A stretch of 64,000 nt of DNA, taken from Candidatus Tepidiaquacella proteinivora (GTDB taxonomy: Bacteria; Bacteroidota; Ignavibacteria; Tepidaquicellales; Tepidaquicellaceae). The first letter of the stretch is position 1. Each line of letters begins with the position of its first letter. The stretch is from contig CP054675.1 in assembly GCA_013348845.1 (NCBI GenBank), forward strand, positions 1,497,501-1,561,500. The letters are read 5' to 3'. The notes beneath the pieces are model-generated. The model had not been told where the DNA came from. It saw nothing but the letters and a program-made list of their open reading frames with translations, and did not search any database. The position numbers and the translations under genes were made by a program. Shown piece by piece: positions 1 to 64,000 of the stretch.

Positions 1-109
1 TATATTTTTCATGGTGTCCAATTGTATTATTTCTAAAATGTTCAAAATATTTTTCAAGGCTCGTGTTCATAATAGATAATTCCCGTTTGTTATGATTTTT
101 GTTCAAATA

Positions 110-1759
110 TTAATGACCAGATTCTCCTAAAACTTTGAATTTATCTCCTGTTTCTTTAACAATTAATTTATACCATTCACTACCATAACCAGGTTGAGAT
201 ACTTTAGGATTTCTTTGATTAGGTACAACTGTTTTTATATTTCCATCCATAAACTTAGTAAATAAATACTTATATAATTCTTTCCAGGTGGTAAATGTCT
301 GTGCACCTTTCGAACAAGAATATTCTGTTAAATATGCAATAGCTGAATCAGGGTTTTGTTCGTATAATTCAAGTGCTTTTTCATCAATTAAAGGGGTATT
401 AGTAATATAGGTCATTTCAAGTTCCTTTTGTATAGCACGAATTTCCGGAATGATATCTCTATATCTTGTATAAGCTAAATTTGAAACCTGATTAAATATC
501 CAAAAAGCGGAGCTATCGCTAAAAACCATCATAGAACCATTTCCAACAGCATAATTTGATGGAACTCTTGTTATGCTTGAATACATAGGTGTATAGACTG
601 AGCTGTAAGTATCATCAACGCCGAACCAGATAATTCCACCTATACAATCAGGTAACCAGCTACGGGACTGAGCGACAAAAGAAAAACCAGTTTGCTGAGT
701 TGAGATTGCCCTTTCGTTTAAATAACTATTTTTATCATTTTTATCTGTTTTCCAGGTAAGCGGACGCCATCTATATGGACAATTATAAGGACCAGCGCCA
801 ACATCTTTTGTCATATCCATAGGAGTACCTTCAAAATGGTCACGCATTAACTCCATTGCTTCATACAATGATATTTTTTTATCAGGCTTAATCCAGAGTG
901 GCATTCTGTTTTTTAAGTTTTTTCCCATAGCATAATCGAGATATTTGCCCATATTTTTATTAACTCTATTGAAAATCGACCAAACTCTTGATTCACAGAA
1001 TCTTGCACCGGAAAAATCCACTGGATTATATGTATCGGAAAAAGAAAATTCTTCATCTTTTCCATTAAAATATCCTTTTTTTCTTGCAAAACTGATTACA
1101 TCTTTTGCATAAAGACAATTTTCAGGATCATTCAAAGGGAAAGTGGTAATTCTTGCCTGATTTGCGTGTGCGCAGATATAGCCATCAGGAATTCTTAATG
1201 CTACCCAAACAGCACCTTTATTACCCGGACCTTTGCCAATAATTTCCATAATCCAGACTTCATTCTTATCAGATATAGAGAGTGATTCCCCTTCTGAATA
1301 ATAGCCATATTTTTCAACTAGTTCTGCAATTAAAAGAATAGCTTCACGGGCAGTTTTTGTCCTTTGTAAAGCAATAAACATTAAATTACCATAATCAAGA
1401 ATTGCAGTCGTATCAACAAGCTCTTCCCTTCCGCCAAAAGTTGTTTCTCCAATTGCAAGTTGATGTTCATTCATATTTCCAACTACATTAAATGTATGTA
1501 GTGCCTGAGGAATTCTACCAAGAAACTTGCCGGTATCCCATTCATAAATATCCATCATAGTTCCTTCGGGATAATCCTGGGCAGGCCAGTGATAGAGTTC
1601 ACCATATAAAGTGTGGGAATCCGCAGTATAAGAAATCATTACGGAACCATCTTTCGATGCTCCTTTTGTAATTAAAAAGTTGGTACAGGCAACTACAAAA
1701 TCCTGCATAATAAATAAGGAAAGAATTAATACTGAAATAAACGATGCAATTTTCTTCAT
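110..1759 (-). CDS. Secreted C69-family dipeptidase
   Basis: A 549-residue protein of the C69 (PepD/U34) peptidase family, Ntn-type hydrolases that cleave dipeptides. It has an N-terminal signal-like stretch (about residues 1-24) followed directly by Cys25 in VVACTNFL. In this family the catalytic nucleophile is the cysteine exposed at the new N-terminus, so signal cleavage after Ala24 would also mature the enzyme. The family-typical ITKGASKDGS segment and the GETTFGGR motif follow. The signal peptide predicts export to the periplasm or outside, and I see no T9SS sorting domain at the C-terminus. The gene stands alone, transcribed away from the small broken gene at 1955. Confidence 0.85.
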   Translation of the reverse strand: MKKIASFISVLILSLFIMQDFVVACTNFLITKGASKDGSVMISYTADSHTLYGELYHWPAQDYPEGTMMDIYEWDTGKFLGRIPQALHTFNVVGNMNEHQLAIGETTFGGREELVDTTAILDYGNLMFIALQRTKTAREAILLIAELVEKYGYYSEGESLSISDKNEVWIMEIIGKGPGNKGAVWVALRIPDGYICAHANQARITTFPLNDPENCLYAKDVISFARKKGYFNGKDEEFSFSDTYNPVDFSGARFCESRVWSIFNRVNKNMGKYLDYAMGKNLKNRMPLWIKPDKKISLYEAMELMRDHFEGTPMDMTKDVGAGPYNCPYRWRPLTWKTDKNDKNSYLNERAISTQQTGFSFVAQSRSWLPDCIGGIIWFGVDDTYSSVYTPMYSSITRVPSNYAVGNGSMMVFSDSSAFWIFNQVSNLAYTRYRDIIPEIRAIQKELEMTYITNTPLIDEKALELYEQNPDSAIAYLTEYSCSKGAQTFTTWKELYKYLFTKFMDGNIKTVVPNQRNPKVSQPGYGSEWYKLIVKETGDKFKVLGESGH

Positions 1760-1954
1760 ACTTTCTATTTTATTTTTATAAATTCATTCAATATAATTAG
1801 AAATTTCCTTTAAAAAAAATGATAAAATGTAATATAAAAGCCATATAAAAAATATCATCTTTCTTGTTTTAAATAAAAAATTCTTATTTTTTAAAATTAA
1901 TATTTAAGAAAAATATTTTCTTATTCGATTTAAATAGAAATATATAATCAGAGA

Positions 1955-2240
1955 ATGAACACGAAAATCTCCGTCATTTGCCGGTTCCTGGGAGACAGCG
2001 GAATTCGGTACAATGTCATTTATCATCTCAGGAAAAGATGTAGTCGGGACTTACGGTAAGAATATAGGTGTTATTAAAGGAACTCTGTCAAACGACGGAA
2101 AAACAATAAAAGGTACCTGGGCAAATTTTCCGACCTATTCATCTCCGAACGATGCAGGTAAATTTGAAATTACTATTTCCACAGATGGAAAATCATTCAC
2201 CGGAAAGTGGAAATATGGGTATGAAGAAGATAATAAATGA
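1955..2240 (+). pseudogene. Small conserved-domain gene with a one-base frameshift
   Basis: The uninterrupted frame begins at ATG 2013 (75 residues), but clear coding sequence in that frame continues upstream to 1968 (SPSFAGSWETAEFGT), inside the same compact repeat-like domain with GTY, GTW and GKWKYG motifs. A good ATG lies at 1955 in another frame. Removing one A from the AAAA run at 1964-1967 fuses ATG 1955 to the domain and gives a 94-residue protein starting MNTKSPSFAGSW. The domain resembles a short beta-rich module with G-T-W/G-T-Y repeats; its function is unknown. No signal peptide is seen. It is a recent frameshift, a sequencing error, or a truncated gene using ATG 2013. Confidence 0.55.
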
Positions 2241-2467
2241 CAAAATAAACCCTGGAATGGGAAAAAGAAATAGATTTTATAATTAACGCAATATTATTAT
2301 TTCAACTATTATTTTACCACTCCTTTTAAGAGTTAAGTATTTGAAGGGCAACATCACTTAAACCAATCACTAAAATATATAATTAAAAAATTATATTAAT
2401 CTGACTGTAAAAATACCGTGAACTCATTAATAAATTTATTTAAATTGTAGTATATAATTTAATTAAT

Positions 2468-3181
2468 ATGGATGAAAATATAATATATTTAAAAGACCGT
2501 AAAATAATATGTGAAAATACTATCGGTATTTGGTTTGATAGAAGCAAAATAGATTACGAATATGAACCGGGGCAGTATGCATTAATTACATTATTGGAAC
2601 CTAAATATCATGATAATGAAGGAAATTCAAGGTTATTTTCAATTGCGAATTCTCCTTCAAGAAAAGATATTTTAATGTTTGCAACCCGGGCTCTGGACTC
2701 TGCATTTAATAAAAATATACTTGAACTGCCAATAGGTACAAAAGCTACAATTGGAAAACCGGGGGGAAATACACCATTACATAAAGATGTTTCTATACCT
2801 GCGGTATTTTTAATCGGAGGCATAGGAATCACTCCTGTAAGAAGTATGGTAGAATATTCTGTTTTAGAAAAACTCCCATACGAGATGTATTTATTTTATG
2901 GAAACAAAAGAAAATCCTTAATGGCTTTTTACGATGAGTTTTCAGAATGGGCAAAAATAAAACCTGACTTTAAATTTATCCCTGTAGTTGAAGAGCCAGA
3001 AAAAGATTGGCAATTTGAAAGTGGAATAATTACCGAAGAGTTAATAAAAAAATATGTAAATGATTTTTCAAAACCTATATTTTACATAGTAGGTCCGCCA
3101 CAAATGGTAGATACAATAGAATCTATACTAATCAAGAACAATGTAAATCCTGAAAAAATTAAACTTGAAAGGTTCGGATAA
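2468..3181 (+). CDS. FAD/NAD(P)-binding oxidoreductase, ferredoxin reductase-like
   Basis: A 237-residue flavin reductase of the ferredoxin-NADP reductase superfamily. The FAD-binding RLFS motif (residues 55-58) follows a PGQYALI strand. The nucleotide-binding GGIGITP motif is at 117-123, and a C-terminal YIVGPPQMV segment matches the family's pyridine-nucleotide domain. There is no 2Fe-2S domain, so electrons must go to a separate partner that is not identifiable here. Predicted cytoplasmic. Its TAA overlaps the next gene's ATG by one base, so translation is probably coupled to the methyltransferase. The physiological substrate cannot be read from the sequence. Confidence 0.8.
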   Translation: MDENIIYLKDRKIICENTIGIWFDRSKIDYEYEPGQYALITLLEPKYHDNEGNSRLFSIANSPSRKDILMFATRALDSAFNKNILELPIGTKATIGKPGGNTPLHKDVSIPAVFLIGGIGITPVRSMVEYSVLEKLPYEMYLFYGNKRKSLMAFYDEFSEWAKIKPDFKFIPVVEEPEKDWQFESGIITEELIKKYVNDFSKPIFYIVGPPQMVDTIESILIKNNVNPEKIKLERFG

Positions 3182-3936
3182 TGAATAACATTGAAAGATT
3201 TAACAACAGAGTAGATTATTATCTAAAATACAGACCCGGATATCCGTTAAAAATAATTGAAATATTAAAACAGGAAACAGGATTTGATGAGACATTTGAT
3301 ATAGCTGATATTGGTTCAGGAACGGGATTACTTTCGAAACTATTTGTAAATAATGGTAATATTGTTTATGGGGTTGAGCCAAATAACGAAATGAGAAAAG
3401 CCGCAGAGAAAATTTTTGCTAATAATTATAACTTTATAAGTATAAAAGGCACAGCAGAAAATACTACTTTAGCAAATGAATGTGTTGATTTAATTACTGC
3501 TGCCCAATCATTTCACTGGTTTAATTCGGAACAGGCAAAAGATGAGTTTAAGAGGATTATAAGAAAAAACGGATATGTTACAATAATTTTCAATGTAAGA
3601 AAGAATAACACCCCATTTATGAAAGCGTACAATAAACTGCAAGAGAACTTAAATTCGGATTTCAAGGAAGTACGACTGGAAAATATTACACGGAAACATA
3701 TATCTGATTTTTTTAATGGTAAAAAATTTACAGAAAAACATATTGATAACTCACAGGAATTAGACTACCCATCTTTACGGGGGAGGTTTCTTTCCTGTTC
3801 TTACGTTCCTCTTTCAGGAGCAGAAAATAAAAGAGCATTGAAGGAGCTTAAATCCATATTTGACAAATATAACAATAAAAATAAAATAGTTATTGAATAT
3901 ATAACTAAAATTTATATTGGTAAATTGCAAAAATAA
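3181..3936 (+). CDS. Class I SAM-dependent methyltransferase
   Basis: A 251-residue protein with the Rossmann-type SAM-binding motif DIGSGTG (residues 43-49), the acidic VEPN loop after the second strand, and the AAQSFHWF segment typical of the Methyltransf_11 family. Substrate unknown. It overlaps the flavin reductase stop by one base and is followed 30 bases later by the alpha/beta hydrolase, which suggests one transcript. Cytoplasmic; no transmembrane segment. Confidence 0.8.
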   Translation: MNNIERFNNRVDYYLKYRPGYPLKIIEILKQETGFDETFDIADIGSGTGLLSKLFVNNGNIVYGVEPNNEMRKAAEKIFANNYNFISIKGTAENTTLANECVDLITAAQSFHWFNSEQAKDEFKRIIRKNGYVTIIFNVRKNNTPFMKAYNKLQENLNSDFKEVRLENITRKHISDFFNGKKFTEKHIDNSQELDYPSLRGRFLSCSYVPLSGAENKRALKELKSIFDKYNNKNKIVIEYITKIYIGKLQK

Positions 3937-3966
3937 AATTATCAACCTGAATTTTAATAAAAGCAA

Positions 3967-5370
3967 ATGAAATTTATAAAAATAATTTTTACGGTTTTTA
4001 TTCTTAGCTCATTAACTTTCGGGCAAAACTTAGAAAGAAAATGGGAGGGGAAAATTTCTCTAAATAATTTTGATTTTGACATTATTGTTAATTTCATTAA
4101 ACAGGATACAGGATTCATTGGAACTATTGATATTATTCAACAGGGGGCAAAAGATTTGGAATTGAAAAATATTGAATACAATTATCCGGAAATAAAATTC
4201 GTACTTCCTGCCCCCTATTCGACTGCATATTTTAACGGTGTTTTCAAAGAAGAAGAATTAATTGAAGGAGAGTTTCTACAGGCAGGTTTTAAGGGGACTT
4301 TTACTTTAATTCCATATATTGAAAAACCCGATGTAAAAGAGAATTTACCATACAAGGAAGAAGAAATTACCTTTTCAAATGGTAATAATGTTTTTTCCGG
4401 CACTCTAACAATCCCAGAAAATACCGGAAGGCACCCGGCGGTAGTATTAATTACCGGAAGTGGACCACAAAACAGAGACGAGGAAATTTTAGGATTTAAG
4501 ATTTTCAGAATTATAGCAGATTATTTAACTCGAAATGGAATTGCTGTATTAAGATATGATGACCGGAACGTTGGAAAATCTAAAGGTACGTCGATTGATT
4601 CATCCACAACTGAAGATTTCGCTGACGACGTTATAGAAGCAGTTAAATTTCTCCAAAAAAGAAATGATATCAATCCTCAGCAAATAGGACTTTTAGGACA
4701 TAGTGAAGGTGGAATAGTTGCTCCACTTGCTGCAATGAAGTTTCCTGATATTTCATTTATTATTTTAATGGCAGGAACAGGGGTAAATGGGAAGGAAATT
4801 TTAATTGAACAAACCCGCGCAATAATGAACGCTAACGGAGAATCAGAGGAAGAAATAAACGAAGCGATTGATTTCTTGAAAAAGATATTTACTGCACTAA
4901 AAGCAGGCGATGGATTTGATGAGCTTGAAATGACAATAAAAAAACAAATTGAGGAAATGTATGAAAAAATGAGTGAAGAACAAAAAGCCACTATAAAAAA
5001 CAAAGATGAATATATAGAGACAATGGCTAAAGCTCGATTAAATCCATTTAAAACCCGCTGGATGAATTATTTTCTTGACTACGAGCCCTCAACTGCACTT
5101 GAAAAAGTCAAATGTCCAACCCTTGTCTTATTTGGTGAATTAGATTTACAGGTCCTTAAATGGCAAAATGAAAAACCAATTAAAGATGCATTAGACAAAA
5201 GTGGCAATAAGAATTACGAGATAAAAACATTCGAAAAAGCAAATCATCTTTTTCAGGAAGCAATAACAGGAAGTTCAAACGAATATGGAACTCTTAAAAA
5301 AGAATTTGTAGCCGGGTTTCTTGAATATATAACTAATTGGATTTTAAAATATACATCACAAACAAGATAA
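3967..5370 (+). CDS. Secreted alpha/beta hydrolase
   Basis: A 467-residue protein with a signal peptide (residues 1-19, ending TFGQ), an N-terminal beta-rich domain (about 20-120), and an alpha/beta hydrolase domain (about 130-460). The nucleophile elbow GHSEGG gives Ser246. Asp393 (in FGELDLQ) and His427 (in ANHLF) are the likely remaining triad members. The segment LITGSGPQNRDE with RYDDRNVGKS is typical of a common esterase/peptidase-like family in Bacteroidota. Probably periplasmic; substrate not predictable. It lies 4 bases upstream of the tryptophanase gene. Confidence 0.8.
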   Translation: MKFIKIIFTVFILSSLTFGQNLERKWEGKISLNNFDFDIIVNFIKQDTGFIGTIDIIQQGAKDLELKNIEYNYPEIKFVLPAPYSTAYFNGVFKEEELIEGEFLQAGFKGTFTLIPYIEKPDVKENLPYKEEEITFSNGNNVFSGTLTIPENTGRHPAVVLITGSGPQNRDEEILGFKIFRIIADYLTRNGIAVLRYDDRNVGKSKGTSIDSSTTEDFADDVIEAVKFLQKRNDINPQQIGLLGHSEGGIVAPLAAMKFPDISFIILMAGTGVNGKEILIEQTRAIMNANGESEEEINEAIDFLKKIFTALKAGDGFDELEMTIKKQIEEMYEKMSEEQKATIKNKDEYIETMAKARLNPFKTRWMNYFLDYEPSTALEKVKCPTLVLFGELDLQVLKWQNEKPIKDALDKSGNKNYEIKTFEKANHLFQEAITGSSNEYGTLKKEFVAGFLEYITNWILKYTSQTR

Positions 5371-5374
5371 AACA

Positions 5375-6781
5375 ATGAAATCATTTTTAGAACCTTTCAG
5401 AATTAAAGCAGTTGAAAGTATTAAAGTAACTTCCAGAGAAGAAAGAGAAAGTATTATAAAAAATGCTTTTTATAATACCTTTCTTATTCCCGCTGAAAAT
5501 GTGTTAATCGATTTATTAACAGATAGCGGAACTTCAGCAATGAGCGCCAAACAATGGGCAGCTATGATGGATGGCGATGAATCCTATGCCGGAGCAAGAA
5601 GTTTTTTTAATTTTGAGAAAGTTGTTTCAGAAATATTTGGCTTCAAATATATACTTCCTGTTCATCAGGGAAGAGCTGCAGAAAGAATATTGTTCTCAAT
5701 GGTTCTTAGCAATATTGATGAAAACGGAAGGTATATCAATACCGGTGAGGGAAAATGCATACCAAGTAATAATCATTTCGATACAACACGAGCAAACATT
5801 GAATTTAACGGAGCAGAAGCAATTGACCTTGTAATTGAAGAGGGAAAGAAACCTGATATCATTCACCCCTTTAAAGGTAATATGGATATCAGCAAACTTA
5901 AGAAATTAATTAAAGAAAGGGGTAGAGAAAATATACCTATTTGTATGTTAACAATTACTAACAATACAGGCGGTGGCCAACCTGTATCAATGGAAAACAT
6001 CAGAGATGTTAGTAAAGTATGTAAGGAAAATGGTATTCCGTTTTTTCTTGATGCCTGCAGGTTTGCAGAGAATGCATATTTTATTAAAATGAGAGAAAAG
6101 GGGTATGAAAACAAATCAATAATTGAAATATGTAATGAAATGTTTTCTTATGCTGATGGATGTACAATGAGTGCGAAGAAAGATGCATTCGCTAATATTG
6201 GCGGATTTATAGCTATGAATGATGAAAATTGGTATATTAACTGTAGAAATCTTTTAATAATTACAGAAGGGTATATAACATACGGAGGATTAGCCGGAAG
6301 GGATATGGACGCTATTGCACAAGGGTTACGAGAGGTAATAGATGAGAATTATCTGAAATACAGAATAGAATCTGTAAAATATATAGGAGATCTTTTCCTT
6401 GAAAATGATATACCCATAATCAAACCCGTAGGTGGGCATGCTGTTTATATCGATGCAAAAACCTTCCTTCCACATATACCTCAGGTACAATTTCCTGCCC
6501 ATTCTTTAGTATGTGAATTATATATTGAAGGTGGAATAAGAGCAGTGGAAATAGGCAGTATTATGTTTGGTAAGTATGATTCAAACGGGAATATGATACC
6601 TGCTGATATGGAGCTTGTAAGACTTGCAATACCAAGAAGAGTATATACAAAAAGTCATATTGAATATGTAGTAGAAATAATTAAAGAGGTGAAGAAAAAA
6701 AGAGATAAAATAAAAGGATATAAGATTGTTGAGGAGCCGAAATTTTTAAGACACTTTACTGCAAAATTTAAACCTTTATAA
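5375..6781 (+). CDS. tnaA: Tryptophanase (tryptophan indole-lyase)
   Basis: A 468-residue PLP-dependent beta-eliminating lyase that would convert L-tryptophan to indole, pyruvate and ammonia. The PLP lysine lies in SAKKD (Lys269). The DSGT, DESYAGARS and GGLAGRDM motifs of the tryptophanase/tyrosine phenol-lyase family are all present. Two positions favour tryptophanase over tyrosine phenol-lyase: the DTT segment at 136-138, where phenol-lyase has TTT, and RAVEIGS near the C-terminus, where phenol-lyase has an arginine contacting the phenol ring. The start is 4 bases after the hydrolase stop. No tnaC-like leader peptide is visible upstream, unlike the classical enterobacterial operon. Confidence 0.88.
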   Translation: MKSFLEPFRIKAVESIKVTSREERESIIKNAFYNTFLIPAENVLIDLLTDSGTSAMSAKQWAAMMDGDESYAGARSFFNFEKVVSEIFGFKYILPVHQGRAAERILFSMVLSNIDENGRYINTGEGKCIPSNNHFDTTRANIEFNGAEAIDLVIEEGKKPDIIHPFKGNMDISKLKKLIKERGRENIPICMLTITNNTGGGQPVSMENIRDVSKVCKENGIPFFLDACRFAENAYFIKMREKGYENKSIIEICNEMFSYADGCTMSAKKDAFANIGGFIAMNDENWYINCRNLLIITEGYITYGGLAGRDMDAIAQGLREVIDENYLKYRIESVKYIGDLFLENDIPIIKPVGGHAVYIDAKTFLPHIPQVQFPAHSLVCELYIEGGIRAVEIGSIMFGKYDSNGNMIPADMELVRLAIPRRVYTKSHIEYVVEIIKEVKKKRDKIKGYKIVEEPKFLRHFTAKFKPL

Positions 6782-6817
6782 ATAATTTTTTACATCTCAA
6801 AATAACTCATTAATAAA

Positions 6818-9373
6818 ATGAGAATACAATATAAAATAATATTATTAATTGGGGGTATAACAATTTTTTTTATAGTCGTTTTTATACTTTTATGGAACTC
6901 AGAAAAGATTAAATATGATTTACTTGTAGAAGAAACGCTAAAAGAAAGAAAAAATCTTTTTGATGTTACGATTGAGTTACTGGGAAGAAATCTTGAACAA
7001 TTCGCTTATGATTATAGCTTTTGGGATGAAATGTGCGATTTTGTAAATACAAGAAATCCCAAATTCGCTCATGAAATGATTGAGACCGGTGTAAATACAT
7101 ACAACTCTAATTTCATCTGGATTTTTGACGAAGAATTTAATATGGTTTATTCTTTCAATAATTTAAAAAGTAATGATTTATTGAGATTTCCTTATGATAA
7201 AGACATTCTGAAACAAATATTTACAAAGAATAAATTCAGTCATTTTTATTTTCTTTCCCCGGAGGGTGTTATAGAAACAAGAACAGCCCCTATTCAACCC
7301 TCTTCTGATATTTACAGATTATCTGAACCAAGAGGGTATTTAACCATAGGACGATTATGGAATAACTCTGTAACAGACCATCTTAAAAAGTTAACAACAT
7401 CTGATATTTTTTTAGAAAGAGTAATAAATATTTCATCAGATACAATAACCCAGAGTAATAAAAAATATAGAATTAATAAAATATTAAATGACTGGGATGA
7501 GAAACCAATAATTAATCTGATTTCAGAGGTAGAGTTTTCATTCCTTGAAAAAACAGAGGAATATCTTAAGTCTCAATTTATTTTACTGTTAATATTTACA
7601 ATAATTTTACTTTTAAGTATAACAACATTTTTCCTAAAATACATCAATAAACCATTTAAACTTTTAACACGAAGTTTATCTGATTCAAATCCGGAATATA
7701 TAAAAGATTTAGTATATCAAAAAGATGAGTTTGGCAAAATAGCCAAGCTTATTTCTGATTTCTTTAAACAAAAGAAACAGTTAGAAGATGAAATTACTGA
7801 ACGGGAAAAGATAAATGCAAAACTAACCGAATCTGAAAGAAGAATCAGAGATATATTAACAAATTTAAATTTAATAGCCATAACCCTTGATGAAAAAGGT
7901 AATGTTACTTTTTGCAACAATTTCTTATTAAAATTAACAGGTTGGCAGAGAGAAGAAATTATTAATAAAAATTGGTTTGATAATTTTCTACCTGAGGATG
8001 AAAGATTTAAAATAAAAGAAATGTTTTTAAACAATATAGTAAGCGGAACAATCAAAGCAAATATTGATTATTGCATTATTGACCAGAACGCTAATAGAAA
8101 AGTAATTTCCTGGAATAATACAATATTAAAAGATATTAAAGGAAATATAATAGGCATTGCAAGCATAGGAAAAGACATAACAGAACAAAAAAAAGCAGAA
8201 GAAAACCTAAAAAAAGCAAAGGAAGAAGCAGAAAATGCTAATAAAGCAAAGACAGTATTTTTAGCTAATATGTCTCATGAGTTGAGGACTCCCCTTGTTG
8301 GAATACTGGGATTTGCAGAAATTTTAATGACCAGATTAAAAGATAAAGAATTTAAAGAAAAAGCAGAATTTATATACAATAATGGACAAAGGCTTCTGGA
8401 AACATTAAATGCTTTACTTGACCTTTCTTCTGTTGAGGCTAATAAATTACAGGTAAATATGGAACCTGTTGATGTAGTTTCTTTAGTTTCTGAAGTAAAA
8501 AAATTATACGATGAATTAGCTTTAAAAAACAATCTAAGTTTAAAAGTCTATGTTACAAAGAAAAATATTTATTCTATAACAGATAAAAAATTATTACGGC
8601 AAATTTTAAACAATTTAGTAAGTAATGCCATTAAATATACAGAACAAGGTAGTGTAACAATCTCAGTTTTTAAAGAAAAGAAAGACTGGGTTGTAATAAA
8701 AGTAACAGATACAGGAATAGGAATCCCATCAGAATATCAATCAATTATTTTTGAACCGTTCAGACAAGTAAGTGAAGGTTTATCACGAAAATATGAAGGA
8801 ACGGGGTTGGGCTTAGCAATAACCAAACATTTTGTAGAAGCCATTGGAGGAACAATATCATTACAAAGTGAGGTTGGTAAAGGGTCTTCGTTCGAAGTAA
8901 AAATCCCCGCAATTGACACAGAAGATATTGGCGAAAAGGAATTTATGAGTACATTAGCAAATGATTTTCAATATTCAGAAAAAGATTTGGAAAAATTCAA
9001 ATCCAAAAAAATACTCGTAGTTGAAAACGATAAATCAACCCTTCAGTTATTTAATTCTTTATTATCAGAATACTTCCAGGTTGACACTATTGACAATGGT
9101 ACAGAAGCAGTTCAAAAATGCAGGTCTAATAATTATGATCTAATATTGATGGATATAAGTCTTAAAAAAGATATGAATGGTATTGAGGCAAAGGAAAAAA
9201 TAAGGGAAATAAAAAATTATAAAAACATTCCAATAATTGCTGTAACTGCTCATGCAATGGTAGAGGAAAAAGTAGAACTATTAAAAGAAAAGTTTGACGA
9301 TTATATAGAAAAACCTTTTTCCAGTAAGGAATTCCTTAAAATAATATTTAAGACACTCAAACAAAACAGATAG
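6818..9373 (+). CDS. Hybrid sensor histidine kinase (CHASE4-PAS-HisKA-HATPase-REC)
   Basis: An 851-residue membrane sensor kinase. It has a first transmembrane helix at about residues 5-26, a periplasmic CHASE4-like sensor (FWDEMCDF and the VYSF region), and a second helix at about 250-272. A linker/HAMP-like segment, a PAS domain (about 340-455) and a HisKA domain with His487 in ANMSHELRTP follow. The HATPase domain carries N, G1 and G2 boxes (SNAIKYTE, DTGIGI, GTGLGLAI). A C-terminal receiver has phospho-acceptor Asp779 in LILMDIS. It follows tnaA by 36 bases, so it could be co-transcribed. No separate output regulator is nearby; signal transfer may stop at the fused receiver or use a phosphotransfer protein elsewhere. 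Confidence 0.88.
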   Translation: MRIQYKIILLIGGITIFFIVVFILLWNSEKIKYDLLVEETLKERKNLFDVTIELLGRNLEQFAYDYSFWDEMCDFVNTRNPKFAHEMIETGVNTYNSNFIWIFDEEFNMVYSFNNLKSNDLLRFPYDKDILKQIFTKNKFSHFYFLSPEGVIETRTAPIQPSSDIYRLSEPRGYLTIGRLWNNSVTDHLKKLTTSDIFLERVINISSDTITQSNKKYRINKILNDWDEKPIINLISEVEFSFLEKTEEYLKSQFILLLIFTIILLLSITTFFLKYINKPFKLLTRSLSDSNPEYIKDLVYQKDEFGKIAKLISDFFKQKKQLEDEITEREKINAKLTESERRIRDILTNLNLIAITLDEKGNVTFCNNFLLKLTGWQREEIINKNWFDNFLPEDERFKIKEMFLNNIVSGTIKANIDYCIIDQNANRKVISWNNTILKDIKGNIIGIASIGKDITEQKKAEENLKKAKEEAENANKAKTVFLANMSHELRTPLVGILGFAEILMTRLKDKEFKEKAEFIYNNGQRLLETLNALLDLSSVEANKLQVNMEPVDVVSLVSEVKKLYDELALKNNLSLKVYVTKKNIYSITDKKLLRQILNNLVSNAIKYTEQGSVTISVFKEKKDWVVIKVTDTGIGIPSEYQSIIFEPFRQVSEGLSRKYEGTGLGLAITKHFVEAIGGTISLQSEVGKGSSFEVKIPAIDTEDIGEKEFMSTLANDFQYSEKDLEKFKSKKILVVENDKSTLQLFNSLLSEYFQVDTIDNGTEAVQKCRSNNYDLILMDISLKKDMNGIEAKEKIREIKNYKNIPIIAVTAHAMVEEKVELLKEKFDDYIEKPFSSKEFLKIIFKTLKQNR

Positions 9374-9471
9374 TATCACAACGGTTGAGAGCGCAAAATA
9401 AAGAATATTAACCATAAATTAATTATCGTATTTTTAATTAATATGTTTATGAAGCACTATCAAAACTTTAA

Positions 9472-10614
9472 ATGATAGATACAAAGCGACATATAGAGAA
9501 AACAATTCTTGTCTGTTATTCTAACAGAAAAGACAGAAAGCACTATCATAATTATGAATCCTTATATGAATTAAAATTTCTTGCAGAAACAGCTGGGGCT
9601 GATGTAGTTAAATTTTTTTATCAAGAGAATGACACATTTGACCCGAGATATTTAATTGGAAAAGGAAAGGTTATCGAAATAGCAAATTATGTAAAAGAGA
9701 ACTCAATAGATTTAATTATTTTCGAAAATGAACTTTCCTATACACAATTAAGAAATCTTGAACAAATTATCAAATGTAAAATTATTGACAAATCAAATCT
9801 TATATTAGATATTTTCGCTTCACACGCCCGCACAGCTCAAGCAAAGTTACAAGTAGAGTTAGCACAATTACAATATATTTTACCCCGCCTGACAAAACAA
9901 TGGACTCACCTGTCCAAACAATATGGTGGCATAGGTACAAAAGGACCAGGAGAAACCCAAATTGAAACTGATAGAAGATTGATAAAAAAACGGATTTCAA
10001 TATTAAAAGAAAAATTGAAAAAAATCAGTACTCAACAAAAAACACAATCAGAAAGGAGAAAGAATTATTACAGATTAGCAATAGTAGGATATACAAATTC
10101 AGGTAAATCGACTTTGTTAAACCTTATAACTAAATCAAATGTTTTAGTAGAAAATAAACTTTTTGCTACACTTGATTCTACAACTAAGACATTATATGTT
10201 CCTGAAAATGAAACATATACAAAGGTATTAGTCTCTGATACAGTTGGATTTATTAAGAATCTGCCACATCATTTAGTAGAATCTTTTAAATCCACTCTTT
10301 CAGAAGTTGTTGAGTCAGATATATTATTAAATGTTACTGATATTTCAACCCCGAATTTTGAAGAACAGATGGCAGTTGTAAACGATATATTAACTGACCT
10401 AAATGCTTATGAAAAACTGATAATAAATGTTTTCAATAAGGTTGATTTATTAGAAAATAAAAATATAATTGAGTCTGTAAAAAGAAATTATAAAAATACT
10501 GTAATAATATCTGCTTTGAAAAAGATAAATATTGACGCATTATTTAATGAAATTATGACTCAGATTTTGATTCTAAAAAAGAGAAAAGTCTTTAATATTT
10601 CAGAACAAAATTAA
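9472..10614 (+). CDS. hflX: GTPase HflX
   Basis: A 380-residue GTPase of the HflX family, which acts on ribosomes, including splitting stalled or heat-damaged 70S particles. The N-terminal HflX domain contains DPRYLIGKGK, and the GTP-binding domain has G1 GYTNSGKST, G3 DTVGF and G4 NKVD. Length is slightly below the roughly 420 residues of the E. coli protein. It is followed 22 bases later by ispH. Confidence 0.92.
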   Translation: MIDTKRHIEKTILVCYSNRKDRKHYHNYESLYELKFLAETAGADVVKFFYQENDTFDPRYLIGKGKVIEIANYVKENSIDLIIFENELSYTQLRNLEQIIKCKIIDKSNLILDIFASHARTAQAKLQVELAQLQYILPRLTKQWTHLSKQYGGIGTKGPGETQIETDRRLIKKRISILKEKLKKISTQQKTQSERRKNYYRLAIVGYTNSGKSTLLNLITKSNVLVENKLFATLDSTTKTLYVPENETYTKVLVSDTVGFIKNLPHHLVESFKSTLSEVVESDILLNVTDISTPNFEEQMAVVNDILTDLNAYEKLIINVFNKVDLLENKNIIESVKRNYKNTVIISALKKINIDALFNEIMTQILILKKRKVFNISEQN

Positions 10615-10636
10615 AAACAAACGATTAATCTAAAAA

Positions 10637-11872
10637 ATGAAAAAATTTCAAACACCTTTGTTTTTTAATAGTTCATTAATTCAGGAAATAAAAAAAAATA
10701 GAGATTCGGAAGATAGAAATAAAAAGGATTTTTCTCCTTCTAAATTGAATTTCGGAACTATTGAATTTATTTTACCAAGATTTTTTGGCTTTTGCTATGG
10801 TGTAGAAAATGCATTAGAAATAATTTATAAAGCAATAGAAGAAAACCCAAACAAAAATATTTATTTACTCAGTGAAATTATCCATAATCCTTTTGTTAAT
10901 AGTGAGTTAAACAGTAGAGGGGTAAAATTTATATTTAATTCTGAAGGGAAACAAATAATTGAATGGGATAAATTAAGTAATCAGGATATTATTGTAATCC
11001 CCGCTTTTGGTGTAACTGTTGAAGTTGAAAAGAAAATTACCGACCTTGGTCTTACACGCTATATTTACAATACAACCTGCCCTTTTGTGGTAAAAGTATG
11101 GAACAAAGCAGAAATATTGGGGAAGCAGGGTTACACAATACTTATACATGGAAAATACAGGCACGAAGAGACACAAGCTACATTTTCACACAGTAAGCAA
11201 TATGCACCAACATTAATAGTAAGAGATATCGAAGAAGTAAAAGTATTATCTGATTTTATCCTGTTAGATGAATTACAAAATCCTTTAAAGCAAAAAGAAT
11301 TTTTCGAATTTTTTAAAGAAAAATACTCTTCAGACTTTAAACCTGATAAACATTTAGAGAAAATTGCCGTCGTAAATCAAACTACTATGATAGCCAATGA
11401 AACAAAGGAAATTTCTGAATATATAAAATCAATAATGATAAAAAAATATGGTATAGAAAATTTATACAAACATTTTGCAGATACTAGGGATACTTTATGT
11501 TATGCTACACATCATAATCAAAGAGCAATCTATGAAGCTCTTGAATCAGAAGCTGACTTTTCAGTTGTTGTTGGAGGATATAACAGTTCCAATACAACAC
11601 ACATTGTAAAATTATGTAAGAAAAAAATTCCTACATATTTTATTTTATCAGAAAATAATATTATATCAAAAAATAAAATCAGACATTATGACATAGATAA
11701 GAAAATTGAAATTGAGACTGATAATTATATTCCTGAAAAAGATAAAGTAAAAATTATTTTAGCAAGTGGTTCTTCCTGCCCGGATTCAATAATCGAAAAT
11801 GTGTTAAAAAAATTATTATCCTTCTTTCCGAAAGCAAATATACCAGATAATTATAAACATCTACTTACTTAA
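10637..11872 (+). CDS. ispH: 4-hydroxy-3-methylbut-2-enyl diphosphate reductase, long form
   Basis: A 411-residue IspH, the last enzyme of the MEP pathway, making IPP and DMAPP. The three 4Fe-4S cysteines are Cys53 (FCYGVE), Cys148 (NTTCPFV) and Cys288 (DTLCYATHHNQ). The VNQTTM motif and IIHNP are also present. At 411 residues it matches the longer cyanobacterial/plant-type proteins rather than the roughly 315-residue E. coli type, with an extra N-terminal segment and an insert at about 205-240. It provides precursors for the carotenoid and polyprenyl genes elsewhere in the window. Its end overlaps the convergent mntP end by 4 bases. Confidence 0.9.
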   Translation: MKKFQTPLFFNSSLIQEIKKNRDSEDRNKKDFSPSKLNFGTIEFILPRFFGFCYGVENALEIIYKAIEENPNKNIYLLSEIIHNPFVNSELNSRGVKFIFNSEGKQIIEWDKLSNQDIIVIPAFGVTVEVEKKITDLGLTRYIYNTTCPFVVKVWNKAEILGKQGYTILIHGKYRHEETQATFSHSKQYAPTLIVRDIEEVKVLSDFILLDELQNPLKQKEFFEFFKEKYSSDFKPDKHLEKIAVVNQTTMIANETKEISEYIKSIMIKKYGIENLYKHFADTRDTLCYATHHNQRAIYEALESEADFSVVVGGYNSSNTTHIVKLCKKKIPTYFILSENNIISKNKIRHYDIDKKIEIETDNYIPEKDKVKIILASGSSCPDSIIENVLKKLLSFFPKANIPDNYKHLLT

Positions 11873-12429
11873 AAAAATAAATGTTCAATTACTATTTTCA
11901 CCCCCAGTAAAATTAAAACAATTCCCCCGATAACTTCTAATTTTTTACCAAATTTACTGCTAAGAGAATTACCGGATAATACACCTATTGCTGAAAGTGA
12001 AGCAGTTATAATACCAATAATAACCGCCGGATACCAAATAGATATATTTAGTAAAGCGAGACTTAACCCTACGGCAAAAGCATCAATACTTGTGGCAAGA
12101 CTTAACATAACAAGTGTAAAACCTTTTGTTGGATCAATTGAATAATTTTTTTCTTTTTTACTTACTCCTGAGATAATCATTTTAATACCAACATAACCTA
12201 ATAAAATTAATACTATCCAGTGGTCAATTTCAGAAGTATAAAGAGAAACTTGAAAACCAATTAACCATCCTATTACTGGCATTAAAAACTGAAAGAAGCC
12301 AAAATGAAATGATAATCTAAATAATGGTCTTATTCCCCTTGATTTAATATTAGTACCTGCAGCTATTGAAACAACAAATGCATCCATAGCAAGGACAAAA
12401 GCAATCAAAACTACCTCAAGATAAGTCAT
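11869..12429 (-). CDS. mntP: Putative Mn2+ efflux pump MntP
   Basis: A 186-residue, six-helix inner-membrane protein of the MntP (YebN) family, which exports manganese. Two internally related halves each carry the family's membrane Asp: Asp16 in LAMDAF and Asp117 in SIDAFAVG. Length equals the family norm. I see no yybP-ykoY-type manganese riboswitch in the short upstream gap to the deoxyhypusine-synthase-like gene (about 49 bases), so any manganese control would differ from the E. coli arrangement. Confidence 0.88.
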   Translation of the reverse strand: MTYLEVVLIAFVLAMDAFVVSIAAGTNIKSRGIRPLFRLSFHFGFFQFLMPVIGWLIGFQVSLYTSEIDHWIVLILLGYVGIKMIISGVSKKEKNYSIDPTKGFTLVMLSLATSIDAFAVGLSLALLNISIWYPAVIIGIITASLSAIGVLSGNSLSSKFGKKLEVIGGIVLILLGVKIVIEHLFF

Positions 12430-12478
12430 AAAAACTATTACATTCCTTTATCTTATATTCAAATAAAATCAAATAATT

Positions 12479-13510
12479 CTAAATAACAACTTTTTCAAAC
12501 ATTTTTGCAAATTCTCTTTTCTTTCTTATCTTCCAATTACCTTTATGATACGCATAACCAGCAATAAGAGGCATGGCAATAGTTGCTTCTGAAAATACCA
12601 TTTGCTCATAGGTCGTATCCACTTTACCCCAGGAACTTGCTTCTTTCAAAGTAGAACCGGATAAAGCTCCATCTCTTTCATCTGCTACAGTTATTTGTAT
12701 TGCATATTTATGCATTGGAATATCCTGTCCTAAAACATCAGCAGCAACTACAACATCCTGAGTGAAATTCTTTGGTACTCCACCACCAATCATAAAAATT
12801 CCTGTCTCTATTGCTTCTATTTTAATTTTAGTTAACTCAAGAAAATCACGGGCAGAATCAATGGAAACATATTTTTCCGTGTTATGCCATTGATGATAAA
12901 CAAACCCAAAACCTGCAGAACAGTCAGAGAAAGCAGGTACAAATATAGGGACATTATTTTCATAAGAAGCAAGTACAATTGAGTCTTTATTTTTCGCTTT
13001 CTCAGCGAGATATTTACCCATATACCATATAAACTCACGAGATGAATAAGGTCTTTTTTCAAGGGAATCACAAATTTCAGCAACAGTCATATCACAAATT
13101 CTCAATTCATCCTCATCAATAAATGTATCATAGATTCTATCTATATGTAACTCCCTTAACTCATTATCATCTACAAAAGGAGTCCCTATATAATGTTTAA
13201 ATCCCAGACCCTCAAAAAAATCCTGATCAACAATTATTGCTCCTGTAGATACAATTACATCAACCATCTTATTCCTTATCAGGTCAACAACAACATTTTT
13301 CAAACCGGCAGAAACTAAAGAACCGGCAAGGCATAAAATAATTGAACATTTTTCATCTTTAATCATCAAATCATAAATTTCAGCAGCTTTATAAAGATTT
13401 CTTGCCTGAAAAGCCATATTTTTAAATGACTCTACCAATGGCACAACATTGTATTTCTTTATGTCAATATGTTCTATTGTGGTTTTTAAATAATCTTTTT
13501 TAGTTCTCAT
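12479..13510 (-). CDS. Deoxyhypusine synthase-like / homospermidine synthase-like enzyme
   Basis: A 343-residue NAD-dependent enzyme of the deoxyhypusine synthase family. The conserved SSWGK motif contains Lys296, equivalent to the lysine that carries the aminobutyl group in the eukaryotic enzyme, and VSTGAI and IGGGVPKNF match family signatures. Bacteria lack the eIF5A substrate; characterised bacterial members make polyamines such as homospermidine. The most likely role is therefore aminobutyl transfer from spermidine to a small amine. Cytoplasmic. It sits between mntP and the outer-membrane protein on the minus strand. Confidence 0.82.
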   Translation of the reverse strand: MRTKKDYLKTTIEHIDIKKYNVVPLVESFKNMAFQARNLYKAAEIYDLMIKDEKCSIILCLAGSLVSAGLKNVVVDLIRNKMVDVIVSTGAIIVDQDFFEGLGFKHYIGTPFVDDNELRELHIDRIYDTFIDEDELRICDMTVAEICDSLEKRPYSSREFIWYMGKYLAEKAKNKDSIVLASYENNVPIFVPAFSDCSAGFGFVYHQWHNTEKYVSIDSARDFLELTKIKIEAIETGIFMIGGGVPKNFTQDVVVAADVLGQDIPMHKYAIQITVADERDGALSGSTLKEASSWGKVDTTYEQMVFSEATIAMPLIAGYAYHKGNWKIRKKREFAKMFEKVVI

Positions 13511-13595
13511 AAATTTTATTTTTATAGTGTTAAATATATTAAATTTTTACTGTGAGTTAAAGGGATATGAATTTATTGATTTATAATAAGAAAAA

Positions 13596-15344
13596 TCAGA
13601 AACTATTTATCAAGCCAAAATTAATTTTACCATCGAGGAAGCCATCCCCTTTTCCCAATGCATAACTTACACCAATTATACCAAGTCCGGTTTCAATCTG
13701 CATTCCAAAGCCATAACCATATAAGAACCCTTCCTGTTTAGATATTCTTCCGGTAATATCACCGTCTCTGAAATAATAACCATAATCAAAAAAGGTAAAT
13801 ACAAAACTTTTTCTTCCGATTAAATATCTTAATTCTAAATTATTATAAGCAAGGCGGGAAGCAAGATATTGCTCCTCTCTATACCCTCTGATATTTTTAT
13901 TTCCCCCAATACGAAAATAATCGGAATCTTCAAATTTACTTGTTACAATTTGACCCCCAAAAAATTTAATAAATGTTACCTGAGATTTGAAAAGTGAAAA
14001 ATAAATATTTAGTGCAGAAAAATATTTTTGAATTGAGTGATTATCTCCCTGAGAAGTAAATATTTTTTTATCACCATAAATATATGATACACTATATAGA
14101 ATTCCCTTTGTTGGATTAAAAATATTGTCACGGCTATCGTATTTAATCTCAGTACCTGTAAATAAAACCCTTGCATCGGAAACCAATCTAATTGCATTAG
14201 AGTCAGATGAGGGAATAATTCTTTCATAGCCACCAATAACAGAACCAAAAAATCTGGAAGAGAACATTATTTCCGTTTTGAATTCGAAGTTTCTTTTTGT
14301 ATAAGTCGAGTCCTGAATTCTTTGATTAAATAAGATATTTATATTAGCAGGGAGAGACAGAAAATATGGTTCAAGATAACTTAATTCGAGATCCTGAGTT
14401 GATTTTCTTTCCTGCTGCCATTTTGCATTTATTCCTCTACCAGTGCCAAAAATATTCCTGAAACTTAAATTCACCAAGCCTGTAAAATATCCACTCTCAA
14501 TATCATTAGGAGGTGGGACATAGCCAATTACTCCATCAAATGTATTTGTATTCCCTTCTTTAACATTAATAAGTAACCCTGTTTTACCTGTATTTTTCAC
14601 GGTATATATCCTGGGTTCATCAATTTTTTCGAAAAAGTTTAATCGATCAAGTTTATATTTAATTTCTTCTATCTGTTCTCTTGTTATTGTTTTATTTTCA
14701 CCCAAATTTATTTCCCTTAATATTACATAATCCTTCGTTGACTCGTTACCAGTAATTTTAATTTCATCAATTTTAATTTGAGAACCCTCCTGAACTAAAA
14801 TTTTTATCTCGAGAAAAGGATTATCTGAAAAATAGTAAATATTAATTCCCCCTAATTTCACAGTAGTAAATGGTAAACCTATATTTTCATAGTATTGCAA
14901 TAAATTTTTAATATCATTATTCAGTTTATTATCATTTAATATTTCACCTTTTTTAGTTTCAAATATTTCTAAAATCTTGTTTTCCGGTACTGAATTATTA
15001 CCAGTTATAAGTATTTTCCCGACCTTGACTTGTTTGTTTTCATTAATCTCAAAAGAAACATCAATGTAACTTGAGTCATTGTTATATACTATTTTATAAT
15101 CACCAATATTTACAAGGAGAAAACCTGCTTCTTTATATTTTTGTCTTATCAGTTTTAAATCTAATTCGAATTGCTTTAAATCAAATTGCTTATCTTTTTT
15201 TGTAACCATATTTTCAAGGAGTTCCGATGTAGAAAAATATTCATTACCTGATATTTTAATTTCATTAACAAGGGCTTGAGAAAATATTAAACAAGGGAAT
15301 AGGTGTAAGAATAAAAATGTAAATATTAAAACTTTTCTTTGCAC
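13596..15344 (-). CDS. Omp85-family outer-membrane protein (BamA/TamA-like)
   Basis: A 582-residue outer-membrane protein with a GTG start, a signal peptide (about residues 1-22, ending IFSQ), about three POTRA-like repeats (about 25-270, with repeated IKISGN/ILITGNN/IKITGNES strand starts), and a C-terminal beta barrel (about 275-582). The barrel carries the FRIGGNKNIRGYRE motif (the Omp85 G-x-R-G-Y/F signature), and the protein ends in phenylalanine. It is shorter than BamA, which usually has five POTRA domains, so a TamA-like or specialised assembly role is more likely than the essential BamA. Confidence 0.85.
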   Translation of the reverse strand: MQRKVLIFTFLFLHLFPCLIFSQALVNEIKISGNEYFSTSELLENMVTKKDKQFDLKQFELDLKLIRQKYKEAGFLLVNIGDYKIVYNNDSSYIDVSFEINENKQVKVGKILITGNNSVPENKILEIFETKKGEILNDNKLNNDIKNLLQYYENIGLPFTTVKLGGINIYYFSDNPFLEIKILVQEGSQIKIDEIKITGNESTKDYVILREINLGENKTITREQIEEIKYKLDRLNFFEKIDEPRIYTVKNTGKTGLLINVKEGNTNTFDGVIGYVPPPNDIESGYFTGLVNLSFRNIFGTGRGINAKWQQERKSTQDLELSYLEPYFLSLPANINILFNQRIQDSTYTKRNFEFKTEIMFSSRFFGSVIGGYERIIPSSDSNAIRLVSDARVLFTGTEIKYDSRDNIFNPTKGILYSVSYIYGDKKIFTSQGDNHSIQKYFSALNIYFSLFKSQVTFIKFFGGQIVTSKFEDSDYFRIGGNKNIRGYREEQYLASRLAYNNLELRYLIGRKSFVFTFFDYGYYFRDGDITGRISKQEGFLYGYGFGMQIETGLGIIGVSYALGKGDGFLDGKINFGLINSF

Positions 15345-15392
15345 TGTGAAAATAGTTATATGGTTCTCTATAAAAACTTATACCTTATTTTT

Positions 15393-16412
15393 TTATTCTG
15401 ATAATTTTTCATAAGCATCTATTATATCTCTTACCAATTTGTGTCTTACGACATCAGCACGGGTAAAGTAAACAAAAGAAATACCCTCTATATCTTTAAG
15501 TATTCTTTGAATTTCAACAAGCCCCGAATTACTTTTATTAGGTAAATCTATTTGGGTAATATCACCTGTAACAATTGCCTTTGAATTTACACCAAGTCGT
15601 GTAAGAAACATTTTCATTTGCAAAGAGGTAGAATTTTGAGCCTCATCAAGAATTACAAAAGCATTATTTAAAGTTCTTCCACGCATATATGCAAGCGGAA
15701 TTACTTCAATGGTATTTCTTTCAACATAAGTTTTCAGTTTTTCAAAAGGTATCATATCTTCCAACGCATCATACAATGGCCTTAGATAAGGATCGATTTT
15801 CTCGGTAAGGTCACCTGGAAGAAACCCAAGACTCTCTCCGGCTTCTACGGCGGGACGGGTTAACACAATTTTATTAACCTCTTTATTTTTCAAAGCAGCT
15901 ACAGCAAAAGCAACAGCAAGATAAGTTTTACCTGTACCGGCAGGACCAATGGCGAAAACGATATCATTTTCTTTTACTTTGCGATAATATTCATATTGGC
16001 CTTCAGAACGAGGTCTAATATATTCATTTTTTTTATATAATATAATATGATTTAAATCTGAAGTGTTTAATCCATATTTATCTTTGAATCTGTTCTGATC
16101 ATCTTTTTCATCAACTAAATCAAGTACGAGATTAATATCGTTTTCATTTATTTGTCCTTGTTTTTTGTATAGAAAAATTAATTCTTTAAAGACTTTCTCA
16201 ACTTTTTCAACTTCACTTTTTTCTCCCTTTATAAAAATATTTTGTCCCCTTAAAATAATCTTTGCATTAAAATTACTTCTAATAAGTTCAAGTTTTTCTT
16301 CTCTTACACCTGCAAAACTAATCACATCAATACCTATCAGATTTACCTCTCTTTGCGAATAATCATTATTTTCAAAGTCTTTTAATCCCGATGAATTTTT
16401 ATTTTCTTCTAT
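15393..16412 (-). CDS. PhoH-family ATPase, probable AUA start
   Basis: A PhoH-like P-loop ATPase associated with RNA metabolism. Walker A is GPAGTGKT (residues 156-163 in the long form), with VILDEAQN as Walker B. The first standard start is GTG at 16325, but that would cut off family-typical N-terminal sequence (EVNLIGIDVISFAGV). The frame stays open and codes plausibly back to ATA at 16410-16412, which has an excellent ribosome binding site, AGAAAGGAG, six bases upstream. The gene at 43651 has the same AGAAAGGAG leader in front of an ATG. I therefore place the start at the ATA (339 residues) and treat it as an AUA start or an ATG-to-ATA change. Confidence 0.82.
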   Translation of the reverse strand: MEENKNSSGLKDFENNDYSQREVNLIGIDVISFAGVREEKLELIRSNFNAKIILRGQNIFIKGEKSEVEKVEKVFKELIFLYKKQGQINENDINLVLDLVDEKDDQNRFKDKYGLNTSDLNHIILYKKNEYIRPRSEGQYEYYRKVKENDIVFAIGPAGTGKTYLAVAFAVAALKNKEVNKIVLTRPAVEAGESLGFLPGDLTEKIDPYLRPLYDALEDMIPFEKLKTYVERNTIEVIPLAYMRGRTLNNAFVILDEAQNSTSLQMKMFLTRLGVNSKAIVTGDITQIDLPNKSNSGLVEIQRILKDIEGISFVYFTRADVVRHKLVRDIIDAYEKLSE

Positions 16413-16427
16413 TTTTTTCTCCTTTCT
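16413..16427 (-). promoter_or_regulatory. Ribosome binding site deciding the phoH start
   Basis: On the minus strand AGAAAGGAG (16419-16427) is followed by six A residues and then ATA. It matches the leader of the ATG-started gene at 43651 almost base for base. It is the main evidence that phoH translation begins at 16412 rather than at the internal GTG. Confidence 0.7.
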
Positions 16428-16919
16428 GTATTTTTTGTTAATAAATTTAAATTGATTAATTGAAAAATAAAAGCCGATATTTATTCATCAAATATTTTCA
16501 AATTTAATATATGTTGTTTTATCATAATTTTTTTTGCAAGTTTTTATTTTGTGCAATTTATTTCTCAATACAAATTATCTAATGATTTTATTAATATAAT
16601 CATCAAGACTTAAATAAAAAAGTAAACTAATAAATTCAACTTTAATAATTTACTCACTTTGTTTAATCATATATTTATTTTGAAAAATTATTTAAATATA
16701 TTTCGCTGTATAGTAGAACAATCTGATAACGTTGTATAAATATATTGTAATAATCTAAAGCAATAAGTATTTTTAAAATATAAAAGTTATAATATATCGT
16801 AAAATTGTATAAAACTTGAACCAAGTTTGATAATCTTATTTAAACAAATATTGAGATGCAATTAAAGTTTTGAGGCAATATGTTATTACAGATATTTATT
16901 GAAAAAAAATGATAATAGT
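16428..16919. other. AT-rich intergenic region between phoH and the carotenoid genes
   Basis: About 490 bases separate the divergent phoH and phytoene synthase genes, and they should hold both promoters. I found no open reading frame, RNA gene, strong hairpin or convincing TTG-N20-TAnnTTTG promoter. The base composition is extremely AT-rich, which makes hand prediction unreliable. Confidence 0.5.
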
Positions 16920-17762
16920 ATGAGTTATGAATTCTATTTAAGTAATTGTTATAAAATATCCAAACTTTTAACAAAAAATTATAGCACTTCTTTTTCTTTA
17001 GCAACTTCCCTTTTGAAAAGGGAACAAAGATATGCCATTTATGCTATTTACGGCTTCGTTCGAACTGCTGATGAAATTGTTGATAGTTTTCATAACTTTG
17101 AAAAAGAATTCTTATTGGAAAAATTATATCAGGATTTAAATTATGCATTAGAGAAGGGCATCAGCACAAATGTTGTACTAATGGCTTTTGCTGACACAGT
17201 GAGAAAATATAACATTAATAAAGATCATATTGATGCTTTTATGAACAGTATGAGAAAAGACTTGGATAAAAAATTATATCATAGCACAAATGAATTGAAG
17301 AGCTATATTTATGGTTCGGCAGATGTAGTAGGGTTAATGTGCCTGAAGGTATTTTGTGAAGGGAATGAATCTTTATATAATGAGTTAAAACATACCGCTC
17401 AGAAGTTAGGGTCTGCATTTCAAAAAGTTAATTTTATTCGTGATTTAAAGGATGATATAATGAAATTGGGTAGGAAATATTTTCCTGAAATTTCAAACAA
17501 TAATTTTGACGATAATACCAAAAAGCAGATAGAAGAATCAATAGAGAAAGATTTTAGTGAAGCCTTAAAGGGAATAAAAAAACTACCCGGGAGGTCTAAA
17601 ATTGCTGTTGCTTCTGCTTATTTTTACTTTATGGGAGTTTTTAAAAAAATTAAGCGCTCATCTCCGGAAAAACTGCTTACTCATAGAATTCGAATATCAA
17701 ACTTTAGAAAATATCTGATAATTATCAAGGTTGTAATAATGTATAAGTTAAAGCTTATTTAA
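16920..17762 (+). CDS. crtB: Phytoene synthase
   Basis: A 280-residue squalene/phytoene synthase family enzyme, joining two GGPP molecules into phytoene. The first aspartate-rich motif is DEIVD within VRTADEIVD, and the second lies in FIRDLKDD. The YSTSFSLAT segment near the N-terminus and the RKYFP segment are also typical. A TTG at 16899 would add seven residues, but the ATG at 16920 fits the family N-terminus better; neither has a clear ribosome binding site. It opens the carotenoid cluster, and desaturase-type genes downstream make phytoene synthase more likely than squalene synthase. Confidence 0.85.
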   Translation: MSYEFYLSNCYKISKLLTKNYSTSFSLATSLLKREQRYAIYAIYGFVRTADEIVDSFHNFEKEFLLEKLYQDLNYALEKGISTNVVLMAFADTVRKYNINKDHIDAFMNSMRKDLDKKLYHSTNELKSYIYGSADVVGLMCLKVFCEGNESLYNELKHTAQKLGSAFQKVNFIRDLKDDIMKLGRKYFPEISNNNFDDNTKKQIEESIEKDFSEALKGIKKLPGRSKIAVASAYFYFMGVFKKIKRSSPEKLLTHRIRISNFRKYLIIIKVVIMYKLKLI

Positions 17763-17953
17763 AGTAAAAATAAATTAATTTTTTTAATTTAAAACAATAA
17801 ATATTCATAAGACGGTTTCTTTAGAAAACATAACAATGGAATACATTATTAGAATTGGCAGAATAAATTTATATTTTTTAATTCATAAAAATTATTTACA
17901 AAATTATCATTTGAAACAAACAATGGGAAATTGCTAATTTAATTTCATTATAA

Positions 17954-18601
17954 ATGATATCGTTTGTTCAGAATAAGTTAGAACTATCCAAAACAAAAAC
18001 TTCTGTTATTACTTTCTATATTATTGGTCTTATAGGTTTTATAATTCCCAATACAAAAAATATTTTTTTAAAGACAACCCCTTATGTTTTATTATTAAGT
18101 ACTTTTTTAATTGGTCTTTATCATAAGAAATATAAGGAAAAAGAAATATTTGTATTTCTTCTGATTTTTGTCTTAGGATTTTTTATCGAAGTTATTGGAG
18201 TAAATACTTCTTTAATATTCGGTAGTTATACATACGGAAATAGTTTAGGTGTAAAAATTTTCAACACTCCTTTAATAATTGGTATTAACTGGCTGTTTTT
18301 AACATATACTTCGACTTCAATAGCTACAAAATTCAAGTTGAACAAGCTGTTTACTGTACTCATTGCTTCTACTCTAATGCTAATTTATGACTTCATATTA
18401 GAACAAGTTGCCCATAAAATGGATATGTGGAGTTGGGAAAATAATATAATACCTATTAAAAATTATATTTCATGGTGGTTAATAGGAATTGTGTTTGTCA
18501 GTTTTATTAAAATTTTTAACGTTGAAACTAAAAATCCTTTGGCTCTAACAATATTTATTTGTCAATTTCTATTCCTTATCATTCTATCTATAGTTTTATA
18601 A
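17954..18601 (+). CDS. Carotenoid biosynthesis membrane protein, CruF-like (DUF422)
   Basis: A 215-residue integral membrane protein with about seven hydrophobic segments. The conserved FIEVIGVNTSLIFGSYTYG block and the following PLIIGINWLF match the CruF/DUF422 family of carotenoid 1,2-hydratases, which add a hydroxyl to the acyclic end of a carotenoid. Its place between phytoene synthase and glycosyl/acyl transferases supports a role in making a 1'-hydroxylated carotenoid for later glycosylation. The exact substrate cannot be decided. It follows crtB by 191 AT-rich bases with no gene in them. Confidence 0.75.
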   Translation: MISFVQNKLELSKTKTSVITFYIIGLIGFIIPNTKNIFLKTTPYVLLLSTFLIGLYHKKYKEKEIFVFLLIFVLGFFIEVIGVNTSLIFGSYTYGNSLGVKIFNTPLIIGINWLFLTYTSTSIATKFKLNKLFTVLIASTLMLIYDFILEQVAHKMDMWSWENNIIPIKNYISWWLIGIVFVSFIKIFNVETKNPLALTIFICQFLFLIILSIVL

Positions 18602-18608
18602 TATAAAT

Positions 18609-19229
18609 ATGATTAAAACAAAACATCATTTTATAATCTATCCATTATTCAGATGGCTAACCCGTTATTTATTAAAGCGAAATTTTACATCTATTTCTAT
18701 AAACGGTAATTTCATCGACAATGGGAAAGCATTATTAGTTATTTCAAATCATATCAGTTGGTGGGATGGTTTCTGGGTTGAATATATAAATCAAAAGATA
18801 ATTCACAGGAAAATGTATTTTATGATGCTGGAAGATCAACTAAAAAAACATTGGTATTTTCAATATACAGGCGGATACTCAATTAAAAAAAAGTCAAAGG
18901 ATATAATAGAAAGTATTAATTATACAATTCAGTTATTAAAAGACCATCAAAATATTGTCCTTATGTTTCCGCAGGGTGAAATAAAATCAGTATATAATAA
19001 TATAATACATTTTGAGAACGGGATTAACAGAATTATCAAAGACTGCTCTCCGGATTTACAGGTGCTTTTTGTAGCCTGTTTTCCGGAATATCTATCTGAC
19101 CCAAAACCAAATGTATTTATATATTTAAAAAATTATTCTATAGAAAACTTAAGAAAAAGTAACATTGAAAGTGAGTATAATTTGTTTTTTAATGAAGCTT
19201 TAAATATGCAAAAATCAAAATCTATATGA
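18609..19229 (+). CDS. PlsC-like acyltransferase of the carotenoid cluster (CruD-like)
   Basis: A 206-residue lysophospholipid-acyltransferase-fold enzyme. The HX4D catalytic motif is His48 to Asp53 in NHISWWDG, and a second family motif with FPQGE appears further on. It sits between the CruF-like gene and a GT2 glycosyltransferase, whose ATG it overlaps by 4 bases (ATGA). That position suggests it acylates the sugar of a glycosyl carotenoid, as CruD does in green sulfur bacteria, but a phospholipid role is possible. Peripheral or membrane-associated. Confidence 0.7.
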   Translation: MIKTKHHFIIYPLFRWLTRYLLKRNFTSISINGNFIDNGKALLVISNHISWWDGFWVEYINQKIIHRKMYFMMLEDQLKKHWYFQYTGGYSIKKKSKDIIESINYTIQLLKDHQNIVLMFPQGEIKSVYNNIIHFENGINRIIKDCSPDLQVLFVACFPEYLSDPKPNVFIYLKNYSIENLRKSNIESEYNLFFNEALNMQKSKSI

Positions 19230-20320
19230 TTGAATTTTTGACATATATATCATTTGGATTTATTGGTATGCAGCTGGTAAATGTAGTCATTAACTTTATT
19301 TTCCTGGAAAAAATTGGAACTACTAAGATTTTAAATAAAAAACTTATTTCTGTTCTAATTCCGGCAAGAAATGAAGAAAAAAATATTGCTGATTTACTCT
19401 CTACTCTATCCAAAATAAAGAATGATAATTTAGAAATACTTGTTTATGACGATGAATCAACTGACAACACTGCAAAAATAGTAAAAAAGTTTTCTATTAA
19501 TGATAACCGGATTAAATTAATTAATCCAAATGCTCTACCTGAGAACTGGTTAGGGAAAAACCATGCTTGTTATCAACTCTCAAAAAAGGCAAGCGGTGAG
19601 TATTTCTTATTCATTGATGCTGATGTAAAATTGCATGGAAATATTATTTCTGATACAGTTTTTTATCTTGAAAAATATAATCTTGGTTTATTATCAATTT
19701 TTCCAATACAAATACAAAAAACAATAGGGGAAAAAGTTACAGTTCCAATTATGAATTATATTCTTCTTACATTACTTCCATTAATTTTAGTAAGGAAATC
19801 CCCGTTTAAATCACATTCTGCGGCAAACGGGCAGTTTATGTTGTTCAAATCTGATATTTATAGAAAATTCAGTCCTCATAAATTATTTAAGGATTGCTAT
19901 GTAGAAGATATTGTTATATCAAAATTTCTAAAAGAGCAAAAAATTAAAATAGCTTGTATTACGGGAGAAAACAGGGTAAAATGCAGAATGTATAATAATT
20001 ATAAAGAGGCATTAAATGGTTTTTCTAAAAATATTTTTATGTTCTATGGAAATAAACCAGCATTAGCATTTATTTTCTGGATATTTGCATGTTTTGGTTT
20101 TGTTCCTGTGCTAATATTTAAATATAGTTATCTTATAATTTATTTAACATTGATTGTTTTAATTCAAATACTTTATTCTATCATTGGCAAGCAAAATATA
20201 TTTTTAAACATAATATTTTTCCCATTGCATTTAATATTTATGTTACAAGTTATGATAAATGGGTTAAAAATTCAAAAAAATAAAATGTTTTTATGGAAAC
20301 AAAGAAATGTTTACCGATAA
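19226..20320 (+). CDS. GT2 glycosyltransferase of the carotenoid cluster (CruC/CrtQ-like)
   Basis: A 364-residue family 2 glycosyltransferase. The nucleotide-sugar-binding start VLIPARNEEKN is near residue 45, a DDEST motif follows, and the DxD metal motif is in FIDADV near 130. There is an N-terminal hydrophobic segment, and several C-terminal membrane helices (about 275-350), as in CruC and CrtQ proteins that glycosylate carotenoids. It overlaps the acyltransferase stop by 4 bases, so the two are almost certainly co-translated. Confidence 0.75.
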   Translation: MIEFLTYISFGFIGMQLVNVVINFIFLEKIGTTKILNKKLISVLIPARNEEKNIADLLSTLSKIKNDNLEILVYDDESTDNTAKIVKKFSINDNRIKLINPNALPENWLGKNHACYQLSKKASGEYFLFIDADVKLHGNIISDTVFYLEKYNLGLLSIFPIQIQKTIGEKVTVPIMNYILLTLLPLILVRKSPFKSHSAANGQFMLFKSDIYRKFSPHKLFKDCYVEDIVISKFLKEQKIKIACITGENRVKCRMYNNYKEALNGFSKNIFMFYGNKPALAFIFWIFACFGFVPVLIFKYSYLIIYLTLIVLIQILYSIIGKQNIFLNIIFFPLHLIFMLQVMINGLKIQKNKMFLWKQRNVYR

Positions 20321-20438
20321 TATTGTTCTTTACTTACTTCTTTTTATAAATTTAGAACACCAAGGATATAAAAAAAACTTTACTGAAATAATAACAAATT
20401 AAAATTTATAAAACTGAATTATTAAGAAAAAAAATCAA

Positions 20439-21923
20439 ATGAGCAAAGATGTATTAATTATAGGAACCGGGTTAGGCGGGTTAGCCACAGGATTAAGATT
20501 AGCAACAAGAGGATATAAAATAATTTTTATTGAAAAAGAATCACAACCCGGAGGACGCTTAAATCAAATAAAGAAAGAAGGGTTTACTTTCGATATTGGT
20601 CCGAGTTTTTTTAGCATGCCATACGAATTTGAAGAATTTGTTAAAAATTGTGGTATAAAAATGCCATTTGAATTTAATGAACTTGAACCAATTTATACTG
20701 TACATTTCAAAGGGAGTAATAAAAGATTTACTCTTTATAAAAACATTGATAAATTAAGTGCACAGTTTGAGAATATAGAACCTAATTTTAAATCAAGGTT
20801 CATTTCTTATTTAAATAAGTGCAAAGAGCTCTATTGGGACACAATTGATATCGTTATAAAGCGAAATTTTGATAGCGTTCCGGAATATCTTAAGTCGTTA
20901 ATACAAGTAAATCCCAAACACTTTCCGGTTTTATTTAAAACATTCTGGAAACAAACAGGAAAGTATTTTAAATCAAAAGAGGCAAGACAAATAATATCCC
21001 TGATCGCATTTTTTTTAGGCAGAACTCCTTTTGATACAAATGCGGTTTATACACTTTTATCTTATATTGAATTTTTAAATACCGGATATTATAACGTTAA
21101 AAACGGTATGTATACTATTGTACAAAGTATAGTAAATGAACTAAAAAAATTAAATGCATTATTTTATTACAATACAGAAATTGTAGATTTTAAAAGTGAT
21201 AACAATAAATTAACCGCTTTAATTGACCAAAATGGAAATAAATGGGAGGCAGATATTTTTGTAATTAATTCAGACGCTGCCTTCTTCAGAGGAAATGTGC
21301 TTAAGCGAAAACAATTTTCTGAGGATAGATTAAGAAAAATGAACTGGACAATGGGATATCTGACCATATATTTAGGAATAAGTAAAAAATTACCGCAAGT
21401 AGAACACCACAATTACTTTTTGGGAGACAATTATGAAGAATATTCTAAAGATATAATGGTAAATCCATATACACTTGAAAAGCCATATTATTATGTGAAT
21501 GTACTTTCAAAAAATAATAATTGCGCTCCAATTGGCTCTGAATCCTTAATTTTTGTCTGCCCTGTTCCTAACTTGCTTTATAAACCAGATTGGTCTGATA
21601 AAGAAGAAATTGTCAATAGTATAATTAATGATTTTTCGGAACGAATAGGTGAAAATATTTCAGATAAAATAGTCGTCAAATTATCATATACTCCGGAAGA
21701 TTGGCAAAACAAATTTAATTTATATAAAGGAGCTGGGTTAGGACTTTCGCATAAATTAAATCAAATAGGTGCTTTTCGTCCTAAAAACTACGATGAAATT
21801 TACAGGAATACTTTCTATGTAGGTGCTTCTACTATACCAGGTGCAGGCTTACCTATGTCAATCATTAGTTCAAAATTAGTCGTAGAAAGAATTTGTAATT
21901 ATGCAAAAGATTCTAAACAATAA
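20439..21923 (+). CDS. CrtI-family phytoene desaturase or carotenoid 3,4-desaturase
   Basis: A 494-residue FAD-dependent carotenoid oxidoreductase. The dinucleotide-binding motif GTGLGG is at residues 9-14, EKESQPGGR follows, and the FDIGPSFFSMP segment is diagnostic of the CrtI/CrtD family. The C-terminal YVGASTIPGAGLPM block is the FAD-binding signature. It could be the main phytoene desaturase or the CrtD-type enzyme that adds a double bond next to the CruF hydroxyl. The sequence alone does not separate these; as the only desaturase in the cluster, CrtI is a fair default. Confidence 0.8.
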   Translation: MSKDVLIIGTGLGGLATGLRLATRGYKIIFIEKESQPGGRLNQIKKEGFTFDIGPSFFSMPYEFEEFVKNCGIKMPFEFNELEPIYTVHFKGSNKRFTLYKNIDKLSAQFENIEPNFKSRFISYLNKCKELYWDTIDIVIKRNFDSVPEYLKSLIQVNPKHFPVLFKTFWKQTGKYFKSKEARQIISLIAFFLGRTPFDTNAVYTLLSYIEFLNTGYYNVKNGMYTIVQSIVNELKKLNALFYYNTEIVDFKSDNNKLTALIDQNGNKWEADIFVINSDAAFFRGNVLKRKQFSEDRLRKMNWTMGYLTIYLGISKKLPQVEHHNYFLGDNYEEYSKDIMVNPYTLEKPYYYVNVLSKNNNCAPIGSESLIFVCPVPNLLYKPDWSDKEEIVNSIINDFSERIGENISDKIVVKLSYTPEDWQNKFNLYKGAGLGLSHKLNQIGAFRPKNYDEIYRNTFYVGASTIPGAGLPMSIISSKLVVERICNYAKDSKQ

Positions 21924-22143
21924 TAATTAAATAGTTTTTATGTGAAATTTTTAAATATGAGTATCTTTACAGAAGTTGATATTATGCTCAGAATGAATAA
22001 TAAAAATTCAAAGTTATATTTGTGAAATTTTAAAACGACATTTGCAAAAAAATATTATCAGAAAGGAAAACATCTATTTGTAGTGTTTGGAATATTTTTT
22101 ATTATTATTCCCCTGCATAATAAATATAATTTATATCTAAAAT

Positions 22144-22179
22144 AAAAAGCCCTTATGCAGGAATACATAAGGGCTTTTT
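22144..22179. terminator. Intrinsic terminator, bidirectional
   Basis: Perfect inverted repeat AAAAAGCCCTTATG / CATAAGGGCTTTTT with an 8-base loop, flanked by A on the left and T on the right. It lies just beyond the minus-strand LysM gene and can also stop transcription from the carotenoid cluster. Confidence 0.9.
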
Positions 22180-22197
22180 GAAAGTCTATAAAATTAA

Positions 22198-23100
22198 TTA
22201 ATTCTTCTTTTCGTCTTTCTTCTTTTCATCCTTCTTTACATCTTTCTTTTCGTCTTTCTTCTTTTCATCCTTCTTTACATCTTTCTTTTCGTCTTTCTTT
22301 ACATCTTTCTTTTCATCTTTCTTCACATCTTTCTTTTCTTCAGTTGCTTCTTTCTTTACAACTTTTCTTTTCTTGGGCCATTTGTTTTTGTATTTCTTGG
22401 TCTTTTCAACTGCTGCTTTAATACCATCTGGGGTCAAAGCTGGAATTACAAGAACTTGACCTGGATAAATTAAATTGGGGTTCTTAATGGTTTTAGGTAC
22501 TTTGGGTGGTGCAGCTTTTACACCTTCTTTATTCTTTTCCCAAATTGCAAACCATGCTTTTGGTTCTTTGTAGAATTTATCAGAAATTTTCCATAAGCAA
22601 TCACCTTTAACAACTGTGTATTCATCAGTTTTCTTTGGAGGATTCTTCCATGCATCTAATTCTTTTTTCATCTTTGCAATTCTTGCGGCATAATCACCAG
22701 TGCATTTGAAAGGACTTTTTTCAAGAGCTGCTAACATTTTTTCAGCTTCTTCCGGAGTCTTTCCTGATTTTTCTTTTTGGGTATTGATGATCTTTTCAGC
22801 TTCTTCGAAATTTTTCTTGTATGCAGCTGGATCACCATAAGATTTTAATTCATCTTCTGCTTTCTTAACCTTTTCATTCTTATCCTTCAAGGTTGCATCC
22901 AAGGCTTTAATCTCATTGTCGAGAGCCTTAATTTCTTCATTCAGATTAGAAATTGTTTGTTCATATTCACTTTTCTCCTGTAGATATTGTTCTTCGGTAT
23001 AGTTTTCCCATGGTTCTTCTTCCTGGGCGTATGCGGAATAAGCAAAACCGAAAATCAAGGAGAAAGCGAATAATACGATTAACAATTTGTGTAACTTCAT
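22198..23100 (-). CDS. Secreted LysM protein with a highly charged repetitive tail
   Basis: A 300-residue exported protein with a signal peptide (about residues 1-25, ending AYAQ), a coiled-coil region (about 30-150, heptad-rich NEEIKALDNEIKALD), and one LysM peptidoglycan-binding domain (about 160-223) with YTVVKGDCLWKISDKFY and PNLIYPGQVLVIP. A lysine/aspartate/glutamate-rich tail of KKDEKKDV repeats fills about 250-300. It has a ribosome binding site AAAGGAG. It lies downstream of the coiled-coil lipoprotein gene, 52 bases apart, probably in one transcript. The combination points to a periplasmic structural role at the peptidoglycan. Confidence 0.8.
   Translation of the reverse strand: MKLHKLLIVLFAFSLIFGFAYSAYAQEEEPWENYTEEQYLQEKSEYEQTISNLNEEIKALDNEIKALDATLKDKNEKVKKAEDELKSYGDPAAYKKNFEEAEKIINTQKEKSGKTPEEAEKMLAALEKSPFKCTGDYAARIAKMKKELDAWKNPPKKTDEYTVVKGDCLWKISDKFYKEPKAWFAIWEKNKEGVKAAPPKVPKTIKNPNLIYPGQVLVIPALTPDGIKAAVEKTKKYKNKWPKKRKVVKKEATEEKKDVKKDEKKDVKKDEKKDVKKDEKKKDEKKDVKKDEKKKDEKKN
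22199..22340. repeat. Tandem coding repeats for the KKDEKKDV tail
   Basis: Several near-identical units of about 24 bases (plus-strand core CTTTACATCTTTCTTTTCGT) encode the charged tail of the LysM protein. The repeat number is likely to vary by slippage, changing tail length without breaking the frame when whole units are lost or gained. Confidence 0.8.
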
Positions 23101-23152
23101 TTTCTTTAATCTCCTTTTTAAATTTTTAAAACTTTTTGGTTAATGAAATGGA

Positions 23153-23416
23153 TTACTTACAATTCTTAAGAGTTTCAATATCCTTCTGTAACTTATTCAA
23201 CTGGTCATCTTTTTGCTTAATTTGTCCTTCAATCTTCTTCTTTTCACTTTCCTTTGTTGCTTTTTCATTCTCTAAGGATTTGATTTGTTCCTTAAGATTT
23301 TGTAATTCATTCCATTGCTCTTGCGTTATTCCGCCACCACATCCAGTCAAGAATACAGAACCGGAAATGAACGCGGAGCACAACAGAATGAGTGACATCT
23401 TTTTTAGTCTTGCCAT
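23153..23416 (-). CDS. Small coiled-coil lipoprotein with C-terminal lysine
   Basis: An 87-residue lipoprotein. The lipobox FLTGC gives lipid-modified Cys26, leaving a mature chain of 62 residues: a short GGG linker, then an unbroken heptad-type coiled coil (LKEQIKSLENEK and following), ending in Asn-Cys-Lys. Length, architecture and terminal lysine resemble Braun's lipoprotein, though I see no sequence homology to Lpp. Translation starts after a near-perfect AGGAGGT site eight bases upstream. A good promoter precedes it, and the LysM gene follows on the same strand. An abundant outer-membrane structural lipoprotein is the likely role. Confidence 0.75.
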   Translation of the reverse strand: MARLKKMSLILLCSAFISGSVFLTGCGGGITQEQWNELQNLKEQIKSLENEKATKESEKKKIEGQIKQKDDQLNKLQKDIETLKNCK

Positions 23417-23469
23417 TAGTGATACCTCCTGTTTTGGCTTTTTTAAAATTTAGTTAATTAAAAACAGTT

Positions 23470-23500
23470 CAAATATATACTATATAATTTTACTTGTCAA
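23470..23500 (-). promoter_or_regulatory. Promoter of the lipoprotein-LysM operon
   Basis: On the minus strand TTGACA (23495-23500) is followed by TATATTTG (23470-23477), with 20 bases between the TTG and the downstream box. This fits the Bacteroidota TTG / TAnnTTTG promoter and also a sigma70-type TTGACA-N17-TATATT promoter. The expected transcription start is about 45 bases upstream of the lipoprotein ATG. Confidence 0.65.
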
Positions 23501-23511
23501 GTCATATTCTA

Positions 23512-23589
23512 AAAAAGTAGACACTTCTTTATTAAATTATTGTTAAATTTCAGCAAAAATTGTGCCAGTGTTTCAAAAAATAGACACTG
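23512..23589. repeat. Repeated TAGACACT elements upstream of the lipoprotein promoter
   Basis: AAAAAGTAGACACT (23512-23525) recurs as AAAAAATAGACACT (23575-23588), 63 bases apart in the same orientation. The second copy also pairs with CAGTGT at 23566-23571 to form a small hairpin ending ACACTG. They lie 12 to 90 bases upstream of the -35 box and could be operator or activator sites. No regulator is known. Confidence 0.35.
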
Positions 23590-23649
23590 ATAATATTTTT
23601 CCGAAAAAAATTTTTACTTTTGTTTATTAAATTCTGATTTATTAATAAT

Positions 23650-25233
23650 TTACTCCCATTCAATTGTTGCAGGGGGCTTAGAAGTAATATCATATACCAC
23701 TCTATTAACTCCTTTTACAGAATTAACAATCTTATTTGCAATTAATGTCAGATAGTCTTTATTGAAATGATAAAAATCCGCGGTCATACCATCTAATGAA
23801 GTAACTGCTCTCAAACATACAACATTTTCATAACTTCTGTAATCACCCATTACACCTACACTTTGGACAGGTAATAGAACTGCAAAAGCCTGCCATATTT
23901 TATTATAAAGGTTATGTTCTTTCAGTGAATTTATATATATTTCGTCAACCTCTCTTAATAATTTAAGTTTGTCTTTAGTAACATCCCCGATAATTCTAAT
24001 TGCTAAACCAGGACCTGGGAAAGGATGCCTCATTAAAATATTTGAGGGTACTCCAAGGGTATTTCCAATTACTCTGACTTCATCTTTAAATAATTCACGC
24101 AAAGGTTCGATTAATTTTAAATTCATTCTGGAAGGTAGCCCACCGACATTATGATGTGATTTAATTGTAACGGAGGGTCCTTTAAAAGAAACAGATTCAA
24201 TTACATCAGGATATAAAGTCCCCTGTACAAGAAATTTAACATTACCTTTACTTCTTCTGATTTTTTTTGCTTCATTCTCGAATACTTCAATAAATGTTTT
24301 TCCAATTATCTTCCTTTTTAATTCCGGGTCAATAACCCCTTTTAATCTTTTCAGAAATATATTCTCGGCATTTATAAAATGAAGATTCATTTTAAAATTC
24401 TTTTTAAAAAAGTCGATAATTTCTTTACTTTCGTTTTTTCTCATCAATCCGGTGTCTATGTGAATACATATTAATCTATTTTTTATCGCTTTATGAACAA
24501 GAACTGCCGCAACAGAAGAATCTACTCCCCCGCTTAATCCGAGAATTGCATAATCGTTTTTAACTTCATTTTTTATACTCTTAATCTTTTCCTTGATAAA
24601 TGATGACGGTTTAAATAAATTTTTTACTTTGCAAATTTTAAAAACAAAATCTTTTAAAATTTCTTTTCCATAATCCGTATGATAAACTTCAGGATGAAAT
24701 TGTAATCCATATACATAATTGTTCTTATCTTCAAAACTGCTAATAATATTGTTTTGGCTTATTGAAGTTATAAAAAGATTTTCCGATAGTTTTTCAATTG
24801 AATCTCCATGACTCATCCAGACTTTTAATTTCGTTGTCTTTCTAACAATTGATTTAAATAAAACGCTGTTTTTATTTAATCGAATTTTTGTATGACCATA
24901 TTCTTTAAATCTTGATTTTGATATTACACCACCAAGCAAATGTACTATGAGATGCATACCATAACATATTCCAAGAACTGGTATTTTATTAATAATAAAA
25001 TAATTCAAAAGTTCCGATGAAATTTTTGGGGCTCCTTTTTCAAAAACGCTTGACGGACCACCGGAAAAAATTACTCCCTTCAGGTTATAATTTTGTTTTG
25101 AATTAAGAATTTTACCAAGCGGTTCATTATATGGGTGTATTTCTGAATATACTGATAGCTCCCTAATCCGTCTTGCAATTAGTTGTGTGTATTGAGAACC
25201 AAAATCAAGAATTAAGATGAAATCATGTTTCAT
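23650..25233 (-). CDS. guaA: GMP synthase (glutamine-hydrolysing)
   Basis: A 527-residue GMP synthase converting XMP to GMP with glutamine and ATP. The N-terminal class I glutamine amidotransferase domain has Cys90 in GICYGMH and the His/Glu pair in QFHPEV. The ATP pyrophosphatase P-loop is GLSGGVDSS, and the C-terminus TSKPPATIEWE is the family hallmark. Five bases separate it from the upstream sugar-kinase gene on the same strand, so the two are probably one operon. Confidence 0.95.
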   Translation of the reverse strand: MKHDFILILDFGSQYTQLIARRIRELSVYSEIHPYNEPLGKILNSKQNYNLKGVIFSGGPSSVFEKGAPKISSELLNYFIINKIPVLGICYGMHLIVHLLGGVISKSRFKEYGHTKIRLNKNSVLFKSIVRKTTKLKVWMSHGDSIEKLSENLFITSISQNNIISSFEDKNNYVYGLQFHPEVYHTDYGKEILKDFVFKICKVKNLFKPSSFIKEKIKSIKNEVKNDYAILGLSGGVDSSVAAVLVHKAIKNRLICIHIDTGLMRKNESKEIIDFFKKNFKMNLHFINAENIFLKRLKGVIDPELKRKIIGKTFIEVFENEAKKIRRSKGNVKFLVQGTLYPDVIESVSFKGPSVTIKSHHNVGGLPSRMNLKLIEPLRELFKDEVRVIGNTLGVPSNILMRHPFPGPGLAIRIIGDVTKDKLKLLREVDEIYINSLKEHNLYNKIWQAFAVLLPVQSVGVMGDYRSYENVVCLRAVTSLDGMTADFYHFNKDYLTLIANKIVNSVKGVNRVVYDITSKPPATIEWE

Positions 25234-25238
25234 ATAAT

Positions 25239-26171
25239 TTAATTAATGTTTTTATTGAAAAATTCCTTTAAAGCAAGATTCACTGCACCTTCAACCGGTA
25301 ATAACTTTTTTTCAATTAATGTAAATTTATCTTTAAATTTTTTCTTTATTTGCTCCTTAACTAATTTCGAATAATAATTATCGTTTTCTAACAGACCCCC
25401 ACTCAACATAAGGTTCATTTTTTTCGGTATATTCTTCGACTTCACGAAAATTTTCAATTGTTGAATAAGCTTATCTGCTTCCCATCTAAGTAAATCCTTA
25501 CAATTTTTATTCCCATTATCGGCAAGATTAATTACTAACTTTGCTATTTTAGCAATATTAAAATTTCTTTGATATATTTTTTCAATAAAATTTTCGCTAT
25601 TTATTTTAAATTTTCTCTCAACTTCAATTAAATAATTACTTTTTGCTATACCATTATACAAATCATATTCAGTTGTTAGATTCTGTAATACAGTTTTACC
25701 AATCTCAAAACCACTTCCATTATCTCCTATAATCCTACCCCAACCTCCTACCCGATAAATTTTATTACCAAATTTTGAATATATGATTGAACCAGTCCCG
25801 CAAATTAAAACAGCACCATCATTTTCTCTGAATGCTGCAAAAAGCGTTGCTTCCGCATCGGATATGACAATAATATTATTTAGTTTAATTCTTTTTCTAA
25901 AATTATTTTTAATTTCATTCCTGACCCTCACATTGCTACCCCCTGCAACAGCAATACAGAGTCCTTTACATTGATTCCATTTTAATTTATTTTTTCTTAA
26001 CAAACTACTAAGCAGTGTTAACAAGAATTCTGAAAAAAATCTTAACCCCACGGCATTTAAATGAAAACTTGTTACAGTTTTAGTTATAACTTTGCTTAAG
26101 TGAGGGAACAAAATTTTAATTCTTATTTTCGACCCTCCAGAATCTACTCCTATGATAAAGGTTTTATTCAT
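25239..26171 (-). CDS. BadF/BadG-type sugar kinase (N-acetylglucosamine kinase-like)
   Basis: A 310-residue ASKHA-fold kinase. Phosphate-1 loop is GVDSGGSKIRI near the N-terminus, CGTGSIIY is the phosphate-2 region, and GGWGRIIGDNGSGFEIG is typical of eukaryotic-type and bacterial N-acetylglucosamine/glucosamine kinases in the BadF/BadG/BcrA/BcrD family. It likely phosphorylates an amino sugar recovered from cell-wall turnover. It is immediately upstream of guaA; there is no obvious pathway link. Confidence 0.75.
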   Translation of the reverse strand: MNKTFIIGVDSGGSKIRIKILFPHLSKVITKTVTSFHLNAVGLRFFSEFLLTLLSSLLRKNKLKWNQCKGLCIAVAGGSNVRVRNEIKNNFRKRIKLNNIIVISDAEATLFAAFRENDGAVLICGTGSIIYSKFGNKIYRVGGWGRIIGDNGSGFEIGKTVLQNLTTEYDLYNGIAKSNYLIEVERKFKINSENFIEKIYQRNFNIAKIAKLVINLADNGNKNCKDLLRWEADKLIQQLKIFVKSKNIPKKMNLMLSGGLLENDNYYSKLVKEQIKKKFKDKFTLIEKKLLPVEGAVNLALKEFFNKNIN

Positions 26172-26299
26172 AATTATGATTTCGTTTTAAACTTACATAA
26201 ATATTTTGATAATCTTAATGCAGTATGAAATTTACAAAATATTAATAAAATGAGCTGATTTTAATAAAATTTTAAGAATAAAAATTTTTAAAAAAATCC

Positions 26300-26330
26300 T
26301 TGTTTTTTTAAAATACCTATTGTATATTTC
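26300..26330 (+). promoter_or_regulatory. Candidate promoter of the 26344 gene
   Basis: TTG (26300-26302), 20 bases, then TATATTTC (26323-26330). The spacing is identical to the lipoprotein promoter and the box differs from TAnnTTTG at one base. It would give a very short leader before ATG 26344. Confidence 0.4.
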
Positions 26331-26343
26331 ATAAAATCAAGGT

Positions 26344-26751
26344 ATGAAAAAAACGATACTACTTATTTTTAGTTTAATTGTTTTGATTACGGCTGTCGCA
26401 TTTGCTGATTTAACAATACAATACTTTACCGGAAAATCAACTCAGGATGGTATATTACTTGAATGGAAAACCGGCGATGAGGGTGGTACTTCATATTTCC
26501 AAATAGAACGAAGTGCAAATAATCCGAATAATTTTATTTACCTCTACACTATCAATGCAACCGGCAATAATTCTTTCTATTCATATCTTGATAATTCTTT
26601 AATGAGGATGTCGGGTTCTTCAATTTATTATTATAGATTAAAATGCGTTAAGCCAGGTGGTAGTTATGTTTATTCAAATACTATAACTGTTGTTCATTCA
26701 GTATCCGGCATAAAGGATACCTGGGGAAGTATAAAAGCAATATTCAGATAG
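26344..26751 (+). CDS. Small secreted fibronectin-III-like protein
   Basis: A 135-residue protein with a signal peptide (about residues 1-21, ending AFAD) and one beta-sandwich domain resembling those of surface proteins in this phylum (LEWKTGDEGGTSYFQIERS, then YYYRLKCV). It lacks the T9SS sorting domain and ends in IKDTWGSIKAIFR, a basic tail. Function unknown; export to the periplasm is predicted. It is a single-gene unit with a candidate promoter just upstream. Confidence 0.65.
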   Translation: MKKTILLIFSLIVLITAVAFADLTIQYFTGKSTQDGILLEWKTGDEGGTSYFQIERSANNPNNFIYLYTINATGNNSFYSYLDNSLMRMSGSSIYYYRLKCVKPGGSYVYSNTITVVHSVSGIKDTWGSIKAIFR

Positions 26752-26824
26752 CAAAATCTTACTTATCTCCGAAAATAAATACCCTTTTTAAAACTATTGA
26801 ATTTATATATTTAATATTATAAAA

Positions 26825-27190
26825 ATGCCTTCAGAATTAAGAATTTCTAAAGCACTTTACTTAACATCAGCAATTATCAATATTATATATGCTGGTTTTG
26901 GTCTTATTGGAACTATTATATTTGGCTCATTAACCTGCGGGATAGGATGTTTATCAATTATACTGCCTGTTTTTTGTACTATTGTTGCAGTATTGGATTA
27001 TATAGCTTATGATAAATTGAATAACCTTGACCAAAAAAATACTTTTAACTCACTTCAAACTGCTGCTATTCTTGAGATAATTACTGTTTTAGTAGGAAAT
27101 ATGATAGTAATGGTATTAGGAATAATTAATTTATTACACTTACAAAAAAGAGAAGTAAGAGAATTTGTAATAAATAAAAATATTTATTAA
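26825..27190 (+). CDS. Small integral membrane protein of unknown function
   Basis: A 121-residue protein with about three to four hydrophobic segments: two in about residues 12-58 and one or two in about 78-106. It has no signature I recognise. Its stop is one base before the prfA start, so translation is probably coupled to release factor 1. Bacteroidota genomes contain many similar small proteins with no known function. Confidence 0.6.
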
Positions 27191-27191
27191 A

Positions 27192-28265
27192 ATGTTTGAT
27201 AAATTAGAAAAAGTTAAAGAACGATATATAGAAATTGGTAACTTATTAGTAAAACCTGAAATTATTTCTAATCAGGAAGAATTCATAAAATTATCAAAAG
27301 AATATTCAAGTCTTAATGAAATTGTAACTTTATATGATGAATATTTAAAAGCAAAAAAAGAACTTGATTCAATTAAAATTCTGATTCAGGATTCAAAAGA
27401 AAGTGATATAAAAGAGTTAGCAAAAGAAGAAGAGGAAAACTTAAAAAATAAGCTCAACAATTTGGAAAAAAATATAAAAGAATTATTAATTCCTAAAGAT
27501 CCGGAAGATGAAAAATCGGCAATAATGGAGATAAGGGCAGGCACAGGTGGAGAAGAGGCAGCTTTATTTGCTGCTGATTTATATAGAATGTACACAAAAT
27601 TTTTCGTTCGCAAAGGATGGAATTATGAATTAATTAATTTTACTGAATCATCAATTCCCGGTGGTTTAAAGGAAGTGATTCTTTCAATAAATAATAAAGG
27701 ATCTTACGGTGAATTAAAATATGAAAGCGGTGTTCACAGAGTACAAAGAATTCCAATAACAGAATCAAGTGGAAGAATTCATACTTCTGCAGCTTCAGTA
27801 GCGGTACTACCAGAAGCAGAAGATGTAGATATTGAAATAGATGAAAATGATTTAAAGATTGATGTGTTTCGTTCTGGTGGTGCTGGTGGACAAAATGTCA
27901 ACAAAGTAGAAACAGCTATAAGAATTACACACCTACCCACCGGAATAGTAGTACAGTGTCAAGATGAAAGATCTCAATTAAAGAATAAAAACAAAGCAAT
28001 GAAAGTACTTCGTTCAAGATTATACGAGATAGAATTAGAAAAAAGAGATAAAGAAATAACAGAGAAAAGAAGACAAATGGTAAAGAGAGGAGACAGAAGC
28101 GAAAAAATCCGAACTTATAATTACCCGCAAAACCGCTTAACTGACCATAGAATAGGATTAACTTTGTATAACTTAACTGAGATAATGGAGGGAGATTTAG
28201 ATGAGATTATTGATAAACTAAAAACAGCAGATAGAGCTGAAAAATTAATTAACGCAGGAATATAA
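27192..28265 (+). CDS. prfA: Peptide chain release factor 1
   Basis: A 357-residue class I release factor. The catalytic GGQ motif is residues 232-234 in [12 protein letters not shown]. The stop-codon-reading tripeptide is PIT in [10 protein letters not shown], corresponding to the PxT motif that marks RF1 (UAA/UAG reading); RF2 would show SPF. The N-terminal helical domain and full length are normal. It directly follows a small membrane-protein gene. Confidence 0.93.
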
Positions 28266-28282
28266 CACTTTTTACAAATAAA

Positions 28283-28328
28283 AAATCCCCTTCAGATTGT
28301 CAATCAATTGAAGGGGATTTACTTTTTT
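28283..28328. terminator. Intrinsic terminator between prfA and the 28343 gene
   Basis: Perfect 12-base stem AAATCCCCTTCA / TGAAGGGGATTT (28283-28294 and 28309-28320) with a 14-base loop, then a T run on the plus strand and A residues on the left. It can terminate both convergent genes. Confidence 0.9.
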
Positions 28329-28342
28329 TTAAAAAAATCAAA

Positions 28343-29260
28343 TTATTTTACAAGTACCATTTTTCTTGTTTCAACATAACTGTCTGCAAACAACCTATAA
28401 TAATAAATGCCAGATGGAAGGTTAGTTGCATCGAATTTATATTCATAAGTTCCCGCTTCTTTATCACCTTCTTCAAGAACTAATATTTCCTGACCAATAG
28501 AATTATATACTGCAAGTTTAACAGTACTTTTCTTAGGAATGTCAAATCTGATTGTTGTTGTTGGATTAAATGGATTAGGATAATTTTGTTTTAGTTCATA
28601 AGTTCTTGGAATACCATTTCCAATTTTAGTTACCCCAGCAGGATTACCAACAAACACATCATCAACAAAAACACAAAAACCATCATTCACACAATCCATA
28701 TAATATCTGAATCCGATCCAAATATTTGCTGAACCAGTAAACAACGCCAAACTATATGTGTATTGTTGAAAATTACCATAGGTAGAACCGGAGGGCCATA
28801 CAATCGTGCCAAGGTGGTCAAGGAAACTATAAGTATTTGAATCAGTTGTGCTAACCCAAATTTGTAAACTATCGCCCCAGGCAGGACTACCGCCGCATGC
28901 CCAGAATTTGAGAACATCAGTAGATTCAATATTACTGACACGCTTTGTAATTAACCATGCATCAGAAGTGTTATAACTACTATTATTAGTATCAACTCCG
29001 CACCACCAGGAAGCCATACAAGATTTAATTCCCGAATGAGCAACAGCCCTTGCTGTAGCTAAACCAGGAATATATTTCCCTGTATCACGGACAGTCCAAT
29101 TTGCCCACGGGTCAATAGGATACGTAGCATTATTTACACGTGACCAACCGGGAGGGAGATTTAAAGAATCACTTGTTTCAAAACCTTCCTGAAGTTTAAT
29201 TTGAGAAAATACACTTACAGAAAAAGCTAGAATAAAAACTAATAAGAATAATTTCTTCAT
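28343..29260 (-). CDS. T9SS cargo protein with choice-of-anchor-J-like domain
   Basis: A 305-residue secreted protein with a signal peptide (residues 1-19), a lectin-like jelly-roll domain (about 20-210; segments GLATARAVAHSG, SDAWLITKRV and VFVDDVFVGN fit choice-of-anchor J), and a C-terminal type A sorting domain (about 220-305) beginning QNYPNPFNPTTTI and ending RKMVLVK. The sorting domain should direct it through the type IX secretion system to the cell surface or medium. A clear AAAGGAG site lies seven bases before the ATG. Confidence 0.8.
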   Translation of the reverse strand: MKKLFLLVFILAFSVSVFSQIKLQEGFETSDSLNLPPGWSRVNNATYPIDPWANWTVRDTGKYIPGLATARAVAHSGIKSCMASWWCGVDTNNSSYNTSDAWLITKRVSNIESTDVLKFWACGGSPAWGDSLQIWVSTTDSNTYSFLDHLGTIVWPSGSTYGNFQQYTYSLALFTGSANIWIGFRYYMDCVNDGFCVFVDDVFVGNPAGVTKIGNGIPRTYELKQNYPNPFNPTTTIRFDIPKKSTVKLAVYNSIGQEILVLEEGDKEAGTYEYKFDATNLPSGIYYYRLFADSYVETRKMVLVK

Positions 29261-29368
29261 TTCTTACTCCTTTTAAATTTTAGGTTAAGATTTTATATTT
29301 TAATATACTTATAAATTTATGAAAATAAAATATCATTATTTTATCGTTAAAAGTAAAAAAAATATAAA

Positions 29369-30649
29369 TTATGAATTCACAGTTAGATTATAAACATTTC
29401 TTATTAATTTCTCATAACTTTGAATTAAATCCACCTGCCTTCTTTCCATAACAATTTTTGCGGTTTGCAAAGCTTCATCTATTTTATATCTTGAGGGTTG
29501 TTTACCCTGAATGTACCATGTAAAGGAATCAATAAATTTATCGGGAAAACCTCCTCCTGCAATCAAAGCAAAAATGCCAATTATACTACCTGTATTAAGC
29601 ATAGTATTAATTCCTGTTTTTGTATGGTCTCCAATAATACTTCCTAAAAAGGTTAAACCTGTTTGATGTTGAATTGAATTTTTATTGAACCTTGTTTTTA
29701 TAAGTGAATAATTATTTTTCAGGTTACTTGTTACAGTATCTGCACCAAGGTTTACAAATTCAGAAATATAGGAATTTCCAATAAATCCGTCGTGTTGTTT
29801 ATTTACAAATGAATGGAAAATTGTACCAGAAACTTCCCCTGCAATACGGGAATTATATCCAATAGAGACAGGACCATAGAGTTTAGTTCCTGCTTTAATA
29901 ATCGATTTTTTTCCAATATAGACTGGTCCTTTTATATATGTAAAGGGTTCTATCAAAACTTCATCATTGATGAAAATTTTTCCATCTGAAGCATCAAAAA
30001 CAGTATAAGGCATTACTATTGACGAGTGAGAAATATTTACTAATTCAGGATTAATTATTTTATAATCGGTCTGGTTTTTATTATTTAATTTAAACTCCAG
30101 CAATTCTAAATCATAATTCAATATAGAGTTGAAATACTTAATAATATCCCAGGAATAATTTATTATATAGAAATCTTTCTCAGGATAAAACTTAAAAGTT
30201 TCGTTATCTAAAATTTTAAGTTTTAATTGATTAACAATTTCAGAAAAAGGAATAAATTCACATTTATTATCTGGCTTGATTAAAGGATAGATATCTCTAA
30301 TATTTTTATTAGATAATTTAACTGCAAGAACAATATTGTCATATTTCCATATAAAGCTATCGTTAAAATTTATTAAATAATCGAGCAGGTTTTTCTTAAA
30401 TACTATTCTACCATTCAGAAAAAGTGAATCGTTTTTTTCGAAGTTATTGGTTTTATTGCCTTTAATTTCAGTGATATAATCAGAGAGAATTTTTCTGCAA
30501 TGGTAGAAGATTTTAAATTTTTCCTTTAAAATTAAACCAATTCTTTCGGCATTAGTAAATATCCCTGTTCTTATATCATAAGTAGGTTTTAATAAAGTAA
30601 GTGGGGATAAATTATCATAAAATTCATCTTCGAAAATAATAATATTCAT
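29369..30649 (-). CDS. GlmU-family putative sugar nucleotidyltransferase
   Basis: A 426-residue protein of the GlmU-like putative nucleotidyltransferase family. The N-terminal half (NIIIFEDEFYDNLSPLTLLKPTYDIR split by motif) lacks the usual GxGTRM activation loop. The C-terminal half is a left-handed beta-helix of hexapeptide repeats (about 215-380, such as GPVSIGYNSRIAGEVSGT), the trimeric acyltransferase fold. The substrate is unknown; a cell-envelope sugar nucleotide is likely. It starts 16 bases after the rpmE terminator. Confidence 0.65.
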   Translation of the reverse strand: MNIIIFEDEFYDNLSPLTLLKPTYDIRTGIFTNAERIGLILKEKFKIFYHCRKILSDYITEIKGNKTNNFEKNDSLFLNGRIVFKKNLLDYLINFNDSFIWKYDNIVLAVKLSNKNIRDIYPLIKPDNKCEFIPFSEIVNQLKLKILDNETFKFYPEKDFYIINYSWDIIKYFNSILNYDLELLEFKLNNKNQTDYKIINPELVNISHSSIVMPYTVFDASDGKIFINDEVLIEPFTYIKGPVYIGKKSIIKAGTKLYGPVSIGYNSRIAGEVSGTIFHSFVNKQHDGFIGNSYISEFVNLGADTVTSNLKNNYSLIKTRFNKNSIQHQTGLTFLGSIIGDHTKTGINTMLNTGSIIGIFALIAGGGFPDKFIDSFTWYIQGKQPSRYKIDEALQTAKIVMERRQVDLIQSYEKLIRNVYNLTVNS

Positions 30650-30665
30650 AAATTTAAATAATAAA

Positions 30666-30689
30666 AAAATCTTGCTGTTGCAAGATTTT
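30666..30689 (-). terminator. Intrinsic terminator of rpmE
   Basis: Ten-base perfect stem AAAATCTTGC / GCAAGATTTT with a TGTT loop. Read on the minus strand it is followed by a T-rich run (TTTTTTTAT), which makes it a terminator for rpmE just ahead of the GlmU-like gene. Confidence 0.85.
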
Positions 30690-30735
30690 AATTTTAAGTA
30701 ATTTGTTAATTAAGAAAAACAAATTTTAAAATAAG

Positions 30736-30963
30736 TTAAGTATCTGTTTTCTTGGTTTTTCCGTACTTTTTAAGGAATTTTTCAACTCTACCAGCAGTAT
30801 CCACAATTTTTTGAGTACCTGTAAAAAACGGATGACATAGAGAACAAATTTCTACTTTTATTTCGGGTACTGTTGACCTCGTAGTAAATAAAACTCCTCT
30901 GTTTTCACCACAGTTACATATAACTTTGCATTTGTAATACTTTGGATGTAAATTCTTTTTCAT
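30736..30963 (-). CDS. rpmE: 50S ribosomal protein L31, zinc-binding type
   Basis: A 75-residue L31 of the zinc-binding (C+) form: cysteines at 12, 16 and 18 (CKVICNCG) and at 40 and 43 ([10 protein letters not shown]). LHPKY near the start and HPFFTG are the family hallmarks. It is a single-gene unit with its own terminator. A possible promoter TTG-N20-TATTTTTA lies about 40 bases upstream, but in such AT-rich sequence I would not rely on it. Confidence 0.93.
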
Positions 30964-31169
30964 TTTTATTACGAATATTTAAAAATGTAAAAATATTGAA
31001 TTATAATTATAATTTCAATGTTAATATGTAAAAATAATATTTTAAATCAAAAAATTAATAAATGTAAGTATAAGATTAAATAAAAGTTTAAGTTTCTATT
31101 GATTTGAATTTTTTAATATTAAAATTATTTGTAAATTAATTATGTTACAAAATTAAATCACACCTAATT

Positions 31170-32957
31170 ATGAAGAAATTCACAATTATTTTTGTTTCAA
31201 TTATATTATCTTCTATGGCTCTTGCAAATTTAAAGGGGGTAGAATTTATAGAACCAAAACCAGGAGCTAAATATATAAATCTGGAAACAACAATAATAAT
31301 AAAACCAGAAGCGAAATTTATGAACTTAATAAATCCAGCTACTTTTAATATTGAAGTAAGCGGAACAAAATCAGGATATCACACGGGAAAGATAATTTTA
31401 TCAGATGACGGAACGACGATAATATTTAAACCTGACAAATTTTTTTCCCTTGGCGAAAAAGTAACAGTAAATTTTAAGATTCCTACACAACAAAAATCAA
31501 TTTATGAATTCTATACCAAAGAAAAAGAACCTCCATATAGAAAATATGAAAGTTTCAAGAAATTAATGGAAGAAGCAGAAAGACATCAGCTATATGAAGC
31601 GATGTTTAATTTCAGAGACTCTTTACCAAGCACTTATCCACAAATAGTTGTAGAACAGTTTGGACCTACAGCTCCAGGGAAATTATTTGTTGCAAATTTC
31701 TCATATCCCGGAATTTGCGATGCTTATATGAGCATACTTCCTAATTCTCCAAATCCATTTTTTTATCGTTACTCTCCAAATAACATCTATGACTTCAAAG
31801 TTCAAAAATCCAATGGAAAAATAACTTATTGTGATTTTGTTAAGCATAAATTTTATATGCTTGATACAAATTATGTTATTATCGATAGTTTTTATACAGG
31901 AAATGGTTATACAACAGATGAACATGATTTGCAAATATTAGACAATGGCCATTATTTAATACTTGCTTATGACCCACAAATTGTAAATATGAGTGAAATC
32001 TATCCTGGGGGTGATACTGCAGCATTAGTAATAGGATTAATTGTGCAGGAGTTGGATAATAATAAAAATGTAGTTTTCCAATGGCGAAGTTGGGATTATT
32101 TCAGTATTTTAGATGCATCAAATATTAATTTTACTGCCAGCGAAATAGATTATGTACATGGGAATGCCGTTGAAAAGGATATTGATGGCAATTTGATGAT
32201 TTCCAGCAGAAATATGGATGAAATAACAAAAATCAATAGGCAAAACGGAAATATTATCTGGCGACTTGGCGGTAAAAAGAATCAATTTACTTTTATCAAT
32301 GATACTCTTGGATTTAATCGCCAACATGATATAAGAAGAGTGTATAACGGAAATATAACATTATATGATAATGGTAACTTTCATTCTCCTCCATTTTCAA
32401 GAGCAGTAGAATATCAAATAAACGAAACAGCAAAAACAGTTACTCTTGTTTGGGAATACAGAAATAATCCCCGAATCTATGCATTTGCAATGGGTAATGT
32501 TCAAAGATTACCAAATGGTAATACCTTAATTGGTTGAGGTTATACAAACAATGCATTATCAGAAGTTACCCCTCAGGGTACAAAAGTGATGCATGTAAAA
32601 TTCCCCTTATTTGTTCAAACATACAGAGCGTACAGATTTCCCTGGAAAGAAGAAATTCCTACTATATTACCAAATCCCTCAAACAATTTACCTGAAAGAT
32701 ATAATTTATATCAGAATTATCCAAACCCATTTAATCCTATTACAAACATATCATTTGATGTTCCAAAAGATGAATTCGTTAGTTTAAAAATATATGATAT
32801 ACTTGGAAAAGAGGTAGCAGTATTAGTAAATGAACAAATTAAGGCAGGAAATTATAAATTACAGTTTGATGGTTCAAAATTATCAAGCGGAACATATTTC
32901 TATTCACTTGAGACTTCATCTTTCAGAGAAGTAAAAAGAATGACATTAATCAAGTAG
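31170..32957 (+). pseudogene. Secreted arylsulfotransferase-like protein interrupted by an in-frame TGA
   Basis: One reading frame of 595 codons is broken only by TGA at 32535-32537 (codon 456). Before it are a signal peptide, an SbsA-type Ig-like domain (about 25-115), and an arylsulfotransferase (ASST)-type propeller with NIIWRLGGKKNQF and RLPNGNTLIG. After it the same frame reads GYTNNALSEVTPQG and then a full T9SS sorting domain (QNYPNPFNPITNI to RMTLIK) ending at 32957. The TGA falls where homologues would be expected to have Trp, so a TGG-to-TGA change explains it. Without readthrough the product lacks its propeller end and sorting signal. The intact remainder suggests a recent lesion, an error, or readthrough. 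Confidence 0.75.
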
Positions 32958-33029
32958 CAAATATAATTAACGACATTACATTTTGACTAAAAAGTATAAT
33001 TCAATTCTGCTAAATTATTAAATAAAGAA

Positions 33030-33103
33030 CGGGATGTAGCGTAGCCTGGTAGCGCGCATCGTTCGGGACGATGAGGTCGCCAGTTCGAATCTGGCCATCC
33101 CGA
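33030..33103 (+). tRNA. tRNA-Pro(CGG)
   Basis: Complete cloverleaf: acceptor CGGGATG pairs with CATCCCG, the anticodon stem is CATCG/CGATG with loop TTCGGGA, and the T arm is GCCAG-TTCGAAT-CTGGC. The anticodon CGG (33064-33066) reads proline codon CCG. The C1-G72 pair and discriminator A fit bacterial proline tRNAs. The 3' CCA is not encoded. Confidence 0.95.
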
Positions 33104-33222
33104 CAAAATATTGAATGTTATCTAACCAGGGATATTAGTTTTATATACTTATCTTTTCTTTTTTTACTGACTTTAAATGCCATTTTGAATTAGTTAATTT
33201 TTTAAAAATTTAATTGAGAGTT

Positions 33223-35463
33223 ATGAAGTTTGCATTTATTAGCACTTATCCACCGCAAAAGTGTGGTATAGGAACCTTCACGAATAACCTTATTGATTCA
33301 ATTGCAGAAAATTTCGGATATAAAGATTTAATACCAAACCTTTATGTGGTTGCAATTTGCGATAAAGAACCCCCATATGACTATCCGCCGGAGGTCTCTT
33401 TCGTTGTAAATCAGAATATTCAAAGAGATTATGTTGCAGCCGCAAAGTACATCAATTATAATAAAGTAGATGTTTGTATTCTTGAACATGAATTTGGAAT
33501 TTTCGGAGGTGAAAACGGAGTATATATACTATCCCTAATTAGCAGACTTGAGGTCCCATTAATTGTAACTTTTCATACAGTGATCAGAGAACCTACTTAT
33601 ATACAAAAGGTGATTGTACAGGAATTAAGTCAAAGAGCAGAAAAGGTTGTGGTTATGAGTCAAAAAGCAGTAAAATTTTTACTTGATGTCTATAACCTTG
33701 ATGAGAAAAAAATTGAAGTTATTGAACATGGAGTACCAGTCGGAAAAGTATTTCATAGAGATGCAGTAAGAGAAAAATTTAACTTTACAAATAAAATAGT
33801 TTTACTAACTTTTGGTCTTTTAAGTCGTAACAAAGGTATTGAAACAGTAATCAAGGCTCTTCCAAAAGTAGTAGAAAAACATAAAAATTTACTATACATA
33901 GTTTTAGGGAACACTCACCCAAAAATTGTAAGTAAATATGGAGAAGAATATAGAGAATATTTATTAAGACTTGTAAAGGAATATGGAATTGAGAATTATG
34001 TTTATTTTTATAAAAATTTCCTACCTGAAGATTTGTTAATGGAATATCTATATGCAACAGATATATATATAACTCCCTACTTGAATGAAGCACAAATAAC
34101 AAGTGGAACTCTTTCTTATGCAATAGGAGCAGGGGCAGCGGTAATATCAACACCATATTGGCATGCACAGGAATTGCTTGCAGAAGGACGCGGAATTTTA
34201 TTTGATTTTAATAATCATGAACAACTTGCAGATATATTAATAGATTTACTTGGGAATCCTGAAAAAATCGAGCAGTTGAGAGAAGCGGCAACAAAATATG
34301 GAAACAATCTTAAATGGCCTAAAATAGGTGCAAAATACATCAAAGTAGCAAAATCTGCGATAAGCAGTTTCTCTTATGTTGAAAAACAAAAGAAAACTAT
34401 ACTTGATCCGTATTTATTACCCGATATTACACTTGCTCATATAATAAGACTAACAGATGATACAGGAATTGTTCAACATGCGAAATATGGAATTCCAAAT
34501 TTAAAAGAGGGATATTGTCTTGATGATAATTCAAGAGCACTTTTAATGACGGCAATAGCGCACCAAAAGAACCGTTCGAAAGATGCAATTGACTTAATGC
34601 CAATATATTTAAGTTTTATTAATTATATGCAAAATGAAGATGGTTCATTCAGGAATTTTTTAAGTTTCAACAGAAATTATCTCGATAAGGTTGGCTCAGA
34701 AGATTGTTTCGGAAGAACTATGTGGACATTGGGGTTTTTAATTTGCAAATTTCCAAAAGATTCTTATCATCAATTAGCACTCGATATATTTAATAAATCT
34801 TTAAGATATGTAAGAAATCTAAAACATATCAGAGGTTATGCAAATACAATAATCGGACTTGCACATTATTTAAGAAGGTTTCCAGAAGATGCAAATGTTA
34901 AGGATTTAACTTACGAATTGACTAATAAATTAATTAATGCTTATAAAAAAAAAAGAACTGATGACTGGAAATGGTTTGAAAATATACTAACTTATGACAA
35001 TGCTATATTACCACTTTCTTTATTATATGCTTCGGAAATTTTCATATCAGAAGAAATTATGAAAATTGCATTGGAAAGCTGTTCTTTTCTTGAAAGTATT
35101 ACAATGAAAAACGATTACTTAAAACCAGTTGGGAGTAAAGGTTGGTATCCTAAAGGTGGTAAATGTGCTGATTTTGCTCAACAATCTATTGATGTAATGG
35201 GAATGGTACTATTATATTTTAAAGCATATCAATCAACAAGAGACAAAAAGTATCTTGATAAAATGTTTACTTCTTATTTGTGGTATATGGGTAAAAATGA
35301 ATTAAATCTACCGGTTTATGATTTTGAATCAGGTGGATGTTATGATGGTCTTGAAGAATATGGTCTAAACCAGAATCAAGGAGCAGAAAGTACAATAGCA
35401 TACCTGATTGCCCATCTTACTGTATTAAACGCCTTTGAATTAGAATATGAATATGAAAAATAA
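33223..35463 (+). CDS. Two-domain GT4 glycosyltransferase with C-terminal helical domain
   Basis: A 746-residue cytoplasmic enzyme. The N-terminal part (about 1-380) is a GT-B fold family 4 glycosyltransferase, with FISTYPPQKCGIGTFT at the start and a C-terminal half containing the nucleotide-sugar-binding GTLSYAIGAGAAVIS region. The rest (about 390-746) is an alpha-helical region with DDNSRALLMTAI and aromatic-rich segments that resembles an alpha/alpha-barrel sugar-acting domain. A TTG at 33214 is the longest start; ATG 33223 (MKFAFIST) fits the family and has a GAGAG site. It heads a run with GH130 and a second GT4 gene, which suggests mannose-containing glycan metabolism. Confidence 0.75.
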   Translation: MKFAFISTYPPQKCGIGTFTNNLIDSIAENFGYKDLIPNLYVVAICDKEPPYDYPPEVSFVVNQNIQRDYVAAAKYINYNKVDVCILEHEFGIFGGENGVYILSLISRLEVPLIVTFHTVIREPTYIQKVIVQELSQRAEKVVVMSQKAVKFLLDVYNLDEKKIEVIEHGVPVGKVFHRDAVREKFNFTNKIVLLTFGLLSRNKGIETVIKALPKVVEKHKNLLYIVLGNTHPKIVSKYGEEYREYLLRLVKEYGIENYVYFYKNFLPEDLLMEYLYATDIYITPYLNEAQITSGTLSYAIGAGAAVISTPYWHAQELLAEGRGILFDFNNHEQLADILIDLLGNPEKIEQLREAATKYGNNLKWPKIGAKYIKVAKSAISSFSYVEKQKKTILDPYLLPDITLAHIIRLTDDTGIVQHAKYGIPNLKEGYCLDDNSRALLMTAIAHQKNRSKDAIDLMPIYLSFINYMQNEDGSFRNFLSFNRNYLDKVGSEDCFGRTMWTLGFLICKFPKDSYHQLALDIFNKSLRYVRNLKHIRGYANTIIGLAHYLRRFPEDANVKDLTYELTNKLINAYKKKRTDDWKWFENILTYDNAILPLSLLYASEIFISEEIMKIALESCSFLESITMKNDYLKPVGSKGWYPKGGKCADFAQQSIDVMGMVLLYFKAYQSTRDKKYLDKMFTSYLWYMGKNELNLPVYDFESGGCYDGLEEYGLNQNQGAESTIAYLIAHLTVLNAFELEYEYEK

Positions 35464-35490
35464 TTTTTTCTTATTTTCCATTATTAAATT

Positions 35491-36420
35491 ATGTCAATAA
35501 TTAAACGCTATAAAAATAACCCAATCCTTAGAAAAGACAATGTTCCTTATCCGGTAGCAACTATTCACAATGCAGGAGCAGTAAAATTTAATAATGAATA
35601 TATATTGCTCTTTCGTTCACATTTATTAAACGGGAGAAGTATAATAGGTATTGCAAAAAGTAATGATGGATTTAATTTCAAAGTATCTGCTGAACCTTTT
35701 ATTACCCCTGCAGAAGAAGGTGATTTTAAGATATATGAGGAATATGGAGTTGAAGACCCAAGAATTACCTTTATAGATGGAGAGTATTTAATTACATACA
35801 GCGCTTATTCCCGATTCGGAGTAAGAATAGTTCTTGCTAAAACAATTGATTTTAAGAATATTGAAAGAGTAGCATTAATAACAGAGGCAGATTATAGAAA
35901 TGTGGTAATTTTTCCGGAAAAGATTAATGGATTATATGTTCGTCTTGATAGACCACATACAGGAATAATACCATGGTCGATCTGGATATCATATTCTCCA
36001 GATTTAATTCACTGGGGAAATTCAAAAATCATAATTATGCCAACGAAGTATCATTGGGATGAAATGAAAATAGGTCCCGGAGCTCCTCCCATAAAGACGG
36101 ATAGAGGTTGGTTAAATATATATCACGGGGTATTTTCAACAATGGATGGTAGCATATATAGATTAGGAGTTGCATTACTTGATATAAAAGACCCATCAAA
36201 AGTTTTAGGGGTGGCAGATGAATGGATATTACAACCAGAAGAATTATATGAAACTACAGGATATGTGCACAATGTAGTTTTTACCTGTGGTGCGATTCCG
36301 GAAGTTGATGGAACGGTTAAAATTTATTGGGGAGGTGCAGACAGTGTAATTTGTGTTGGCGAAGCCAACATAAAAGAATTAGTTGACTTATGTTTATACA
36401 AATCAAGAAACCCGCTTTAA
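35491..36420 (+). CDS. GH130 family mannoside phosphorylase/hydrolase (short form)
   Basis: A 309-residue five-bladed propeller enzyme of glycoside hydrolase family 130. The catalytic acid is expected at Asp89 in GVEDPRIT. The family's KIGPGAPP and NIYHGV segments contain the basic residues that bind phosphate in characterised mannosyl phosphorylases, but I cannot confirm phosphorylase over hydrolase activity. No signal peptide, so it acts in the cytoplasm. It lies 28 bases after the two-domain GT4 gene and 58 bases before the next GT4. Confidence 0.85.
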   Translation: MSIIKRYKNNPILRKDNVPYPVATIHNAGAVKFNNEYILLFRSHLLNGRSIIGIAKSNDGFNFKVSAEPFITPAEEGDFKIYEEYGVEDPRITFIDGEYLITYSAYSRFGVRIVLAKTIDFKNIERVALITEADYRNVVIFPEKINGLYVRLDRPHTGIIPWSIWISYSPDLIHWGNSKIIIMPTKYHWDEMKIGPGAPPIKTDRGWLNIYHGVFSTMDGSIYRLGVALLDIKDPSKVLGVADEWILQPEELYETTGYVHNVVFTCGAIPEVDGTVKIYWGGADSVICVGEANIKELVDLCLYKSRNPL

Positions 36421-36478
36421 GTTAAGATTAATCATTTTATAAAAACAATTTATATTAAATAAATTTAATTTCAGAATA

Positions 36479-37492
36479 ATGAAAGTTGCAATTTTATCAC
36501 CTGCTGTATGGAGAACTCCACCGAGAAAATATGGTCCATGGGAACAGGTAGCTTACAATATTACTGAGGGATTAGTTGAGAAAGGTATGGATGTTACTTT
36601 ATTTGCAACAGGGGATTCAATAACAAGTGCAAAACTTGAATATATAATAAAAGAACCCTACGGGGAAAATCCCCAGTTAGATGCAAAAGTATGTGAGTGT
36701 ATGCACATAAGTTACTTAATGGAAAATGCTCAAAAGTTTGATATTATTCATAATAATTATGACTTTTTACCACTAACATACTCCCGACTTATAAAGACAC
36801 CAATGGTGACAACAATACATGGTTTTTCATCCCCAAAAATTATTCCGGTATATAAAAGATATAATGACATAAACTATTATGTTTCAATAAGCAATTCTGA
36901 CAGGAGCAGTGAATTAAAATATATTGCAACTGTGTATAACGGTGTAAATGAAAAAGATTTCACCTTCAGAAAAAACCATGGTGATTATCTTTTATTCTTC
37001 GGGAGAATTCATCATGAAAAAGGTACTTTTGAATGTATAAAAATAGCACGAGAATATGGAATGAAATTGATAATATCTGGATTGATTCAGGACGAAAAAT
37101 ATTTTAATGAAAAAGTAAAACCGTATATCGATAATAATAATATAATTTTTTTAGGAAATTCAGGTCCGGAAGAAAGGAATAAATTATTAGGTGGAGCGTA
37201 TGCTTTATTACACCCTATTAATTTTGAGGAACCATTTGGGTTAAGTGTAGTTGAAGCATTTTTTTGTGGAACACCAGTAGTAGCATTTAACAGGGGGGCA
37301 ATGCCTGAAATAATTTTAAATGGTAAAACCGGATTTTTAGTAAACACTATTACTGAAGCTGTAAATTCATTAGATAAAATCAAAACCTTAAACAGAAAAG
37401 AATGTAGAATATGGGCTGAAAGCAAATTTACAAGAATGAAAATGGTAGAGGATTATATTGAAGTTTATAAGAAAATATTAAAATATAAATAA
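36479..37492 (+). CDS. GT4 glycosyltransferase
   Basis: A 337-residue family 4 glycosyltransferase with a GT-B fold: an N-terminal acceptor domain starting VAILSPAVWRTPPRKYGPWE, and a C-terminal donor domain with FFGRIHHEKGT and the E-x7-E motif in FGLSVVEAFFCGTPVVAF. Length is normal for the family. Donor and acceptor are unknown; the GH130 neighbours on both sides make GDP-mannose a reasonable guess. It ends one base before the convergent GH130 gene. Confidence 0.8.
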   Translation: MKVAILSPAVWRTPPRKYGPWEQVAYNITEGLVEKGMDVTLFATGDSITSAKLEYIIKEPYGENPQLDAKVCECMHISYLMENAQKFDIIHNNYDFLPLTYSRLIKTPMVTTIHGFSSPKIIPVYKRYNDINYYVSISNSDRSSELKYIATVYNGVNEKDFTFRKNHGDYLLFFGRIHHEKGTFECIKIAREYGMKLIISGLIQDEKYFNEKVKPYIDNNNIIFLGNSGPEERNKLLGGAYALLHPINFEEPFGLSVVEAFFCGTPVVAFNRGAMPEIILNGKTGFLVNTITEAVNSLDKIKTLNRKECRIWAESKFTRMKMVEDYIEVYKKILKYK

Positions 37493-37493
37493 T

Positions 37494-38957
37494 TTATTGC
37501 TCACGCAGTTTTGATAAAAGAAGATTTAAATCCACAGTAGCAAAACTTGAAGCATAATCTGCAATGGCATAGGGAATAACTAATTTGCCATTATGCACTA
37601 TTGAGCCACAGGAATAAACGACATTTGGTACATACCCTTCCCTTTCATCTTCCTTAGGTACAATTAAAGGTTCTTTTAATTCACCGATTACTTTTGTAGG
37701 ATCATTTAAATCAAGAAGTATTACACCAATTGAATATTTTCTCATTTGACCAACACCGTGAGTAATAACAATCCAACCTTCCGGTGTTTCAATAGGAGAG
37801 CCACAGTTACCGACCTGAATTAATTCCCAATCGAATTTGGGTTCCCGTAAAAGTTTTGCGGATTCCCAAATATTAATATTATCAGAAAACATAATATAAT
37901 GATTAATACCATCAATACGAGAAAGCATTGCATACTTTCCATTTATTTTTCTGGGGAAAAGCGCAAAATTTTTATCCTTTATACATTCACCATGTAAAGG
38001 TAGATTTTTAAATTGGTAAAAATCCTTTGTCTTTAATAATTTGGGAAGTATAGTAAATCCATCGAATGCGGTATAGGTTGCATAATAGATACTTTCATCA
38101 TTATCCTCAGTGAATTTCACAAAACGAGCATCTTCAATTCCATTTTTTTCTGTTCTTGAAACCGGAAAAATTACTCTTTCAGATATATCGGTATCTTTTG
38201 AAAAGGAAATCTCGTAATGTGATTTTGCGAGCCACATCATTTGATTTAAAGTTTTACTCTGGTCAAGATTTAATCCTTCTGATAATTTCGCTCTGTCAAC
38301 TGCTTCTTTCAGTTGACTATAATAAAACTCATCTTTAAGTTGACGCAAAATTTTAGAGGAAATATCATTTACTATCTCATGTTCTTTTAAAATTTTTATA
38401 AACTCTTCCTTATCATACACATGTCCTTTGATAATTTCAGCCTCGCTAACGTGATATCCCTGAGGGTCGAAAATTAAATTGCAATCCTTATCCAAAATTC
38501 CACTTCTAAAAACAATAGAAGAAATATGACTTTCCCCTGTTGCTCTAAAACTTACAATAAATCTTTTCTGTTCATATTCAAGTCCGCTCTGGTCCGGATG
38601 TTCAACCATAGAAGGATTAAATAAAGCAGCTGACTCTATAGAATACTCCATTGTAAAATAAGAGCCAATCAGAAGTTTTTTAGTATTTGAAATCTTTTTA
38701 TTATTATTCCCTGTCCCATTTATATAACGAAAAGCTTTGTTGAAATTATTATGAAAAATTTTTGTAATATTTCTGTGCCTTTTAGCAAATTCTCTTAATA
38801 CTAAATTAAGCGATCTTTCCGCTTCCTTTTCACTCATCTTTATAATTTTTTCAATTATCGCTTTTGCAATTGATTCACTATGATCAAAAAACCTTGTAAT
38901 TACTCTTTTTGGGTCAGGATATATCCTTGCTGCTTTGCGGTCAACTGTAATTCTCAT
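37494..38957 (-). CDS. GH130 family enzyme (long form)
   Basis: A 487-residue GH130 protein. Residues about 1-90 are an N-terminal helical extension absent from the short form. The catalytic Asp is expected at 276 in NGIEDARF. The conserved GNCGSPIETPEGW and ITHGVG segments follow. There is no signal peptide, so it is cytoplasmic. It converges on the second GT4 gene with a one-base gap, placing two GH130 and two GT4 enzymes side by side. The larger size may reflect a different mannoside substrate or oligomer interface. Confidence 0.82.
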   Translation of the reverse strand: MRITVDRKAARIYPDPKRVITRFFDHSESIAKAIIEKIIKMSEKEAERSLNLVLREFAKRHRNITKIFHNNFNKAFRYINGTGNNNKKISNTKKLLIGSYFTMEYSIESAALFNPSMVEHPDQSGLEYEQKRFIVSFRATGESHISSIVFRSGILDKDCNLIFDPQGYHVSEAEIIKGHVYDKEEFIKILKEHEIVNDISSKILRQLKDEFYYSQLKEAVDRAKLSEGLNLDQSKTLNQMMWLAKSHYEISFSKDTDISERVIFPVSRTEKNGIEDARFVKFTEDNDESIYYATYTAFDGFTILPKLLKTKDFYQFKNLPLHGECIKDKNFALFPRKINGKYAMLSRIDGINHYIMFSDNINIWESAKLLREPKFDWELIQVGNCGSPIETPEGWIVITHGVGQMRKYSIGVILLDLNDPTKVIGELKEPLIVPKEDEREGYVPNVVYSCGSIVHNGKLVIPYAIADYASSFATVDLNLLLSKLREQ

Positions 38958-39154
38958 AAATAGTATTTAAAAAATGTAAATTTAATTCTTCATTTAATAA
39001 ATAAAAATGAAAATATTACTCAATTAATGATTTTTATTGATTAGAAACCGATAATGTTCCCTAAGGAATGAATCAAAAAATTATGAATATTTAATGCTTT
39101 ATCATTTAATCTTTTTTAAAATCATAGCATATTTGATAAATAAAAACTATCAAT

Positions 39155-40702
39155 ATGAAAAAAATACTTTTTAGAATTTTAATACTTCTTATTTTTTCAC
39201 AGGTATTATATTCACAAGAAAATATATACGACTTAAGAATTATTCACTGGAATGATTTTCATGCAAGAAACTTACCTTATAACATTACAAAAAAGAAGGG
39301 GGACGATACGATAACCTATATCATTGGCGGATCCGCAGGTCTAATGGGATATATTAAACAAAACAGAACTAATAATTCATTATTACTTTACGCGGGTGAT
39401 GATTTTCAGGGAAGTCCGATTTCATCCTTAACAAGAGGAGAGTCACAAATAAAATTATTAAATCTTTATAATATTGATGCTCTAACTTTAGGAAACCATG
39501 ATTTTGATTATACAGCATCGAGGTTAGATTCTATGCTTAAAACGGTTAATTTTAAGTATCTTGCGGGAAATTTATATTATATGCCAGAAAATCGCTCTTT
39601 CGGAAATTTAACTTACATTAAAGAGGTTAATAATATAAAAGTAGGAATAATCGGAATTGTTACTGATGAGCTTTATTCTCTTACTTTACCTTCTAATGTA
39701 GAATCGATTTATATCCTGAATACAGATTCATGTATTTCTAAAGGGATAAGAGAGTTAAAAGATAATAAATGTGATTTAATCATTTTACTAACTCATTTTG
39801 GTGTAGATCGGGATAGTATTTTTGCTGTTAAATATCATCAGGATATTGATATAATAATCGGTGGGCACTCACACACAGCTATTCAAAATCCGAAAAGAAT
39901 AAATGGTGTTTTAATTTGTCAGGCAGGTGCATATGGTAGGTATCTTGGGAAACTGGACTTAAAAGTAGATACAGAAAATGATACTGTTGTATATTACGAT
40001 GGTAGTTTAATTGAAACTGTATTTGATTCATTAATTTATGATAAAGGAACACAAAACATTGTTGAGACGATGGAAGAAAATATCAAACCTCTTTTTAACA
40101 GGGTAATAGGAATACTTGAGGTTGACTGGAAAGCAAAAGGATTCAACTGCAATTTAGGTCAATGGGAAGCAGATGTATTCCGAACTGCAACTAATTCTGA
40201 TATTTCATTTATCAATTCCGGAGGAATAAGAAAAGATGTTCCAAAAGGTAATATTACAGTGAGAGATATCTGGGAAGTAAATCCATTTGGTAATACATTA
40301 AATACATTTAAAGTAAGTGGAAAATTATTAAGGGAAATGATTGAAAATCATTTTCAAAAAGCACAGGAAGCAATGGATAAAGGTGAGTATCCGGATTTCT
40401 TAATTTTCTCGGGTATGATAATTATATACAATTCTGAAGAAATGGCAAGAAAGGAAGCCGGCTTTTTAAAAAGCATAAAAGTAAATGGTAATGAAATTGA
40501 AGACGGTAAACTATATCAAATAGCATCGACAAATTATGTTGTTGCTCAAATTAACAAGTATTTTGGTAAACTTTCAGAAAAAATAACTCCAGTTGAAACA
40601 AACTTAATTGATAGAGATATATTAATTAAAGCAGTTGAGGATCAAAAAATTATAAATAATCTTCCAGAGGAAAGGTTAATAGATGAAGCAAAGAAAAATT
40701 AA
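39155..40702 (+). CDS. Secreted 5'-nucleotidase / cyclic phosphodiesterase (UshA family)
   Basis: A 515-residue exported metallophosphatase with a signal peptide (about residues 1-20). Its N-terminal calcineurin-like domain has metal ligands in HWNDFHARN (Asp34, His36), GDDFQGSP and GNHDFD (residues 113-118) and in GGHSHT. The C-terminal substrate-binding domain starts near 315 with NSGGIRKDVPKG and FGNTLNTF. It should release nucleosides and phosphate from extracytoplasmic nucleotides. It is the first of three closely spaced genes with the YggX homologue and a SpoIIE-type phosphatase. Confidence 0.88.
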   Translation: MKKILFRILILLIFSQVLYSQENIYDLRIIHWNDFHARNLPYNITKKKGDDTITYIIGGSAGLMGYIKQNRTNNSLLLYAGDDFQGSPISSLTRGESQIKLLNLYNIDALTLGNHDFDYTASRLDSMLKTVNFKYLAGNLYYMPENRSFGNLTYIKEVNNIKVGIIGIVTDELYSLTLPSNVESIYILNTDSCISKGIRELKDNKCDLIILLTHFGVDRDSIFAVKYHQDIDIIIGGHSHTAIQNPKRINGVLICQAGAYGRYLGKLDLKVDTENDTVVYYDGSLIETVFDSLIYDKGTQNIVETMEENIKPLFNRVIGILEVDWKAKGFNCNLGQWEADVFRTATNSDISFINSGGIRKDVPKGNITVRDIWEVNPFGNTLNTFKVSGKLLREMIENHFQKAQEAMDKGEYPDFLIFSGMIIIYNSEEMARKEAGFLKSIKVNGNEIEDGKLYQIASTNYVVAQINKYFGKLSEKITPVETNLIDRDILIKAVEDQKIINNLPEERLIDEAKKN

Positions 40703-40707
40703 ATAGT

Positions 40708-40980
40708 ATGCAACAAAGAATTGTAAAATGCGTAAAATTAAATAAAGAATTACCCGGATTATCCAAACCGCCATTCCCAGGAGAATTAGGATATAAAATA
40801 TATGAATGTGTATCAAAAGAAGCCTGGGATATGTTTCTTGAGTATTTTAAAATAATAATAAATGAGTTCAGGCTTGATTTAACGAAACCCGAAACAGACA
40901 AAGTTTTTTATAAACAGGTTAATGATTATTTTTTTGGCAAAGGTGGAAAACTTCCAGAACAATATGTAAAGCCAGAATGA
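40708..40980 (+). CDS. Fe(II)-trafficking protein YggX-like
   Basis: A 90-residue homologue of YggX, which protects and repairs iron-sulfur proteins under oxidative stress in enterobacteria. Matching features are the N-terminal Cys in VKCVKLN, PPFPGELG, SKEAWDMFLEY and the INEFRLDL segment, with a similar length. Cytoplasmic. It is 5 bases after the nucleotidase gene and 10 before the phosphatase gene. This unusual pairing with an exported nucleotidase is probably operon convenience. Confidence 0.85.
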   Translation: MQQRIVKCVKLNKELPGLSKPPFPGELGYKIYECVSKEAWDMFLEYFKIIINEFRLDLTKPETDKVFYKQVNDYFFGKGGKLPEQYVKPE

Positions 40981-40990
40981 CAGGTTAAAA

Positions 40991-42553
40991 ATGGACTACA
41001 CGCTATCATTTGATAAATATATAAAATTTGAAAAGAACGAAGCATATGATCTGTATTGTGATGAAAAAAATTTGATAAGATTTAAAAGGATATTAATTAT
41101 TTTAACTATAATTATGGGGGTAAGTTTAATTGGTTCTGCACTTTCATTTTTTAATTCTACCTTAAAATTTTTTAATATTTTCAGATTAATATTCTACTTA
41201 ATTTTCTTCGTAATAACATTTTTGCTTTTAACCAGATACAAGAAATTTTTTAATATATCTAATATTCGAAGAAGAATTATCGTTATTATTATTACTTTAA
41301 TTATTTCATTTACATTTTTTGCTTCAATTTCTCTTATTTCTTTAGAGGATTTAAACTTTTCAGATAAAATAACACAAAAAAATCAAGGAACAGAAAATAC
41401 GAAAATAGCAACAGGTGATTCTTCACATATAGCCGAAAAGACTGTAAAGAAGGATTCAGAAGATATTCAAACTAATAAGAAAAAAACTATCACATTAAAA
41501 ACTTCAGAGGAAAATAATGAAAGTAAGTTTGAATATTCACTATATTTTTGCCTGATTATTGTTTTCCTTTATTTTTCAAAGTCAGAGTATATACAACTAT
41601 ATAGTCTTGCATTTGGTTTACCTTTTATTTCACAACTATTGATAATTCCTGCTCAAGTTTTTGGAAGTAACTTACCACAATTAATAATATTTTTTTCTAT
41701 TACATTACTATTTTTTATAATATCAAATACATTAAATACTAAAAGACAAAAAAAATTTTTCCGAAGTTACGATTATTACCTTAAAAAGAATTATGAATCC
41801 CTGAGAATAAAAAAAGAACTTGATTATGCAAGACAGTTGCAGCTTTCAATGCTGCCTGAATCCCAAAAAATAATTAATGAAGTTAGTATTTCTGCAATTT
41901 CAATACCAGCAATGGAAGTAGGTGGAGACTATTATGATTACTTTGAGTTATCAGATGGAAAAGTGGGTATATTTATATGTGATGTATCGGGTCATGGGGT
42001 AGCAAGTGCTTTATTACTTTCCGGAATAAGAAGTAGTATTCATTTAATCCTGGAGGAAACACACAATCCTTGTGAGATATTCAGAAAACTAAATGTAATG
42101 ATAAGAAAAACTCAACATAAAAAAATGTTTGTTACTGCTCTTTTTGCTGTTATTGATACAAAAAATGATTTAATATCATTTTTCAATGCTGGACATTTAC
42201 CACCTTACAGAATAGATTATAAAAATAAAGAACTTTATTTATTAAAAAAGCATGGAGTAACTCTGGGAGTATTTGAAGATATATTACTTTATAATAATGG
42301 TGAAGTTATTATGGAGTTTAAATATGGAGACAAATTCATTCTTTATACAGATGGTTTAAATGAAGCATTAAATAAAAATCGTGAAGAATATGGTTTTGAA
42401 AGAATAGAAAATTTACTTAACAAAAATTTAAATTCATCTTCAGAAGAAATACTTTCAAGAATAATAGAAGATGTAAATAACTTTATGGCAGGAACTGAAC
42501 AAATTGATGACTTAACAGTTGTTGTTGTTGAGAGAATAAAAAGTGATAATTAA
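40991..42553 (+). CDS. Membrane-anchored SpoIIE/RsbU-type serine phosphatase
   Basis: A 520-residue PP2C-type phosphatase. Four to six membrane helices (about residues 35-110 and 185-250) are interrupted by a hydrophilic loop rich in Lys, Glu and Thr. A coiled-coil linker (YARQLQLSMLP) precedes the SpoIIE phosphatase domain (about 300-520), with metal-binding aspartates in VGGDYYDYF and FICDVSGHG and in ILYTDGLNEA and DDLTVVVV. Such proteins dephosphorylate anti-anti-sigma factors in partner-switching systems. No anti-sigma or STAS gene is nearby. Confidence 0.85.
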   Translation: MDYTLSFDKYIKFEKNEAYDLYCDEKNLIRFKRILIILTIIMGVSLIGSALSFFNSTLKFFNIFRLIFYLIFFVITFLLLTRYKKFFNISNIRRRIIVIIITLIISFTFFASISLISLEDLNFSDKITQKNQGTENTKIATGDSSHIAEKTVKKDSEDIQTNKKKTITLKTSEENNESKFEYSLYFCLIIVFLYFSKSEYIQLYSLAFGLPFISQLLIIPAQVFGSNLPQLIIFFSITLLFFIISNTLNTKRQKKFFRSYDYYLKKNYESLRIKKELDYARQLQLSMLPESQKIINEVSISAISIPAMEVGGDYYDYFELSDGKVGIFICDVSGHGVASALLLSGIRSSIHLILEETHNPCEIFRKLNVMIRKTQHKKMFVTALFAVIDTKNDLISFFNAGHLPPYRIDYKNKELYLLKKHGVTLGVFEDILLYNNGEVIMEFKYGDKFILYTDGLNEALNKNREEYGFERIENLLNKNLNSSSEEILSRIIEDVNNFMAGTEQIDDLTVVVVERIKSDN

Positions 42554-42678
42554 TTCAAATATTAAAATTTTATCTTGTAATTTTTCAATAAAAACTTACA
42601 AAAAGGAATTAATGATGTAATTAAATTGTTTATTTAATAAAAACATTATAGATTGAAAAAAGAAACACTTCTTATAAT

Positions 42679-43590
42679 ATGACAGCTACAACGAAAAAAG
42701 GATTAATTTTTGACATTCAGGAAAATATTGAATATGATAATAAAATTAGGACATTTATATATTTAAAAGGTTGTGCATTAAATTGTTTATGGTGTGCTAA
42801 TCCTGAAGGACAAAACCATAAACTGGAATGTACACATATACAAGATTTGTGCGATAAATGTAAAGAATGTATAACAAATTGCAACAAAAAAGCAATTAAA
42901 TATACAGAAGATGGCTTTCCGGTATTTAATCGTAAAATATGCAAAACCTGTGAAAAATATAATTGCAAAGAAAATTGTTCAACAGAAAATATCAGGTTAT
43001 CAGGGAAATATATTACTGCAAATGAATTATTAAATTATTTTGAAGAAATCAAAAAATCAAACTGGGCAGGAATTACTATATCAGGCGGAGAACCTTTATT
43101 GCAACCAGATTTTGTAAGGGAAGTTGTAAATTTATGTTCTGCTAAAAAGATTTCTATTAACCTTGAAACTGCGGGATATTTTAACTGGGAAAAGGTAAGA
43201 GATTTTATTGATAAATTTGATTCTATATATTACGATTTAAAAATCCTTGATTCATTTTTGCACAAACAATTAACCGGAAAAGAAAATAAAATTATATTAA
43301 GAAACTTAAAAAAATTAGCAAAGAATAATGCAGATAAAATCACACTAACAATACCTGTTATAAGAAGTATAAATGCTTCTCCGGAAATGTTTGACGAAAT
43401 TGCAAAACTATGTTTGAAATTAAAAATTAGAAAAACAAAACTTCTTCCCTATCATACTAATGGTATAAAGAAATACTATGAACTTGGAAGGTTTTATGCA
43501 TTACCTTTTGCCGTACCCCCTTCAGATGAGGAAATAAAAGCTCTCACTTCCATTATGCAAAACAATAATATCGCTTGTGAGGTAATATAA
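42679..43590 (+). CDS. Glycyl-radical enzyme activating protein (radical SAM)
   Basis: A 303-residue radical SAM activase of the PflA type. The CxxxCxxC cluster is Cys32-Cys36-Cys39 in GCALNCLWC, with the GWWCANPEG-like loop (here ANPEGQ) after it. Two ferredoxin-like Cys clusters (about 56-100) are inserted before the GGEPLLQ motif, as in activases of glycerol dehydratase or HPA decarboxylase type. It would install a glycyl radical on a partner enzyme. No glycyl-radical enzyme gene lies in the window, so the partner must be elsewhere. Confidence 0.85.
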   Translation: MTATTKKGLIFDIQENIEYDNKIRTFIYLKGCALNCLWCANPEGQNHKLECTHIQDLCDKCKECITNCNKKAIKYTEDGFPVFNRKICKTCEKYNCKENCSTENIRLSGKYITANELLNYFEEIKKSNWAGITISGGEPLLQPDFVREVVNLCSAKKISINLETAGYFNWEKVRDFIDKFDSIYYDLKILDSFLHKQLTGKENKIILRNLKKLAKNNADKITLTIPVIRSINASPEMFDEIAKLCLKLKIRKTKLLPYHTNGIKKYYELGRFYALPFAVPPSDEEIKALTSIMQNNNIACEVI

Positions 43591-43593
43591 AAA

Positions 43594-43628
43594 AATACCG
43601 GTAATAATTCTAAATTATTACCGGTATT
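43594..43628. terminator. Strong bidirectional hairpin between convergent genes
   Basis: A perfect 16-base stem AATACCGGTAATAATT / AATTATTACCGGTATT (43594-43609 and 43613-43628) with a three-base loop lies between the activase and the T9SS cargo gene. It lacks a long T run but is ideally placed as a shared terminator. Confidence 0.8.
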
Positions 43629-43650
43629 AAATAAATCTAAATATTAATTT

Positions 43651-45006
43651 CTATTTTACAAGAGTCATTTTCTTAACATCTGTAAATGATTCTGTAATTA
43701 TCTTATAGAAATATATGCCAGATGGTAAATCCTGAGCATCATAAAATACTTCATAAGTCCCAGCAGCAAGTCGTTCTGACAAAAGAGTTTGAACTTCTTT
43801 TCCAAGTGAATTGAAAACCTTTAAAGTTACAAATTGAGATTTTGGAATCGAGAATTTAATTGTCGTTCCGGGATTAAATGGATTTGGATAATTTTGTTCT
43901 AAAACAAAGCCATCCGGGATATTAGTATTTATAGGATTCACTCCACTTGTTGGTCCATATTTAATCAAACCACCAACAGGAGAATTTGTTGAACCAAGCA
44001 CACCATATCCAAGGTTTTCATTTAAAAATTCCATATCAGCAACAATATTTATAACTGCCTGTAATGGAAGTTGTTCGCGAATCCAACTTGTACCAAGATT
44101 TGTAGTTCTATACATTACACTACCACCACCTGAGTCTATAGCCATTCTGATAATACCAGCACTTTTTACAGAATGCATATTCATTACAGCAAAAGATGTA
44201 AGTCCAGGCGGAGGGGTCACAGCGGTATAACTTACACCACCGTTAGTTGTTTTAAGAATATTTCCACCACTTGAACCAACGAGACCATTATTATTATCAA
44301 TGAATGCAACTGCCTGGAAATAACATCCTTGTGTACCACCTGTACCATTAACGGTAACTCCCGTCCAGGTTCCCCAATAACCATTAGCTGTCTTGTATAT
44401 TTTTGCTGTTGTGGAATTGGGGATAGTATTAACTGAACCGATCCAGAAATGATTGGAGTCCGTCCAATCCCAGGCATTAATAACACCCCATTCGCTTCCT
44501 GCAATTGGAGCTCCTGTAACAAGAACCCAGTTAAGACCACCATTACTTGTAGTTCTAAACTGATATGGTTGTCCACTACCAGTTGGGTCACCATAATAGA
44601 CACCGTAGTTTAATGAGAACATTTTAATACCATTACAAAAGCTGCCAGGAACAGATAATTGTAAAGTCCAGTTATTTCCTCCATTACTCGTATAATATAC
44701 ACTTCCCTGAACAGTTCCAACCCATACATTTAAAGAGTCATACGCATAAAGACCATATAAATCCTGAGCAGGTAAACCACCGTTAGCAAGAATCCAATTC
44801 TGTCCACCATTGAAAGTTTTATAAATTCTTGCTGCACCACCAGAAGCAGCACAGGCAACCCAAATTTGATTAGCATTAACAACAGATATTGTTGTTGCTA
44901 CAGGATTGGGTGCCGGGAAATTAGAAACAAAAGTCCAGGTATTTTGTGCATTTGAAAAACTAACTACAAGACATAATAAAATGACAAAAGTAAGTAATTT
45001 TTTCAT
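43651..45006 (-). CDS. T9SS cargo protein with YCF48/BNR-like propeller
   Basis: A 451-residue secreted protein with a signal peptide (residues 1-20) and a beta-propeller built from sialidase/YCF48-like repeats (IYKTFNGGQNWI, VYYTSNGGNNWT, FRTTSNGGLNWV, MYRTTNLGTSWI). A T9SS sorting domain (about 365-451) starts EQNYPNPFNPGTTI and ends KKMTLVK. Likely exported to the surface; binding partner unknown. It has a strong AGAAAGGAG site before the ATG, the same leader seen for phoH. Confidence 0.82.
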   Translation of the reverse strand: MKKLLTFVILLCLVVSFSNAQNTWTFVSNFPAPNPVATTISVVNANQIWVACAASGGAARIYKTFNGGQNWILANGGLPAQDLYGLYAYDSLNVWVGTVQGSVYYTSNGGNNWTLQLSVPGSFCNGIKMFSLNYGVYYGDPTGSGQPYQFRTTSNGGLNWVLVTGAPIAGSEWGVINAWDWTDSNHFWIGSVNTIPNSTTAKIYKTANGYWGTWTGVTVNGTGGTQGCYFQAVAFIDNNNGLVGSSGGNILKTTNGGVSYTAVTPPPGLTSFAVMNMHSVKSAGIIRMAIDSGGGSVMYRTTNLGTSWIREQLPLQAVINIVADMEFLNENLGYGVLGSTNSPVGGLIKYGPTSGVNPINTNIPDGFVLEQNYPNPFNPGTTIKFSIPKSQFVTLKVFNSLGKEVQTLLSERLAAGTYEVFYDAQDLPSGIYFYKIITESFTDVKKMTLVK

Positions 45007-45098
45007 TTTTTCTCCTTTCTGTTTATTTTATAATTAAAGATAATTCAAAAGAAAAAAATAAAAAAGGATATTTAATTACATTTATTAAAACCATCTTA

Positions 45099-47810
45099 AT
45101 GGATAATTTTAACAAAACTAATATTAATATGGGTATTCATAATCTTGATTGCTTTTTTAATCCGAAGAAAATAGCGTTAATTGGGGTAACTATAAATCCA
45201 AATAGTGTCGGTGGAAAAACCCTCATTAATTTAATCGGAAGTGGTTTTAAAGGAGTAGTATATCCAGTCAATCCATCAAGTGAAGCGGTATTAGGGGTAC
45301 AATGTTATCCAAATTTAAAATCACTACCAAAACAAGCAGATCTTGCTGTAATTTGCAGTAATCCTGAAAAAGTACCTGAACATGTAAAAGAATGTGGAGA
45401 AACTGGAATTAATAATATTATAATAATGTCTGCGGGTTTTAGAGAAATAGGCGAAAGAGGAATTGAACTGGAGAGAAAAATACTTGAATATAAAAAATCC
45501 TTTGAGAATATGAGAATATTAGGTCCTAACTGTTTAGGAATAATTGTCCCGTCGATGAGTTTAAACATTAGTTTCGCTCCGGGAACTCCAATGCCAGGAA
45601 ATGTAGCATTCATTTCACAATCCGGGGCTTTATGTACTTCAGTACTTGACTGGGCAATTGAAAAGAAAATCGGGTTTTCATATTTCATTTCTATTGGAAA
45701 TGCAATTGATGTAGATTTTTCCGATTTGATAGATTTTTTAGGTGAAGACGACAAAACAAAGTCAATTATTTTATATATTGAATCAATCAAGAACGCAAGA
45801 AAGTTTATAACTGCAGCACGTTCTTTTGCAAGAACAAAACCAATAGTCGCATACAAAGCAGGAAGGTTCCCTGAATCAGCAGAAGTTGCTGCTTCTCATA
45901 CTGGTGCTCTTGCGTCAGAAGATGCTATCTATGATGCTGCCTTTAAGAGAACAGGGATAACAAGGGTATATGATATCGGAGAAATATTTAATGTAACAGA
46001 GTTAATTGGTAGAAATAAAATTCCAAAAGAATCAAAACTCGGAATTATCACAAATGCAGGTGGACCCGCAGTAATGGCAACAGATAAATTGGTGGAACTT
46101 AAAGGGAGACTTGCAAATTTTGATGAGAAAACACTCACTGAATTACGCGAATCTTTACCCCCCTCATCTGCAATAAATAATCCCGTAGATGTTCTCGGAG
46201 ATGCCCCTACCAAAAGGATTACAAAAGCAATGGAAATAATTATCAAAGATAATAATGTTGATGCACTACTTGTAATTATAACACCACAATCAATGACAAA
46301 TCCGACTGCAATAGCGAAAGGAATAGTAAATATAGCTGCAACGACAAAAAAACTAATTCTTTGTGCTTTTCTTGGAGGAGAAAGAATGCGGGAGGGTATA
46401 AAAATATTAAGTGATAATGCAATTCCTGTATATACTACTCCAGAAGAAGCCGTAACAGCATTTATGATACTTGTTGAATATTCAAGAAATCTCCAGAGTC
46501 TTTATGAAACCCCTAAAGATATACCAGTAGAGTTTTCAATTGATAGGAATAAAATAAGAGATGAATTTAATAATTTAATAAAAGATCACAAGACAATTTT
46601 ACCAGAACATACTTCTAAAAAAATTCTGAAAAGTTATGGTATTCCAGTTACAGAAACAGAAATAGCCACAACAGAAGAAGAAGCATTAAAAATTGCAAAG
46701 AAAATTGGTTATCCCGTCGTATTAAAAATTTATTCTCCACATATTACTCACAAAACCGATGTTGGTGGAGTTGAACTAAACCTCAGTAATGAACTTATGA
46801 TTAGAAGTGCTTTTAATAAAATCATATCAAACGCAAAATTGAAAAACCCAAATGCTACCATAAAAGGTGTAACAGTTCAAAAAATGATAAATGTGGATAA
46901 TCCAATAGAATTGATACTTGGAATTAAAAAAGACTACATTTTCGGAACAGTAATTATGGTTGGAATGGGTGGTATATATGCAGAATTATTTAAAGACAGA
47001 ACGATAGATTTCCCTCCGTTAAATGAAAAATTAGCATTGAGAATGTTAAAATCTTTAAAAATATATCCTCTTCTAAGTGGTTTCAGGGGAAAATCTATTA
47101 ATATGGAAAAATTAATTGAGGTGTTAATAAGAATTTCTTACTTAGCAGCAGATTTTCCGGAGTTAAAAGAACTTGATATAAATCCCCTGTTTGTTTTAGA
47201 AAATGATTGTATTGCAGTTGACGCAAGAATCGTTATTGATGAAAATATCAAAGGAAAAGAAATTAAAAAATATTCTCATCTTGCTTTACATCCTTATCCG
47301 GAAGAATATATTAAAAATGTAAAATTGAAAGATGGTACGGAAGTATTATTAAGACCAATAAAACCGGAAGATGAACCGTTATGGATGGATTTGCTTGCAA
47401 GTTGTTCTAAAGAATCAATTTATTCAAGGTTCAGGTATTTCTTTCAATGGCAATCCCATGAAGTTGCAATTAAATACTGCTATATTGATTACGATAGAGA
47501 AATTGCAATCGTTGCAGAAATAAAAAAGAGAGATAAAAAGCAACTCATTGGAGTAGGTAGATTAATTTCAGACCCTGATCATCAAAAAGTAGAATATGCA
47601 ATTCTAATTAGTGATAAATACCAAAATAAAGATTTAGGTGGTATTATAACTGATTTTTGTTTCGAAATAGCAAAGAAATGGGGACTTAAAGAAATTGTAG
47701 CTCAAACGACCAGTGATAATGTCAGAATGATTTCGGTATTTAAAAAACGTGGATTTAAAATTAATTACGATTTTTCCAGTTCTCTTGTTGAAGTTTCTAA
47801 ACCTTTATAA
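45099..47810 (+). CDS. ADP-forming acyl-CoA ligase fused to a GNAT acetyltransferase
   Basis: A 903-residue fusion. Residues about 15-145 are the CoA-binding domain (IALIGVTINPNSVGG). About 150-460 are the succinyl-CoA ligase-like domains with the expected phospho-His267 in ASHTGALASED, about 480-700 an ATP-grasp domain (FPVVLKI-like, here YPVVLKIYSPHITHKTD), and about 735-903 a GNAT acyltransferase domain. Single-chain ADP-forming acetyl-CoA synthetases make ATP from acetyl-CoA. The GNAT fusion matches the Pat-type protein lysine acetyltransferases, in which the ligase half can be a regulatory sensor without activity. The intact His suggests ligase activity is possible. Confidence 0.85.
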   Translation: MDNFNKTNINMGIHNLDCFFNPKKIALIGVTINPNSVGGKTLINLIGSGFKGVVYPVNPSSEAVLGVQCYPNLKSLPKQADLAVICSNPEKVPEHVKECGETGINNIIIMSAGFREIGERGIELERKILEYKKSFENMRILGPNCLGIIVPSMSLNISFAPGTPMPGNVAFISQSGALCTSVLDWAIEKKIGFSYFISIGNAIDVDFSDLIDFLGEDDKTKSIILYIESIKNARKFITAARSFARTKPIVAYKAGRFPESAEVAASHTGALASEDAIYDAAFKRTGITRVYDIGEIFNVTELIGRNKIPKESKLGIITNAGGPAVMATDKLVELKGRLANFDEKTLTELRESLPPSSAINNPVDVLGDAPTKRITKAMEIIIKDNNVDALLVIITPQSMTNPTAIAKGIVNIAATTKKLILCAFLGGERMREGIKILSDNAIPVYTTPEEAVTAFMILVEYSRNLQSLYETPKDIPVEFSIDRNKIRDEFNNLIKDHKTILPEHTSKKILKSYGIPVTETEIATTEEEALKIAKKIGYPVVLKIYSPHITHKTDVGGVELNLSNELMIRSAFNKIISNAKLKNPNATIKGVTVQKMINVDNPIELILGIKKDYIFGTVIMVGMGGIYAELFKDRTIDFPPLNEKLALRMLKSLKIYPLLSGFRGKSINMEKLIEVLIRISYLAADFPELKELDINPLFVLENDCIAVDARIVIDENIKGKEIKKYSHLALHPYPEEYIKNVKLKDGTEVLLRPIKPEDEPLWMDLLASCSKESIYSRFRYFFQWQSHEVAIKYCYIDYDREIAIVAEIKKRDKKQLIGVGRLISDPDHQKVEYAILISDKYQNKDLGGIITDFCFEIAKKWGLKEIVAQTTSDNVRMISVFKKRGFKINYDFSSSLVEVSKPL

Positions 47811-47834
47811 TTAATAAATGTAAATAATAAAAAA

Positions 47835-49181
47835 ATGAAAAACTGTAAAGTAATATTAACAGCAATTTTTATAGTTTATCATTTAATAAATTTTCAAAAT
47901 ATTTTCTCTCAGAATTGGTCCCCGTTAGGAAGCGGTGTTAATGGCGCTGTATATTCCTTAGCAGTACATAACAATGAATTAATTGCTGGTGGAAATTTTA
48001 CATTAGCAGGTGGAAATGTTGCAAACAGAATTGCAAGGTGGAATGGTAATGTATGGAGTACATTTGGTAGTGGGATGAATGATTATGTTAATTGTCTTTT
48101 ATCATTCAGTGGACAATTAATTGCTGGTGGAGGATTCTGGATAGCAGGAGGTAATAATGTGAATTATATATCAAACTGGAATGGCGCCAATTGGCAATCT
48201 ATGGCTGGTGGGATGAGTTATGATGTTTATACTTTAACTGTATATAATAATCAATTAATTGCAGGTGGCGGTTTTGTATTAGCAGGAGGTGCAACTGTTA
48301 ATGGAATAGCAAGATGGTATGAAACTTTACAGGCGTGGGCTGGATTAGGTTCGGGTATGAATAATGAAGTCTATGCCTTAACTGTATTTAATAATCAACT
48401 TATTGCCGGAGGATTTTTTAATACAGCAGGTGGTGTAAGTGCAAACAGAATCGCAAAATGGAATGGAAGTGCCTGGTCTGCATTAGGTACCGGATTGAAT
48501 GGTGGTGTTTTAGCTCTTACCGTATATAACGGTGAACTTATTGCGGGTGGATTATTTACAATGGCAGGAGGAAATTCAGCAAATTATATTGCAAAATGGA
48601 ATGGCTCCAATTGGTCACCACTGGGAAGTGGAATGAATGAGAGTGTATGGGCTTTAACGGTTTATAATGGTGAATTAATTGCCGGTGGCTGGTTCACAAC
48701 CGCAGGTGGTGTAAATGCTAAATATATTGCAAAGTGGGATGGCTCCAATTGGTCGTCATTAAGTTCTGGTATGAATAATCGGGTTTATTCCTTAACTGTA
48801 TATAATAATCATTTGATTGCAGGTGGTGATTTTACAGAAGCCGGTGGTATCCCGGCAAATCATATTGCCCAATGGGGTTCCGCTACAAAAATAGAATCTT
48901 CCCCTACAAAAACAGCAGAAAAGTATATCCTTTATCAAAATTATCCTAATCCATTTAACTCAACAACAATAATCCATTACGAAATCCCGGAAAATTGTTT
49001 TGTTAAAATAACAGTATTTGACCTAATTGGAAAAGAGATAGAAACAATTGTTAATGAATATAAAACTGCGGGAAGTTATAAGAGAATTTTTAATGCAAGT
49101 AAATATGCCGGCGGAATATATTTTTATAAATTAACTTCCGGTAATTATTCCGAAACCCAAAAAATGATTATAATAAAATAA
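47835..49181 (+). CDS. T9SS cargo protein with seven repeats, probable beta-propeller
   Basis: A 448-residue secreted protein. After a signal peptide (about 1-26) it has seven tandem repeats of about 45 residues (about 27-350) with the pattern W-G-S-G-M-N...VYALTVYNNQLIAGG-x-F...AGG-x-x-AN-x-IAKWNG. The number and strand pattern suggest a seven-bladed beta-propeller. A T9SS sorting domain (about 365-448) starts QNYPNPFNSTTII and ends KMIIIK. The repeats are most alike in the second half, which suggests recent duplication. Function is unknown; probably surface binding. It begins 25 bases after the acyl-CoA ligase. Confidence 0.82.
   Translation: MKNCKVILTAIFIVYHLINFQNIFSQNWSPLGSGVNGAVYSLAVHNNELIAGGNFTLAGGNVANRIARWNGNVWSTFGSGMNDYVNCLLSFSGQLIAGGGFWIAGGNNVNYISNWNGANWQSMAGGMSYDVYTLTVYNNQLIAGGGFVLAGGATVNGIARWYETLQAWAGLGSGMNNEVYALTVFNNQLIAGGFFNTAGGVSANRIAKWNGSAWSALGTGLNGGVLALTVYNGELIAGGLFTMAGGNSANYIAKWNGSNWSPLGSGMNESVWALTVYNGELIAGGWFTTAGGVNAKYIAKWDGSNWSSLSSGMNNRVYSLTVYNNHLIAGGDFTEAGGIPANHIAQWGSATKIESSPTKTAEKYILYQNYPNPFNSTTIIHYEIPENCFVKITVFDLIGKEIETIVNEYKTAGSYKRIFNASKYAGGIYFYKLTSGNYSETQKMIIIK
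48350..48880 (+). repeat. Near-identical coding repeats in the propeller gene
   Basis: The last four blades share long stretches at nucleotide level as well as in protein (GGTGAACTTATTGCGGGTGG-like cores and AATTGGTC/GGTATGAAT cores). They are a likely site of recombination or copy-number change. Confidence 0.6.
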
Positions 49182-49202
49182 AGATTTATTGCGTCAAAAT
49201 TT

Positions 49203-51200
49203 TTACTTTGTTAACACAAACTTTTTAATATCAGAAAACTCATCTGTAAAAATTTTATAGAAATATACACCACTTGAAAGGTGGGATGCATTAAATTTTA
49301 TTATATAAACTCCGGCTTGTTTAACATCATCAACAAGAATTGCAACTTCCCTTCCCAATATATCATAAACAGATAATTTTACAAAACTGGTTTTGGGAAG
49401 ATAAAATTTTATGTTTGTTTCCGCATTAAAGGGATTTGGATAGTTTTGTAATAATTCAAACTTATCCGGAATTATCTCATTAACTTTTTTTACTTCAACA
49501 TTAGAGGAATATAATATCTCCAGTGACCAGGATTGAAGAGTACCTTGATTCCCAACTGTTTTATCATATATTCTTAATATCCAATATCCTTGTAATTCCT
49601 GACCTCTAAAATTACTTAATGGTGTTTCAGGTCTGAAGGTACCAGTAAATGGGGGTGTTCCCTGCTTTATACTGATAGCGGCAGAATCATCAAACACTGT
49701 ATTTATGTAATTTTGACCACCCACTCCATTATATTGTGATAAAGTAGAAGATGAACTAACTTTATTTAAAAATATAACAATTTCACCATCATCAGGGTGG
49801 GTAATATTAATTGTAACAGTTACATCTTCTACTATTCCTGATTGAGGTATATAAATTGTATCTTTTATCTGAGTTAAATCCGGAATAAATTTAGGAACTG
49901 TAGTTGAACTCATATTTAACCCTATCCATACATAATATACAAATGGATTTGCTGGGGGAATAGTACCGGGAGGATTAACACCACTACCTCCATCAGGCAA
50001 AGTTGCAATAATACTTCCTGCAGAATCCTGAGCTGCAATATAATAGGATATTTTTGATCCTGCGGGTTGACCAGGGATTAGAAATTTGTAGGTTTTTCCG
50101 ATTATTTGAAAAGCATTAACATATTGATAATTACCGTTGTTTATTTTGTAATACAGCCTTGGTGCATTATAGCCACTTCCAAGAGGGACAGGGAAATGAA
50201 TATCTGCAGTAACAACTTTTGAACTTGTATCCAAACCAGATTTTACAGGGGTATGGTAAATAGCATATTTATAATCAAGAGCCCAGCTTAGAAAAGTTGC
50301 AATAGCAGCTTTTGTAATATTTGTAAAATAATTTAAATTAAATTTATCATAAGTATCCTGTCTTGTATGATAATATGGATTAAAATCAGAGCCAAGTTCT
50401 ATTAAGGTAATAGCTTTATAACCCCTTTGCCAGAAATAATAATGATCACTACCACCAGAATTATAAGATTTCACAGTGGTTAAATTAATATTATATATTT
50501 GAACAGTTTTGATAAATTCTTCTGCAATCGAATTTGAAGCAGTATTCAAATACACATTCATTTTACCATCGTTATTACCATCCCAACTAATCATATCCAT
50601 ATTGAGTACACCCAGGATAGAATCACCCCTTGCAAAAGCAGAATCTGCGTACGCTCTGCTTCCATAAAGCCCGATTTCTTCTTCATCAAAAGCAATGAAT
50701 TCAAGTGTGTATTCCGGATTTATTCCTGCAAGTAATCTTGCAGCTTCAAGTACAGCAGATACACCTGAAGCGTTATCATCAGCTCCCGGTACAGTATCAG
50801 TTGAATTTGTTGAATAATTATCATAATGAGCAGTTATAAGGTATTTCTGATTTGGATATTTCACCCCTGTTTTTCTTGCGATGACATTAATATTAGTCGA
50901 GTTATTAATTTGATAATAAGTATAATAACCGAACGATTGAAATGTTTCATATATGTATTGGGCTGCTTTAGGATTATGTAGGGAATTATATTTCCTTGAG
51001 ATAATAAGATAAGGCAATCCTCCTATAGTAGCAAGTGTATCTCCACTTAATTGTCGATTGAATTTTGAAATAGAAGCGGTAGAAACAAGATTAATAATCG
51101 AGTCAATTTTAGAATAATAAATTATTTGAGATTGTAAAATTGAAGGTAATAAAATAGAAAACAAAAGAATAATGAAAAATGCTTTCTTCATAAAAGTCAA
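49203..51200 (-). CDS. Secreted M28 aminopeptidase with P/homo-B domain and T9SS signal
   Basis: A 665-residue secreted zinc peptidase. The M28 domain (about 60-310) shows the ligands in ITAHYDN, PGADDNASG, DEEEIGLYG, NMDMISWD and SDHYYFWQRG. A region of about 315-430 is Ig-like, and a P/homo-B (proprotein convertase) domain with FIPDLTQIKDTIYIPQSG follows (about 440-570). A T9SS sorting domain (about 580-665) begins QNYPNPFNAETNI. Probable extracellular aminopeptidase for peptide scavenging. ATG 51191 (MKKAFF) gives a more typical signal peptide than the 51200 start and may be the true start. Confidence 0.88.
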   Translation of the reverse strand: MTFMKKAFFIILLFSILLPSILQSQIIYYSKIDSIINLVSTASISKFNRQLSGDTLATIGGLPYLIISRKYNSLHNPKAAQYIYETFQSFGYYTYYQINNSTNINVIARKTGVKYPNQKYLITAHYDNYSTNSTDTVPGADDNASGVSAVLEAARLLAGINPEYTLEFIAFDEEEIGLYGSRAYADSAFARGDSILGVLNMDMISWDGNNDGKMNVYLNTASNSIAEEFIKTVQIYNINLTTVKSYNSGGSDHYYFWQRGYKAITLIELGSDFNPYYHTRQDTYDKFNLNYFTNITKAAIATFLSWALDYKYAIYHTPVKSGLDTSSKVVTADIHFPVPLGSGYNAPRLYYKINNGNYQYVNAFQIIGKTYKFLIPGQPAGSKISYYIAAQDSAGSIIATLPDGGSGVNPPGTIPPANPFVYYVWIGLNMSSTTVPKFIPDLTQIKDTIYIPQSGIVEDVTVTINITHPDDGEIVIFLNKVSSSSTLSQYNGVGGQNYINTVFDDSAAISIKQGTPPFTGTFRPETPLSNFRGQELQGYWILRIYDKTVGNQGTLQSWSLEILYSSNVEVKKVNEIIPDKFELLQNYPNPFNAETNIKFYLPKTSFVKLSVYDILGREVAILVDDVKQAGVYIIKFNASHLSSGVYFYKIFTDEFSDIKKFVLTK

Positions 51201-51250
51201 TAAGTTAATTTAATTATAATTGTAATTTTAAATTTCATAAACAGAAAATA

Positions 51251-52777
51251 CTAAAAATTAAAATAAATAAAAGGTTGAATAGCAACAGATTTCATTTGTG
51301 AAATAATCCATATAATCAAAATCAGATAGGATGCTTTTAAAATCATTGGTGATTTAATAACTAATTTCTCAAAAAATGAATCAACCTTTGCCGGAAGGAA
51401 ATGTAATAGATAACCAATCAAAATAATTATAAATACTTCCTTATATCCACTTATCACATCTAAAAATATTGAGTAGGAGTTAAAATCCATTATTTGATTA
51501 TAAACCTGCAATGCATTTTCAAATCCTGATGATCGAAAAATTACCCAGCAAAAAACAATAAAGTGAAAGGTAATAAAAGTATTGATAAATAGAGAAACTT
51601 TTCCACCTCTGATTTTGAAAAAGGACTTAAAAATTCTTTCAAGTGATAATCCTAAACCATGAAACAAACCCCAAATAATAAATGTGAAATTTGCTCCATG
51701 CCACAAACCACAGATAAACATGGTTAGCAGTGTAGCTAAATGATAGCTCCAAGTTTCTGCTTTAATTTTAAGAAATTTCTTGTTATTTAAAAGACGAGCA
51801 ACTTTATAAGCAATAGGAAGAAACAGATAATCTCTTAACCATGTAGAAAGAGAAATATGCCATCTTTGCCAAAATTCTTTTACACTTGATGATTTGTAGG
51901 GTGCATTAAAATTTATCGGGATTTTAAAACCAACTAATAAAGAAATGCCAATCGCAATATCAGAATATCCGGAAAAATCACAATATATTTGTAAAGCATA
52001 ACCATATGCTGCAAATACATTTTCAAATCCGGAATATAAAGTAGGATTATCAAAGACTCTATCTACAAAATTAACCCCAATATAATCTGAAATAATTGCT
52101 TTTTTTACCAACCCACATATTATAAGAAATACTGCTTTACCAAGTTGTTCGTTTGATATTCTAATACTTAAATCAGACAAAAAACGTTCTTTGAGACGTA
52201 ATTGCGGAATAAAATTTTTCGCTCTTAAAATAGGACCAGATTGAATTGAAGGGAAATATGCAACAAAAGTTAAAAACTCAAAAATATTTTTTGGGGGATC
52301 CACATTGTTTCTATAAACATCAATAATATATCCTAATTTTTGAAATGTATAAAAAGAAATTCCTATAGGTAATGCTAAATCCAAAATAGCAAAAGAAGAA
52401 TTAAAAATATCATTAAAAATTTCGAGAAAAAAATTCGAGTATTTGAAATATCCTAATACTGAAATATTAAATATCAAAGATAAAGTAAAAAGAATATTTT
52501 TAAGTATTTTTTTATTCCTGCTTAACGGAATTATTTTAATAAATAAATAGTCAAATACTGAAACTAAAAATAATAAAATTACAAACAGCCCACTTGTTTT
52601 GTAATAAAAATAATATGAGAAAACAAGCAGAACTATTGTTCGTGCCAATACTTTTTTGTAGAATACAGAATAAATAAATATAAATATTACAATAAACCAG
52701 AAAAACTGAGCGGACAAAAAAGTAATGGGATTATCAGGATTATATTTGAGAAGATTTAACAAATTATGCAAATTCAC
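51251..52777 (-). CDS. MBOAT O-acyltransferase (AlgI/DltB-like)
   Basis: A 508-residue, polytopic inner-membrane enzyme of the MBOAT family. The EFWQRWHISLSTWLRDY segment (301-317) and the catalytic-type His360 in GLWHGANF are conserved as in AlgI. Starts at GTG. In this family AlgI passes acyl groups across the membrane to periplasmic partner proteins that modify a polysaccharide. It follows the SGNH gene at 52781 after only 3 bases, so the two are co-transcribed and likely act together. Confidence 0.88.
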   Translation of the reverse strand: MNLHNLLNLLKYNPDNPITFLSAQFFWFIVIFIFIYSVFYKKVLARTIVLLVFSYYFYYKTSGLFVILLFLVSVFDYLFIKIIPLSRNKKILKNILFTLSLIFNISVLGYFKYSNFFLEIFNDIFNSSFAILDLALPIGISFYTFQKLGYIIDVYRNNVDPPKNIFEFLTFVAYFPSIQSGPILRAKNFIPQLRLKERFLSDLSIRISNEQLGKAVFLIICGLVKKAIISDYIGVNFVDRVFDNPTLYSGFENVFAAYGYALQIYCDFSGYSDIAIGISLLVGFKIPINFNAPYKSSSVKEFWQRWHISLSTWLRDYLFLPIAYKVARLLNNKKFLKIKAETWSYHLATLLTMFICGLWHGANFTFIIWGLFHGLGLSLERIFKSFFKIRGGKVSLFINTFITFHFIVFCWVIFRSSGFENALQVYNQIMDFNSYSIFLDVISGYKEVFIIILIGYLLHFLPAKVDSFFEKLVIKSPMILKASYLILIIWIISQMKSVAIQPFIYFNF

Positions 52778-52780
52778 AAT

Positions 52781-54232
52781 CTACCTGTTATTATAATATT
52801 TTTTATAATGAAACATAATTTGATTATACAATAAAATTCCAATTTTCTCAGCACCGGCATAATTAAAGTGGGTGTAATCCTTGTTAGCATAAGGTGGTTT
52901 ATGATTAACCCAACTAACCATTGAATTTTCACCCCCCATTTCTTCAAACAAATTCCAAAATGCAACCCCAGTTTGTTCAGCAATTTGTTTTTGAATATTT
53001 ACCATAAGAGGAATGCTGGGTTCTGTCATATACTTTCCAAATTTCTTATAACACTTATCACCTACACTCATTATAATAATATCTGTTTTAGGGAAACATT
53101 CTTTCAAATAATTAATAACTGTTACCATTTGATTTTTATACCAATCCAAATCTCTTGTTTCCGGAAGAGTTACATTTAATCCATATTGAACTATTATTAA
53201 AGAGTAATCAAAATGTTTATTAATTCCTTCCAGTACATCTTTATTTAACAAAATCATAGGAATTCCAGAATTACCACGAAGTGCATAGTTATCAACAAAA
53301 ACCCCAGATGGAGATTCAAAACTAAAACCATAAATATTTACAGGGGAAGAACAATGGAAATATATTTTTGCTTCTTTTAATTCTTCATTTTCAGACAAAG
53401 TCAATTCATTAACAATATCATTGCCTTTTAAATAAAATGATTTTGAATTGTTCCCATAAAAAGTTACGTAGGAATTTGAATCTGTTTGCGAATAATACAA
53501 TTTAATCAAATTAAAACTGTTCAGATTATCATAAAAATCATCAGGTGCTTTAAAATTTACCCAACTTAAACCAGCTTTTACTGACGAATCTTTTATTTGT
53601 AATTTTGAAACACAATTAGGATTAAAGACATACCCTGATAAACCAAGGAATTTATTTGAAGGCATAGTAATAAGCGAAATGGTTTTCCAGTTATTAGAAA
53701 AGGTATGAATAATCGAACGGCGGAATCCTGCAACCGGACTCGTAACAGGGGCATATCCAATCCCATACCCACCAAAAGTTTTTTGTAATTTATACCGTAG
53801 CGTTTGAGATATGAGGTCTCCTTCAATCATCGAATCACCAAGAAATGCTATTCGTACTCTCTTTACTGAATCAATTTTTGAGGAATCATCAATTCCAATA
53901 TGTGACAATTTCCTTGAATTTTCGACAGCTTTTAAAGATTGAAAAAAATTTTCTAATAAACAAACGGAGTCTTCATTATATATATTTAAGTAGTTATTGT
54001 CGATAAATGATTCTTCACTTTCACCTTTATTAAGAAAAGAATCCCCAAGGTCTGACAGAACTTTTAACTTTTCAGTATTATCTTCTGTTTGAAAATCTTC
54101 TGACAAAAAAAAATCAGAGTATAAATCAAGTTTTTCTACATTAATTCCAAAAACAGAAAAATTCGGAATAAAAATATATATAACAGCTGAAATTAATAAT
54201 ATTAGCAGAGTTAAAGAAACTGTTTTTCTCAA
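52781..54232 (-). CDS. SGNH-hydrolase-like protein partnering MBOAT
   Basis: A 483-residue protein with an N-terminal membrane anchor (about residues 4-22) and an extracytoplasmic SGNH domain: Ser134 in FLGDSMIEGD, the block III Gly and Asn in YGLN, and the Asp452-His455 pair in DYTHFN. It starts at TTG. These are the features of AlgX/AlgJ/PatB-type acyltransferases that take acyl groups from an MBOAT protein to a periplasmic glycan. It lies between a second SGNH gene and the MBOAT gene. Confidence 0.78.
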   Translation of the reverse strand: MRKTVSLTLLILLISAVIYIFIPNFSVFGINVEKLDLYSDFFLSEDFQTEDNTEKLKVLSDLGDSFLNKGESEESFIDNNYLNIYNEDSVCLLENFFQSLKAVENSRKLSHIGIDDSSKIDSVKRVRIAFLGDSMIEGDLISQTLRYKLQKTFGGYGIGYAPVTSPVAGFRRSIIHTFSNNWKTISLITMPSNKFLGLSGYVFNPNCVSKLQIKDSSVKAGLSWVNFKAPDDFYDNLNSFNLIKLYYSQTDSNSYVTFYGNNSKSFYLKGNDIVNELTLSENEELKEAKIYFHCSSPVNIYGFSFESPSGVFVDNYALRGNSGIPMILLNKDVLEGINKHFDYSLIIVQYGLNVTLPETRDLDWYKNQMVTVINYLKECFPKTDIIIMSVGDKCYKKFGKYMTEPSIPLMVNIQKQIAEQTGVAFWNLFEEMGGENSMVSWVNHKPPYANKDYTHFNYAGAEKIGILLYNQIMFHYKKYYNNR

Positions 54233-54257
54233 TTTTTTTCAGATGGTTAACTTTTAA

Positions 54258-54980
54258 TTATTCAATCGGTTTCTCAAGTTTTATTGGATATTTACCATTA
54301 GTCATTACCCAATTAGCAATACTATCAGTCCAGGCTTTATAAGCATCAGAATTCGGGTGTTTTTTATCTCCCGACCTTTTATATTTTAGTGGAGGTACAA
54401 GAAAAATATTTTTTGATGGGAAAAAGCGATTTTCCCCTGTAACTTTTTCTATTGTACTATTTAGACCATTATCTTCTTTCCAATTAGGGGGCCCAATCCA
54501 GACATATTCAATATCATTTAATTGACTAATAATATCATTAATATATTTTTCTCTTTTTGCCAAATCAGTGGTGAATAATTCATTAGAGCCAAGCATTATA
54601 AAAACAAAATCCGGTTTATATTTTTCTATAAGGGTTTTTAATTTATTAGAATTAGCCCAAGCTGAAGTAGTGGAACTATTCCATGTGTAATAATAAAATT
54701 TATGATTATTAAATTTACAGTATTTTTTAAAAGCATCCCGCACACCATCTACCATAGAATCACCAAACATCAAAATAATTTTACTTGTTGTATCAATTAC
54801 AGTCTTATTGGAATTATCTATTTTAGTTTCTTCAGTTTTATTAAAAACAGCAGAAGCAACACTTGATAAACCAGAATAGTCATTTCTTAAAATATCAATC
54901 GAATAAAGATCAATAATTAAAAAAATCGGAGTTAATAAAAAAATACTCACAAAAAATGGCAAAAAGAATTTTGTTTTCAC
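54258..54980 (-). CDS. Second SGNH-hydrolase-like protein of the acylation module
   Basis: A 240-residue protein with an N-terminal membrane anchor or signal (about 7-25) and an SGNH fold: Ser75 in FGDSMVDG, Asn133 in LGSNE, and Asp205/His208 in DKKH. It starts at GTG. The short form resembles DUF459-type proteins. It sits 25 bases upstream of the larger SGNH gene, suggesting a set MBOAT-SGNH-SGNH in which each protein handles a different step of O-acylation. Confidence 0.72.
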   Translation of the reverse strand: MKTKFFLPFFVSIFLLTPIFLIIDLYSIDILRNDYSGLSSVASAVFNKTEETKIDNSNKTVIDTTSKIILMFGDSMVDGVRDAFKKYCKFNNHKFYYYTWNSSTTSAWANSNKLKTLIEKYKPDFVFIMLGSNELFTTDLAKREKYINDIISQLNDIEYVWIGPPNWKEDNGLNSTIEKVTGENRFFPSKNIFLVPPLKYKRSGDKKHPNSDAYKAWTDSIANWVMTNGKYPIKLEKPIE

Positions 54981-55174
54981 TCTGTACTTTTAATAATTAG
55001 GAATACTGCAAATATAACGAAACTAATTTAATTATATCATTTATAAATTTCAGTATAATTGTTATAATTGTAAATAAATTAAGAAAATTATTTCAGAAGC
55101 GTTAAAATATCCTTATTATTAATGAAATCCCAGGTAATTCCTATGCTATTTACCTTATTTCAAACTTAAATAAG

Positions 55175-55900
55175 ATGTTTAAGAAAATAATTAAATACAG
55201 AACGATAAAAACAGAGATATCGTATAAGTTATTGTTATATCTTATTTTATTTATATTTTCAATAAATTTTACTGCATATTCAAAGAATTATTCAACAATT
55301 TTAGATTATAAATTTTCTCTTAAAGATACTATAAAACCAGAAGATAAAATTCTCTGGGACATAAAGAAAAGGAATAAAAAATTTATTCCAGTAATTAAAA
55401 TCATCGGTCACTCCTGGACGGTAGGAGCTTTTAAAGGTCAGGAAGAATATTTTAAAATTAATGGAATTATCATAGAGGAATCAAGCAAAATTGGTAGCTC
55501 TATTAAATGGGCTACAAAGCAACTTGACAGCGTAAATGAGAACAAGTATGATGCTATTGTATTACTTTCAGGAATTAATGACTATAGAAAAAGTGTTCAG
55601 TCTATAGCGGATGACTTTCTTGAATTTATGGAAAAAGCTTTAACAAAGGCACCCGTAGTTTTTATATTCAATATTCCATATTATGAGCCTGCAGCAGAAA
55701 AAATTGCAATAATAAATGATTGGCTTTGGGAAATGTCCGAATTAAATAAGGAAATAGTAATCATTGATTTATATAGCGAAATAGAGGCACAAAAAAAGGA
55801 CGGACTTGAGTTTTCTTCCGATGGTTTACATTTAAAAAACTACGACTGTGTGATGGACTTACTGATTTATTACATAAAATATTATTATAATATAGAATAA
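55175..55900 (+). CDS. Divergent SGNH-like secreted protein
   Basis: A 241-residue protein with an N-terminal hydrophobic signal or anchor (about residues 18-36). Its SGNH-like pattern is altered: block I reads GHS instead of GDS (His79, Ser80), block III is SGIND with Asn135, and the C-terminal pair is Asp216/His219 in DGLHL. Ser, Asn, Asp and His are all present, so activity is possible. It is transcribed away from the two other SGNH genes and ends 4 bases before the polyprenyl synthase start. Confidence 0.65.
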   Translation: MFKKIIKYRTIKTEISYKLLLYLILFIFSINFTAYSKNYSTILDYKFSLKDTIKPEDKILWDIKKRNKKFIPVIKIIGHSWTVGAFKGQEEYFKINGIIIEESSKIGSSIKWATKQLDSVNENKYDAIVLLSGINDYRKSVQSIADDFLEFMEKALTKAPVVFIFNIPYYEPAAEKIAIINDWLWEMSELNKEIVIIDLYSEIEAQKKDGLEFSSDGLHLKNYDCVMDLLIYYIKYYYNIE

Positions 55901-55904
55901 CTAA

Positions 55905-56903
55905 ATGGATAAATTTACAAAAAAATATAACAGATACAGAACTGAAATTGAAGGAATAATAAATTCAAGTATTACTAAGGATGCACCTTCGGGTTTATAC
56001 CAACCTATAAAATATATTTTAAAAAGCGGAGGCAAAAAAATTAGGCCACTATTAACTTTGTTTGTTTGTGAAGCATTAGGGGGAAATTATAAGGAAGCCT
56101 TATATGCTGCGTCTGCAATAGAAATGTTGCACACTTTTACTCTTGTTCATGATGATATTATGGATAATGCTGATACACGGCGGGGATTAGAGACAATACA
56201 TAAGAAATGGGATAGAGATACTGCAATATTAGTAGGAGACCAGTTAGTTGGGATTTCCTATCAATGTCTTTTAAAGACAAGAGAGATTTATTTAAAAGAA
56301 ATTTTAGATTGTTTTACAAATGGAATAATAGAAGTATGTGAAGGGCAAGCCCTTGATAAAGAATTTGAGACAAAAAATAATATTACTACAGATGAATATT
56401 TATTGATGATAGAAAAAAAGACGGCAAAATTGCTTGAAGTTTCAGCAGAGATTGGTTTTATAATTTCAAATAGTAGAAATGTTAGAATCAGAAGAGCAAT
56501 TAAAAATTTTGCGTTAAATCTCGGCTTATCTTTCCAGTTACAAGATGATATGCTTGATATTATTGGAGATGAGAAAAAATTCGGTAAGGTAATTGGGGGA
56601 GATATAAGGCAAGGTAAAAAGACTTTTTTATTGATTAAAGCATTAGAATTAGCAACAGACAAAAACGATAAAGAAAAATTACTTCGTATTTTAAATACAA
56701 AAGATAAAACCAGAATTATTTCAAAGAAATTTATTTCAGAAATTAAAAATATTTATATCAAATATAATATTATTGACCTTCTAATTTCACTTACAGAGAA
56801 ATATATATCTTCTGCAAATGATTCATTAAAAATTATTAGTAACGAAAAGGGGTTTAATTTATTGAGGTGGTATTCCAATATGTTATTAGAAAGAAAGTAT
56901 TAA
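55905..56903 (+). CDS. Polyprenyl diphosphate synthase
   Basis: A 332-residue trans-isoprenyl diphosphate synthase. The first aspartate-rich motif is Asp83-Asp84-x-x-Asp87 in VHDDIMDNAD, and the second is QLQDDMLD. The product length cannot be read reliably: the residues before the first motif are Phe-Thr-Leu-Val, and the size fits the IspB/HepT long-chain group that supplies menaquinone side chains, or a GGPP synthase for the carotenoids. Cytoplasmic. It is followed 9 bases later by the HPr gene. Confidence 0.85.
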   Translation: MDKFTKKYNRYRTEIEGIINSSITKDAPSGLYQPIKYILKSGGKKIRPLLTLFVCEALGGNYKEALYAASAIEMLHTFTLVHDDIMDNADTRRGLETIHKKWDRDTAILVGDQLVGISYQCLLKTREIYLKEILDCFTNGIIEVCEGQALDKEFETKNNITTDEYLLMIEKKTAKLLEVSAEIGFIISNSRNVRIRRAIKNFALNLGLSFQLQDDMLDIIGDEKKFGKVIGGDIRQGKKTFLLIKALELATDKNDKEKLLRILNTKDKTRIISKKFISEIKNIYIKYNIIDLLISLTEKYISSANDSLKIISNEKGFNLLRWYSNMLLERKY

Positions 56904-56912
56904 GGATTTTGT

Positions 56913-57179
56913 ATGATAGAAAAAGAGGTCACAATAATAAATAAAGCAGGGATGCATACCCGACCAGCAGCGGCAATCGTAAAAATAGCGTCTAAATATA
57001 AGTCTGACTTTACAATATGTAAAAACAATTATGAGGTAAACGGAAAAAGCATAATTGGCGTAATGACATTAGCTGCTGAGAAAGGTTCCAAATTGACATT
57101 GAGGTTCAATGGTCCGGATGAGGAAGATTTTGCAAAAGAAATGATTGATTTTTTTGAAAGGGGGTTTGATGAGATATAA
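56913..57179 (+). CDS. HPr phosphocarrier protein
   Basis: An 88-residue HPr-family protein. The phosphorylation site His15 lies in GMHTRPAA and the regulatory Ser46 in NGKSIIGVM. No other PTS component is present in the window. Presence of Ser46 implies control by an HPr kinase/phosphorylase elsewhere, a common regulatory-only arrangement outside sugar-PTS bacteria. Its end overlaps the next gene's ATG region by 11 bases. Confidence 0.88.
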   Translation: MIEKEVTIINKAGMHTRPAAAIVKIASKYKSDFTICKNNYEVNGKSIIGVMTLAAEKGSKLTLRFNGPDEEDFAKEMIDFFERGFDEI

Positions 57180-58260
57180 ACAATTCGGCAAAAAATTTTA
57201 TGTAATATCAGTTATTCTTTTAATCTGCATAATTATTTTTCTCATTGTATTATATCTTTACAAAAAAACGAATGAATCCTTTGAAGACAACCTGACAGGT
57301 ATTGAAAATAAAGAACAAAATAAAGAATACTTATTAAAAAGAAGATTTTTTTCCATTGGAAAAAATTTAGCAAACTTTAATTGCATTATACCGAACAGTC
57401 CTTTAACCTGTGTCTATATTAAATCTTTTGAAATTGATAATACTCAAAATGATTTTTTCTATGTAAAATACAGGGGGAAAACATATAAAACTGATGAAAC
57501 GAAATTTTTATATTCAAGGGATACTATTTTTTATTTCCCGCTTGTAAATATTAAGTTCCCTTTTTTAAACATAAAAGAAAATACTTATGCTTATCTTAAT
57601 CCTATACTGACCATAAAAATGTTATATATGTTAGAAAAGGTTGATTTCAGGCCAAGGATATCAGATGCGCTAAGAGAAATTAAGCATCAGTTAAAATATA
57701 AAAGAAGAGGGTGGTCTGATGTTGATAAATCTCCACATCTTATCGGTTTAGCTTTTGATATAAGCAGATATACAGGCATAGAAAGAAAAATGTTTGAAAA
57801 TAATTGTGATAAATTATCTTTAAATTTCTTGGCTCATGGTGGTAGAAGAAATATGCATATTCATATTCAGGATGATAAAATATGGACAAAGAAGCATATT
57901 GCTAAAAATGTTTTAAATATATCAGAAGAATTAATAAAAGAATATTATCTAAAAGAATCAATGTTCAACATATATGCTTCACATAATTCCTCGCTTCCAA
58001 ATAACTTCTCAGATACAATAAATAACTTTGTCTCCAAAAATATTTATATCTATAATTATAAATCAAACTCAAGCAATATTGCGAAAATAGAAATATTTAA
58101 TATTCTTGGAAATAAAATATTAGAAATTTACACTCTTTTAAACAATTCAGAAAACAATAAATTTATACTGGATTTTTCTTTTCTCCCTTCCGGTATATAC
58201 AATATGAAAATCTACGAAGGAAAACACCTCTCGAAAGAAGAGTTATTAAAAATATATTAA
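57169..58260 (+). CDS. Membrane-anchored M15-like peptidase with sorting-domain-like tail
   Basis: A 363-residue protein. I place the start at ATG 57169, because AAGGGGG lies just before it; ATG 57145 would add eight residues. One transmembrane helix (about 10-32) is followed by an extracytoplasmic domain with Ser-x-His-x-x-Gly-x-Ala-x-Asp at 188-197 (His190, Asp197) and His230-x-His232. This is the pattern of zinc D,D/L,D-peptidases of the M15 type acting on peptidoglycan. The C-terminal 80 residues (IAKIEIFNILGNKILEI and LPSGIYNMKI) resemble a T9SS sorting domain without NYPNPF, unusual in a membrane-anchored protein. It overlaps HPr by 11 bases. Confidence 0.6.
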   Translation: MRYKQFGKKFYVISVILLICIIIFLIVLYLYKKTNESFEDNLTGIENKEQNKEYLLKRRFFSIGKNLANFNCIIPNSPLTCVYIKSFEIDNTQNDFFYVKYRGKTYKTDETKFLYSRDTIFYFPLVNIKFPFLNIKENTYAYLNPILTIKMLYMLEKVDFRPRISDALREIKHQLKYKRRGWSDVDKSPHLIGLAFDISRYTGIERKMFENNCDKLSLNFLAHGGRRNMHIHIQDDKIWTKKHIAKNVLNISEELIKEYYLKESMFNIYASHNSSLPNNFSDTINNFVSKNIYIYNYKSNSSNIAKIEIFNILGNKILEIYTLLNNSENNKFILDFSFLPSGIYNMKIYEGKHLSKEELLKIY

Positions 58261-58287
58261 AATAAAAGATAGGGGTTATCTTTTATT
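58261..58287. terminator. Weak convergent hairpin
   Basis: AATAAAAGATA / TATCTTTTATT, an 11-base stem with GGGGT loop, overlaps the end of tadA and follows the M15-like gene. It has only a weak T run and low G+C, so it is a tentative terminator for both. Confidence 0.45.
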
Positions 58288-58731
58288 ACTGAAAAATTTC
58301 TTCATAATTTGAGAACATTCTTCATCTCTGATACCCCCATATACTTTACAGGTATGGTTAAATTCTTTCTTTTCAGGAATATTAATAATACTTCCACAGG
58401 CACCAAATTTAGAGTCAAAGGCTCCAAAATAAAGATAAGATATTCTTGCAAGCATAATAGCGCCGGCGCACATAGGACAAGGTTCAACAGTAACATACAT
58501 AGCAGTATCGTATAAAAATTTTTCCCCAAGATACTCCGAAGCTGAAGTAATACAAAGAATTTCCGCATGAGCAGTAGCATCATTTAAAGTTTCAACTAAA
58601 TTATGCGATTTTGCAATAATTTTATTATTAAATACAATAACACACCCTATTGGTACTTCATTCTTTTTAAGTGCTTCTTTTGCTTCTAATAGAGCTACAC
58701 TCATCCATTTAAAATGAGGATTGTTGTTCAT
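58276..58731 (-). CDS. tadA: tRNA-specific adenosine deaminase TadA
   Basis: A 151-residue zinc-dependent deaminase that converts A34 to inosine in tRNA-Arg(ACG). Zinc ligands are His55 in HAE and Cys85/Cys88 in PCPMCAG, with Glu57 as the proton shuttle. VPIGCV near the N-terminus is typical. Cytoplasmic. It follows the minus-strand unit of three unusual genes after 16 bases, so it may share their transcript. Confidence 0.88.
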   Translation of the reverse strand: MNNNPHFKWMSVALLEAKEALKKNEVPIGCVIVFNNKIIAKSHNLVETLNDATAHAEILCITSASEYLGEKFLYDTAMYVTVEPCPMCAGAIMLARISYLYFGAFDSKFGACGSIINIPEKKEFNHTCKVYGGIRDEECSQIMKKFFSNKR

Positions 58732-58747
58732 ATAGAAATTATTTTTT

Positions 58748-59761
58748 TTATTTAGATTTAAAGTAATTCTGGAAGGATAAAAATCTATAACCTTTTTTCT
58801 CCAAATTTTGCAGAGATTTCAGAAAAAGGTTAAATTCAGAGTACAATATATTAAGCATAAAAGCTTTTTTTCCATTTATTTTTTTGGATAGGTTAATTAG
58901 CTCTTTTTCAAGTTCCAAAAATTTCTTTTCACCTTCATAATGCAATGTAAGACTAATTAAATTCGTATCAGAAAATATATTACTTCTACAATTAGATAGT
59001 CTTGAAATTATCTCTCTTTCAAAATCATATAGCTTTTTGGGATTAAAAAGAATTAATGGTTTGTCCTTTTGATAATGGTTACAAATATTATTAATTCTAT
59101 AATTAATATCCTGCGATTCTCTGAAATCTGATTCATAATCTTCAGAATCACCAATTTCAAAAGAAATAATATATTCTTTTCTTGAGTTAATAATTTCCGC
59201 CTGCAAATCAATACGATTTAAATTACGGGGTAAGGAAATAGTATAATAGGAGCAATATTTTAATATCTCTTTAATTTCTTCAAAATTATAATTGTCTAAA
59301 TTATTAAGGACTATACACAAATCAGTTGCTTCTCTTTTAAGAACACTATCTCGTTTGAGCTCGATTTTTGCAAACGCTCCTCTATTCTTATTATCATTAT
59401 CTACTAACTCACTATATATATTACCCGTTTTTATATCTTCTGATGATAACAAATTAATATTATAAGGGGAAACAACCTCTTGAAATTCAAATAAAATTTC
59501 TACTGGCGAAACATCCAGAGGTATATTAATTTTTTTATAAATAATTACATCTTTTTGAATTGATGTGTTAATCCATTCCCGTTTTATACCAAATGTATAG
59601 ATGATTGAATCAAGTTCTGATGATAATCCTGAAAGAAAATTTTCTTTTGGCTTTAAATCTGCTTCTTTTTCTTCTTTATTAATATTTCGATTTATGTAAA
59701 ATAAAACAGTTGCTAAAATAATTAAAAGAATAATAATCAGTATTTTTCTTTTATTACTAAT
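58748..59761 (-). CDS. Membrane-anchored protein, possibly a degenerate polysaccharide deacetylase
   Basis: The first standard start is TTG at 59452 (234 residues), but the frame continues upstream with convincing coding: a basic segment, one membrane helix (LIIILLIILATVLFY), and about 80 further residues. That frame has no ATG, GTG or TTG; it begins after a stop, with ATT at 59759-59761 as the most plausible start (337 residues). The domain (CIVLNNLDNYNF, YYTISLP, SLTLHYEG) faintly resembles the divergent polysaccharide deacetylase family, with the usual metal ligands missing. I am unsure of both the function and the start. Confidence 0.45.
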   Translation of the reverse strand: MSNKRKILIIILLIILATVLFYINRNINKEEKEADLKPKENFLSGLSSELDSIIYTFGIKREWINTSIQKDVIIYKKINIPLDVSPVEILFEFQEVVSPYNINLLSSEDIKTGNIYSELVDNDNKNRGAFAKIELKRDSVLKREATDLCIVLNNLDNYNFEEIKEILKYCSYYTISLPRNLNRIDLQAEIINSRKEYIISFEIGDSEDYESDFRESQDINYRINNICNHYQKDKPLILFNPKKLYDFEREIISRLSNCRSNIFSDTNLISLTLHYEGEKKFLELEKELINLSKKINGKKAFMLNILYSEFNLFLKSLQNLEKKGYRFLSFQNYFKSK

Positions 59762-59794
59762 AGATAAAAAATTATTTTATAAAAAATTAATAAA

Positions 59795-61411
59795 TTACTT
59801 TCCTTTACCTATGAAATTATCCTTAATAAACTCTTCTCTTAAACTTTCTAATAATTTATCAATATTACTTATATTTCCATAATTTAATAATTCTATAATG
59901 TCATCAACATAATCTTCTCGTTTGGCACCAACAAGAACATAACTAACCCCAGGGACAGCTCTCATTATTTGAATTGCCTTTTGTGAAAGTGTAAGGTTTC
60001 TAAAATCACTACCTTTCGGATATAGTTTGCATTTAGATTTTTCGAAACAATCAATTATAGTTTTATTAATCAGATTATTTCTCTTACGAGTTTCAATTTT
60101 AAAATGTTCTATAAGATAATTTAATAAAATATCAATTTCTTTTAAATATTTTTTTAAATTTAATTTGAAATACAACTGCTCCTGACTTTGCTCTATATTT
60201 TGAGGAGCAGGATTATAAGTATTATAAGATAGTATTTTTTCTTCAGTAATAACAGAATTCTCAGATAAATCCATCGTCGAAACACTAACATTAAAGTAAT
60301 TTAATACTTGCACTATTTTAGAAATAAAATAATATTCAATAATATGATTCAGATGTTCAATGGAAGAAAATTTTTTCCAGTTTTCTTTGATTTTTTCAAT
60401 AAGGTTTAAAAGATTAGAAATATTTTTCTTTTTATTAGGTAAGCCTAAAATGTATCGGTTACCTAATTCATTAATAAATTTTTCAAGGGCAAGTGCCTTG
60501 TTTAAGTATTCCTGAAACTCAAGTTCAGAAAATTTTCCCGAGTAATATTCTACAAGTCTAATTAATCCTTTATTTGTAATAGCATTTAATGGTCTATTAG
60601 TTAGAACAATCAGGTTATTTTTAGCAGCAGTTTCGATTAAAGTTTTGGTGTTTTTTCGCTGGTTTTTTTCAAAGAATGCGTCTGTTTCAAAAATATTAAA
60701 CGGAAATTGAATGTACTTAAAATGATTTTTAGAACTTACTTCGTTAGCTATATCAATTAACCTTTCCAGCGATGTAAAGTCAAACTTATTCGAACTAATC
60801 TGTAATGTATTCGAGGAGATGCCGTAATTTTTAATTACGCCTTTTTTAACTTGTTCTTCTAAGAATTCGAATGCTTTTTTAATTCCAATATAATACTCAG
60901 TTTGAATATCATATTCTAATTTATGATAATCATTACCCATAGATTTTTCGTGATAATCAAAAAAGATTTCAGGGTTGTGCAAAAGATATCCATCAATGTA
61001 TTTACTATCATCAGATTGAAAAAGCCGTTCAACTTGTCTACCGAGTTGATCTGATAAAAAATCCGGGCTGATGCAATACCAAATACCTTCAGCATATTCT
61101 AAAACATTTTTGAAAGGTTCTTTAAGTAGTTTCTTTTTAAGGGCATATTTGTAATTCTGCCCTTGAATAAAACCAACTTTAGTAATAATAGTTAAATCCT
61201 TACGAGAAATTTTTCCCTCTTTAATTAAATCGCTCAGTACATTTCCAACTAATATTTCACTATAAGTATCAGAGTAATTAGATGCAGTATCAATAAGTCT
61301 AATCCCAGATAAAATTGCTTTATACAGGGAATTGTAGTGTTCTTTATTAGTAAAAGCTACCCTGTAGCACCCGAAACCTAACTTAGCAATATTTTTAGTT
61401 TTTGTAATAAT
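59795..61411 (-). CDS. Aldo/keto reductase-like protein with non-standard start
   Basis: The first standard start, TTG at 60982, would remove the N-terminal third. The frame is open and clearly coding from about 61411: LGFGCYRVAF, SGIRLIDTASNYSD, TIITKVGFI and YLLHNPE are the aldo/keto reductase barrel motifs, carrying the Asp, Tyr, Lys and His of the active site. The most plausible start is ATT at 61409-61411 (538 residues); ATA at 61424-61426 would overlap the upstream TAA. The barrel C-terminus (LSQKAIQIMRAVPGVSYVLVGAKRED) is present, with a long insert at about 335-450. It follows a DUF2721 gene. Confidence 0.6.
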   Translation of the reverse strand: MITKTKNIAKLGFGCYRVAFTNKEHYNSLYKAILSGIRLIDTASNYSDTYSEILVGNVLSDLIKEGKISRKDLTIITKVGFIQGQNYKYALKKKLLKEPFKNVLEYAEGIWYCISPDFLSDQLGRQVERLFQSDDSKYIDGYLLHNPEIFFDYHEKSMGNDYHKLEYDIQTEYYIGIKKAFEFLEEQVKKGVIKNYGISSNTLQISSNKFDFTSLERLIDIANEVSSKNHFKYIQFPFNIFETDAFFEKNQRKNTKTLIETAAKNNLIVLTNRPLNAITNKGLIRLVEYYSGKFSELEFQEYLNKALALEKFINELGNRYILGLPNKKKNISNLLNLIEKIKENWKKFSSIEHLNHIIEYYFISKIVQVLNYFNVSVSTMDLSENSVITEEKILSYNTYNPAPQNIEQSQEQLYFKLNLKKYLKEIDILLNYLIEHFKIETRKRNNLINKTIIDCFEKSKCKLYPKGSDFRNLTLSQKAIQIMRAVPGVSYVLVGAKREDYVDDIIELLNYGNISNIDKLLESLREEFIKDNFIGKGK

Positions 61412-61422
61412 ATAAAAAAATT

Positions 61423-61902
61423 TTATTCGTCCGCTTTTACATCAAGGTAAACAATTTTATAACCTTTGATTGTTTCAGTTAAAGAATAAATAACACCAAT
61501 AGCAACAAAAATCATACCTGTAGAAAAAGAAATAACTTTAAACAGTTCAAATAAGTTAATAACTAAAATTAATTCAGCACCAATAATTAAAGAAGTAAGA
61601 ATGAACATAAAGACGCCTAAAACATGAAATATAATTCCATTTCTAACAAGTCTCAATCTAAGAAGAAGATCATCAAGTTGCTTATTAATGCTTTGCAATC
61701 TTAAAGTTTCCACAAATTCTATATCAGAATTATTTTGCATTTTAATCATATATCGTCTTCTTTCCTCGTTAAGAAGTCTAATTCTATTAACAATTGAGGA
61801 ATACTTATTGTTAAGTGCTAATAACATTAAACCGCAGGCAGAAATCATAACTGCGGGAGCAAGCATCATTTGAATAGCTTTTATGAAGGTATCAATTTCC
61901 AA
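61423..61902 (-). CDS. DUF2721 family membrane protein
   Basis: A 159-residue protein with three membrane helices: one near the N-terminus (LAPAVMISACGLMLLAL) and two in the C-terminal half. The conserved RIRLLNEERRRY segment is typical of DUF2721 proteins, whose function is not known. It uses a TTG start at 61902; no nearby in-frame ATG gives the family N-terminus except internal Met12/Met13. It heads the minus-strand run with the aldo/keto reductase and deacetylase-like genes. Confidence 0.7.
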   Translation of the reverse strand: MEIDTFIKAIQMMLAPAVMISACGLMLLALNNKYSSIVNRIRLLNEERRRYMIKMQNNSDIEFVETLRLQSINKQLDDLLLRLRLVRNGIIFHVLGVFMFILTSLIIGAELILVINLFELFKVISFSTGMIFVAIGVIYSLTETIKGYKIVYLDVKADE

Positions 61903-62242
61903 TATAAAGAATTTAACATAATATTACTTTTATTAAAATTTTTTTACAATACAATAAAAAATAATTATAACTTTACATATATAGATAAAAACTGATATTT
62001 TATTATTTAGATTAGGTCTTATGAATTATACTTTTTATAATAAAATCTTAAAAGGGCATTTTTATTGTCAACAGTTTGTAATTAAAGTAATCAGGCTGCA
62101 ATTGAAAGTAAAATTGAAATTAATTTGTTTTAATACATATGGTCAGTAATAGTTTTTTAAAAATAGAAATTTTTATATAGAATAAATTAGCTGTAAATTT
62201 TATATTTCTAAAAATTATTGAATTAAAAAATAAATAAGAGTT
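61903..62242. other. Divergent intergenic region
   Basis: About 340 AT-rich bases between the DUF2721 gene and the propeller gene. I see no open reading frame, RNA gene or stable hairpin. A TATATTTC box lies about 30 bases upstream of the propeller gene, but without a TTG at the right distance. Confidence 0.4.
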
Positions 62243-64000
62243 ATGAAAAAATTATTCATATTAATTTGCATATTGCTTGTAATCTCAAATTTTGCAATAG
62301 CACAATGGGTCTTAACCAATGGATTATACTATGGAAGCAGTATGAGAGGTATGGCTGCAAGTGGTACAAATGTTTATGTTGGTACTTTTTCAGATGGTGC
62401 CTATCGCTCAACAAATAATGGTTTAACCTGGCAACAAACTTCTCTTAATAGCGGTTATGTGTACAGCGTTGCTGCTGATGGTAATTATGTTTATGCAGGT
62501 ACTTATGGTAGTGGTATATATGTATCAACCAACAGCGGAAATAACTGGACTCAAACACTTGCTGGTAGATATGTAAGAACGATAGTTTTAAGCGGTACAT
62601 ATATTTTTAGTGGTACGGACTCTTACGGTGTTTATTTTTCTACAAATAATGGAATGAATTGGACTCAAACTGCCTTGAATAATAGAAATGTGTGGTCATT
62701 AGCGGTAAGTGGAGCAACTGTTTATGCTGGTACTACAGATTCAGGCGTTTATCGTTCAACTAATTATGGTGTAAATTGGGTAAGAACTTCACTAAATAGC
62801 AGCGCTGTGGTATCACTTGCTATTCATGGTAATACAATTTATGCTGGGACTTATTCTGGATTCTTCCGTTCTGATGATGGAGGAAATAGTTGGGTTCAAA
62901 TTACTTCCTTTAGTAGTCAAACAGTTTATGCATTGTTATCTTATAATAATGTGATATATGCTGGTACTTTTTCTTATGGGATATATCTTTCAACTAACAA
63001 CGGAAATAACTGGATTCAAACTGATCTTTCAAGCGGGTGGATAAGAGCTTTCGGAATATCTTCAACTAAGATGTTTTGTGTAGAAAGTAATAATGGAGTA
63101 TGGACATCAACTAATAATGGCTTTAACTGGGCACTATCCAACTTCGGAAATTTTGATGTTAGAAGTATTTCTGGAATTGGAAATAATGTTTTTGCTGGTA
63201 TGGGTTATGCTGCAGGTGTATATTTCTCATCAGATGGTGGTATGAACTGGGCTCAGACAAGTCTGGTAAATAAAACAGTTTACTCTGTATTAGCTCTTGC
63301 AGGATATGGATTCGCCGGAACTTATAATACGGGTTTATATATTACGACAAATAACGGGGTTAACTGGTCTCAAACCAGTTTGAATAATAAAACAGTTTGT
63401 GCCCTTGCATATTATGGTAATACTCTCTATGTTGGTACATGGTACAACGGAATATATTTTTCCACTAATTTTAACTCATTTACTCAAACAACTCTAAATA
63501 ATCAGACGGTATATGGAATTACTAAGTTTAATAATTATCTATTTGCAGGTACAGAAAATAATGGGGTTTATATTTCTCCAGATAATGGAAGTTCATGGAC
63601 ACAGACTTCACTGAATAACAAAACTATCTATTCAATATGTTCAGGCTATGACCGCGTCTATGCTGGGACAGCAGATTCTGGTGTCTATTATACAACGAAT
63701 AATGGAGTTATCTGGATAAAATCTTCACTGAATAATGAAACTGCTCTTTGTCTTTCGACGCTTGTAAATAATGTTTGGGTAGGGACTGCAAATAATGGTG
63801 TGTATTTTTCATCTGATGCGGGTCTTAACTGGCAACAAAAAAATGAAGGTATGAGCATTCCGTATGTATTTGGATTATATTACAATACATCAGATAACTA
63901 TATACTTGCAGCCGGTGCCGGCTCAAAGATATGGAGACGACCGCTAAGCGATTTTAATCTATCCACACATATATCAACAGAACCAATAGTCCCAAATAGG
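62243..64000 (+). CDS. Secreted propeller protein, partial (runs off window)
   Basis: At least 586 residues with no stop before the window ends. A signal peptide (about 1-20, ending AIAQ) precedes at least ten repeats of about 42 residues with the BNR/Asp-box-like pattern VYAGT...GVYxSTNNGxNWxQTSLNN. The window stops at the end of the propeller in a linker (DFNLSTHISTEP). In sister genes here a T9SS sorting domain follows at this point, so one is expected just beyond 64000. Likely surface-exposed binding protein. Confidence 0.7.
   Translation, partial: MKKLFILICILLVISNFAIAQWVLTNGLYYGSSMRGMAASGTNVYVGTFSDGAYRSTNNGLTWQQTSLNSGYVYSVAADGNYVYAGTYGSGIYVSTNSGNNWTQTLAGRYVRTIVLSGTYIFSGTDSYGVYFSTNNGMNWTQTALNNRNVWSLAVSGATVYAGTTDSGVYRSTNYGVNWVRTSLNSSAVVSLAIHGNTIYAGTYSGFFRSDDGGNSWVQITSFSSQTVYALLSYNNVIYAGTFSYGIYLSTNNGNNWIQTDLSSGWIRAFGISSTKMFCVESNNGVWTSTNNGFNWALSNFGNFDVRSISGIGNNVFAGMGYAAGVYFSSDGGMNWAQTSLVNKTVYSVLALAGYGFAGTYNTGLYITTNNGVNWSQTSLNNKTVCALAYYGNTLYVGTWYNGIYFSTNFNSFTQTTLNNQTVYGITKFNNYLFAGTENNGVYISPDNGSSWTQTSLNNKTIYSICSGYDRVYAGTADSGVYYTTNNGVIWIKSSLNNETALCLSTLVNNVWVGTANNGVYFSSDAGLNWQQKNEGMSIPYVFGLYYNTSDNYILAAGAGSKIWRRPLSDFNLSTHISTEPIVPNR

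Follow-up and report, generated by a model that had tools for sequence, protein, structure and literature searches.

Attachment of the outer membrane to the cell wall is known from few systems, the outer-membrane tethers named in the excerpt of PMC10628300 being Lpp, Pal, OmpA and OmpM. The length of Lpp is given as about 7.5 nm in the excerpt of PMC8824477. Outside Proteobacteria, an abundant small lipoprotein of Methylacidiphilum with a conserved C-terminal lysine has been proposed as an Lpp-like tether (PMC10260701, excerpt), and the lipoprotein PapS carries an OmpA-like domain (PMC11369160, excerpt). The excerpts of PMC12204202 and PMC9012183 had no bearing on a lipoprotein–LysM gene pair of the type analysed here, and no description of such a pair was found among the matches listed in the open-licence PubMed Central literature.

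The locus compared with described tethers

The window (the whole stretch of 64,000 nucleotides analysed) contains a gene for a coiled-coil lipoprotein (LP), followed after 52 nt by a gene for a secreted protein with a coiled coil and a LysM domain (the LysM protein; Table 1). The original prediction, made from the sequence of the window, described a 62-residue mature coiled-coil lipoprotein ending in lysine, next to a protein combining a coiled coil, a LysM domain and a charged repetitive tail. Both descriptions were correct. The mature LP, preceded by an LTGC lipobox, runs from CGGG to a C-terminal NCK and has a heptad pattern; the LysM protein matched the Pfam LysM model PF01476 (32.5 bits, cut-off 20.9), had a corresponding AlphaFold2 model and ended in a tandem repeat. 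This Lys-rich tail was absent from the more distant LysM-protein relatives aligned. The promoter-like element upstream of LP is suggestive only, because the scan of the region found such elements at the level expected by chance (8 found, 8.1 expected).

Table 1. Features of the LP–LysM locus, with positions in the window
Feature	Position	Strand	Basis
LP gene (coiled-coil lipoprotein), 87 aa, mature 62 aa	23153..23416	-	ORF list and relatives
LysM-protein gene (secreted coiled-coil/LysM protein), 300 aa	22198..23100	-	ORF list, PF01476, AlphaFold2
Lipid-anchor cysteine, LP residue 26, lipobox LTGC	23339..23341	-	Sequence; Cys in 146/146 aligned LPs
LP coil, mature residues 7-58, Leu/Ile/Val at most a/d heptad positions	23168..23323	-	Heptad analysis; helix in L104
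LP Cys at mature residue 61 (residue 86), putative partner of LysM-protein Cys133	23159..23161	-	Covariation; weakest of four sites
LysM-protein signal peptide, residues 1-25, cleavage AYA/Q by eye	23026..23100	-	Sequence; predicted helix 3-24
LysM-protein N-terminal coil, residues 36-87, putative in-register zip with LP coil	22840..22995	-	Coevolution, heptads, AlphaFold2
Short helices, residues 91-152, coil-to-LysM linker of the LysM protein	22645..22830	-	AlphaFold2
LysM-protein Cys133, putative partner of LP Cys61	22702..22704	-	Covariation; its equivalent is the sole LysM-protein Cys in L067
LysM domain, residues 161-221, long insert preceding second strand	22438..22620	-	PF01476, E 8.5e-8; AlphaFold2
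Cys168 of the DCLW motif, in 111/146 relatives, no covariation with LP	22597..22599	-	Control site
Lys-rich repetitive tail, residues 237-300, low confidence	22201..22392	-	Repeat analysis, AlphaFold2
Promoter-like TTGACA-17-TATATT 5' of the pair, 11/12 matches	23472..23500	-	Scan; suggestive only
Strong terminator-like hairpin closing the pair, 16-pair stem	22144..22179	-	Sequence

A plus-strand block (16899-21923) with genes resembling, by eye, those for carotenoid synthesis or modification separates the LysM gene from a PhoH-like gene (15393-16325), and in the relatives L062, L068, L071 and L078 a PhoH-like gene is found close behind the LysM gene. Elsewhere in the window, the product of 28343-29260 has, by eye, a signal-like start and an end resembling the C-terminal sorting domain of type IX secretion.

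The LP resembles Lpp/OprI, being likewise a short coiled-coil rod anchored by a lipid and of comparable length, and it ends in lysine in this genome. It differs in its scores with the Lpp/OprI model NF040598 (19.8 bits, cut-off 43) and with PRK15396 (14.7 bits, cut-off 108), and in having a core of Leu, Ile or Val at most a/d positions rather than an alanine zipper, a terminal lysine that is not conserved, a partner gene and covarying cysteines. No Lpp family was present among the best 25 of the 28 Pfam matches of the LP, and its matches to other coiled-coil families (phage scaffold, SMC, Rad50 and others), all below cut-off, were set aside as generic coil matches. The proposed pair is like Pal and OmpA, which are anchored by a lipid or a barrel and bind peptidoglycan non-covalently through a domain (PF00691), but the anchor would be on one chain and the domain for wall binding, a LysM domain, on another; PF00691 matched neither the LysM protein nor, among its best 25 of 28 matches, the LP. 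OmpM, the SLH-domain tether of Terrabacteria (PMC10628300, excerpt), likewise falls outside the Lpp/Pal/OmpA set, but the SLH domain (PF00395) had no match in any of 59 genomes, that of the window included, and neither the LP nor the LysM protein looks barrel-like. The Methylacidiphilum lipoprotein is unlike the pair in that LysM is unmentioned in PMC10260701, according to which the organism has pal and ompA. The C-terminal LysM domain is common to the LysM protein, Kbp/YgaU (PRK11198) and other LysM proteins, and the PDB sequence matches of the LysM protein were LysM-domain proteins, including Kbp. The LysM protein is nevertheless unlike Kbp: it scored 35.6 bits with PRK11198 (cut-off 134), gave no Pfam match to the BON domain, is secreted and has a coil. 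LysM domains are known in general to bind peptidoglycan, and this protein would be expected to do the same on the basis of its family.

The AlphaFold2 model of the window's LysM protein (mean pLDDT 83.5) comprised a helix at residues 36-87, short helices at 91-152, the LysM domain at 159-219 and a tail of low confidence, with 10-residue pLDDT means of 96-98 for residues 41-80 and 95-98 for the strands and helices of the LysM domain. Structure prediction of the pair, suggested in the original prediction, was performed on a natural LP-stop-LysM read-through of the relative L104, folded as one chain and evaluated by its confidence values only (mean pLDDT 77.9, pTM 0.53). Both coils were predicted with high confidence, the LP as a helix at residues 7-66 (10-residue means of 95-98 over residues 11-60) and the LysM coil with means of 93-98, but contact between LP and LysM protein is unproven by this model. 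Foldseek searches of the PDB with both models gave no match at E 0.001 or better; the structural neighbours of the read-through model included PcsB (ranks 1-2), EnvC (rank 6) and RipA (rank 7), all weak, with a best E of 6.4e-3.

Distribution and pairing of the two genes

Among 59 genomes, that of the window included, a LysM-protein match was obtained in 51 and an LP match in 54. Across 395 sampled genomes of the phylum, LysM-protein relatives were present in 94 of the 98 class genomes, with E values of 3.3e-48 or better (that of G388 being a contig-end fragment), and the other four class genomes were listed without a match. Outside the class, four genomes, all from family f25, had matches at E 1e-56 or better; the other 96 matching non-class genomes did so at E 3.8e-22 or weaker, the matches covering mainly the LysM domain among the places listed. 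The named records with near full-length LysM-protein matches were mostly Ignavibacteria or Bacteroidetes metagenome bins, and one Kapabacteria, one Zixibacteria and one Gemmatimonadaceae record combined such a match with an LP-like gene upstream.

An LP gene lay immediately upstream, on the same strand, of 154 of the 168 LysM ORFs recovered (156 loci, repeats included). Removal of the repeats left 146 LP–LysM pairs for alignments and counts, with gaps between the two genes of -4 to 138 nt (median 30). The gene pair is beyond chance, since LP and LysM relatives are neighbours throughout the class. In 143 of the 146 LPs, the main site of the coil fell at position 50 or 51 of the mature protein, as expected of a rod of constant length. 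In L078, a second LP copy (13143-13403) is ended early by an in-frame stop, and its LysM partner retains Cys133.

Cysteine covariation and coil register

The LP and LysM proteins of the 146 pairs were aligned separately, and a tree was built with all cysteines masked. LP Cys51 and a cysteine at the end of the partner's coil were concordant in all 146 pairs (102 with both, 44 with neither). The same was true of LP C30 and a mid-coil cysteine of the partner (both present in five pairs), each located exactly 21 residues before the main site. A cysteine at LP positions C2-C4 and one just before the partner's coil were concordant in 145 of 146 pairs (12 with both; exception L134), with spacings to the main site of 47-48 residues in the LP and 44-45 in the LysM protein, close to but not exactly in register. 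Finally, C61/62 of the LP and C133 of the partner were concordant in 144 of 146 pairs, C133 being present with all 31 LPs that have this cysteine; the exceptions were L071, in which the aligned cysteine is one position off, and L078_13476, the second copy, in which the LP stops before the site. The window's own pair uses C61/C133, the weakest of the four site pairs.

The changes on the tree, given for the LP and LysM sides, were 6/6 for C51, 2/2 for C30, 4/5 for C2-C4 and 2/2 for C61, and random placement of the LysM-side changes reached the observed fit in 0, 4, 0 and 164 of 20000 trials, respectively. None of the per-site sign tests reached 0.05, there being few events on the tree; pooling over the sites (11/11) would give p 0.001, but the sites are not independent. 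As a control, we used the cysteine of the DCLW motif in the LysM protein, at a position at which the LysM motif usually reads DTLW. This cysteine changed 16 times on the tree and followed no LP cysteine. An intramolecular disulfide between C133 and C168 was considered and is disfavoured, as L063 and L067 lose the DCLW cysteine and keep C133. C133 need not pair within its own chain, because in L067 it is the only cysteine of the LysM protein and C61 is the only non-lipid cysteine of the LP.

We also considered 13 LysM paralogues without an adjacent LP gene, the cysteine sites of which matched those expected from the LP of the lineage. All 13 had C133; a coil-end cysteine was present in the six of sister-family type, matching C51 of the sister-family LP, and in none of the other seven, among which the own LP sequence of one named record (L103) was not included. 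In the window's genome, a LysM paralogue with an N-terminal CysCys closes a three-gene run on the same strand (L081 2343-6769, at about 1.916-1.921 Mb). The run, which was also found beside the CysCys paralogue in L099, L062, L068 and L061, encodes proteins of about 400 aa, of about 300 aa with a hydrophobic stretch at the N terminus and of about 410-480 aa with a signal-like start. The first two recall, by eye, a GldL/GldM-type motor pair, and the copies tested of the three kinds of protein had no Pfam or NCBIfam match over the cut-off. In L061, L062 and L068, the run lies near the LP–LysM pair, behind a PhoH-like gene.

With the main cysteine site set as d, the LP displayed a strong a/d pattern, with polar residues at offsets -7 and -17, and the LysM coil had a weaker pattern in the same phase. 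The d position was likewise that of C30 and its partner. Coevolution of the a/d core layers, calculated without the two Cys columns, was 0.052 at shift 0 and between -0.020 and 0.022 at the other shifts (seven were tried: 0 and 7, 14 and 21 either way). No within-clade shuffle of 40 reached the shift-0 signal at any of three clade thresholds, the shuffles retaining 40-69% of the core-layer signal on average. When all positions were used, shift 0 outscored every other parallel register but was exceeded by two antiparallel offsets, each with fewer pairs, and charge covariance by register was uninformative. A gap-free hhalign match between the two coils (P 8.9e-8) was set aside, as the Cys column had been used to trim both stretches and coils generally match one another.

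Envelope context and possible role of the pair

The genome has five Omp85 matches, so the host is probably diderm. No OmpA/Pal domain (PF00691) was found in this genome, which is one of 18 of the 59 lacking a match, and all 18 have both the LP and the LysM gene. Of the remaining 41, with OmpA-domain proteins, 33 also match both the LP and the LysM protein, and the pair is therefore not simply a substitute for Pal/OmpA. PF00691 was missing from 17 of the 29 genomes of the window's family (G000-G028) and present in all 15 of the sister family, a gap that may reflect recent loss or strong divergence. No standard tether was thus found in the genome, which suits a tether role for the pair without proving it. 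The oxidant families DSBA, VKOR and Thioredoxin_4 were not found in the window's genome (G000), and were present in five, six and five of the 59 genomes, respectively; a disulfide here would therefore need another oxidant, or oxygen. The cysteine parity of other exported-like proteins (LysM family excluded) lends disulfides weak support (two versus one cysteine, p 0.008; even versus odd, p 0.42).

We propose, with a probability of about 0.6, that the two proteins form a parallel, in-register coiled-coil tether, probably locked by a disulfide, with the LysM domain on the wall. The LP would be held by its lipidated Cys26 in a membrane, most probably the outer membrane, and its rod would pair with the LysM protein's N-terminal coil. 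Running alongside each other away from the membrane over about 50 residues, the two chains would span about 7.5-8 nm (0.15 nm per residue), which is comparable to the figure given for Lpp. Facing cysteines would probably lock them together, C51 with the coil-end cysteine in most of the class and C61 with C133 in the window's family, and the C-terminal LysM domain would hold peptidoglycan at the far end. Such a pair would work like an Lpp or Pal tether split over two proteins. Direct contact between LP and LysM protein is very likely, a tether role is quite probable, and a disulfide between the two is likely. The extension of this proposal to the class as a whole, with an outer-membrane LP disulfide-joined across a heteromeric coil to a wall-binding LysM protein, is tentative, at somewhat less than even odds. 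The idea in the original prediction of a partnership tethering membrane to wall is thus strengthened by the class-wide pairing, the in-register cysteine covariation and the lack of a detected Pal/OmpA domain; the Lpp-style lysine route that it offered for the LP is not supported.

In that route, an L,D-transpeptidase would join the C-terminal lysine of the LP to peptidoglycan, and the LysM protein would be a separate wall protein. The L,D-transpeptidase search that had been recommended returned two YkuD domains over the cut-off, an unspecific result; 56 of the 59 genomes have at least one. Such a bond is chemically possible, as the enzyme domains are encoded. A terminal lysine is also commoner in LPs (77/146) than in other ORFs (100/636). 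However, the LysM partners share this excess (67/146), 69 of the 146 LPs have another final residue (among the 31 with Cys61, 14 do so and 17 have the lysine), the Lpp/OprI and PRK15396 models score far below their cut-offs, and the cysteine covariation would be left unexplained. The sequences do not ask for a direct bond to peptidoglycan, rather favouring attachment of the LP to its LysM partner, and we consider a Braun-type linkage very improbable. Regulation of peptidoglycan enzymes by the pair, as a coiled-coil activator like EnvC, NlpD or PcsB rather than a structural tether, is quite improbable: PcsB, EnvC and RipA are structural neighbours, but below the level of a firm match, the PDB sequence matches point to LysM-domain proteins instead, and no LytM, CHAP or amidase domain was matched in Pfam by the LysM protein or, among its best 25 of 28 matches, by the LP.

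The covariation itself could arise if the LP and the LysM protein were each disulfide-linked with themselves and acted in one pathway, their cysteines being lost and gained together. Gene pairing alone is no proof of contact, and a cysteine at a d position also suits a homodimer. This explanation is rather improbable, given that the two cysteines of the C30 pair occupy matching registers in their chains (spacing 21 in each), that in-register coevolution of the core layers is seen with the Cys columns excluded and that the DCLW cysteine stays in the 15 of 146 pairs that lack C51, C61 and the partners of both (five of the 15 carrying the C30 or C3 pair). A heteromeric, in-register coil without a disulfide, its cysteines being reduced and serving in packing or metal binding and the tether being non-covalent, would accommodate both the failure to detect DSBA, VKOR and Thioredoxin_4 here and in most relatives and the retention of the pair in lineages without any coil cysteine, such as L242. 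It is nonetheless unlikely, as packing alone would hardly account for four matched pairs of cysteine sites, two of which share a heptad position.

The disulfide-locked, two-protein tether, if real, would be a third type of strap between membrane and wall, beside the amide bond of Lpp and the non-covalent grip of Pal and OmpA, and it could be redox-reversible. It could stand in for Pal/OmpA where no OmpA-like domain was found, as in the lineage of the window, and the pair is a candidate tether for such lineages. As a conserved pair in a poorly studied class, with cysteines providing a built-in contact map, it makes the question of how the outer membrane is attached to the wall in these bacteria directly testable.

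Follow-up and report, generated by a model that had tools for sequence, protein, structure and literature searches.

Organisation of the gene block

The window analysed here is a stretch of 64,000 nucleotides (positions 1497501–1561500) from a 2.40-Mb single-contig genome, the nearest named relative of which, among the genomes compared, is an Ignavibacteria MAG (locus L003) with 91% identity over GT4a. ORF calls placed four genes between positions 33223 and 38957 of the window, GT4a, GH130a and GT4b followed by a convergent GH130b, and together with Pfam assignments they bore out the initial annotation of a two-domain GT4, a GH130, a second GT4 and a convergent long GH130. The genes and their domains are:

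33223–35463, plus strand: GT4a, an ORF of 746 amino acids with two domains (Pfam PF00534/PF13439)
34420–35451, plus strand: C-terminal YPO2471-like (alpha/alpha)6 domain of GT4a, residues ~400–743 (match to PDB 7TEM)
35491–36420, plus strand: GH130a, 309 amino acids, predicted beta-mannoside phosphorylase (PF04041; phosphate-site residues R, N, R, K)
36479–37492, plus strand: GT4b, 337 amino acids, closest to TeGSS (PF00534; 7fg9, E 5e-71)
37494–38957, minus strand: GH130b, 487 amino acids, long and convergent (PF04041; member of a clade of 26)
38658–38957, minus strand: N-terminal helical extension of GH130b, residues 1–100, with helices within 28–100 (AlphaFold2 secondary structure)
38208–38411, minus strand: helical insert of GH130b, residues ~183–250, separating the first propeller strands from the rest (AlphaFold2 secondary structure)

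GT4a was taken to start at the ATG at 33223, with an alternative TTG upstream at 33214. Gaps of 27 bp (GT4a to GH130a) and 58 bp (GH130a to GT4b) separate the plus-strand genes, and GT4b lies 1 bp from the convergent GH130b. Pfam assigned GT4-type domains to GT4a and GT4b and PF04041 to GH130a (E 2.6e-60) and GH130b (E 1.1e-31), the only two GH130 genes in the whole genome. The hydropathy of the N-terminal 40 residues was 0.58–0.88 for the four block proteins versus 2.5–2.8 in two neighbouring secreted proteins that served as controls. This indicated no signal peptide or transmembrane helix in GT4a, GH130a, GT4b or GH130b and agrees with the earlier statement that none of the four has a signal peptide. 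Promoter and terminator scans of the block stayed at shuffle level and were uninformative, and no defence-system match was found for it.

The two GH130 proteins

GH130a matched PF04041 over profile positions 27–318 of 320 with the catalytic Asp conserved, consistent with a full-length propeller domain, and its best PDB matches were 1vkd and Teth514_1788. Alignment with solved enzymes placed R, N, R and K in the phosphate-site columns, of which the basic ones are named here R150, R168 and K212 in Uhgb_MP numbering. The basic phosphate-binding R, R and K of phosphorylases were present in 8/8 members of the GH130a clade. By these residues GH130a looks like a beta-mannoside phosphorylase, so that the phosphorolysis of beta-mannosides originally suggested for the GH130 proteins holds up, as a prediction, for this one. 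At the beta-1,2 marker column GH130a carries Arg, not Lys, the same residue as TM1225 (1vkd).

The phosphate-site columns of GH130b read K, N/G, R and Q, so that the canonical phosphorylase residue set is incomplete (K, R, then Q). Gln occupies the K212 position in 25 of the 26 members of the GH130b clade, with Lys in Lutibacter. In the GH130 tree this clade is fully supported (SH-aLRT 100%) and sits on a long stem, and the four characterised or solved sequences included there all fall outside it. The AlphaFold2 model (mean pLDDT 82.8) consists of a propeller with the N-terminal helical extension and the helical insert. Its nearest structures were Teth514_1788 and other GH130 phosphorylases; among the matches listed the only Leishmania chain was 2b4w, at rank 38. 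The beta-1,2-mannosidases of the BT3780 type are secreted and have carboxylates in place of the basic residues (PMC4599007), and two secreted control sequences (L093 and L094) have lost both R and K, as hydrolases would (PMC4599007). GH130b was rejected as a hydrolase of this type, as it retains R168, carries Q rather than E at position 212 and has no signal peptide. Judged by its sequence, GH130b matches neither the canonical phosphorylases nor the hydrolases of the BT3780 type. Its first-column Lys is common to Teth514_1788, the other Thermoanaerobacter enzyme and Lin0857, all of them beta-1,2 enzymes, and recurs in many GH130b relatives; this residue probably corresponds to Lys199, the beta-1,2 determinant of BT3780. 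The proposal that both GH130 proteins mobilise a mannoside thus suits GH130a, with its residues kept, and is uncertain for GH130b, with its altered phosphate site.

The two GT4 proteins

Structure comparison placed residues 1–384 of GT4a (to ~386) in a GT-B fold near MshA, PimB', HepE and sucrose-phosphate synthase. The AlphaFold2 model of the whole protein has a mean pLDDT of 84.7 and a pTM of 0.54, so the packing of its domains is uncertain. In 37/37 GT4a sequences the canonical donor Arg is replaced (by L, M, I or F) and so is the second Glu of the EX7E motif (by S, A or another residue), whereas the Lys is kept in all 37 together with a THP...YR signature. GT4b, serving as an internal control, has both the donor Arg and the second Glu intact. 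GT4a therefore has the fold and the Pfam membership of a GT4 but lacks the canonical donor residues, and it may be non-catalytic or use an unusual donor.

Structure prediction, put forward in the initial annotation as a check on the C-terminal region of GT4a, gave an (alpha/alpha)6 domain resembling the Yersinia pestis protein YPO2471 (PDB 7TEM; 334 residues superposed at rmsd 2.7, Z 38.5). A profile comparison aligned residues 435–743 with 7TEM at E 6.9e-23, and the homology spans the whole domain, for which no Pfam family gave a significant match. YPO2471 is an exported stand-alone protein, whereas the GT4a domain is cytoplasmic and fused to a GT4. Other secreted stand-alone homologues exist, one of them related to 7TEM at E 2e-113. 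A literature search, mostly without subscription papers, found no publications on YPO2471 or 7TEM. The domain had been called undescribed, which is so for its function, but a homologous structure has already been solved. In two genomes (L017 and L105) it is encoded by a separate gene adjoining the GT4 part, which marks it as a discrete unit.

A weaker structural match of this domain was to cellobiose 2-epimerases (Z about 31), enzymes of the AGE fold with catalytic histidines. They have the same (alpha/alpha)6 fold, but their histidines find no conserved counterpart in the GT4a domain, where no His is conserved at all, and a role as cellobiose or mannobiose 2-epimerase was rejected with only the fold in common. 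The conserved motifs (DDNxRAL, SEDxxGR, DDWKWFEN, GGCxDG and NQGAEST) are acidic and aromatic. Such motifs without a conserved His speak against epimerisation and suggest binding or a glycosidase-like activity.

GT4b contains the motifs EEPFGLSVVEA and GRIHHEKG, so that EX7E and the donor R..K are intact, as in a canonical GT4. Its closest solved structure is TeGSS (PDB 7FG9), followed by tetrahydrobiopterin glucosyltransferases. TeGSS is a retaining UDP-glucose:sucrose alpha-1,2-glucosyltransferase, and its residues Tyr18, Arg179, Lys184 and Glu265 lie around UDP (PMC9909042). All four aligned with identical residues in GT4b. This glucosylsucrose synthase is the nearest solved relative of GT4b, yet no GH130 partner is described for it, and sucrose as acceptor is a property of TeGSS rather than one established for GT4b. 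The similarity of the GT4b orthologues to TeGSS is only moderate, and donor specificity switches easily within GT4. As GT4b resembles UDP-glucose enzymes and GT4a is without the canonical donor residues, GDP-mannose as the donor for either protein is unsupported at the level of sequence.

Conserved linkage across genomes

Across 198 genomes of the phylum, GT4a was carried by 37 and GH130 by 77, and a GH130 lay within 10 kb of GT4a at at least 29 of 38 loci. Orthologues of GT4b (identity at least 55%) were found in 15 genomes from nine genera. In 15/15 a GH130 match lay 21–438 bp away from the orthologue, and GT4a was present in every one of these genomes (hypergeometric 7e-13; 1e-7 at one genome per genus). 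Five genomes, all from one genus, have GT4b next to the GH130s and GT4a elsewhere, so the tie between GT4b and GH130 is independent of GT4a, and its occurrence in nine genera makes common descent alone an unlikely cause. The complete four-gene order is conserved in L003, L004, L005 and G180. GT4a homologues with GH130 neighbours were present in Ignavibacteria, Lutibacter, Acidobacteria, one Nanoarchaeota MAG and others, where the taxon labels of some MAGs may reflect mis-binning and the linkage evidence beyond the home phylum consists of single loci. GT4a, GH130a, GT4b and GH130b are linked far above chance and form a real functional module; that this is one cytoplasmic module is supported.

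Several sister clusters (L075, L076, L085, L101 and L103) combine GH130a-like and GH130b-like genes with those for an ABC importer of sugars and for a secreted homologue of YPO2471. L086 and L110 are also among such loci, and gene content varies so that the full set is not present at each of them. Some of the clusters add a mannosidase-type GH2 enzyme with mannosidase Ig domains, for which no equivalog-level substrate assignment was obtained. These clusters link the families of the block to extracellular beta-mannosides too, and to uptake pathways elsewhere. In Herbivorax (L017) the split GT4a has next to it a gene resembling mannose-1-phosphate guanylyltransferase, and the Nanoarchaeota cluster (L012) includes a protein with a mannose-6-phosphate isomerase domain. 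The window genome has a ManC-type gene (L021) that could supply GDP-mannose, and it encodes a glycogen set of two GT5 glycogen synthases and a GT35 phosphorylase, which makes a mannan reserve unnecessary to explain storage.

Discussion

Enzymes of family GT4 retain the anomeric configuration; those of GH130 invert it and act on beta-mannosides. The inverting mechanism is stated for GH130 in the work on the Thermoanaerobacter enzymes (PMC4264767). A retaining GT4 forms alpha bonds and cannot supply the beta-mannoside on which a GH130 acts, so any beta-mannosyl bond must come from a GH130 running in reverse with mannose-1-phosphate or from another enzyme. A beta-mannan built by the GT4s and broken down by the GH130s, as initially envisaged, was rejected as the main model on this stereochemistry, and the initial interpretation as a whole is partly supported.

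A mixed glycan fits best with a retaining GT4 and an inverting GH130. From the gene identities, folds, conserved linkage and residues kept or lost we infer the reactions, donor, acceptor and physiological role, and our preferred reading, a tentative one that we place somewhat below an even chance, is that the module makes and recycles, in the cytoplasm, a soluble oligosaccharide of mixed alpha-hexosyl and beta-mannosyl composition. GT4b, as a retaining enzyme of the glucosylsucrose-synthase type, would lay down the alpha-linked part. GH130a would add or remove beta-mannose, exchanging it reversibly with alpha-mannose-1-phosphate, which ManC would connect to GDP-mannose. GT4a would bring a divergent GT4 domain and a YPO2471-type domain likely to bind or trim the same glycan, and GH130b would act as a second, atypical beta-mannoside enzyme. 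The product would carry beta-mannosyl residues attached to a hexosyl core with alpha linkages, and it could be a compatible solute or a buffer for carbohydrate or phosphate energy.

The module could also be purely catabolic. The GH130s would then phosphorolyse imported beta-mannooligosaccharides, and the mannose-1-phosphate would be converted to GDP-mannose for another glycan, hence the linkage to GT4. Related clusters point this way through their sugar ABC importer, their secreted homologue of YPO2471 and the GH2 present in some of them, as does the Thermoanaerobacter cluster Teth514_1786-1789, which joins two GH130 beta-1,2-mannoside phosphorylases, ManC and a GT4 (PMC4264767) and for which GDP-mannose salvage is the proposed role. 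That cluster resembles the block in its two cytoplasmic GH130s adjoining a GT4 and in its mannose-1-phosphate chemistry, but no two-domain GT4a and no member of the long GH130b clade is reported from it, and its ManC and importer lie inside the cluster and are absent from the window block. No importer or secreted glycosidase adjoins the block in the window, and the window genome yielded no PF22666 GH2 and no other, stand-alone YPO2471 homologue. The GT4b-GH130 tie in 15/15 genomes is also tighter than a shared pool of mannose-1-phosphate needs, and we regard salvage as rather unlikely.

An intracellular beta-mannan reserve, a bacterial mannogen in which reverse GH130 reactions form the beta bonds from mannose-1-phosphate and the GT4s only prime, would account for a cytoplasmic GH130 pair and a GDP-mannose supply. 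Teth514_1788/1789 make 1,2-beta-oligomannan from mannose-1-phosphate in vitro (PMC4264767), and the beta-1,2-type Lys of GH130b and many relatives is in keeping with such a polymer. GT4 stereochemistry, the kinship of GT4b with UDP-glucose enzymes, the glycogen synthase and phosphorylase genes and the Arg of GH130a at the beta-1,2 marker column all weigh against it. The analogy with Leishmania first drawn for this block holds as far as GH130/GT108-type beta-propeller enzymes acting on cytoplasmic beta-mannosides; it fails in that turnover there is carried out by GT108 enzymes (MTPs) with dual transferase and phosphorylase activity rather than by GT4 plus GH130 (PMC8950772), with no GT4 described in it. 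We consider this reserve improbable.

A similarly poor prospect is an envelope or secreted glycan built by the GT4s, its precursor trimmed or edited by the GH130s. Surface glycans are common GT4 products and many envelope glycosyltransferases were among the weak NCBIfam matches, but nothing recognisable as a flippase, polymerase or lipid-carrier transferase occurs in the block or is conserved alongside it, and the block proteins are without membrane segments. A diffusible glycoside, that is, a glycosylated small molecule of the BshA/MshA type from which GH130 removes a mannosyl cap, is very unlikely: the structures nearest the GT4s include MshA, BshA and tetrahydrobiopterin glucosyltransferase, and L069 and L012 carry a PIG-L deacetylase and a GT4 together with the block, but PIG-L is absent from the window block and was recognised in these two inspected loci only.

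The association of GH130 with GT4 and ManC is already known from Thermoanaerobacter (PMC4264767). Literature searches that left most subscription papers outside their reach yielded no paper on mannogen in bacteria or on a GH130 pathway in Ignavibacteria, and no description of the GT4-YPO2471 fusion, the GH130b clade or the tight GT4b pairing. The broadest form of the mixed-oligosaccharide reading is a so far unrecognised intracellular cycle widespread in bacteria and also present in archaea: a GT4-YPO2471 fusion using a non-canonical donor would work with a GT4 and two GH130s to build up and mobilise a reserve or solute containing mannose in mixed alpha/beta linkage, and GH130b would catalyse a new GH130 reaction. 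We consider this doubtful.

The conserved linkage provides a testable pathway context for the YPO2471/7TEM fold family, the GH130b clade and a group of GT4s lacking the donor residues. If the role is catabolic, the block would still define the substrate of a domain of solved structure (7TEM type). If the product is an intracellular mannoside, the block would give bacteria a pathway for a reserve or solute that in principle parallels the mannogen of Leishmania.

GT4a, the two-domain protein with an N-terminal GT4 part and a C-terminal YPO2471-like domain, was naturally split into two adjoining genes at two compared loci (L017:9989-12183; L105:6246-8588), one gene encoding the GT4 part and the other the YPO2471-like part. 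Two GH130 domains were fused in a single frame at L109:10567-12738 and in the G003 region in L108. These double-GH130 proteins (approximately 724-737 aa) belonged to one genus of the phylum, and their genes were adjoined by GT4b, the second GT4 of the block.

Two further genes were observed in the window:

29369-30649, minus strand: NTP_transf_4 sugar nucleotidyltransferase with hexapeptide repeats
31170-32957, plus strand: gene for an arylsulfotransferase-like protein whose C-terminal tail is of the T9SS type

The nucleotidyltransferase gene was located 2.5 kb from the GT4/GH130 block. The arylsulfotransferase-like coding sequence was broken by one in-frame TGA (32535-32537), with the reading frame still open on either side.

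In a Nanoarchaeota MAG (L012, 4078-14406) and likewise in a Bacteroidota genome (L069, 2744-11725), GT4a/GH130 was accompanied by a PIG-L deacetylase (recognized by eye in the former), a further GT4 and a GH100/GDE-like protein. The flanking cluster in the Nanoarchaeota MAG had an additional member, a mannose-6-phosphate isomerase domain protein.
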